A DNA stretch of 32,854 bases from positions 1 to 32,854 of the forward strand of contig REAR01000107.1 in the NCBI GenBank assembly GCA_004295245.1, written 5' to 3'. This DNA comes from Sphingobacteriales bacterium (lineage in GTDB: Bacteria; Bacteroidota; Bacteroidia; Chitinophagales; Chitinophagaceae). The position numbers and the translations under genes are program-made. A model generated the notes under the pieces. It did not search any database. It had not been told where the DNA came from and saw only the letters and a program-made list of their open reading frames with translations. This document shows positions 1-32,854 of this stretch, piece by piece. Numbering within the stretch: position 1 is the first letter of the stretch; each line of letters begins with the position of its first letter.

Positions 1-56
1 GCAAAACTAAAAATACAACTGGTAATAACGATGGCTAAAAGAAAGCATTTTTTCAT
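1..56 (-). CDS. 5' end of a secreted or lipoprotein gene, cut by the window edge
   Basis: The minus strand opens with ATG at 56 and reads 18 codons, MKKCFLLAIVITSCIFSF, to the window edge without a stop. This is a typical export signal: two lysines followed by a hydrophobic stretch. ITSC could be a lipobox, giving a lipoprotein, but the signal would then be short, so a type I signal is also possible. The function cannot be told from this fragment. The stretch upstream (57-180) holds two copies of a 12-base direct repeat and one copy of the intergenic repeat family. Confidence 0.5.
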   Translation of the reverse strand, partial: MKKCFLLAIVITSCIFSF

Positions 57-89
57 ATTGACTTATTTAAGCAGTGTGAAGATAACAGT

Positions 90-118
90 TGCCGGGTGTA
101 TTTTGATGCCGGGTGTAT
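90..118. repeat. 12-bp direct repeat, two copies
   Basis: TGCCGGGTGTAT occurs at 90-101 and again at 107-118, a period of 17 bases, upstream of the gene that starts at 56 on the minus strand. It could be a regulator site or a small tandem duplication; nothing else in the window tells which. Confidence 0.5.
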
Positions 119-121
119 ATT

Positions 122-173
122 AGTTGAACGGAGCGCCGCAACAATGCTTAACCGGAGCGGTGTGGCTGGCTAC
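122..173 (+). repeat. Intergenic repeat family, copy R1
   Basis: Diverged copy with core GAGCGCCGCAACAATG and end GGCTGGCTAC. Read on the minus strand (the direction of ndk) it begins GTAGCCAGCC and lies past the ndk terminator. It matches R2, R3 and R5 most closely. Confidence 0.7.
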
Positions 174-180
174 CCAAAAT

Positions 181-210
181 AAAAAAGACCGCACCGGGTG
201 CAGTCTTTTA
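181..210 (-). terminator. Rho-independent terminator of ndk
   Basis: GAC and GCAC (187-194) pair with GTGC and GTC (198-205) around a CGG loop with one internal mismatch. A-runs pair with T-runs at the base, so the minus transcript ends in a U tract. It lies 23 bases past the ndk stop codon. Confidence 0.75.
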
Positions 211-232
211 GTATAGGTTGATGCGTTATTAT

Positions 233-649
233 TTAAAATTGCTCCAATCCGCTAAAGAAGAAACTACCTTCTATTTGTGCATTGGCATCGCTATCGCTGC
301 CGTGTACTGCGTTTTCTCCTAAAGAAGTGGCATATAATTTACGGATGGTGCCTTCTGCTGCTTGTGCAGGATTGGTGGCGCCTATCAATTCTCTGAAAGC
401 GGCTACTGCATTCTCTTTTTCTAAAATAGCTGCAACAATAACGCCGCTGCTCATAAATTCTACCAGCTCTCCGTAAAACGGACGCTCTTTATGCACCGCA
501 TAAAACTCGCCTGCTTTTTCTGCGCTCAGTTTGGTTTGCTTTAAAGCCACCACGCGGAAACCTTCTTTAATAATTCTGTCTAGAATAGCTCCGGCATGTC
601 CGTTCTTCATGGCATCGGGCTTAATCATTGTAAACGTTCTGTTACTCAT
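233..649 (-). CDS. ndk: Nucleoside-diphosphate kinase
   Basis: Transfers the gamma-phosphate between nucleoside triphosphates and diphosphates through a phosphohistidine, balancing NTP and dNTP pools in the cytoplasm. The 138-residue length is standard for bacterial Ndk. The ATP-site start TFTMIKPDA is at residues 5-13, and the active-site histidine is H116 in NAVHGSDS, the family signature. The protein ends GLEQF. The gene is a single unit: it is divergent from the DHH phosphoesterase gene, has a -7-like element at 673-680 and a clear terminator at 181-210. Identity is certain on motifs and length. Confidence 0.97.
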
Positions 650-672
650 ATTTCTGTTTCTTTTTTGCGCCG

Positions 673-680
673 CGAAGATA
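673..680 (-). promoter_or_regulatory. Candidate -7 element for ndk
   Basis: On the minus strand this reads TATCTTCG, close to the Bacteroidota -7 consensus TAnnTTTG, 23 bases before the ndk start codon. No convincing -33 TTG is seen, so the call is tentative. Confidence 0.4.
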
Positions 681-760
681 GGGAAGTTTACTGAGGAATG
701 CCAGCTTTAAAGGCTTTAATTAGCCTTCAAAAAAGAGGCATTTACCACCAAACACCCTTA

Positions 761-789
761 TTGTTATTAACGGGTTTTAATTACCTTCG
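761..789 (+). promoter_or_regulatory. Candidate promoter for the NrnA-like gene
   Basis: TTG at 761-763 and TACCTTCG at 782-789 are separated by 18 bases, fitting the Bacteroidota -33/-7 pattern. The start codon chosen for the gene (800) is only 10 bases after the -7 element, which supports that start over any upstream ATG. Confidence 0.45.
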
Positions 790-799
790 CCACCATTTT

Positions 800-1810
800 A
801 TGAAGTCAATTACAGCACTCTACCCATTATTGTCTACCCCCCAGAATGTGGTGATAACCATGCACCAGAAACCCGACCCGGATGCCATGGGTTCTTCTTT
901 GGCATTGGCTGGCCTGCTGCAGCAATTGGGGCACGAGGTGACGGTTATTTCTCCCACCAATTGGCCTGGTTTTTTAAACTGGATGGAGGGTTGCAAAATG
1001 GTAATTGATTATGAATACCGTAAAGATCTGGCAGAAGCGGCTTTGCAAAAAGCAAGCTGGCTTTTTTGTTTAGACTTTAATACCCTGCCCCGCACCAAGC
1101 ATATGGCAGCCACATTGCAACAATTAAACTGTGTAAAAATATTAATAGACCACCACCAGCAACCCGAGGAAACCGCTTTTACGTATGGTATTAGTAACCC
1201 TGCTAAAAGCTCTACTTGTGAAATGGTGTATGATTTTATTACAGAGACGGGTAATGGCCATTTAATAACCCTTGGCATGGCAGAAAGCTTATATGCCGGG
1301 TTAATTGGAGATACGGGTTCGTTTCGTTTTCCGGCGGCTACTGCAGCTGTGCATAAAATGGCGGCGCACCTGAAAGAAGTAGCAGGGTTTAACCATACGC
1401 AGGTGCACGATCATATTTATGATAACTTTTTAGAAAACCGCCTGCGTTTTATTGGCCATGTGCTTACCAACCGTATGGAGGTTTTATATGAATACAATAC
1501 TGCAATTATTGCCGTAACCAAGGCCGACCTGTTGCGCTACGATATAAAAACCGGCGATACTGAAGGGCTGGTTAATTATCCGCTAACCATACAGGGTATA
1601 AAAATGGCAGCTATTGTAATTGACCGCGATGAAGAAAGAAAATGGAGCTTTCGCAGCAAAGGCAATGTAGATGTAAATACCTTTGCCCGAAAATATTTTA
1701 ATGGCGGCGGCCATTTTAATGCATCGGGTGGCAGAAGCCTGGAAACCCTGCAAAAAAATGTAGAATTGTTTAAGCAGGCATTAAAAGAAAATCAAACTTT
1801 GTTTCAATAA
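800..1810 (+). CDS. nrnA: DHH/DHHA1 phosphoesterase, NrnA-like (oligoribonuclease / pAp phosphatase)
   Basis: NrnA-type enzymes degrade short RNA oligonucleotides left by exonucleases and dephosphorylate 3'-phosphoadenosine 5'-phosphate. Metal-binding motifs are all present: H22, D26 and D28 in MHQKPDPDAMGS, D92 in LDFN, and the DHH triad D117-H118-H119, followed by GDTGSFRF. The DHHA1 substrate domain is marked by GGGHFNASGG near the C terminus. The chosen start at 800 gives 336 residues and places motif I at the usual distance from the N terminus; the frame is open further upstream to an ATG at 698, but that extension runs through the candidate promoter. The FKBP gene follows after 17 bases and is probably cotranscribed. 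Confidence 0.88.
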   Translation: MKSITALYPLLSTPQNVVITMHQKPDPDAMGSSLALAGLLQQLGHEVTVISPTNWPGFLNWMEGCKMVIDYEYRKDLAEAALQKASWLFCLDFNTLPRTKHMAATLQQLNCVKILIDHHQQPEETAFTYGISNPAKSSTCEMVYDFITETGNGHLITLGMAESLYAGLIGDTGSFRFPAATAAVHKMAAHLKEVAGFNHTQVHDHIYDNFLENRLRFIGHVLTNRMEVLYEYNTAIIAVTKADLLRYDIKTGDTEGLVNYPLTIQGIKMAAIVIDRDEERKWSFRSKGNVDVNTFARKYFNGGGHFNASGGRSLETLQKNVELFKQALKENQTLFQ

Positions 1811-1827
1811 ACACTTTAAAAAACGAT

Positions 1828-2781
1828 ATGAAAAAACTCACACAATTGGTTTTGGCTTTAGTCGCAATTACTGCTATGACAGCATGTGGCGGCACCAACT
1901 ACAAAAAAACAAAGAGCGGCTTAATGTACAAGTATGTTACAAAAGCCAGCACAGCTGCTGCTAAAGAGGGCTCTATTCTTAAAATACACTACACTCAAAA
2001 ATTAAACGATTCTTTGCTGGTAAGCTCTTATGGCAATATGCCTGCTTATGCGCCAGTAACAAAGGGCCAGCCCGATGCATATGATGTATCTGAATTGTTT
2101 ACCGATTTGCATAAAGGAGATAGTTTAATTGTTGTGCAGTTAGTAGATACTTTAATGAAAAAATATCCTCCGGGTTCTATGCCTCCGTTTATGAAAAGCG
2201 GCGACCGCCTGGTATGGACTATAAAAGTTACCGATGTTTTTGCTGATGAAGCTGCTGCCAATACAGACCGCCAGGGCGAAATGGCTAAAGCACAAGCTGC
2301 AGAATTTGAAAAACAAAAAGGCACACTTGCTAAAGAAAGCAAAGAATTGGAAGCATGGTTAGCCAGTAAAAAAATTACTGCACAAAAAACCGGCACCGGC
2401 ACTTATGTGGTGGTACAAGACCCCGGCACCGGTGCACAGGCAGATTCTGGAAAAGTAATTACCGTACATTATGTTGGTAAGAAAATTTCTGATGAAAAAA
2501 TATTTGAAAACAGTCACGATGCTGGCCGCCAGCCCTATACTTTTCAATTAGGCACCCGCAATGCAATTGCCGGTTGGGATGAAGGTTTGAAACTATTTAA
2601 GAAAGGTGGCAAAGGTGTTTTGTATATACCCGGCACTTTGGCTTACGGACAAAATCCACCACAAGGCTCTCCGTTTAAACCCGGCGAAGCTTTATTATTT
2701 GAAATTGAAATGGTAGATGTAAAAGATAGCCCGGCTGCACAGCAACCACAAGCTACTGTAGATACTACACAAAAGAAATAA
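1828..2781 (+). CDS. FKBP-type peptidyl-prolyl isomerase, lipoprotein
   Basis: Accelerates cis-trans isomerisation of peptidyl-proline bonds and acts as a folding helper outside the inner membrane. Residues 1-19 form a lipoprotein signal, with lipobox TAC and C20 as the lipidation site. The C-terminal half (about 190-300) is a canonical FKBP domain: VITVHYVGK, the core GWDEGLKLFKKGGKG, YIPGTLAYG and LLFEIEMVDV. The N-terminal half (about 30-135) has the same outline (ILKIHYTQKL, SGDRLVWTIKVTDVF) but lacks the clear active-site pattern, so it looks like a degenerate second FKBP domain. A charged linker lies between. The gene follows the NrnA-like gene and ends at a strong terminator. Confidence 0.9.
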   Translation: MKKLTQLVLALVAITAMTACGGTNYKKTKSGLMYKYVTKASTAAAKEGSILKIHYTQKLNDSLLVSSYGNMPAYAPVTKGQPDAYDVSELFTDLHKGDSLIVVQLVDTLMKKYPPGSMPPFMKSGDRLVWTIKVTDVFADEAAANTDRQGEMAKAQAAEFEKQKGTLAKESKELEAWLASKKITAQKTGTGTYVVVQDPGTGAQADSGKVITVHYVGKKISDEKIFENSHDAGRQPYTFQLGTRNAIAGWDEGLKLFKKGGKGVLYIPGTLAYGQNPPQGSPFKPGEALLFEIEMVDVKDSPAAQQPQATVDTTQKK

Positions 2782-2798
2782 TACAATAGTTGGATTAT

Positions 2799-2833
2799 AA
2801 AAAAAGCAGCAGTGTATAACTGCTGCTTTTTTT
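2799..2833. terminator. Bidirectional rho-independent terminator
   Basis: A perfect 15-bp stem, with GCAGCAGT (2806-2813) pairing to ACTGCTGC (2819-2826) extended by a run of seven A and seven T, around a 5-base loop. It can end transcripts from both strands, fitting its place between the FKBP gene (+) and the gene ending at 2936 (-). Confidence 0.9.
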
Positions 2834-2838
2834 ATTTT

Positions 2839-2904
2839 GGTACCAGCAGCATCGCCCTGGTTAAACATCGTTGCCACGCTCGGTTCAACGGCAACGCTTT
2901 GTTG
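2839..2904 (-). repeat. Intergenic repeat family, copy R2
   Basis: Read on the plus strand it begins GGTACCAGCAGCATCG and has the core CATCGTTGCCACGCTCGG. It is placed directly past the terminator of the plus-strand FKBP gene, in the orientation expected for a 3'-end element. Confidence 0.75.
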
Positions 2905-2935
2905 AAAAGAAATCCTTTTATAAAAATAGCGCCAC

Positions 2936-3505
2936 TTAAAATTTATAACCAATTGCAAAGCCACCAAATAATGGCCAAAAACCGTTTTCATTAAAAAGGG
3001 GGGTTAAGGCTACTTTCCAGGTAAAGCCCTGGCCCTGTGGCACCCGGCGGTAGCCAAAGTTAAGCGTTCCAAAAAATGAGTTCTTTTTTGAAATGGGTAA
3101 TACAAAATGACCGGCATATTCTTTACCACCCACAGAGCGGCAACCGTTAGAATCGCATATATAATTACCACCCTCGGTATAACCGTATCCATCGTAATGA
3201 AAATAAGTAAGGCCCGCCCCTGCTTCAAAAAAGCTGTTGTTTTTTCCCATCAGCCAATTTACCTGCAGCGGTATTGAAAATATGCGTTCCTCATCATTAT
3301 ACAAACCACTAAACCCACCCCGTAAACCAATACCATCAATTCTATTAGGGTTTAACCGTTTGTCTACAGTAAAAGAATAAGGGCCACCAATGCCCCCCAA
3401 CTCAACAAAAAAATTGGTATTACTTACCTTGCCTGTGTTGGTTTGTGCCTGTGCGGTAGTGGTAACCAATGTTGCCACTAAAAACTGTAATAGTGTTTTC
3501 TTCAT
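2936..3505 (-). CDS. Secreted outer-membrane-barrel-like protein, paralog of its neighbour
   Basis: Unknown function. Residues 1-20 are a signal peptide ending AQAQ. The mature part alternates polar and aromatic residues in strand-like blocks (FFVELGGIGG, FFEAGAGLTYF, TLNFGYRRVP) and ends GGFAIGYKF; a terminal Phe is typical of outer-membrane barrels. It shares FELGG-like start, WLMGK, AGAGLT and the GYKF end with the protein encoded at 3602-4069, so the two are tandem duplicates. This copy is 34 residues longer and has an extra Cys pair (CDSNGC). The barrel call is inferred from pattern only. Confidence 0.7.
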   Translation of the reverse strand: MKKTLLQFLVATLVTTTAQAQTNTGKVSNTNFFVELGGIGGPYSFTVDKRLNPNRIDGIGLRGGFSGLYNDEERIFSIPLQVNWLMGKNNSFFEAGAGLTYFHYDGYGYTEGGNYICDSNGCRSVGGKEYAGHFVLPISKKNSFFGTLNFGYRRVPQGQGFTWKVALTPLFNENGFWPLFGGFAIGYKF

Positions 3506-3558
3506 AAAAGTATTTTGTGTTTATGCTACGCGGCAGTTACTTAACCGTATACATGACA

Positions 3559-3585
3559 ATGCCACAGCCTAAATAGCTGTGGCAT
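3559..3585 (-). other. Stable hairpin between the two paralogous genes
   Basis: ATGCCACAGC (3559-3568) and GCTGTGGCAT (3576-3585) form a perfect 10-bp stem with a 7-base loop, 17 bases past the stop of the upstream paralog. No U tract follows on either strand, so it may be an mRNA-protecting or attenuating hairpin and not a strict terminator. Confidence 0.55.
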
Positions 3586-3601
3586 GTTATTAAATAAAAT
3601 C

Positions 3602-4069
3602 TTAAAACTTATAACCAAAAGAAACGCCCCCGTAATAAGGTACAAAAGTACCTTGCCCAAAAATGGGGTTTATAAATGCACGAAATGTAAAGCCGCCATC
3701 TTTTGGCTGTAACCGATAGCCAATTAATAAATGCCCAAACGTGGTATTAAAACTACCGTCACTCGTAATATCCCCTGTAGCAAAAACAGGGGTAACACCG
3801 GCGCCTAGTTCAAAATAATTTTTTTGGTCTTTACCCATCAGATAGTTAATACCTATGGGCACAAAAAGAATTCCAGAGCCATCAATGGCAAAACCACCAA
3901 AACCAATGCGGCCACCAATACCGTCTTCTTTGCCAGTAAAACGGGTATCAAAATTAAATGATGCAAGGCCCGGGCCTCCTAATTCTGCATAAACAGATTT
4001 TGCAGACTGTGCGGTTGCCAGTGTTTGTATTGCTGTAATAAAAGCTACAAAGAGTAGTAATTTTTTCAT
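3602..4069 (-). CDS. Secreted outer-membrane-barrel-like protein, paralog of its neighbour
   Basis: Unknown function. A signal peptide covers about residues 1-20 (MKKLLLFVAFITAIQTLATA, then QS). The mature part shows strand-like blocks (SVYAELGGPG, INYLMGK, NYFELGAGVTPVF, HLLIGYRL) and ends YYGGVSFGYKF. It aligns along most of its length with the downstream gene (YAELGG / FVELGG; LMGKDQKNYFELGAGV / LMGKNNSFFEAGAGL), so one arose from the other by tandem duplication. Both are on the minus strand and may be read together, with a hairpin between. The 155-residue size would suit a small 8-stranded barrel; that is inference. Confidence 0.7.
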   Translation of the reverse strand: MKKLLLFVAFITAIQTLATAQSAKSVYAELGGPGLASFNFDTRFTGKEDGIGGRIGFGGFAIDGSGILFVPIGINYLMGKDQKNYFELGAGVTPVFATGDITSDGSFNTTFGHLLIGYRLQPKDGGFTFRAFINPIFGQGTFVPYYGGVSFGYKF

Positions 4070-4210
4070 AAAGGTTATTTTAATTAGTACAATATTAAAG
4101 TAGTTAGCAATTAGAAGCGTAAATTTTGTTGTTAAAATTTGTATGGCATTATAAGAAACAATTTTTGCTATGCGTAAAAATATTTTAGTTTACAGCTTTT
4201 GTATTGACAC

Positions 4211-4287
4211 TTTAAAAAAGCACCATGTTGCACTACTGTTAAACGGAGCGCCGCAAGAATGTGCAACCGGAGCGTTGCTGCTGGTTA
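4211..4287 (+). repeat. Intergenic repeat family, copy R3 (supplies the murB stop codon)
   Basis: Long copy with core GAGCGCCGCAAGAATG. On the minus strand it begins GTAACCAGCAGC, and the TAA in those bases is the murB stop. It extends about 75 bases to GGTGCTTTTTTAAAG, which aligns end to end with R12. Confidence 0.8.
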
Positions 4288-5289
4288 CATAATATTTACT
4301 TCTCGCTGCAGCAACACACCAAATTTGTTGTACACATCTTGTATAATGGTTTCGCTTAGTGCCAGTATTTGGTTACCGCTGGCAGTACCATAATTTACCA
4401 AAACCAATGCCTGTTGTGCATGGCAGCCTGCATCACCGGCACGGTATCCTTTCCAACCGGCTTGTTCTATTAACCAACCTGCAGCCAATTTATAATGTGC
4501 GTTACCGGCAGCGTACGCCACCACATTGGCGTGTTTAGCTTTTATTGTTTCATATAATTGAGTTGTTACCACCGGGTTTTTAAAAAAGCTACCAGCATTG
4601 CCTATATCATTTGGGTTGGGCAACTTAGAAGAACGAATGGCAATAACAGCTGCTGATATGGCTTTTATACTTAACTGCTGCACTTGCATTTTTTGCAGTT
4701 CCTGCTCAATGGCGCCATAACTAACCGCATACACAGGTTGTTTGCGTAGTTTGTATGTGACATTTAAAATAATAAATTGATTGCGGTACTTGCTTTTAAA
4801 AATGCTTTCGCGGTAGCCAAATTCGCAGTCGGACGCATTAAACTGTATTATTACTTTATCGTTTATATGAAATGCTTCTAACTGATGAAATACATCTTTT
4901 ATTTCTACCCCATAAGCGCCAATATTTTGCATAGGAGAAGCGCCTACGTTGCCCGGTATGAGCGACAAATTTTCTATGCCGGCATACTCATTAGCAATAC
5001 AGTGCAGCACAAACTGATGCCAGTTTTCGCCGGCTGCTGCTTTTATATAATAATAATCTTCATCTTCTGCCACCAACTGAATGCCCTTAATGGTATTGTG
5101 TAAAACAAGCCCCTGCACATTTTGCGTAAACAAAATATTTGAACCGCCTCCCAGTATTAAAGCCGGGTTGCTGATAGACAAACATTCTTCCAGCATGGCC
5201 ACAGAACTGAATGCACAAAATTTTTGGGCAATTACATCAATGCCAAATGTATTGTATTTTTTAAGCGAAACGTTTTGCTGAAAATTCAT
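4285..5289 (-). CDS. murB: UDP-N-acetylenolpyruvoylglucosamine reductase
   Basis: Reduces UDP-GlcNAc-enolpyruvate to UDP-N-acetylmuramate with NADPH and bound FAD, the second committed step of peptidoglycan precursor synthesis in the cytoplasm. FAD-binding motifs LILGGGSNILF and SLIPGNVGASPMQNIGAYG are clear. FGYRESIFK supplies the conserved Tyr-Arg, and AGSFFKNP carries the active-site serine. The C-terminal domain 3 (LIEQAGWKG, VLVNYGTASG) marks a type I MurB like that of E. coli, and 334 residues fits. The stop codon lies inside intergenic repeat R3. It stands alone, divergent from the oxidoreductase gene. Confidence 0.97.
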   Translation of the reverse strand: MNFQQNVSLKKYNTFGIDVIAQKFCAFSSVAMLEECLSISNPALILGGGSNILFTQNVQGLVLHNTIKGIQLVAEDEDYYYIKAAAGENWHQFVLHCIANEYAGIENLSLIPGNVGASPMQNIGAYGVEIKDVFHQLEAFHINDKVIIQFNASDCEFGYRESIFKSKYRNQFIILNVTYKLRKQPVYAVSYGAIEQELQKMQVQQLSIKAISAAVIAIRSSKLPNPNDIGNAGSFFKNPVVTTQLYETIKAKHANVVAYAAGNAHYKLAAGWLIEQAGWKGYRAGDAGCHAQQALVLVNYGTASGNQILALSETIIQDVYNKFGVLLQREVNIM

Positions 5290-5396
5290 AAATACCTATT
5301 CCTGTTTTCAGTTTCTAAGATAAATGTTATTTGCCGCCCGTAAATAAAATATATACAGGCCCGGCAAAGGTTTTAATTTTATATACAAATCTTTTT

Positions 5397-6074
5397 ATGC
5401 AAAAAACAGCCCTTGTTATTGGCGCCACGGGTTTAATTGGCAATTATGTTGTGCAACAATTGCTAAATGATGCTACCTATAAAACGGTGCGTACCATTAG
5501 CCGCAGGCCAACAGGTTTAACGCATGCAAAACTGGATGAACGCATTGTAAACTTTGAAGATGCCGCACAACTTACCGAAGCTGTAGGACAAGGAGATGTA
5601 TTGTTTTCTTGCATGGGTACCACCAATGCCAATGTTAAAGGCAATAAAGCATTGTATAAATTTATTGATATTGATATACCCGCCATGGTTGCTGCAACAG
5701 CCTATGCCAATAATTACAGCACCTGCCTGCTGGTTTCTGCCATAGGTGCCAACACAAAAAGTGGCAATTTTTATATACAGTTAAAAGGCATGGCTGAAGA
5801 AAGAATAATAGAAAGCAAACTCAGCAGCATTCATATTTTTCAGCCTTCTCAATTATTAGGCAACAGAAAAAATGAAAAACGTACGCTTGAAAAAATTGCG
5901 CAGGTAATAATTAGTGGCATCGGTTTTTTATTTGTAGGGGCACTCACAAAATTTAAACCCATCCATTATACCGAAGTGGGCAATGCCATGTTGGTTGCGG
6001 CAAAAAAAAATACACCGGGGGTGTATCGCTATACTTATAAAGAAATGAAGTCATTACTGTCACCAGGTGCTTAA
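5397..6074 (+). CDS. NAD(P)-binding oxidoreductase, HTATIP2/NmrA-like
   Basis: Atypical short-chain dehydrogenase-like protein of unknown substrate. The N-terminal Rossmann motif is VIGATGLIGNYV (G9, G12, G15). SRRP follows the second strand, as expected for NADP binding, and LVSAIGA with FYIQLKGMAEE matches the Ser and YxxxK active-site positions of this group. At 225 residues it resembles HTATIP2/TIP30-type proteins. The frame is open from a TTG at 5331, but the ATG at 5397 sits just before the Rossmann strand and is preferred. Its last 15 bases overlap the end of the convergent epimerase gene. Confidence 0.8.
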   Translation: MQKTALVIGATGLIGNYVVQQLLNDATYKTVRTISRRPTGLTHAKLDERIVNFEDAAQLTEAVGQGDVLFSCMGTTNANVKGNKALYKFIDIDIPAMVAATAYANNYSTCLLVSAIGANTKSGNFYIQLKGMAEERIIESKLSSIHIFQPSQLLGNRKNEKRTLEKIAQVIISGIGFLFVGALTKFKPIHYTEVGNAMLVAAKKNTPGVYRYTYKEMKSLLSPGA

Positions 6075-6938
6075 ACTCCAACTACGCTCAAATACCTCAC
6101 CTGCTGCTAAAATATTGATGCCTTCTTTTTCTGTAAGTTGCTGAGAAGTATTTACACTGTCTGCAATACCACACCAGGGTTCTATACATATAAAATCAGC
6201 ATCTTTAGCCGCCCAAATACCCATGAAAGGAAAATCAGCATACTCAAACTGCCAGCCATTGGGGGTTTTATCAGAACAAAGACAAATACTATCTGATTGT
6301 AACCCCTTCAATACAATAGCATCTTTATAAAATAACTCTTTTTGCAAAGGCAGTATATTCGTTTGTTGCAATAGCGGTGTGGGTGATGCTTCAATTAATC
6401 CCTCTTTTGAAATAGGCCAGCGGCCTGCTGTTTCTTCTTTATTAAATTTAAGATGGTAATCGTTATAAGCAGTAGTTGTATGCAGCGGTATTGCAAATGC
6501 CGGGTGTGCACCAATAGAAAAAAACATTTCCGTGCTGCCATTGTTACGCACTTCATATACTAACTGCAGCTTATTTTGTACCAAGCTATAATGCAGCAGC
6601 AACTGAAACTGAAATGGATACTGTGCCAGCGTTGCATCAGTAGCTGTAATAGAAAAACTGGCTGCCGCCTGTTCTTGGTGTACCACTTCAAACTCCATAT
6701 CTCTTGCAAAGCCATGCCGCGGTAGCTGGTACGATTTATTATTATAGAAATAGGTATCGCTTTTTAAGGTGCCAACTATCGGAAATAATACCGGCGAAAA
6801 CTTGCCCCAATACGCTGCATCGCCGCTCCACATATATTGCAATCCTGTTTGTTTATTAAAAACAGATTGCAACTCGGCACCTTTTGTATGCACTGCAACA
6901 TTCAATACCTCGTTTTCTAGTTTTATAATGGGCATCAT
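6060..6938 (-). CDS. Aldose 1-epimerase family protein (LacX-like)
   Basis: Galactose-mutarotase-like beta-sandwich that probably interconverts anomers of a sugar or sugar phosphate; the substrate is unknown. RHGFARDMEF carries the family Arg-His, IGAHPAFAIPL holds the second histidine, and FICIEPWCGIADS holds the catalytic glutamate, in the LacX-like subgroup pattern. Length 292 residues is normal. The gene starts 6 bases after the asparaginase stop, so the two form an operon although no shared pathway is evident. Its 3' end overlaps the convergent oxidoreductase gene. Confidence 0.85.
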   Translation of the reverse strand: MMPIIKLENEVLNVAVHTKGAELQSVFNKQTGLQYMWSGDAAYWGKFSPVLFPIVGTLKSDTYFYNNKSYQLPRHGFARDMEFEVVHQEQAAASFSITATDATLAQYPFQFQLLLHYSLVQNKLQLVYEVRNNGSTEMFFSIGAHPAFAIPLHTTTAYNDYHLKFNKEETAGRWPISKEGLIEASPTPLLQQTNILPLQKELFYKDAIVLKGLQSDSICLCSDKTPNGWQFEYADFPFMGIWAAKDADFICIEPWCGIADSVNTSQQLTEKEGINILAAGEVFERSWSLSTW

Positions 6939-6944
6939 TTAAAA

Positions 6945-7973
6945 TTATTGGTTGGTTAATTCTCCCCGCAGCGATACCTGTAACTGTTTTTTTATTGCTT
7001 CGGTAGATTGTCCGCTGCCTAATAAAAACATCAGTTTGGTAACGGCGGCTTCAAAGGTCATATCAAAACCGCTGATAACACCCGCTGCTTCCAAGTATTC
7101 GCTGGTTTCATAGCGTCCTAATTCTACCGCACCACCGTCGCATTGAGAGATATCTAAAACTATAATTCCGTTTTCAATAGCCTGTTTAATGGCTGTAATA
7201 AACCAACTGGCTGTATTGGCATTGCCGCTGCCAAATGTTTCAAGTACTACGGCTTTAATACCCGGCGCTGTTAATACTGCATTTACAGTGGCCGGTGTTA
7301 TACCCGGAAATAATTTCAACACCCCTACCGATGTATCTAAAGCGGTATGCAGTTGCAGCGCCGCATCCGGGTATTTAGCAATATACTCCTGCTTGTATTT
7401 TAAACTGATGCCTGCTTCTACCAGCGGCGGATAGTTCATTGAATAAAACGCTTCAAATTTTTCAGCATTGTATTTTTTAGAACGGTTGCCCCTAAACAAG
7501 AGGTAATCAAAATAAATACAAACTTCCGGCACTACGGCTTTGCCGTTTTCGCAGGCGGCTGCAATTTCTATAGCGGTAATAATATTTTCTTTCGCATCCG
7601 TTCTTATTACACTAATTGGCAACTGAGAGCCGGTTAGTATTACCGGTTTGCCTAAGTGCTCCAGCATAAAACTTAAAGCAGATGCAGTGAACGACATCGT
7701 ATCTGATCCATGCAGTATTACAAAGCCATCATAATTATTGTATTCTTTATAAATAAGTGTAGCAATCTCCACCCATATCTCCGGTGTCATATTCGATGAG
7801 TCAATTGGCGGCGCAAACGCATGAAAGCCCAAATGAAAACCCAGCTTATTAATTTCCGGCAACTGCTGCAACAAATCGTTAAAGCCAAAAGGCCGCAGCA
7901 CTCCTTCTTCATTGTGCACCATACCCACAGTGCCGCCGGTATAAATAATCAGTATAGCAGGTTTGGCTTGCAT
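6945..7973 (-). CDS. ansA: Type I (cytoplasmic) L-asparaginase
   Basis: Hydrolyses L-asparagine to aspartate and ammonia. There is no signal peptide, and the protein starts MQAKPAILIIYTGGTVGMV with the first catalytic Thr (T12) in TGGT. The second site is HGSDTM (88-93), where Ser replaces the usual Thr of HGTDTM; the hydroxyl is kept. LTGSQLPI, TDAKENI and the Lys-containing NRSKKYNAEKFEAF follow as in the AnsA family. It is the first gene of a two-gene operon with the aldose epimerase. The divergent Nudix gene starts 190 bases away, with repeat R4 between them. Confidence 0.92.
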   Translation of the reverse strand: MQAKPAILIIYTGGTVGMVHNEEGVLRPFGFNDLLQQLPEINKLGFHLGFHAFAPPIDSSNMTPEIWVEIATLIYKEYNNYDGFVILHGSDTMSFTASALSFMLEHLGKPVILTGSQLPISVIRTDAKENIITAIEIAAACENGKAVVPEVCIYFDYLLFRGNRSKKYNAEKFEAFYSMNYPPLVEAGISLKYKQEYIAKYPDAALQLHTALDTSVGVLKLFPGITPATVNAVLTAPGIKAVVLETFGSGNANTASWFITAIKQAIENGIIVLDISQCDGGAVELGRYETSEYLEAAGVISGFDMTFEAAVTKLMFLLGSGQSTEAIKKQLQVSLRGELTNQ

Positions 7974-8049
7974 GGCATTAATTTATGGCGTGAAAATAAT
8001 GCGTTTTACTCACAAAAAAAGCGTGGGCTAATTTTGCGCTAATAGATAT

Positions 8050-8122
8050 GTTAACCAGGATTCTGTCCCGAACGTTCGGAATCATAGCAGCAGGCGTTGC
8101 GTCGCACACTTGTGCTTTATAG
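8050..8122 (-). repeat. Intergenic repeat family, copy R4 with TCCCGAA palindrome
   Basis: Plus-strand reading: GTTAACCAGG, the palindrome TCCCGAACGTTCGGAA (8066-8081), then AGCAGCAGGCGTTGCGTCGCAC. It is unusual in lying between two divergent genes, where it cannot be a 3'-end element of either. Confidence 0.75.
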
Positions 8123-8162
8123 CTTTACTCAGCTTTAGTTATCTTGCAGCAAACCACCCCGC

Positions 8163-8780
8163 ATGCACATAAAAATATACTTTAACAATAAGCCGCTGTT
8201 TCTTTGCGATGCTATTACTGAAGAGCTGGAGCCCTACCGCCACCACGATGATGCCGTGTATATTGATGAACTGAATACGCATACCGTTAAAAGCATGTTA
8301 CACGAAATGCAACTGGATAAAGTGCATGCCGGCATTTTTTATCACCCCAACCTTGATGAATTAAAGAAAGCATTCTGGAGAAAGTTTACGATTATACAAG
8401 CAGGCGGTGGACTGGTTGAAAACGGCCACAACGAAATATTAATAATTTTCAGAAGAGGCAAATGGGATTTACCCAAAGGCAAATTAGACGAAGGCGAAAC
8501 CATTGAACAATGCGCCGTAAGAGAAGTGGAAGAAGAATGTGGTTTAACCAATATACAACTGGGGCCCTTATTACTAACTACATACCACACCTATAACGAA
8601 AGTGGCAAAGCTATTTTAAAAGAAAGCCATTGGTATAAAATGAAGGTGCCCGGCAGTCCGCAATTGGTGCCACAAACAGCAGAAGATATACATGAAGTAA
8701 AATGGATTGCCAAAACCGGCTTTGCAGCAATTATGTCTAACACCTTTCCATCTATTAAAGATGTGCTGGCTTTGTATTAA
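8163..8780 (+). CDS. Nudix hydrolase
   Basis: Hydrolyses a nucleoside diphosphate linked to another group; the exact substrate cannot be read from sequence. The Nudix box is perfect at residues 106-128: G106, E112, R120-E121, E124-E125 and G127, in GKLDEGETIEQCAVREVEEE. About 75 residues precede the Nudix fold and have no recognised motif; they include HIKIYFNNKPLFLCD and may be a small dimerisation or substrate domain. The start follows TATCTTGC at 8140-8147, one base shorter than a full -7 element. The stop overlaps the stop of the convergent thioesterase gene by 3-4 bases. Confidence 0.88.
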   Translation: MHIKIYFNNKPLFLCDAITEELEPYRHHDDAVYIDELNTHTVKSMLHEMQLDKVHAGIFYHPNLDELKKAFWRKFTIIQAGGGLVENGHNEILIIFRRGKWDLPKGKLDEGETIEQCAVREVEEECGLTNIQLGPLLLTTYHTYNESGKAILKESHWYKMKVPGSPQLVPQTAEDIHEVKWIAKTGFAAIMSNTFPSIKDVLALY

Positions 8781-9211
8781 GCCGTAGGGTGTTTTAAAAC
8801 AGCCACGGTAATTCTTGATGTGCAAACCAGCTTTTCTCTATCATCGTAAATTTTTATTTCCCATACCTGTGTGCTGGCACCAATATGTTGTGGCTTGGCA
8901 ATGCCGGTAACATACCCGTTGCGGGCACTACGTACGTGGTTGGCGTTTATTTCTAACCCCACACAGTAAAATTTTGAGGCATCCACCACCAATGCGGCAC
9001 CTACACTGCCCAATGTTTCTGCCAGTGCCACTGACGCACCCCCATGCAATAATCCATAAGGTTGTTTTGTACGATGATCTACCGGCATACGCATTTGCAG
9101 AGAATCATCGCCAATGGCTGTCCACTCCATACCCAAATGTTCGCTCAGGGTATTATTACCCAGCGCTTTTAATTCTTCCAGTGTTATATCTTTTTTAAAC
9201 CAGATAGACAT
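8777..9211 (-). CDS. Hotdog-fold acyl-CoA thioesterase, YdiI/MenI-like
   Basis: Hydrolyses an acyl-CoA; the closest match I recognise is E. coli YdiI (MenI), which releases 1,4-dihydroxy-2-naphthoate from its CoA ester in menaquinone synthesis. Shared stretches include PVDHRTKQPYGLLHGGASV, VGLEINANHVRSAR and the C-terminal CTSRITVAVL. The catalytic acid is E65 in LAETLGS, after the family HGG loop. At 144 residues it has normal length. Menaquinone use is usual in Bacteroidota, so MenI is a fair guess, but no men genes are nearby and a general PaaI-type thioesterase role is also possible. Confidence 0.87.
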   Translation of the reverse strand: MSIWFKKDITLEELKALGNNTLSEHLGMEWTAIGDDSLQMRMPVDHRTKQPYGLLHGGASVALAETLGSVGAALVVDASKFYCVGLEINANHVRSARNGYVTGIAKPQHIGASTQVWEIKIYDDREKLVCTSRITVAVLKHPTA

Positions 9212-9249
9212 AGTTGTGTAGCATTAAAATTGATGAATAGTGGTATTGC

Positions 9250-9300
9250 CGTTGAACCGAGCGTGGCAAAGATGCAACACCGGAGCGTTGCCGCTGGTAT
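9250..9300 (+). repeat. Intergenic repeat family, copy R5
   Basis: Core GAGCGTGGCAAAGATG, right end CCGCTGGTAT facing the coaD stop codon 13 bases away. It is most similar to R2. Confidence 0.75.
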
Positions 9301-9312
9301 CCTACAAAAAAA

Positions 9313-9783
9313 TTATAATCTTAAATCTCTTGCCACCACATCGGGCAAAAATTGTTTTACATCTCCTTTGTTGCGTAATACATCTCTTACCAGGGTAGAT
9401 GCTACAGACGTATATTGGGGCAGGCAGGTTAAGAAAACGGTTTCAATGCCGGGTTCTAAACTGCGGTTCATATCTGCAATGGCTTTTTCGTATTCAAAAT
9501 CGTTTACGTAGCGGATGCCTCTAATAATAAAATTGGCATTTACACTTTTGCAGCATTCAACCGTTAAGCCATCATACACTACAGCATCTATATTGGGGTT
9601 GTGCTGGTAAATTTCTTTAATCCAGGAGGTGCGTTGCTCTTCTGTAAACATGGGCACTTTGTTAGCGTTGCGGCCAACACCAATATACACTTTATCAAAC
9701 ATTGACATAGACCGGTTGATAATATCAAGATGGCCAATTGTGATGGGATCGAAGGTGCCGGGAAACAGGGCAATGCGTTGCAT
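9313..9783 (-). CDS. coaD: Phosphopantetheine adenylyltransferase
   Basis: Joins ATP and 4'-phosphopantetheine to give dephospho-CoA, the penultimate step of coenzyme A synthesis. ALFPGTFDPITIGH at the N terminus carries the nucleotidyltransferase motif, with T15 and H18 of TxGH. FIIRGIRYVNDFEYE and the C-terminal TSVASTLVRDVL match the family (usually SSxVR). The length of 156 residues is standard. It lies 94 bases downstream of pyrB on the same strand, with no terminator seen between, so cotranscription is possible. Confidence 0.97.
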   Translation of the reverse strand: MQRIALFPGTFDPITIGHLDIINRSMSMFDKVYIGVGRNANKVPMFTEEQRTSWIKEIYQHNPNIDAVVYDGLTVECCKSVNANFIIRGIRYVNDFEYEKAIADMNRSLEPGIETVFLTCLPQYTSVASTLVRDVLRNKGDVKQFLPDVVARDLRL

Positions 9784-9877
9784 AATAATTTATTTAATCA
9801 GGTAACCTGTGCCGGGTTCAAAGAAAAGCATTTTATATATACAAATACGGCTGCTGGTAGTTTTTATTTAACGGGTA

Positions 9878-10813
9878 TTAGTTTTGTAAGGTTTTGCCAC
9901 CAGCCAGTAAATACAATACGGCCATGCGCACGGCCACGCCGTTTTCTACCTGTTGCAAAATAATAGAGTGTTTGCCATTGGCTACATCGCTGTCAATTTC
10001 CACACCGCGGTTAATAGGGCCCGGGTGCATAATCACAATATCTTTATTGAGCGATTCTAATAAACTACTTTTTACACCATAGGCAAGGTTATACTCCCGC
10101 AACGATGAAAACAATACCTGGTTCTGGCGTTCTAATTGAATGCGCAGCACATTGGCCACATCGCACCACTGCAAGGCCTCTTTTATATTGTAGGTAACCT
10201 GCACATCAAATGCTTCTTTTAAATGCACGGGTATTAATGTGGGCGGACCCGCCACCATAATTTCTGCCCCCATTTTTTTAAGCAGGTAAATATTGCTAAG
10301 TGCCACACGGCTGTGCATAATGTCTCCAATAATGGCCACCTTTTTTCCTTGCAAGCTGCCTAATTTTTCTCTGATAGAAAAAGCATCTAACAATGCCTGT
10401 GTAGGATGCTCGTTAATGCCATCTCCGGCATTTACAATAGCAGCAGGAATATGTTTTGCCAAAAAATGGGGTGCTCCACTGGCACTATGGCGCATTACCA
10501 CCATATCCACCTTCATGCTTAAAATATTATTTACCGTATCTAACAGTGTTTCTCCTTTAGAAACAGAAGAGCCGCTGGCAGCAAAATTAATAGTATCGGC
10601 ACTCAGGCGTTTTTCAGCCAGCTCAAAACTCATACGGGTGCGGGTACTGTTTTCGTAAAACAGGTTCACAATCGTAACATCTCTTAAAGTGGGAACTTTT
10701 TTAATAGGGCGTTGTAATACTTCTTTAAACTGAACAGCAGTATCCAGTATCAACTGTATATCCGAGGGCTGAAGGTCTTTTATACCCAGCAGGTGTTTGG
10801 TAGAAAGGCTCAT
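9878..10813 (-). CDS. pyrB: Aspartate carbamoyltransferase, catalytic chain
   Basis: Condenses carbamoyl phosphate with aspartate, the second step of pyrimidine synthesis. The carbamoyl-phosphate loop FYENSTRTRMSFELAEKR has S56, T57, R58 and T59. HPTQALLDAF is the usual phosphate/aspartate segment, GDIMHSRVALSN follows, and MHPGPINRGVEID is the C-terminal signature. Length 311 residues is normal. No pyrI-type regulatory subunit gene or pyrimidine operon is adjacent. The gene is divergent from the DUF3667 gene, and a TATTTTTG element lies only 7 bases before its start codon. Confidence 0.97.
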   Translation of the reverse strand: MSLSTKHLLGIKDLQPSDIQLILDTAVQFKEVLQRPIKKVPTLRDVTIVNLFYENSTRTRMSFELAEKRLSADTINFAASGSSVSKGETLLDTVNNILSMKVDMVVMRHSASGAPHFLAKHIPAAIVNAGDGINEHPTQALLDAFSIREKLGSLQGKKVAIIGDIMHSRVALSNIYLLKKMGAEIMVAGPPTLIPVHLKEAFDVQVTYNIKEALQWCDVANVLRIQLERQNQVLFSSLREYNLAYGVKSSLLESLNKDIVIMHPGPINRGVEIDSDVANGKHSIILQQVENGVAVRMAVLYLLAGGKTLQN

Positions 10814-10820
10814 TAAAACG

Positions 10821-10828
10821 CAAAAATA
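10821..10828 (-). promoter_or_regulatory. Candidate -7 element for pyrB
   Basis: On the minus strand TATTTTTG matches TAnnTTTG exactly. It would give a very short leader before the start at 10813. No good -33 TTG was found at the usual spacing. Confidence 0.35.
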
Positions 10829-10866
10829 TAGGGAAAACCAATATGACGGAATTATAATTTTTTTTT

Positions 10867-10917
10867 AAACCAGCTGCGTCGCCTTGGGCAGCAGCCGTTG
10901 CGTCGCACCCTTCAGCT
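10867..10917 (-). repeat. Intergenic repeat family, copy R6
   Basis: Plus-strand reading: AACCAGCTGCGTCGCC, then GCAGCAGCCGTTGCGTCGCACCCTTCAGC. It lies between divergent pyrB and the DUF3667 gene, so like R4 it is not at a 3' end. Confidence 0.75.
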
Positions 10918-10956
10918 AAAAAACAATAGCAGCAAAAGCCAGCCCCGTCATATTTT

Positions 10957-10984
10957 TTTGTTTATTACAATAACAATATTTTTG
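10957..10984 (+). promoter_or_regulatory. Candidate promoter for the DUF3667 gene
   Basis: TTTG at 10957-10960 and an exact TAnnTTTG match, TATTTTTG, at 10977-10984 are spaced 16 bases apart. The start codon follows 14 bases later. Confidence 0.45.
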
Positions 10985-10998
10985 AACCAACCAACCCA

Positions 10999-11832
10999 AT
11001 GCCCGTGTACTGTAAAAATTGTAATAGTGGCCTGCAGGGCAATTTCTGTCATAATTGCGGGCAAAAAAAAATCAATCCCGAGCACAGAACATTAAAACAC
11101 CTGTTTGAAGAATTTTTTCATTACTTCACCCACCTGGATAGTAAGGTTATCAGAACCATAAAGACCCTGTTAACAAAACCCGGCCAGATAACCAAAGATG
11201 TTATTAATGGTATTACGGTAAAACATTTTAAGTTAAGCTCTCTGTTTCTAATTGCTACCCTCATCTATTTTTTATTAAGAAATAATTTTTATGGTTTTAT
11301 GAACACACCGTTTAACGGACAAATCAATTCTGGTATTGGAAGTGACTTGAAACGCTACATGGTTGAACAAAAAATGATGCATACCGGGGTAACAAAAGAA
11401 GTGATTGCCACAGCATACAACCAAAAACTTACTAACTATGGCAAGCTGGTTACGTTGTTTTTAATACCCTTAACCATTCCGGCATTGTGGATTATTAACC
11501 TGATAGTGAAATTATTTAAAAAGGGGCATCGGTTTAAAGCTTACGATCTGGGTATGGCCTCCTTAGAGATTAATACCATGCTAGTTATTTTGCTTTTTGT
11601 TTTTGGGAGTATAACAAACGAATTAATTTATTTGGTAGCCGGCAACACCATAGTAAATGCAATAATAATAGTCATTATTTTTATGGCAGTTATTTTTTTA
11701 TTGCTTCTTTTTATGAAGTGTTTATTTGAAATAAAATGGTGGCTGTCTATTCTGTGCTTGCTACTTTTCTTAGGGCTATATGCATTTGTGATCGATCTTT
11801 TCAGGCTAATTTCGTTCTTGGTGTTAATTTAA
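10999..11832 (+). CDS. DUF3667 membrane protein with N-terminal zinc ribbon
   Basis: Unknown function, in a family common in Bacteroidota. The N terminus has two CxxC pairs (C5, C8, C17, C20; YCKNC and FCHNCGQK), a likely zinc ribbon. RTLKHLFEEFFHYF and SKVIRTIKTLLTKPGQ are the conserved cytoplasmic stretch of the family. Transmembrane segments follow at about residues 75-92, 148-170, 190-212 and two or three more up to the C terminus. It converges on the histidine kinase gene with only 9 bases between stops. The role may be sensing or scaffolding at the inner membrane, which is a guess. Confidence 0.85.
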   Translation: MPVYCKNCNSGLQGNFCHNCGQKKINPEHRTLKHLFEEFFHYFTHLDSKVIRTIKTLLTKPGQITKDVINGITVKHFKLSSLFLIATLIYFLLRNNFYGFMNTPFNGQINSGIGSDLKRYMVEQKMMHTGVTKEVIATAYNQKLTNYGKLVTLFLIPLTIPALWIINLIVKLFKKGHRFKAYDLGMASLEINTMLVILLFVFGSITNELIYLVAGNTIVNAIIIVIIFMAVIFLLLLFMKCLFEIKWWLSILCLLLFLGLYAFVIDLFRLISFLVLI

Positions 11833-11841
11833 ACCTGCTCA

Positions 11842-14103
11842 TCAGGCTGCATTAATCTCTCTTGGCTTATTCATGCACCATTTTTCCAATTTAGCTACTA
11901 ATTCATCCAGCTTAACAGGTTTACTAATGTAATCATTCATGCCAGCGGTCAGGCATTCTTCCTGGTCGCCCTGCATGGTATTGGCGGTAAGTGCTATAAT
12001 AATCGGCTGGCGGATGTCTTGCTTTCTTATTGCTTTGGTTGCTTCCAATCCATCCATCTCCGGCATTTGCATATCCATCAATACAATGTCAAACGTATTT
12101 TTTATGGCAGCATCCAAGGCTTCCTGTCCATTCTCAACCATGGTTGGCTCGTAGCCCAGTTTTTTAAGAATATGTAAAATTACCTGTTGATTGATAAGAT
12201 TGTCTTCAGCAATAAGTATGTGCAGCGGATAAGCTTCTGCAAAATTGCCGGGTAATTTTTCTTGTATTGTTATTTCTTCTGATAGCGAATAACCGTTGGG
12301 TTGTAAGCCACTGAGCAAATGCTTACTCAACACGTGTTGCTTAATGGGTTTGGTTAAAATAGATTTAAAAAGTTTATGATGCTCTTTGGCAAAATCGTTA
12401 CCGATGGAGCTTAGCAATATCACCGGCATTTTGGGCAATAACTGATTTATTTTTTGGGCTAACTCAACCCCGTCCATAAAAGGCATTTGCATATCAGAAA
12501 GCACAAGGTTAAAAGCAGCATCATTTTCTAAAATCTCCATTGCCTCTTGCCCAGACTCTGCCAGCACTGGTATCAGTTTCCATTGCTCTAACTGACTTTT
12601 TAAAATAGCTCTGTTGGTTACATTATCATCTACCACTAATATTCTTTTACCTTCCTGGTCGGCCATATTGTATTGGGTGTATGCCTGTAATTGGCGGTTG
12701 CTTTTTTGTGTTTTTATGGTAAATGCAAAAACAGATCCTTTGCCTTCTTCACTGGTAACATAAATAGTTCCCTGCATCAACTTTACTAACTTTTCAGAAA
12801 TGGCCAACCCAAGACCCGTGCCCCCGTATTTACGGGTGGTAGAAGAATCTACTTGCGAGAATGATTTAAACAAGCGGTTTATTTTATCTGCCGGTATGCC
12901 AATACCAGTATCTCTCACTTCAAACTCTAAATCAATATCTCCATTAGCTGTCACTTGTTTTGAGTGTACTGCCACAAAAACTTCTCCTTTTTGGGTAAAC
13001 TTCATAGCATTGCTAACAAGGTTGGTAAGTATTTGGCGCAGCCTTAAGCCATCGCCCACTATTTGTGCCGGCACATCCGGGTCAATCTGGTAAACCAGAT
13101 CAATACCTGTGTGTGCGGCCTTGGTGCCAAATATGTCCAATATATCTTCAATACAAACTCTTAAATCAAAATCATCTTTTTCCAATTCCATATTCCCCGA
13201 TTCTATTTTTGAAAAATCGAGTATATCGTTTATCACATTCAACAAGCTTTCGCCACAGGTGGTAATTGTATTGGTAAACTCCCGCTGTTTATCATTTAAT
13301 GCAGTTTCAGATAAAAGCGATGCCATTCCAATCACCCCGTTCATGGGTGTTCTTATTTCATGGCTCATGGTTGCTAAAAAAATACTCTTGGCCTGATTGG
13401 CCTGCTCTGCCTCCTGTCTTGCTTTTTCTGCATGCTGGTACGCTTTCTCCAATGCTTCTGCATTCAGTCTCCGTTCTTCATTTAAAACAGCTTCTTTCTG
13501 CAGGTGCCCCATTTGTATTGACTGATGAATTTGTATTTGACTATATTTCTTTAATTGGTAAGCCCATAAGCCACAAATAAAAAATATAATAGCCGCAAGT
13601 AAAATATGTATAATAAAAGTTTGCAATTCTAATGTATCCAATTGGGTAAAATACACTTCATCTACTCCAAGGTTTTGCATATACCCCAACACACCATGGT
13701 GCACCACTACCACCAATACTAAAGGAATTTGCAGTTTCCAATCCTGATAGGTTATTAACACGGCACTGCCAATAAAAGCAAAAAAATGCATTTCAAACAG
13801 GCCATGCATCTGATAAATATACTGCGCCATAAATACAGCCAGCACCACACTTAATACATACTGGTACAAATTAGATTTTGGCAACGCAATTTTTACGGAG
13901 TAATAAGCCAACAGCGATAAACTGCCTACACCAATAGCAATGCTCCAGGTATCATAAAAGAATGCAAACAAAAAACCGCCAATAAAAAAACCAATGAGAA
14001 AATAATTCATCAATCGGTCTGAGCGCTTTTTTACTTGCAGCTGAAAGGCTTGGGTTTGAGCTTTCAATTCAGCCGCACTGTTTTCAAATGTTTGGGTTTC
14101 CAT
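11842..14103 (-). CDS. Hybrid sensor histidine kinase with two receiver domains
   Basis: Membrane-bound phosphorelay kinase. Residues about 30-185 hold five or six membrane helices, with [18 protein letters not shown] and [14 protein letters not shown] resembling the His-rich membrane sensor found in some chemotaxis receptors (from memory). A coiled coil (about 186-240) leads to HisKA with H248 in [13 protein letters not shown]. The ATPase domain has the N box (NLVSNAMKF), DTGIGIP and [10 protein letters not shown]. Receiver 1 (about 487-595) has D537 in LSDMQMP, and receiver 2 (about 627-745) has D677 in [11 protein letters not shown]. No His-phosphotransfer or DNA-binding domain is present, so a partner elsewhere is needed. 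Its start codon overlaps the upstream stop codon. Confidence 0.95.
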
Positions 14104-14699
14104 TATTTAGTGCATTTAGGTAGTTGGCAGCCATACGCTTTTAAAGCAAACTGGTTAAAAGCATAGGTTTTATTTTGTAATAAGCCACTTAAGGCAAGTC
14201 GGGCATATTCTGTTTTCTTATCTGTGCAATAGCGGCTTTTATTATAATTTCCTCTGTACACTAACTGATGGTCTGTATTTAAAATAACTGCTTGTGGGGT
14301 TGAATACACACCACAGGCAGCCGCCATTGCTGAGTCGAAATACACGGGCATATCCAAATCATACTTTCGTTTTATTTGTGCCGCAGTGTAGGTATCAGCA
14401 CTTAATACCACCATTGCAAAATCTACCTGAGTGTTGTATTCTTTTACAATAGATTTAAAATGATTCATATTAAATCTTGAGCAAGGACAATCAGGGTTAA
14501 AAAAATGTATAAAAAGCGGCTTTGTATTTTCTGGCGTTTCAAAAGCAGTTATGTAGATGCGATTTCCTGCTTCCACCTTTGTGTATTGAGATGGTACAGG
14601 GGTGGGTAAATTATACACCAACTCATTGCGCCAAAAAAGCGCAACTACGGCTGCAAACAATGCCGCTAACCAAAGTATAACCAAAGCCCGGGAACGCAT
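14103..14699 (-). CDS. Membrane-anchored thioredoxin-like protein (DUF6436-type)
   Basis: One N-terminal membrane helix (about residues 5-23) is followed by an extracytoplasmic thioredoxin-like domain. The position of the redox motif holds DCPCSRFN, so the cysteines are C71-P-C73 (CxC), not the usual Cxx[21 protein letters not shown] and [12 protein letters not shown] (with the cis-Pro typical of thioredoxin folds) support the fold. Two more cysteines are near the C terminus (GCQLPKC). Its TAA and the kinase ATG share one base (TAATG), so translation of the two is coupled; it may supply or sense a redox signal for the kinase, which is inference. Confidence 0.75.
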
Positions 14700-15018
14700 T
14701 ATTTTTTCTTTAAAAAACGATCTTTATGTTTTTTACCTATGCTTGCTACACCTTTAATTTTGGTTTATACATTAAAAATAAAAATAGTTGTACATAAATA
14801 CCATTAACACATTTTACAAATGCATTTAAGTAAACAATAGCTATACTTAATATCAATGATCTTGCTCAAGAATAAAAATTGTTTTAGCACTGCATCATCA
14901 AATCTTCTCTCTAAATAAATACATCATACCTGTAAAACCAGTTGGTTTTTAGTATAAATAGCTGCTTGTCGTACTATTGGCAACTCAAAAAAAAACCGTT
15001 CCAAAGAACGGCTTGCAA
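14700..15018. other. Intergenic stretch with terminator, no gene
   Basis: About 320 bases of AT-rich sequence between the thioredoxin-like gene and the esterase gene. It holds the esterase terminator at 14987-15011 and presumably the promoter of the kinase operon, for which I see no clear -33/-7 pair. I see no plausible coding region. Confidence 0.6.
14987..15011 (-). terminator. Rho-independent terminator of the esterase gene
   Basis: CCGTTC (14996-15001) pairs with GAACGG (15006-15011) around CAAA. On the minus strand the hairpin is followed by nine T. It lies 7 bases past the esterase stop codon. Confidence 0.85.
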
Positions 15019-15753
15019 TTACATAAACTTCGCCCCTAAATAGTGAGGTAACATAGCCCTCCATGTAGGCCAGTCGTGTTTCCATTCTGTGCCCCAAATA
15101 TCTAATTCGTACCAAATACCTTTATTGTAAAGCACCCCACCAAACTTGCGGTTGGCATCGGGGTCTTCATAAGCACCACTGCCGGTTACAATATGTATAT
15201 GATGGCTGGCCCTTATCTGTTGCAGTATAGTGTCATCCGTAAGATTGGGCAAATAATGCATGGGGCTATTAAAATACACATCATCATCAAAGTAACCCTT
15301 GGTATACTCACTTAAATCATACACACCACTCATGGCCAGGCAGCCATTTATAATATCCGGACGTTTAAAAAACAGGTTAGCACTATGCAATGCGCCAAAA
15401 CTTGCGCCACAGGTATAAATCAAAGTATCGTTGCTGGTATTGTTGCGTATAAACGGCACTACTTCATTATAAACATAACTGTTCCATTGTTGGTGGCGCA
15501 CCGCTTTATCTCGGGGGTGCATATTATTATTCATCCAGCTTTCATTATTAATGCTATCAATTGAAAACACCTTTATACGGCCCGCTTCAATAAAAGGCGC
15601 CAGACTATCTATTAGCTGAAATCGTTCATATTCAAGGTAGTCTGCCGCAGCAGTAGGTATCAGTAATAATGCAAAACCATAGTGGCCGTAAGATGCTATT
15701 GGCATTTCCTTATTTAAAGACGGGCTGTACCAGCTTGTTAATTGTCTTTCCAT
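15019..15753 (-). CDS. Esterase, alpha/beta hydrolase of the enterochelin esterase-like (Esterase D) group
   Basis: Hydrolyses an ester of unknown nature. The nucleophile elbow is CGASFGA with S118, H226 in WKHDWPTWR is the likely catalytic histidine, and an acidic residue in GSGAYEDP (about 196-198) may complete the triad. There is no signal peptide, so it is probably cytoplasmic. The 244-residue length and the final WxxxLPHYL pattern match the putative esterase family (PF00756). It is a single gene with a strong terminator. Feruloyl or carbohydrate esterase activity is conceivable next to the glycosidase region but is not shown. Confidence 0.8.
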   Translation of the reverse strand: MERQLTSWYSPSLNKEMPIASYGHYGFALLLIPTAAADYLEYERFQLIDSLAPFIEAGRIKVFSIDSINNESWMNNNMHPRDKAVRHQQWNSYVYNEVVPFIRNNTSNDTLIYTCGASFGALHSANLFFKRPDIINGCLAMSGVYDLSEYTKGYFDDDVYFNSPMHYLPNLTDDTILQQIRASHHIHIVTGSGAYEDPDANRKFGGVLYNKGIWYELDIWGTEWKHDWPTWRAMLPHYLGAKFM

Positions 15754-15998
15754 AAACAGTTAATTGATTGCCTGAAAATAGCAATAAATGACAAATGGCT
15801 GCGTTATTTAAAAAAATCCTGCCCTCAAAGTTTTAAATTTCTGCAATTTTTATTTACTTTGTAATCAACAGACGAATAAAAGCCCCATTAGTTAGGCAAA
15901 CCCCTCCATCCAATCCGCAGAAAAGCAATCCGTTTACTCCCTTTGATCACGCCCTTTTCCGTACACTTCTTTATTTTTTAACGTAAAAATGGTTTGCT

Positions 15999-16100
15999 AT
16001 GAAATTTGACATTACACATCACAGTACCGCTAAGATTGCAATTATTGTTATTGCATTGTATGCAGTTATTGCAGTAGTTAGTTATTTTGCCTGGAAATAA
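15999..16100 (+). CDS. Small single-pass membrane protein, 33 residues
   Basis: ATG at 15999 opens 33 codons ending in a double stop TAATAA. The product starts MKFDITHHSTAK and continues with one hydrophobic helix (about residues 13-31), ending AWK. I recognise no family. Real-gene signs: both flanking genes are on the minus strand, yet a terminator that works only for plus-strand RNA lies 53 bases downstream, followed by a repeat copy in the orientation seen at gene 3' ends. A -7-like TACTTTG at 15857 would give a leader of about 135 bases. No strong ribosome-binding site is seen; an out-of-frame ATG lies 11 bases upstream. Confidence 0.6.
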   Translation: MKFDITHHSTAKIAIIVIALYAVIAVVSYFAWK

Positions 16101-16153
16101 TAAGCAAGGCATTCTACTAAAATAATATTGCCCGGTTGCATAAACCGGCGGGT

Positions 16154-16189
16154 AAATCTTTCTTTTTAACCAGAAGAAAGATTTTTTTT
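16154..16189 (+). terminator. Plus-strand rho-independent terminator after the small gene
   Basis: AAATCTTTCTT (16154-16164) and AAGAAAGATTT (16174-16184) pair perfectly over 11 bp with a 9-base loop and a run of eight T ending at 16189. The reverse direction has no T tract. A second hairpin, CCGGTT/AACCGG, lies just upstream (16132-16148). Confidence 0.8.
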
Positions 16190-16240
16190 GCCAGCTATTG
16201 AAACACTCTTCAGCAGCCGTTGCGTCGCACACTTCAACAG
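16189..16240 (-). repeat. Intergenic repeat family, copy R7a
   Basis: Plus-strand reading: TTGCCAGCTATTG, then CAGCAGCCGTTGCGTCGCACACTTC. It abuts the T tract of the small gene's terminator, matching the 3'-end position seen elsewhere. Confidence 0.75.
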
Positions 16241-16245
16241 TAGGA

Positions 16246-16294
16246 TTGCTGATTTGAGATTTTAAATTTCAAATCAGCAATATCAAATCTCAAA
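16246..16294. repeat. Nested inverted repeat, AT-rich
   Basis: TTGCTGATTTGA (16246-16257) is the exact reverse complement of 16269-16280, and TTTGAGATTT (about 16253-16262) is mirrored by AAATCTCAAA (about 16285-16294). The two possible stems compete, so the element could switch between folds or be a decayed mobile palindrome. Confidence 0.65.
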
Positions 16295-16303
16295 TGCAAA
16301 AAT

Positions 16304-16359
16304 GTGCAACGCAAGGATGACGCCATGAATCCCGAACTTTCGGGACTGTTGCTGATTAC
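16304..16359 (+). repeat. Intergenic repeat family, copy R7b with TCCCGAA palindrome
   Basis: GTGCAACGCAAGGATG, then the palindrome TCCCGAACTTTCGGGA (16330-16345) and the end TGCTGATTAC, next to the stop codon of the dehydrogenase gene on the minus strand. Confidence 0.7.
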
Positions 16360-17613
16360 CTAATTAAACCGATCGGGATTAAACGGAGCTATATTCATAC
16401 TAGTGGGCTTGCCCTGTAAAATTTCGCTCACCAGCTTGCCGGTGCCTGCACCTAAACTTAAACCCAACATTGAGTGGCCGGTGGCTATCACCAGGTTATC
16501 AATTTTTTTTGAGCGGCCAATATAAGGCAAGCCATCTGCCGATACCGGGCGATAGCCATACCATATCTTATCCATTGTTGGCATGGGTATATCAAACTCA
16601 GGATAATACCTTTTAACAGCATCTAAAATACCTTGCACTCTATTGCTGCGGGGTGGTGTTTTATGAGAAGTAATTTCCATAGTGCCGCCAAAGCGAATTT
16701 TATTACCATCCATTGGGGTAATAGCGGCACGGCCTTCTATCAGCACCGCAGGATAGTTTACTTTATACGGAGAATTTTCGAGTGTATAAGAATATCCACG
16801 GCCGGGCATCATAGCAACCTTAACATCCATTAATGCGGCCACCTGCCGGCTCCAAGAACCGGTGGCTAATACAACTGCATCTGCCTCAAAAGCAGAAATG
16901 GTTGTTATGACTTTATTGATACGATTCCCTTTTTTTTCTATCTGCACCACTTCTTCATTTGGCTTTAGCTGCACACCTGCAGCAGGTAAATATTGCAATA
17001 GGTTTTGCATTAACTTATTGGGGTAGCAATGTGCATCGCAATTAAATAATATTGCGCCGCGGGCATTTAAAGGTGTATGCGGTTCTAATGACTGCAACTG
17101 TTCTTTACTCAGCAATACAGTATCAGTTAACCCAATTTCATGGGCTTTTTCTATAGTGTGGTGGGCGTGTGCTTCGCCAGCATCTGTCTGAAAAATTTCA
17201 AGCAGACCTTTGTGCTCGTATGCAAAATTAAAACCGGGTTGTTGCAACCAGCTAACATATTCTTTCTGGCTGAGCATAGCAATATCCCGTAAAGGAATAG
17301 CGGCGTCGTTTACATGCTTTGGTGTTGCTATGCGCATAAACTTCATGCCCCAGTCAATTAAATTAAAATCAAGTTTGGGTTGCACATAAAAAGGGCTTTT
17401 TGAATTCCACATCCATTTTAAGCCTTGTTTTACCACACCCGGTGTAGCCAGTGGTATAAAATGACTGGGACAGATATAGCCACAATTGCCATAAGAACAG
17501 TTATCGCTGAAATCGCCTTTATCCAAAACGGTTACCTGCCAGCCCTGCTGCTGAAGATAATAAGCACTGCTTAAACCAATAATGCCACCACCAATAATAA
17601 TTGCCTTTGCCAT
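16360..17613 (-). CDS. FAD-dependent D-amino-acid dehydrogenase, probably D-hydroxyproline dehydrogenase
   Basis: DadA-type flavoenzyme. The dinucleotide fold is at the N terminus (AIIIGGGIIGLSSAYYL), with further FAD contacts at VVLATGSWS and the C-terminal GHSMLGLSLGAGTGKLVSE. Length 417 residues fits DadA/HypO. In isolation it could oxidise D-alanine, but the window also holds hydroxyproline epimerase, the DHDPS-type deaminase and the semialdehyde dehydrogenase, so the likely substrate is cis-4-hydroxy-D-proline, giving 1-pyrroline-4-hydroxy-2-carboxylate. The gene starts 18 bases after the broken arabinofuranosidase gene and is last in that minus-strand series. Confidence 0.85.
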   Translation of the reverse strand: MAKAIIIGGGIIGLSSAYYLQQQGWQVTVLDKGDFSDNCSYGNCGYICPSHFIPLATPGVVKQGLKWMWNSKSPFYVQPKLDFNLIDWGMKFMRIATPKHVNDAAIPLRDIAMLSQKEYVSWLQQPGFNFAYEHKGLLEIFQTDAGEAHAHHTIEKAHEIGLTDTVLLSKEQLQSLEPHTPLNARGAILFNCDAHCYPNKLMQNLLQYLPAAGVQLKPNEEVVQIEKKGNRINKVITTISAFEADAVVLATGSWSRQVAALMDVKVAMMPGRGYSYTLENSPYKVNYPAVLIEGRAAITPMDGNKIRFGGTMEITSHKTPPRSNRVQGILDAVKRYYPEFDIPMPTMDKIWYGYRPVSADGLPYIGRSKKIDNLVIATGHSMLGLSLGAGTGKLVSEILQGKPTSMNIAPFNPDRFN

Positions 17614-17631
17614 AAAATATAGTACTGTTTC

Positions 17632-19954
17632 TTAGTTTTTTTTAATTATTCTTACCCCAAAAACACGCCCTGCAGTTTTGCCATAATTAGCTTCTATGCT
17701 GATAGTGAGTTGTTTTTTCCCATGCAGGAGACTGGTTGGCAATGCATACTCCACATCGTAAAACTTACCTGTCTTGCCACCATTCCATTCAACAGTGGCA
17801 ATAATAACACCATCTGCTTTAATATCAAACTTGCGATCTTTATCATCGCCAATATAGGTAAACAACAGTGTTACGGGTGTATCCTGTTCAACCTTCATTA
17901 CAAAAGAAAAGTAATTGTCTTTACGGGCTTCTCTTCCCATTCTGTCAAACGCATCGCTTACATAACTACGCTCTGTTGCTTTTAACTGATGGTCTCTTTC
18001 CGGCTGCATCTCTCCTATTCTGAAATTATCTATGGTGCGTTCTTCTATTTGCTGCTGGCGTTTTTTATCTGCTTCGTATTCATCTTTCAGCTTTGCCCAT
18101 TCTTCATTGGTAAAATAATCCCAGTAAACACTGTAGTACTGATTGAAGGTTTGGTAAAAAGGAATTAAAGAAACATCAAAAGGTTGCCCCACACCCTTCA
18201 TCTGAAATTGCAGTGGCTGCGCAGCAGGCAGCACCCAATTATTTACATTGCGGTTACTGGTTAATAAAACGGGTACGCCATATACCGGGTCGGGCTTTGC
18301 TTTTCCTAACTGACCCGCCAATACCAATGGCCCGTATTTAAAAGCCACACGGTTGGGGTTATCTGGCATGGCCTCTGTATATAAGTTCATGGGCACCGTA
18401 ATTTCCAGCACATCACCCACGCTAAATTTTTGTTTTATTACTAAATAACCCGCTTCATCAGTTTGATAGCTAATGACTTTATTATTTAAACGCAGGTTAA
18501 TGCCCTGTGTGGCCCAAAATGGTTTACGAATACGAAGGGTATAAGGTGTTTTAGTTGCCGTTTGTATTAAGAAACGTATCGTATCGCTGGCCGGGAAACT
18601 TGTTTGCTGTGAAATAATCAAACCAGCTTCTTTCCATTTTAGTACAGAAGGGATAAACAAATTTACGTACAAGCTGCCACTTGCTATGATTTTCTATGCC
18701 GCTGCCCACGCAGCAGGTAAACGTATGAAAAGAATCGCTGAATTGTTTTTGTGTACCCATGCGCAGGGGCACAAAATAAGTCATCATGCCATTCTCAGGG
18801 TTTTGAGAAGCGAGGATATGATTGTACAAAGCCCGCTCATAATAATCCATATACTCAGCAGAGGGCTTGTAAGCAAACAAATGCCTTGTCAGCTTTAGCA
18901 TATTGTAGGTGTTGCAGGTTTCGCAGGTGGCATCGCTTAAACGTTCACTCAGCGAATCGGGCTTGCCGCAATACTCATAGTTACTGTTACCACCAATTAC
19001 ATAACTGTGATGATTTACCATTGTATGCCAAAAAAATGCAGCAATAGTACTGTCACTTTTATTTCCTGTTAGTTCGTATTGGCGGGCACTGCCAATAGCT
19101 TTTGGCACATTGGTATTACTGTGCTTACCCGGCAGCGGATCTTTTTGTTTTGCCAGTTGCCCCATCACAAACTCATCGTAAAACTTATAAGAAAGGTTTA
19201 AATACTTTTTATTACCGGTGATTGCATAAATATTGGCCAGCACATCATTCATACCACCGTATTCACAGTTCAGCATTTTTAAACGCAGGCTATCAGGTAA
19301 ATGATTAACGGTATTATACGTCCAATCTGCCATACGGGTAACTAACTGCAATGCCCTTTTATTATTGGTATACAAATACGCATCGCATAAACCTGCCATT
19401 ACTTTATGCACGGTATACCAGGGGCTCCAACCGCCGTTTAAATCAAACCCGCCCGATTTTATTTCTCCTTTGGCCACTTTATCAAAAATACTGTCTTCAT
19501 TGGGTATGGCACCAATATAACCGGTTTTGCGTGCCTGCTCACAACGCTCCAGTTCGTTTACAATATAATCGCTTCTCTTTTTAAATTCATTATTGCCTGT
19601 TGCCACATACATCATGGAAATTGCAGAAAGATAATGCCCCATTGTATGGCCCGACAAGCCTTCGCTTTCCCAACCGCCATATATAGAATCTTTAACTGGC
19701 AGACCCGCATTTTTATAAAAACGATACAATAACCGGTCTGGCTTCAGCAACATTAAATACGCACTGTCTAATTGCATGGCTTTTTTAAACGGACTGTTTA
19801 ACAACCTCACGTTACTTAAATTAAACGCATAGGCTTTTACCGGTGCCACATTGGGTACCATAATTGCTTTATTGTTTTTCTCCGGCACGTAAGATTGGGC
19901 CCAGCCTGCAGCCCATAAAAACAATACACCACAGATTGCTGTTATTTTTTTCAT
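17632..19954 (-). pseudogene. GH127/GH146-type beta-L-arabinofuranosidase, broken by deletion and frameshift
   Basis: Two adjacent frames together make one enzyme of about 780 residues. The first part (start 19954) has a signal peptide to about residue 19, then ATCETCNTYNMLKLTRHLF with E345 and C347, and FTCCVGSGIENHSK with C414 and C415, the zinc/nucleophile set of GH127/GH146. Right after NHSK (18680) the frame is lost. The downstream frame resumes at SLYVNLFIPS (about 18675) and carries the beta-sandwich and C-terminal domains to 17632. The family normally has about ten residues (YGxxIYxx...) between these points, so a short non-triplet deletion fits. AAGT near the junction may have been the recombining microhomology. 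Either a real pseudogene or an assembly error. Confidence 0.85.
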
Positions 19955-19997
19955 CTGCTTTCTCTTTACGCTTTTATTTTTTTGTTATCAGCATTTG

Positions 19998-20110
19998 TCC
20001 CGAACCTTCGGGATCAAATCAACCCCTGTTGCGTCGCACTCTTCAGCTGAAGGGTGCGACGCAACAGGGGTTGCTAGCAGCACTGCTGCCGGCTACCAAA
20101 ACTATTTTCT
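19998..20110 (+). repeat. Intergenic repeat family, copy R8: large palindrome with TCCCGAA element
   Basis: TCCCGAACCTTCGGGA (19998-20013) is followed by a 52-base inverted repeat (20021-20072): 26-base arms with one non-Watson-Crick pair, centred on CTTCAGCTGAAG and carrying GTTGCGTCGCAC on one arm and its complement on the other. The outer end CTGCCGGCTACC leads into the stop codon of the glycosidase gene. It looks like two copies placed head to head. Confidence 0.85.
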
Positions 20111-21160
20111 ACGACGGTCTGTGATATGTTTTATAAAAGCAATTTCTTCGTGGCTGTAAAACGTTCCATCTTTTCTAAACACATCATGAAACCACAATTT
20201 GGGTTCGCTGCCATCGGGCATTGGCGTATCCCATTGGTAAATGGTATTGCTTTTACCTGCAACCAAACCCCAGTTAATGGCGCCTGCTTTATATTTTTTT
20301 AAAATGGGCAGGTGTGTTTGAAATTTGCTGCTTCGGGCACGTGCCATATACTCGCTGCAAATAATGGGGCGGCCCAGTTTTATTTTTTCCTGCAACTCTT
20401 TTTCAAGGTTATCTGCATCATTATAATTGTGAATAGTAATAATATCTGAATGCATTAACTGGTATTGATTGAGCGTATCATTATTATACCAAGTGGCGCA
20501 GGTAAGCGGTTGCGATGGACGCACGGCCCATGCCCACTCAAATACTTTTTTAAGTAATGGCAAAGAACCATTATTGTAGCCACTGTTGCCGGGTTCATTG
20601 TATAAGTCCCACATTAGAATACGGCCATCGTTTTTAAAACTGTTTAAAATATCTGTTACATATTGTTGCAGGTAGCCCCATTGTGTGGCATCATTATGCA
20701 CCATCATGTTTGGACTGCGCACCCAACCACTGTTATGAATGCCGGGTTTGGGCTCAGGTTGTTTACCAATGGCAGCATCGGGGTTCCAGCAATCGTCAAA
20801 AAATGTAAATAAAATTTTTATGTGGTGTCGGTTAGCAATGCGTAAAAAAACACGCATTCTTTTTTTAAAGCCATTTGCATCTGCTTTCCATGCAAGGTCG
20901 TGCAAGTATACCCGCATCACATTCATTCCAATTTTTTCAGCCCAGCCCAGTTCGGTGTCAATGGTGGCAGAATCAAAACTGGCGGCCTGCCACATTTCTA
21001 ATTGGTTAATGGCGGTGCTTGGTAAAAAATTGGCGCCCACCAACCATTCTTGTTTTGCATACCAGGCATTGGCTTTTTCTTTACTCCATATTTTAGGCGT
21101 TTGTGCCATTAAAACAACAGCATTTATAAAAAGCAGTGCAAGCAGTATTGTTTTTTTCAT
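20102..21160 (-). CDS. Clan GH-A glycoside hydrolase (GH5-like cellulase-family protein), secreted
   Basis: Retaining TIM-barrel glycosidase of unknown substrate. The signal peptide is residues 1-19 (ending LMAQ). WDLYNEP carries the acid/base E189 after N188, and IICSEYMAR carries the nucleophile E270, the two clan GH-A glutamates on strands 4 and 7. MRVYLHDLAW and ITIHNYND fit strands 2 and 6. Proteins like this are often labelled 1,4-beta-xylanase or cellulase without proof. It starts 9 bases after the GH127 stop, so the two are cotranscribed and probably act on the same polysaccharide or glycoprotein. The stop TAG lies at the edge of repeat R8. Confidence 0.82.
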   Translation of the reverse strand: MKKTILLALLFINAVVLMAQTPKIWSKEKANAWYAKQEWLVGANFLPSTAINQLEMWQAASFDSATIDTELGWAEKIGMNVMRVYLHDLAWKADANGFKKRMRVFLRIANRHHIKILFTFFDDCWNPDAAIGKQPEPKPGIHNSGWVRSPNMMVHNDATQWGYLQQYVTDILNSFKNDGRILMWDLYNEPGNSGYNNGSLPLLKKVFEWAWAVRPSQPLTCATWYNNDTLNQYQLMHSDIITIHNYNDADNLEKELQEKIKLGRPIICSEYMARARSSKFQTHLPILKKYKAGAINWGLVAGKSNTIYQWDTPMPDGSEPKLWFHDVFRKDGTFYSHEEIAFIKHITDRRRK

Positions 21161-21169
21161 ATGCAGTAA

Positions 21170-23122
21170 TTAATAATTCAGTTTAATGTCTTTAATAGTA
21201 GTGGGCAGCCAAACCTGCATTTCATTTTTGCCGCGATTGGCCCATGTGTAATAGGGAATGGCAATAATTTTTTTTGTAGTTGTATTTAATGACAACCCAT
21301 CTGCCGCTACCGAGACTACAGGAACTCTAGCTGTTATGGCTGTCACCGTTTCATCCTGCACTTTATAAGCCATGGTTTCAAACGGCGTGTTGGCGGGCAA
21401 TACAATATTCCATGCTTTGCCATTATTATCGGCACCTTCTACGCAATAAACCAATGGACCGTATTGGATCGCCACACGGCTGTCATTTTGTTTAATTTCT
21501 TTTTTAGCTTGCACTAACAATGGTTGTAAGGTATAGGCAAAACTTACCACATCTCCTTTCTTCCATTTTCTGTTAATACTTATGTATCCATCTGTAAAGC
21601 TTACCGGCACGGGTTGGCCATTTACATAATAAATAATAGTACTGTCAGCTGCTGCAATGGTTTTGTATAAACTGTTTTCAGCTGCATCCACCCAGTTGGG
21701 CTTTCGTATTTTCAATTCAAATACAGTTGGTTTTGCCAGATCAATTTTTACAGACACGCCAGAAGACCAGGGATAATTGGTTTCCATCTTTAACCCCACC
21801 TGTATTTTATTTAACATCACAGCCGTCTCACTAGCCACAAATAAATTAATATATACAGCGTTGTTACTTTTTGCATAAATATAATCTCCTAAAGATGCTA
21901 CCAGCCGGGCAATATTAGCCGGACAACAGGCCGTACCAAACCATTCCCTGCGTTGGTGTTGTCCGCGGCTTGCTAAAGGGTTACCATAAAAAAACCGATC
22001 TCCTGTTAAACTCAATCCATCCAAGGCCCCATTGTATAAACTTTTTTCCAACACATCAATATACTTTGCTTCACCCGTTAATAAATTCATGCGCTGGTTC
22101 CAAAAAACCATACCCACACTGGCGCAGGTTTCGCAATATGCCTGCTCATTGGGCAAATCATAATCTACTGAAAAGCCTTCATTACTTCCCGCACTGCCAA
22201 TGCCACCGGTTATATACATGTTTCTATACACCACATCTTCCCACACCGTTTTCATTGCTTTAATATAACCTTCATCGCCGGTTTGCGCCGCCACATCCGC
22301 AGCACCGGTGTACATATACATGGCACGTACGGCATGCCCAGTTATTTCTTTCTGTTCTTTCACGGGCAATACATCCTGTGCATAAGCAGTATCTCTCCAG
22401 TCGGTCCAGGTATATCCCTTTGCTAATTTTTTACCCCGTTCACTCAGCAACCAATCTGCCAGTTTTAAATATTTATCATTCTTCGTAATCTTATACAGTT
22501 TTACCAATGCCAGTTCCAGTTCCTGGTGGCCGGTAACCCAATGTTGTTTACCGGGTCCAAACAGTGCGTCAAAATGATCGGCCCATTTAATACATACATC
22601 TAATAATTTTCTTTTGCCTGTAGCATTATAATACGCAACGCCTGCTTCAATCATATGACCCGCATTGTAATCTTCATGCATGCTCATATCGGTGTATCGG
22701 TCTTTCAAACCTTTTAGCGTATACCATGTATTTAAATACCCATCGGGTTGTTGTGCCGCCGCTACTTTATCAATCCATTCATCGCATTTTTTTTCCATTG
22801 CTTCGCTGGGATGTGTTTTTAAAGAATAAGCCATTGCTTCCAATGCTTTAAACACATCACTGTCGTCATAAAAAATACCTTCATGCTCCTCTCCTTTTGC
22901 ACGGGCTACTTTTTCAAAATTGCGCAGGCGGGGTGTGGCTACTTCTGTTTGATAAATACAAGCAGCTAAGGTCTTTGTAGCCACTTTATCAATCTTGGGT
23001 TTCCAAAAAGCGTCGGTAATAGTAACCTGCGAAAAATTTACCGGTTCCATTTTTTGTAACCTGTTTTGCGCAAACATGTTTAACTGTAAAAGACAAACAA
23101 GCAGTAATAAAATATTTTTCAT
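21170..23122 (-). CDS. GH127 beta-L-arabinofuranosidase, HypBA1-like
   Basis: Predicted to release L-arabinose from beta-L-arabinofuranosides; the founding member HypBA1 of Bifidobacterium longum acts on beta-1,2-arabinofuranosyl disaccharide linked to hydroxyproline. The 650-residue length is close to HypBA1 (658). The zinc/nucleophile set is intact: E331 and C333 in YCETCAS, C399-C400 in GTACCPANIARL; E315 in GSNEGF sits 16 residues before E331, as does the HypBA1 acid/base. A signal peptide covers about residues 1-19. The frame is open back to 23203, but the start at 23122 precedes the signal peptide exactly, and the upstream part would run through repeat R9. HypE gene lies 100 bases upstream. 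Confidence 0.9.
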   Translation of the reverse strand: MKNILLLLVCLLQLNMFAQNRLQKMEPVNFSQVTITDAFWKPKIDKVATKTLAACIYQTEVATPRLRNFEKVARAKGEEHEGIFYDDSDVFKALEAMAYSLKTHPSEAMEKKCDEWIDKVAAAQQPDGYLNTWYTLKGLKDRYTDMSMHEDYNAGHMIEAGVAYYNATGKRKLLDVCIKWADHFDALFGPGKQHWVTGHQELELALVKLYKITKNDKYLKLADWLLSERGKKLAKGYTWTDWRDTAYAQDVLPVKEQKEITGHAVRAMYMYTGAADVAAQTGDEGYIKAMKTVWEDVVYRNMYITGGIGSAGSNEGFSVDYDLPNEQAYCETCASVGMVFWNQRMNLLTGEAKYIDVLEKSLYNGALDGLSLTGDRFFYGNPLASRGQHQRREWFGTACCPANIARLVASLGDYIYAKSNNAVYINLFVASETAVMLNKIQVGLKMETNYPWSSGVSVKIDLAKPTVFELKIRKPNWVDAAENSLYKTIAAADSTIIYYVNGQPVPVSFTDGYISINRKWKKGDVVSFAYTLQPLLVQAKKEIKQNDSRVAIQYGPLVYCVEGADNNGKAWNIVLPANTPFETMAYKVQDETVTAITARVPVVSVAADGLSLNTTTKKIIAIPYYTWANRGKNEMQVWLPTTIKDIKLNY

Positions 23123-23180
23123 GTTACCAGCTTTAGTAATTCTATTAAACTTTTGTTGCGTCGCACACTTGTACGTATTG
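23123..23180 (-). repeat. Intergenic repeat family, copy R9 in the GH127 leader
   Basis: Plus-strand reading starts GTTACCAGC directly at the GH127 start codon and continues to TTGTTGCGTCGCACACTTG. This is the one copy that abuts a start codon, so it would be in the 5' leader of the glycosidase mRNA in inverted sense. Confidence 0.75.
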
Positions 23181-23222
23181 TTCACTATTCGGCTTTTAAC
23201 CACTCTTGGTTAGAGGTTAGGG

Positions 23223-24278
23223 TTACAGCACCTGAAACCCATACGCATACGGATCATCTTCTTTATCTATCGAAATAGTATTGTATCCATAAATTTTTGC
23301 CCAGCCTTCAATACCGGGTCTTATGGATGGCTTTCCACCAACCATAGTTTCTTCTTCTATGGTGCCAATAAATTTGCTGCCAATAATACTTTCATGCACA
23401 AACAAATCTCCATTCTTTAATTTTCCTTTTGCATACCATTGCGCCATTCTTGCACTGGTGCCGGTGCCACAAGGGCTGCGGTCTATTGCTTTGTCTCCAT
23501 AAAAAACAGCGTTGCGGGCAGTAGAAGCTTTATCTAAAATAGTGCCCGTCCATAATACATGGCTGCATCCGTTTATGGTATCATTCTCTGGATGCACAAA
23601 TTCATATTTTGCATTTATGTTTTTACGCAACTCTCTGGCCCATACAATTAATTTGTCGGCTTCGTAATGTTCCAGTCCTTTAAAATTTTTCTGCACATCT
23701 ACAATGGCATAAAAATTTCCACCATAAGAAACATCAACTACCAGCTCCCCCAAATCAGGACAATTAACAGTAAGCTCCGCTTTATCTAAATAAGCAGGCA
23801 CGTTGGTAAGCTTTACACTTTTGCATTTACCATTTTCCATCTGGTAAACAATATTAACCAGGCCGGCAGGTGCTTCCATTTTTACGATGCCCGGTGTTTT
23901 AGGTTGTATCAACCCTTCTTCAATAGCAATGGTAATGGTGCCAATGGTACCATGACCGCACATGGGTAAACAGCCGCTGGTTTCAATAAACAATACTGCT
24001 ACATCATTAGCGGGGTTGTGGGGCGGATATAAAATACTTCCACTCATCATATCGTGCCCGCGGGGTTCAAACATCAGGCCTTTGCGTATCCAATCGTACT
24101 CTTTTAAAAAGTGCTGGCGCTTCTCACTCATAGTAGCGCCTGCCAGTGCAGGACCGCCTTCTGCTACCAACCTTACCGGGTTGCCGCAGGTGTGTGCATC
24201 CACACAATGAAAAACCCAACCGCCAAAACGTTGCGTGCCTGTGTTGGGATATTTTTTTATAATAGGGTTTGTAAGCAT
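23223..24278 (-). CDS. 4-hydroxyproline 2-epimerase (proline racemase family)
   Basis: Interconverts trans-4-hydroxy-L-proline and cis-4-hydroxy-D-proline, the entry step of hydroxyproline catabolism. The two catalytic cysteines are C107 in PMCGHGTIG and C270 in DRSPCGTGTSAR. A Thr at the second place would mean trans-3-hydroxyproline dehydratase, so this pair supports an epimerase or proline racemase. The neighbouring pathway genes favour hydroxyproline over proline. FHCVDAHTCGNPVRL at the N terminus is the family start. At 351 residues it is slightly longer than typical members, mainly at both ends. It is cytoplasmic, with no signal. GH127 follows on the same strand. Confidence 0.92.
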   Translation of the reverse strand: MLTNPIIKKYPNTGTQRFGGWVFHCVDAHTCGNPVRLVAEGGPALAGATMSEKRQHFLKEYDWIRKGLMFEPRGHDMMSGSILYPPHNPANDVAVLFIETSGCLPMCGHGTIGTITIAIEEGLIQPKTPGIVKMEAPAGLVNIVYQMENGKCKSVKLTNVPAYLDKAELTVNCPDLGELVVDVSYGGNFYAIVDVQKNFKGLEHYEADKLIVWARELRKNINAKYEFVHPENDTINGCSHVLWTGTILDKASTARNAVFYGDKAIDRSPCGTGTSARMAQWYAKGKLKNGDLFVHESIIGSKFIGTIEEETMVGGKPSIRPGIEGWAKIYGYNTISIDKEDDPYAYGFQVL

Positions 24279-24295
24279 GCTTAATTAAAATTATT

Positions 24296-24386
24296 ACCAG
24301 CATTTTTTTGCTGGTATGTGAGATGCAGCTGAAGTGTGCGACGCAAGAATGCTAAATAGCATTACGAATGCCGGTTACAAAAACTA
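24296..24386 (+). repeat. Intergenic repeat family, copy R10, plus adjoining hairpin
   Basis: A 7-bp hairpin ACCAGCA/TGCTGGT with a T-rich loop (24296-24315) adjoins the repeat core CTGAAGTGTGCGACGCAAG and its end GAATGCCGGTTAC. On the minus strand the end reads AATAGTTTTTGTAACCGGC, where TAG is the stop codon of the BNR-repeat gene. Confidence 0.75.
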
Positions 24387-26699
24387 TTGCAACTTATTCA
24401 AATCATCCAGCACATATACGCCACGGCCATAAGTACCAATTACTAATTTTTTATCTCTTGGGTGTATAAACATATCGTTTACAGAAACCGATGCAGGCAT
24501 GGTGCCATTAATAGCCTGCCATGTTTTGCCAGCATCCTTAGTGATGTAAGCACCAAAGTCGGTTCCACAATACAGTATATTTTCTTTCTCAGTGTCTTCT
24601 ATAATTACATTGGCAGGCGATGCTGGTAAATTGCCTGCAATAGTTTTCCAAGTGGCGCCATAATTATCGGATACAAAAAGATATACTGCATTATTATCTT
24701 CTCTGCGATCGTTTAATGCCACATACAAACGCGATGCTTGGTATTTTGATGGCGTAATTTTAATGACATGTTTATTGGCAGGTAATCCTTTTGTAATTTC
24801 TTTCCATGCAGTACCATCATTCATTGTAAGCCAAATGCGGCCATCATCGGTGCCGGCATATACAATACCGGGTTGATTGCCTTCTGCAATAGCAGTGATG
24901 GCCTGATGATAAATAAGATAAGGATAAACGCCCATCTTAGATTTGTTGTTATACGACAGATCGTTGCTGATGCGCTGCCAGCTATCGCCCCCATCGGTTG
25001 ATTTATACAAATGCTGCAGGCCATGATAAATAGTTTTATTATCAAACTTAGAAAGGATGGTGCCTGCCAGCCACTCGCCGCGCAAAGAATCGATACGACC
25101 TACATCAAATAAGGTAAACCGCTTCACGCCATCTCTGCGGCCCTTGTTCATATCGGTCTTCATTAAACGGCCGTAGTAGGTTGATGAATAAACAATATTG
25201 GCATTTTGCGGATCTACCTGTATTTGCGTACCCTCTCCGCCAGGTGCCATGCGCCATTCCTTTTTCTTTTCTGTTTGAGCAGTACCAAATGTATTGGTTT
25301 CGTTGCCACCCATGGTGCCTTCATCTTGCACGGCGCCATAAATATTAAAAGGCGTTTCCATATCGTAGGTTACGGTATAAAACTGCGTGGTTGGAATTTT
25401 ATCAAAGAAATTTTTCCATTTAACGCCACCATTATGTGTTAATGTAATACCCCCATCATTACCCACTATCATTCTATCGGGGTTAACAGGGTCAATCCAC
25501 ATGGCGTGGTTGTCGCCATGTGTCCAATCGCTGGTGGTATCAGATGGCTCCCACTCCTTCCATGTTTTACCGGCATCTTCGCTTATAGCTTTAGATACTC
25601 CAAAAGCATAGATGCGGTTTTCGTTTTTAGGATGCACTCTTATCTGGCTGAACACCCAGCCATAAGTGCCAGAGAATGGTTTAAAGAAATCATGCACCTC
25701 TCCCATTTTCTCCCAGCTTTCTCCTTTATTACTGCTGCGATAAATGGCACCGCCTATAACTACTTTTTGTACCTGCCGCTCGTAGCTATCAGTTTCGCCG
25801 GGTTTGGGTGCACGTTTAATAGTATGGTCATCTACAAAAGCATAAAGTGTATTGGGGTTGGATTGACTTACTGCCAAACCAATACGTCCGGTCATTTTAG
25901 TAGTTGGCAAGCCCTTTACAATTTGCTTCCATGTTTTGCCACCATCGGTGGTTTTATAAATATAATCGCCATCTTCCGGCATAGGGTCGCTCCATCTTTT
26001 ACGAATGCGGTTCCACATACTGGCATATAAAGTATTGGGGTCTGTGGGGTCCATCACCAAATCAATACAACCACTTTTTTCACTTTCAAATAAAATCTGT
26101 TTCCATGATTTGCCCCCATCAGTAGTCATATAAACGCCGCGGTCTCTATTATACGTCCACTCATTACCACTGGCTGCAGCATACACCACATTGGCATTTT
26201 TAGGATGCACAATAATGCGTGCAATGGTGCCGGTATTTTCTAAACCAATATGCTGAAAATTTTTTCCACCGTTGGTTGTTTTATACATACCAATACCCGG
26301 CAGCGAAGCCCTGAAAATATTAGCTTCCCCGGTACCTACGTATACAGTATTTACGTCGGAAGGTGCAATAGCAATATTGCCAATAGATAATGTAGCCTCT
26401 TTATCAAACAACGATTGCCAGTTATTACCTCCATCTGTTGTTTTCCATAAACCACCGGTGGCAAAAGCAGCGTAGTACAAATTAACATCGCTGCTAACAC
26501 CGGCCACATCAGTACTGCGGCCACTGCGGTTATCGGGGCCGGTAAGCCGCCACTGTAAATTTTTATAGGGAGATTGCTGCAGTAAAGCTTGCTGCTTTTT
26601 CCATGCAGACAGCTTCTGTTGCCCGGTGGCTTGTGCAAACAATGGTGTATTGGCTGCGCTCAATAAAACCACAGCCAACATAACAATTAATTTTCTCAT
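24384..26699 (-). CDS. Secreted BNR-repeat beta-propeller protein (sortilin/VPS10- or GH74-like)
   Basis: Signal peptide of about 22 residues ending LFAQ, then roughly 745 residues built from at least ten BNR/Asp-box repeats (KTTDGGNNW, KTTNGGKNF, MTTDGGKSW, KTTDGGKTW, STDGGDSW, ITKDAGKTW), the pattern of tandem seven-bladed propellers. Annotators call such proteins VPS10-domain or glycosyl hydrolase proteins, but the Asp boxes are structural and I see no sure catalytic residue. There is no C-terminal sorting domain. Its place just upstream of the epimerase and arabinofuranosidase suggests glycan or glycoprotein binding or cleavage in the periplasm or at the surface; that is inference. Confidence 0.8.
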   Translation of the reverse strand: MRKLIVMLAVVLLSAANTPLFAQATGQQKLSAWKKQQALLQQSPYKNLQWRLTGPDNRSGRSTDVAGVSSDVNLYYAAFATGGLWKTTDGGNNWQSLFDKEATLSIGNIAIAPSDVNTVYVGTGEANIFRASLPGIGMYKTTNGGKNFQHIGLENTGTIARIIVHPKNANVVYAAASGNEWTYNRDRGVYMTTDGGKSWKQILFESEKSGCIDLVMDPTDPNTLYASMWNRIRKRWSDPMPEDGDYIYKTTDGGKTWKQIVKGLPTTKMTGRIGLAVSQSNPNTLYAFVDDHTIKRAPKPGETDSYERQVQKVVIGGAIYRSSNKGESWEKMGEVHDFFKPFSGTYGWVFSQIRVHPKNENRIYAFGVSKAISEDAGKTWKEWEPSDTTSDWTHGDNHAMWIDPVNPDRMIVGNDGGITLTHNGGVKWKNFFDKIPTTQFYTVTYDMETPFNIYGAVQDEGTMGGNETNTFGTAQTEKKKEWRMAPGGEGTQIQVDPQNANIVYSSTYYGRLMKTDMNKGRRDGVKRFTLFDVGRIDSLRGEWLAGTILSKFDNKTIYHGLQHLYKSTDGGDSWQRISNDLSYNNKSKMGVYPYLIYHQAITAIAEGNQPGIVYAGTDDGRIWLTMNDGTAWKEITKGLPANKHVIKITPSKYQASRLYVALNDRREDNNAVYLFVSDNYGATWKTIAGNLPASPANVIIEDTEKENILYCGTDFGAYITKDAGKTWQAINGTMPASVSVNDMFIHPRDKKLVIGTYGRGVYVLDDLNKLQ

Positions 26700-26711
26700 G
26701 CTGTAATTTAT

Positions 26712-26719
26712 TACATTTG
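26712..26719 (+). promoter_or_regulatory. Candidate -7 element for the sterol desaturase-type gene
   Basis: TACATTTG matches TAnnTTTG exactly and lies 17 bases before the ATG at 26737. No clear -33 element is seen; the upstream bases belong to the start of the divergent BNR gene. Confidence 0.4.
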
Positions 26720-26736
26720 GTGAATGCTTGTTATTT

Positions 26737-28011
26737 ATGGAAACTTACGGTAAAATACTGCTTATTGCCATGCCGGCTTTTCTGGTATTGGTTTTATTTG
26801 AAAAATGGTACGGGGTAAAAAAAGGATTTGATACGGTGCGGAATATGGACATGATCTCCAGCCTCAGCTCTGGCATTACCAATGTTACCAAAGATGTGCT
26901 GGGCCTCAGCATTGCCATCATCAGTTACGATTGGTTGGTTAATAAAATAGCACTTACACATATTCAATCTTCTGTTACTGTTTATATTATTGCTTTTATT
27001 GCTTTAGATTTTGCCGGATACTGGACACACCGCATTGCACATGAGTACAATTTTTTTTGGAACAACCACATCATACACCACAGCAGCGAAGAATTTAATT
27101 TAGCCTGCGCCCTGAGACAAAGCATTGCGGGCATTGTAAAAATATTTGCCATTTTTTTATTGCCCGCGGCATTATTAGGTGTGCCCCCACTGGTGGTGGC
27201 CGTTGTAGCGCCACTACATTTGTTTGCACAGTTTTGGTACCACACCCGCCACATCCATAAAATGGGTTTCTTGGAAAATATTATAGTAACGCCATCGCAT
27301 CATCGGGTACACCATGCTATTAACCCAGAGTATCTTGACAAAAACTATTCACAGATTTTTATTTTTTGGGATAAACTCTTTGGCACTTTTCAACAAGAGC
27401 TGCCCGATAAACCACCCGTTTACGGCATTACCCGCCCCGTACAAACCTGGAACCCCATTAAAATAAATTTTCAACACCTGTGGCTTTTAATTAAGGATGC
27501 TATAAGAACCCATAACATAAAAGATAAATTCCGCATCTGGCTAATGCCTACCGGTTGGCGGCCTGCAGATGTTGCCGAAAAATATCCCCTCTATAAAATT
27601 ACAGATGTCTATCATTTTGAAAAGTACGATACCAAAGCATCTTTAGCACTGCATGTTTGGTGCTGGGTGCAATTAATTGCCTTGCTCTTGTTTGTAAGTT
27701 ATCTCTTTGGCAATATTGCCCGCATCAATGCACTCAACAGCAGCTATATTTATTGGTATGGACTTTTTGTCTTTCTTGCTGTGTATGCCTACACAGAACT
27801 GATGGACCGTAACCGCTATGCCCTTATTTGGGAGCTGCTTAAGAACCTGTTTGGCGCCGGCATTATTTTTTATACCGGCGATTGGTTTGGTACTAACCAA
27901 TGGCACAGCAGTATTGCGTACCTTATACTTGCGTGGTTTATAGTTACTACAATTATTACAGCATGGTTTGTGCAGCAACACAGGCAAGAAGACAAATTAG
28001 TTATTGTATAA
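26737..28011 (+). CDS. Sterol desaturase / fatty acid hydroxylase family membrane protein
   Basis: Di-iron membrane oxygenase-like protein of unknown lipid substrate. The histidine boxes are complete: H98-x3-H102 (HRIAHE), H111, H114 and H115 (HIIHHS), and H188-H189 with H192-H193 (HHRVHH). Membrane helices lie near residues 5-22, 50-65, 80-97 and 132-168, with three or four more in the C-terminal third (about 305-415), an extension similar to alkylglycerol monooxygenase-type relatives. The frame is open from a TTG nine bases earlier, but ATG at 26737 is preferred. It is the only plus-strand gene inside the hydroxyproline/arabinofuranosidase region. Confidence 0.88.
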   Translation: METYGKILLIAMPAFLVLVLFEKWYGVKKGFDTVRNMDMISSLSSGITNVTKDVLGLSIAIISYDWLVNKIALTHIQSSVTVYIIAFIALDFAGYWTHRIAHEYNFFWNNHIIHHSSEEFNLACALRQSIAGIVKIFAIFLLPAALLGVPPLVVAVVAPLHLFAQFWYHTRHIHKMGFLENIIVTPSHHRVHHAINPEYLDKNYSQIFIFWDKLFGTFQQELPDKPPVYGITRPVQTWNPIKINFQHLWLLIKDAIRTHNIKDKFRIWLMPTGWRPADVAEKYPLYKITDVYHFEKYDTKASLALHVWCWVQLIALLLFVSYLFGNIARINALNSSYIYWYGLFVFLAVYAYTELMDRNRYALIWELLKNLFGAGIIFYTGDWFGTNQWHSSIAYLILAWFIVTTIITAWFVQQHRQEDKLVIV

Positions 28012-28040
28012 ACTTCAAAGAACTTTTTTTTTATTTTAAT

Positions 28041-28108
28041 ACAAGCAGTAATGCTGCTATTAAACATTGTTGCGTCGCACCCGTTAACAGCAACGCATTG
28101 CTCAGCTA
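28041..28108 (-). repeat. Intergenic repeat family, copy R11
   Basis: Plus-strand reading: ACAAGCAGTAATGCTGC, a small hairpin, then TTAAACATTGTTGCGTCGCACCC. It lies 30 bases past the plus-strand sterol desaturase-type gene, after a T-rich stretch. Confidence 0.75.
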
Positions 28109-28126
28109 CTACATATTATTACTTCC

Positions 28127-29611
28127 TTAGCTAACAATAGCTTTCGTCAATTCATTATCCACCATACGCCAAATGTTTAAAGGGTTTTCATTTTTCAATT
28201 CATCCGGCAACAAACGGTTGGGCCAGTTCTGAAAACACAGCGGTCTTGCAAAACGCTTAATAGCATCAGCACCCACGCTGCTAAACCGGCTATCGGTGGT
28301 ACTGGGGAAAGGTCCCCCGTGATGCATACTTAAACATACCTCAACACCTGTTGGCACACCATTTAATACAAAGCGGCCACAAATATTTTTTACTGCTTCC
28401 ACTAAAGGTTCATTGGCGGTAATATCATTTTCTGTTGCCATTAAGGTAGTGGTTAGTTGGCCTTCTATATGTTGTGCAACTGTAACCATTTCATTCATAT
28501 CCTTACAACGAATGACTAAAGAGTAAGGGCCAAACACTTCCTGGTGCAAAAACGGATTTTTTAAAAATGCATCAGCAGTAACAGTGGCTACTGTTGGCAA
28601 TGCTTCATTATCTTTTACCGCACCGGCAGACTCTGCAATTAAATGTACCTCTTCCTGCAACAAAGCTGCGCCTCTCTTTTCTTTATATGCTTTTACAATA
28701 CCAGCATGTAACATTGCAGCTGGTGCTATTTGTTGTATGGCTTTTCCTAAATCATCAATAAAAGTTTGCAAGCCTTCGCTTTCAATACCAATTAATAACC
28801 CCGGGTTGGTACAAAATTGGCCAACGCCCAATGTAATAGAGCCGGCATATTGTTGCGCCACCGATGCAGCTTCTTGTTGTAATTTTTCGGGCATTAAAAA
28901 AACCGGATTAATACTACTCATTTCTGCAAAAACCGGAATGGGTTCTTTGCGTTGGTTAGCCCAATCAAATAATTGTTTACCGCCAGTATAAGAACCGGTA
29001 AACCCAACCGCTTTTATTTTTGGATGTGTTACCAATGCTTTACCCACTTCAAAAGAAGCGCCGTAAACATGTGTAAATACTGCTGCGGGTAAATTACATT
29101 TTACGGCAGCGGCACTAATAGCAGCCGCAGCAATGGCAGACGTATCGGGGTGTGCAGGGTGTGCTTTTACAATTACACTGCAACCCGCAGCAAAAGCCGT
29201 AGCGGTATCTCCACCCGCCGTAGAATACGCAAAGGGAAAATTAGAAGCGCCAAAAACAACCACAGGGCCTAAGGGCACTAACATCTTTCTGATATCTGGT
29301 TTGGGTGGTGTTTTAGCAGGGTTGGCCGTATCTATTCTTGCTTCCAGCCACTCCCCTTTTTCGCAGGCTGCAGCATAAGAAGTTAACTGGTAAATAGTGC
29401 GTGCCCTTTCGCCCCGTAATCTTGCTTCGGGCAAATTGGTTTCACGCATGGCAGTAAAAATAAGAGCATCGCCGCAATCTTCTAACGCTTGTGCAATGGC
29501 ACGCATAAAAGCGGCTCTTTTGCTTAAAGGCATTTGGCGGTATTGTAAAAATGCCTGCCAGGATTGTGCGACTATCTCCTCTATTTTATCTATTGCTATA
29601 TCTGCTTGCAT
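28127..29611 (-). CDS. Aldehyde dehydrogenase (NADP+), probable 2-oxoglutarate semialdehyde dehydrogenase
   Basis: Oxidises 2,5-dioxopentanoate (2-oxoglutarate semialdehyde) to 2-oxoglutarate, the last step of hydroxyproline degradation. Catalytic residues are C267 in GQFCTNPG, general base E230 in FAEMSSINP, N124 in GASNFPFA and K149 in VIVKAHP. The AEMSSINP and GVGQFCTNPG wording is typical of the semialdehyde subgroup that uses NADP. The 494-residue length is normal. It lies 154 bases downstream of the deaminase gene with repeat R12 between, so it may share transcription with it or have its own promoter. Non-phosphorylative arabinose catabolism ends with the same reaction. Confidence 0.9.
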   Translation of the reverse strand: MQADIAIDKIEEIVAQSWQAFLQYRQMPLSKRAAFMRAIAQALEDCGDALIFTAMRETNLPEARLRGERARTIYQLTSYAAACEKGEWLEARIDTANPAKTPPKPDIRKMLVPLGPVVVFGASNFPFAYSTAGGDTATAFAAGCSVIVKAHPAHPDTSAIAAAAISAAAVKCNLPAAVFTHVYGASFEVGKALVTHPKIKAVGFTGSYTGGKQLFDWANQRKEPIPVFAEMSSINPVFLMPEKLQQEAASVAQQYAGSITLGVGQFCTNPGLLIGIESEGLQTFIDDLGKAIQQIAPAAMLHAGIVKAYKEKRGAALLQEEVHLIAESAGAVKDNEALPTVATVTADAFLKNPFLHQEVFGPYSLVIRCKDMNEMVTVAQHIEGQLTTTLMATENDITANEPLVEAVKNICGRFVLNGVPTGVEVCLSMHHGGPFPSTTDSRFSSVGADAIKRFARPLCFQNWPNRLLPDELKNENPLNIWRMVDNELTKAIVS

Positions 29612-29670
29612 ACTTTTTTAAAATTTTAAATCGTAAACATAATACTGCTAAGTTAGTGGCTTTGTTTGTA

Positions 29671-29768
29671 CTGTTGCTTTAAACAAAGCACCGTTGAAAA
29701 ATGCACTACAGCACAAGAGTGCGACGCAACGATGTTGAGTAGCGTACCGATGCTGGTAAACTATTTTA
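29671..29768 (+). repeat. Intergenic repeat family, copy R12
   Basis: The longest copy: GCTTTAAACAAAGC and GCACCGTTG at the left, core GAGTGCGACGCAACGATG, then GTACCGATGCTGGTAAAC at the edge of the deaminase stop codon. It aligns with R3 along the full length of about 85-95 bases. Confidence 0.8.
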
Positions 29769-30680
29769 TAAACTTAAATAGTTGGGCAATGTTGGCCGGC
29801 AGGCAATGCCATCGTTAATTATCTTCAATACTTTTTCTCTTTCAGCACCCGCTAATATTAATCGGGGTGCCCGCACATACTCGCTGCCAATGCCGGTTTG
29901 TTGTTCGGCCAGTTTTATATATTGTACCAGTTTGGCATGAATGTCTAATTCTAACAAAGGCATAAACCATCGATAAATAGCAGTAGCCTCTGCAATGCGG
30001 CCAGCTTTCACCAACCGGTAAATGGCTACCGTTTCTGCCGGAAAAGCACATACCAAACCAGCCACCCAACCATCAGCACCCATCAGCAACTCTTCCATAG
30101 CCAAAGTATCTACACCACATAAAATTTTTATACGGTTGCCAAACCGGTTGCGCAGTCGGGTAACATTTGTAACATCCCGTGTGCTTTCTTTAACAGCTTG
30201 TATATTGCTAAATTGCAGCAACTCTTCAAACATATCCAGTGTAACTTCAATTTTATAATCAACCGGGTTGTTATAAATCATTATAGGCAGGTTGGTTGAT
30301 TTTGCAACGGCCTTAAAGTATTCGTTGGTTTCGCGGTCGTCGCTTTTATACCGCATGGGTGGTAACAACATAAAACCGGCAGCGCCCCATTTGGTAGCAT
30401 CTTCTGCCAGCTTAGTGGCTACACGGGTGGCACCTTCTGCAATATTTACCAGCACCGGAATTTTTCCCTGCACTTCACTCAAAGCAAATTTTACCAATGT
30501 TTCTTTTTCATCGTTGGTAAGGGTGCTGGCTTCTCCCAAAGATCCGCCAATAATAATACCATTAACCCCTGCGGCCATTTGGGCTTTTAGGTTAGCTGCA
30601 AACAAAGGCAGGTCTAATTCTTCTGTGGTGGTTAGCTTGGTAGTTAATGCCGGAAACACACCAGTCCATTGAAATTGCAT
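29766..30680 (-). CDS. DHDPS-family lyase, probable 1-pyrroline-4-hydroxy-2-carboxylate deaminase
   Basis: Class I aldolase-fold enzyme. The Schiff-base lysine is K164 in IQAVKEST, Y136 is in MIYNNPVDY, and GGSLGEAS (45-52) takes the place of the GTTGE phosphate/carboxylate loop. Next to hydroxyproline epimerase, D-amino-acid dehydrogenase and semialdehyde dehydrogenase genes, the best role is conversion of pyrroline-4-hydroxy-2-carboxylate to 2-oxoglutarate semialdehyde and ammonia. L-2-keto-3-deoxyarabonate dehydratase has the same fold and product and remains possible. The frame extends to 30734, but the ATG at 30680 begins the conserved fold and follows a -7 element. It is divergent from the AraC regulator. 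Confidence 0.87.
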   Translation of the reverse strand: MQFQWTGVFPALTTKLTTTEELDLPLFAANLKAQMAAGVNGIIIGGSLGEASTLTNDEKETLVKFALSEVQGKIPVLVNIAEGATRVATKLAEDATKWGAAGFMLLPPMRYKSDDRETNEYFKAVAKSTNLPIMIYNNPVDYKIEVTLDMFEELLQFSNIQAVKESTRDVTNVTRLRNRFGNRIKILCGVDTLAMEELLMGADGWVAGLVCAFPAETVAIYRLVKAGRIAEATAIYRWFMPLLELDIHAKLVQYIKLAEQQTGIGSEYVRAPRLILAGAEREKVLKIINDGIACRPTLPNYLSL

Positions 30681-30694
30681 AGGTTTATTTTTTA

Positions 30695-30702
30695 CAAATG
30701 TA
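30695..30702 (-). promoter_or_regulatory. Candidate -7 element for the deaminase gene
   Basis: On the minus strand TACATTTG, an exact TAnnTTTG match, 14 bases before the ATG at 30680. TTG-like triplets lie 15 bases further upstream, slightly close for a -33 element. The position supports the shorter start. Confidence 0.45.
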
Positions 30703-30787
30703 ACCCGGCAACCAAGGCAATGTGTTGCAGGCATTGGCCTAAACTGATACTATTTTAGCCAATAAATTACTATCATTAAAATTAATT

Positions 30788-30802
30788 ATACTAATTTAGT
30801 AT
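30788..30802. promoter_or_regulatory. Palindrome upstream of the AraC-type gene
   Basis: ATACTAA and TTAGTAT flank one central base, directly before the AraC-type start codon at 30805 and in the divergent region shared with the deaminase gene. It could be an autoregulatory operator or part of the core promoter (TAATTTAG is a weak -7 match). It is short and AT-rich, so chance is not excluded. Confidence 0.35.
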
Positions 30803-30804
30803 GT

Positions 30805-31662
30805 ATGCGCATTGTCCCTTTCAGTATTCCTAAAAACCTGCAAGAAGCTTTTCGGGTGCAGGTAGACCAACAACCCTATTTGTATAACCACTTGCACCAG
30901 CACCCAGAAATTCAATTAACATTGGTAAAAGAAAGCAGCGGCACATTGGTGGCTGGCGATTATGTGGGCCGTTTTCACAGCGGCGATGTGTTTGTTATTG
31001 GCAGTAACCAGCCACATGTTTTTAGAAACGATGAAAAATATTTTAAGCGTAAAAAAATACAGGCACATACTATTACGCTGTTTTTTGACGAACACACCGT
31101 GCATCCTTCGTTTTGGTTATTGCCAGAAATGAAAACAGCACTCAGCTTTTTAAAAAATAGCAGTGGGGGTTGCAAAATTATAGGGACAAAGAAAAAAGTT
31201 TTAACCGACCAACTGGAACAATTGGCTGCCGCTACCGGCATAAGGCGCTTATTAATATTTCTTGAAATAATAGAACAGCTTTCTCAAAAGAAAGAAGTAC
31301 AGCCGTTGGCCACCACCCTTACACAAAAAAACATAAAAGCCTATGATGGCAACCGGCTGAATAAAGTAATAGCATTTACATTTAAAGAATATAACCGCCC
31401 TATTCAATTAGCAGAAGTGGCTGCATTAGCAAATCTTACCACAGAGGCATTTTGTAAATACTTTAAAACCCGCACCCGCAAAACGTATATCAGCTTTTTA
31501 AATGAAATACGCATACAACATGCCTGCCGGTTATTAGCAGAAGACAAAACCATTGCCGCTATTTCTTATGAATGTGGCTTTACCAACTTATCTAACTTCA
31601 ACCGGATTTTTAAGAAAATAAAAACCACGGCCCCTGCGCAGTGGCGCAAAACAAAGTTGTAA
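30805..31662 (+). CDS. AraC-family transcriptional regulator with cupin sensor domain
   Basis: N-terminal cupin-like ligand domain (about residues 1-150; HLHQHPEIQLTLV and GSNQPHVFRND fit the beta-barrel pattern) and C-terminal double helix-turn-helix (about 185-283). The first helix-turn-helix is around LAEVAALANLTTEAFCKYFK and the second around TIAAISYECGFTNLSNFNRI, with the family end TTAPAQWRK. Divergent from the deaminase gene and 124 bases away, it is the natural candidate to switch the hydroxyproline genes in response to hydroxyproline or a pathway intermediate. That role is inferred from position. It converges on the arginase-family gene with 19 bases between. Confidence 0.9.
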   Translation: MRIVPFSIPKNLQEAFRVQVDQQPYLYNHLHQHPEIQLTLVKESSGTLVAGDYVGRFHSGDVFVIGSNQPHVFRNDEKYFKRKKIQAHTITLFFDEHTVHPSFWLLPEMKTALSFLKNSSGGCKIIGTKKKVLTDQLEQLAAATGIRRLLIFLEIIEQLSQKKEVQPLATTLTQKNIKAYDGNRLNKVIAFTFKEYNRPIQLAEVAALANLTTEAFCKYFKTRTRKTYISFLNEIRIQHACRLLAEDKTIAAISYECGFTNLSNFNRIFKKIKTTAPAQWRKTKL

Positions 31663-31681
31663 CCAGGCGAGCCAAAAAAAA

Positions 31682-32779
31682 TTACTTCCCGTAACTATTG
31701 GCCTTAATAAAATCGCTAACCAGGTAGCTGATGAGTTTGCCCGCTGTTTCGTTGCGGCGTCCATCTGTTAATTGTGTAGCACCTTCGCAAATATGCAGGT
31801 ATGCTACTTTGCAATCTGTAGCAGTAAAATTAATATACTGTCGTGCATTTAAAACGCTGATGCCCGATGGTGTTTCTGCACTGCTGAGTGTATTTTGTAT
31901 TGCATCCAGATCCAGTTCAATACCTGTAAATGTTTCTTCTGTAAAACCAGCGGCATGTGCCACAGCCTGAATAAAATTCCGCTTCTCATGTAAAAAAATA
32001 TCTTCGTACGTAATAATATCTACAAAAGGGTTGTTTACAATATCCATCCATACATTCTGAGGAATATAATTTTCGTGCACCCCAATTACACAATACTTTT
32101 CTAAATACCCATCATCTTCAGCATAGCGAAAAGCATTGCCACTATGCCGGCCTTCTGCAGGGCGGTAATCTGTATGAGCATCTAAATTAACTGCATTAAT
32201 TTGTGCCAGCGGAATAACGCCGGCCTTATACAATCCTTTTGCGGCGCCTTTAATAAGCGGGTAGGCATTGTTATGACCGCCGCCAATTACAATTGGTATT
32301 TTGTTGCAGGCCGTAAGCAGCTTAATCATATTTTCTACTTCCTCATCAATCATATTTACAGCATGCCGGTAAGCTTCTGTTTTTTCTATATTGTCATGCG
32401 CATTCTGTTCAATCAGGTATTTAATATCACCAAAATCAAAATGACCCAACAGTAAAATTTCATCGCCCCCTAAAAAATCATTGCTTTGCGTATTTAAGAA
32501 GGCAGATAAAAAAGGAATCCAAACAGAGTCCGCCCCACCCGTTCCGCTATTGGCTCTTACGCCAATATCCTCTGGCACCCCCAGCAACACATATTTAGCG
32601 GTACAGGCTTCTATAGATTGTTCCAGTTGTGTTTTATCTTTTATTACATGTACCCGTTCGCCTAACTTGGTTTCAAACCGGCGTATTTTGGTAAGAAAAA
32701 GGGTATCCTGTTTATCGTAAAACTTAAAATGACGGGCATTGGTTTTTACGGGCGGTGTAGCTGTTTGAACCGATTCCAT
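31682..32779 (-). CDS. Arginase/formimidoylglutamase family ureohydrolase
   Basis: Binuclear manganese hydrolase that cleaves an amidino or formimino group. All six metal ligands are visible: H169 in GGGHNNAY, D200, H202 and D204 in NLDAHTDYR, and D290 and D292 in ELDLDAI; RHSGN (211-215) follows the second motif. The N-terminal 60 residues and the 365-residue length are larger than classical arginase, as in the Bacteroidota group usually labelled formimidoylglutamase. Arginase, agmatinase or formimidoylglutamase activity cannot be separated by eye. No hut or arginine genes are nearby. Its upstream region near 32790 has the -7-like TAAACTTTG. Confidence 0.8.
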   Translation of the reverse strand: MESVQTATPPVKTNARHFKFYDKQDTLFLTKIRRFETKLGERVHVIKDKTQLEQSIEACTAKYVLLGVPEDIGVRANSGTGGADSVWIPFLSAFLNTQSNDFLGGDEILLLGHFDFGDIKYLIEQNAHDNIEKTEAYRHAVNMIDEEVENMIKLLTACNKIPIVIGGGHNNAYPLIKGAAKGLYKAGVIPLAQINAVNLDAHTDYRPAEGRHSGNAFRYAEDDGYLEKYCVIGVHENYIPQNVWMDIVNNPFVDIITYEDIFLHEKRNFIQAVAHAAGFTEETFTGIELDLDAIQNTLSSAETPSGISVLNARQYINFTATDCKVAYLHICEGATQLTDGRRNETAGKLISYLVSDFIKANSYGK

Positions 32780-32854
32780 ACTGCAAAGTTTAGTAACTGA
32801 AGATAAGGAAATATGATTGCAAAAAACCTAAAGAAATGCACCATTTATCATCAC

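Follow-up and report, generated by a model that had tools for sequence, protein, structure and literature searches.

A small single-span membrane protein gene, sm1, and its conserved leader in the Chitinophagaceae

The sm1 locus

The window, the whole 32,854-nucleotide stretch of Chitinophagaceae DNA analysed here, contains at 15999-16100 on the plus strand a frame of 33 codons that we call sm1, a label coined in this analysis. Homology, selection and helix prediction all point to a small single-span membrane protein as its product, MKFDITHHSTAKIAIIVIALYAVIAVVSYFAWK (33 residues). The frame closes with tandem stops, a TAA and directly behind it another in-frame TAA (16101-16103), and an intrinsic terminator lies beyond it at 16154-16189 on the plus strand, identified by sequence, folding and scanning. 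Here a 13-bp stem (16154-16166 with 16172-16184) and a 5-nt loop are followed by a run of eight T residues on the plus strand, whereas on the minus strand ACCC follows the stem, so the hairpin should terminate plus-strand transcription only. The plus-strand fold has a z-score of -3.3. This terminator is absent from the list of a standard terminator scan and was picked up by a custom scan, which places such terminators at 14 of 46 family loci compared with 1.2 expected.

Both large neighbours are encoded on the minus strand, with a divergent esterase-domain protein (PF00756, 15019-15753) on the 5' side and a convergent FAD-dependent oxidoreductase (DAO, PF01266, D-amino-acid-dehydrogenase-like, 16360-17613) on the 3' side, each assigned by profile match. 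By this layout sm1 is monocistronic in the window and must have its own promoter and terminator; the genome carries one copy of it. The original prediction had named the double stop, the strand-specific terminator and the minus-strand neighbours, and all three are present as described. Further along, the minus-strand frames 17632-18672 and 18551-19954 overlap, the first having a TTG start and GH127 middle and DUF6805 domains. From the domains read in this first frame the two may be a single beta-L-arabinofuranosidase-like gene split by a frameshift.

Downstream of sm1 and outside the gene, matches to a repeat core mark a copy of a dispersed repeat with inverted ends at 16219-16315. The repeat, GTTGCGTCGCACNCTT, is present 631 times without mismatch in the genome of 3.37 Mb, compared with none for a reversed control, and its core matches ten times within the window against 0.12 expected, one match lying at 16220-16234. 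It is intergenic and often present as an inverted pair, occurring also at 8097, 10898, 20029, 20050, 23156, 24332, 28070 and 29715, and from its sequence it appears to be a REP- or MITE-like element. The repeat copy that had been predicted to follow the gene is therefore real. We rejected any link between it and sm1, as it is one of 631 copies and is absent from the homologous sm1 loci of other species; L091 and L188, loci from two other genera, each contain a single occurrence of the repeat.

Conservation, distribution and predicted structure of sm1

Pooled pN/pS values for sm1 in three genera were 0.31, 0.24 and 0.20, with most of the differences falling at third codon positions. An equal number of random substitutions gave many more residue changes and created a stop in 39-70% of trials, and together these tests show that the conservation of sm1 exceeds chance. 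Synonymous sites are near saturation, suggesting that the sm1 frame itself is unconstrained as RNA. On this sequence evidence, from which translation is also deduced, sm1 is almost certainly a real protein-coding gene under purifying selection. The hidden 33-residue membrane protein gene that had been proposed is thereby borne out, by a frame kept across the family with synonymous changes, as had been specified beforehand, and also by its single helix, its terminator and its conserved leader.

When 59 relatives were searched with the single sequence, sm1 turned up in both sister species of its genus, at 64% and 53% identity, and in three other genera. With a profile of 6 sequences (A1) sm1 was found in 58 of 394 family genomes and 19 of 101 genera, and with one of 27 sequences (A2) in 63 of 394 genomes and 18 of 101 genera, such that about one fifth of the Chitinophagaceae genera sampled contain a homologue. 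These homologues are 31-43 residues long, and named carriers include Agriterribacter humi YJ03 and several Chitinophagaceae MAGs. No convincing homologue was found outside the family in samples of the phylum and the order, where the matches were mostly pieces of longer frames (L153, for example, lies within a long frame) or very weak, and were not accepted.

The chromosomal place of sm1 is largely fixed. In most genera valS comes next after sm1 and is read in the same direction, and a hairpin often separates the two. All 20 of the marginal matches that were fetched (E 3e-11 to 5e-4) adjoin a DnaQ/GIY-YIG exonuclease gene (18), valS (18) or both (16), which is also the place of the strong matches, and this shared synteny supports the weak ones. 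Across 20 loci from an order-wide search, some in the same genomes as the marginal matches, valS was downstream in every case and the exonuclease upstream in 19, including L118 and L125, where the exonuclease had a broken or variant motif and was recognised by eye; at L126 no exonuclease was found upstream. Internal stops in the exonuclease matches of L085 (G004) and L104 (G012) may reflect assembly error or decay. The arrangement differs in a few lineages. An esterase gene is the neighbour throughout the window genus and also in another genus, g9, while in g10 sm1 adjoins aat (aat and valS were identified by reading their sequences). In the sister species the exonuclease gene occupies the place that the FAD oxidoreductase has on the convergent side in the window, and in the window genome it sits on a different contig. 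In genome G009 sm1 is absent despite an intact exonuclease-valS pair, from which it appears to be dispensable over evolution. Overall, comparison of these loci shows that sm1 was mostly inherited at one locus.

The family alignment (A3, 46 sequences) follows the pattern M-[KRE]-x(n)-[ES]-x-x-[KR]-x-x-[LI]-I-V-[IL]-x-x-[YF]-[AG]-x-I-A-x-[IV]-[TS]-Y-[LF]-x-W. Residues M1, V17, I24 and W32 are near-invariant, and K/R12, Y/F21, T/S28 and Y29 are kept along with W32 while Ile, Val and Leu swap freely. AlphaFold2 run with this alignment gave the one membrane helix that had been expected, spanning residues 10-32, with block pLDDT of 93-98 in the membrane part and above 90 through most of the helix. 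On average the N-terminal tail carries 2.2 K/R residues compared with 0.3 after the helix, which by the positive-inside rule would place the N-terminus in the cytoplasm. The predicted topology is N-in/C-out in the inner membrane, with the Trp at the periplasmic end. The charged, His-rich N-terminus of the original prediction is a family trait only in part, since His is present in the tail of 29 of 46 members. Conservation along the helix showed no significant periodicity (p 0.09-0.46) and the idea of a one-sided helix face was dropped.

Searches of Pfam-A, NCBIfam (27 members searched in both) and PHROGs gave no match above a family cut-off or with a significant E-value, nothing among the phage families of PHROGs was better than E 0.1, and a profile search of all PDB chains returned no sequence match at E up to 10. 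A faint helix resemblance to PF14960 (ATP synthase regulation; DAPIT, subunit k), seen in 5 of 27 members with a best E of 0.045, is at chance level for 27 x 24,736 comparisons, and kinship with DAPIT, which is a mitochondrial protein, was rejected. The literature on small proteins consisted of general work in which we did not come across the family. With fewer than 50 residues and one transmembrane helix sm1 fits the small single-span class and is, as judged from its sequence, a new family of an already known sort.

The leader and a second gene, sm2

Upstream of sm1 a conserved leader core occupies 15936-15998 on the plus strand, as defined by a block aligned across genera that includes ACTCCCTTTGA (15936-15946) and TTTTTTAACGTAAAAA (15974-15989). 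In nine species of Agriterribacter and its sister genus the blocks CTCCTTTGAAAGC, ATCCGGTCCTGATTTTT and TTAAAA recur in the approximately 60 nt before the start codon. Mean pairwise identity among these nine species is 82% in the central columns of the leader, 50% at third codon positions and 28% further upstream, the last being about the level of unrelated DNA. The leader core thus changes at a lower rate than third codon positions in this densely sampled group, and by this comparison the approximately 60 nt before the sm1 start codon are under strong selection in their own right. In the window genus the leader reads CTCCCTTTGA ... TTTTTTAACGTAAAAA at 15937-15989, with CCCCTTTGAAGGCTAACCG in one sister species. 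A model built without leaders of this genus recovered those of both sister species (E 0.001-0.002), whereas the window's own leader scored E 0.36 against the first model, so that its membership rests on position and on alignment by eye.

At 15854-15861 on the plus strand, TTACTTTG may be a Bacteroidetes -7 promoter element, for which the consensus is TAnnTTTG, and for comparison TAACTTTG/TAGCTTTG is found further upstream at several Agriterribacter-genus loci. This weak element would put the start site near 15868 and suggests a leader of about 130 nt. The leader of about 135 bases proposed at the outset is plausible at this length, and it is the 3' half that is strongly conserved in relatives. 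The spacing between the two leader boxes ranges from under 10 to about 40 nt across genera (by eye), unlike that of a -33/-7 pair, and we set aside the reading of the boxes as a plain promoter. A hairpin before the start codon, formed by pairing of a U-run with an A-run and convincing by eye, was likewise discarded, as its folding energy was no better than that of shuffled sequences (mean z -0.34 for the leader RNA) and no covarying pair was found.

The sm1 leader model also finds sites directly before another short frame, MKKLITMQDPEVAQVYLIAWAFFSTMTVFALLFV and its relatives, which we term sm2. This gene encodes 33-34 residues with a single helix and was found by the leader-model search in eight genomes of Agriterribacter and its sister genus (L174:5076-5177, L175:5031-5132, L176:5035-5136, L179, L180, L181, L218 and L219); no copy turned up in the window genome. 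Among six sm2 neighbourhoods a MATE-like transporter gene was present in four and an MFS-like gene in one, with neither in the remaining one, these identities being read from sequence by eye. Aligned from residue 1 onwards, the profiles of sm1 and sm2 agree in register (E 1.1e-4 as a single comparison, probability 56%), which makes a duplication of gene and leader likely, and sm2 is probably paralogous to sm1.

When sm1 and sm2 leaders are combined in a joint model, it picks up the leaders of both sister species in the window genus. The core consensus is [CT]TGAAA.C ... ATCCG..CCTG ... TTTTTAA..TTAAAA and ends about 10 nt before the start codon. One further copy of the core, TTTGATCCGGCCCTG (L224:1501-1543, genome G175, E 2.6e-4), precedes a gene for a 233-aa membrane-anchored protein (MKIYPGKFKLKLFLIVIIITGIAVFLYVL...), which from its sequence is a possible further member of the leader group. 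It is this strongly conserved leader, common to a second small membrane protein, that is unusual about sm1. Tentatively, an undescribed regulatory leader may control the paralogous sm1 and sm2 as a regulon of tiny membrane proteins in the Chitinophagaceae, under a common transcription factor or RNA regulator. The common leader makes it directly testable how Bacteroidota switch on tiny membrane proteins.

Candidate role and comparison with known small membrane proteins

The superior conservation of the leader core over third codon positions would also be expected if the leader and frame together formed a regulatory small RNA in which the reading frame is incidental. We regard this as unlikely because the frame evolves as a protein, with pN/pS of 0.2-0.3 and synonymous sites near saturation, although a dual-function RNA, whose leader acts in trans while the protein is made too, is possible. 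In size, single helix and long conserved leader sm1 also resembles a type I toxin, a short hydrophobic peptide silenced by an antisense RNA. Type I toxins are usually patchy in distribution and often multicopy, whereas sm1 is a single-copy gene that many genera retain at one locus; with no significant Pfam or NCBIfam match among 27 members, a leader lacking a supported structure and no Rfam family found in the window, a toxin is quite improbable. The frequent order of sm1, hairpin and valS on one strand and the richness of the peptide in Ile and Val might suggest the leader peptide of an attenuator, with frame, hairpin and valS as one control unit. An attenuator however needs codons for one amino acid, while sm1 preserves K/R12, Y/F21, T/S28, Y29 and W32 as Ile, Val and Leu interchange, and the window genus (g1), g9 and g10 keep an equally conserved sm1 without valS downstream, making attenuation of valS very improbable. 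A membrane-active or secreted peptide of the bacteriocin or holin kind, which a short hydrophobic product might bring to mind, is highly improbable given the slow evolution of sm1 at a fixed place, the lack of a phage family match better than E 0.1 and the failure to recognise a transport or immunity gene beside it.

We return to sm1 as a membrane protein in its own right, for which the candidate role that we favour, by analogy and with reasonable though far from full confidence, is that of an accessory or regulatory subunit of an inner-membrane complex. The locus would form a complete one-gene unit, running from the putative promoter through a leader of about 130 nt, the last 60 or so conserved, to the 33-codon gene and its own terminator. 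The single helix is predicted to cross the inner membrane with its positive tail in the cytoplasm and its Trp at the periplasmic end, and V17, Y/F21, I24, T/S28, Y29 and W32, in or at the membrane, would pack against a larger inner-membrane protein that sm1 would stabilise or tune. This role is the most likely one because an active site could not be accommodated in so short a protein and because its conserved positions fall within the membrane or at its edge. The neighbouring genes (exonuclease, valS, esterase) encode soluble proteins, differ between lineages and do not point to a partner. As a similar leader precedes a second membrane protein of 33-34 residues, we infer that the leader core controls sm1 production, and it would set the timing either as a DNA site or as an RNA target.

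Annotation and curated family databases pass over genes as short as sm1, so that a protein retained through much of a bacterial family has so far been nameless. As a target sm1 is unusually well posed, with its mostly fixed place, its few indicative residues and the selection on its leader.

Several small membrane proteins offer a comparison. CydX is a 37-aa subunit of cytochrome bd oxidase with a tiny single inner-membrane helix, its N-terminus in the cytoplasm and its C-terminus in the periplasm, and with the motif YxxWxxGx15[ED] (PMC4325964). sm1 shares the tiny single helix and the predicted N-in/C-out orientation, but the CydX motif is present in 0 of 50 members, there is no Pfam match, the Trp of sm1 is C-terminal and, at the loci examined, sm1 lies beside the exonuclease, valS, esterase or aat genes and not beside cydAB. 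CcoM, a 36-aa subunit of the cbb3 oxidase of Pseudomonas stutzeri (PMC10433244), is alike in size and, by analogy, in its role as a single subunit, though the search of PDB chains (E up to 10) gave no match. AcrZ, MgtS and other membrane proteins in the 30-50 aa range modulate a large transporter to which they bind (PMC10710835), and sm1 resembles these in its small size, without a significant Pfam or NCBIfam match. While belonging to none of these families, sm1 is best read, by analogy, as a protein that works like CydX, CcoM or AcrZ.
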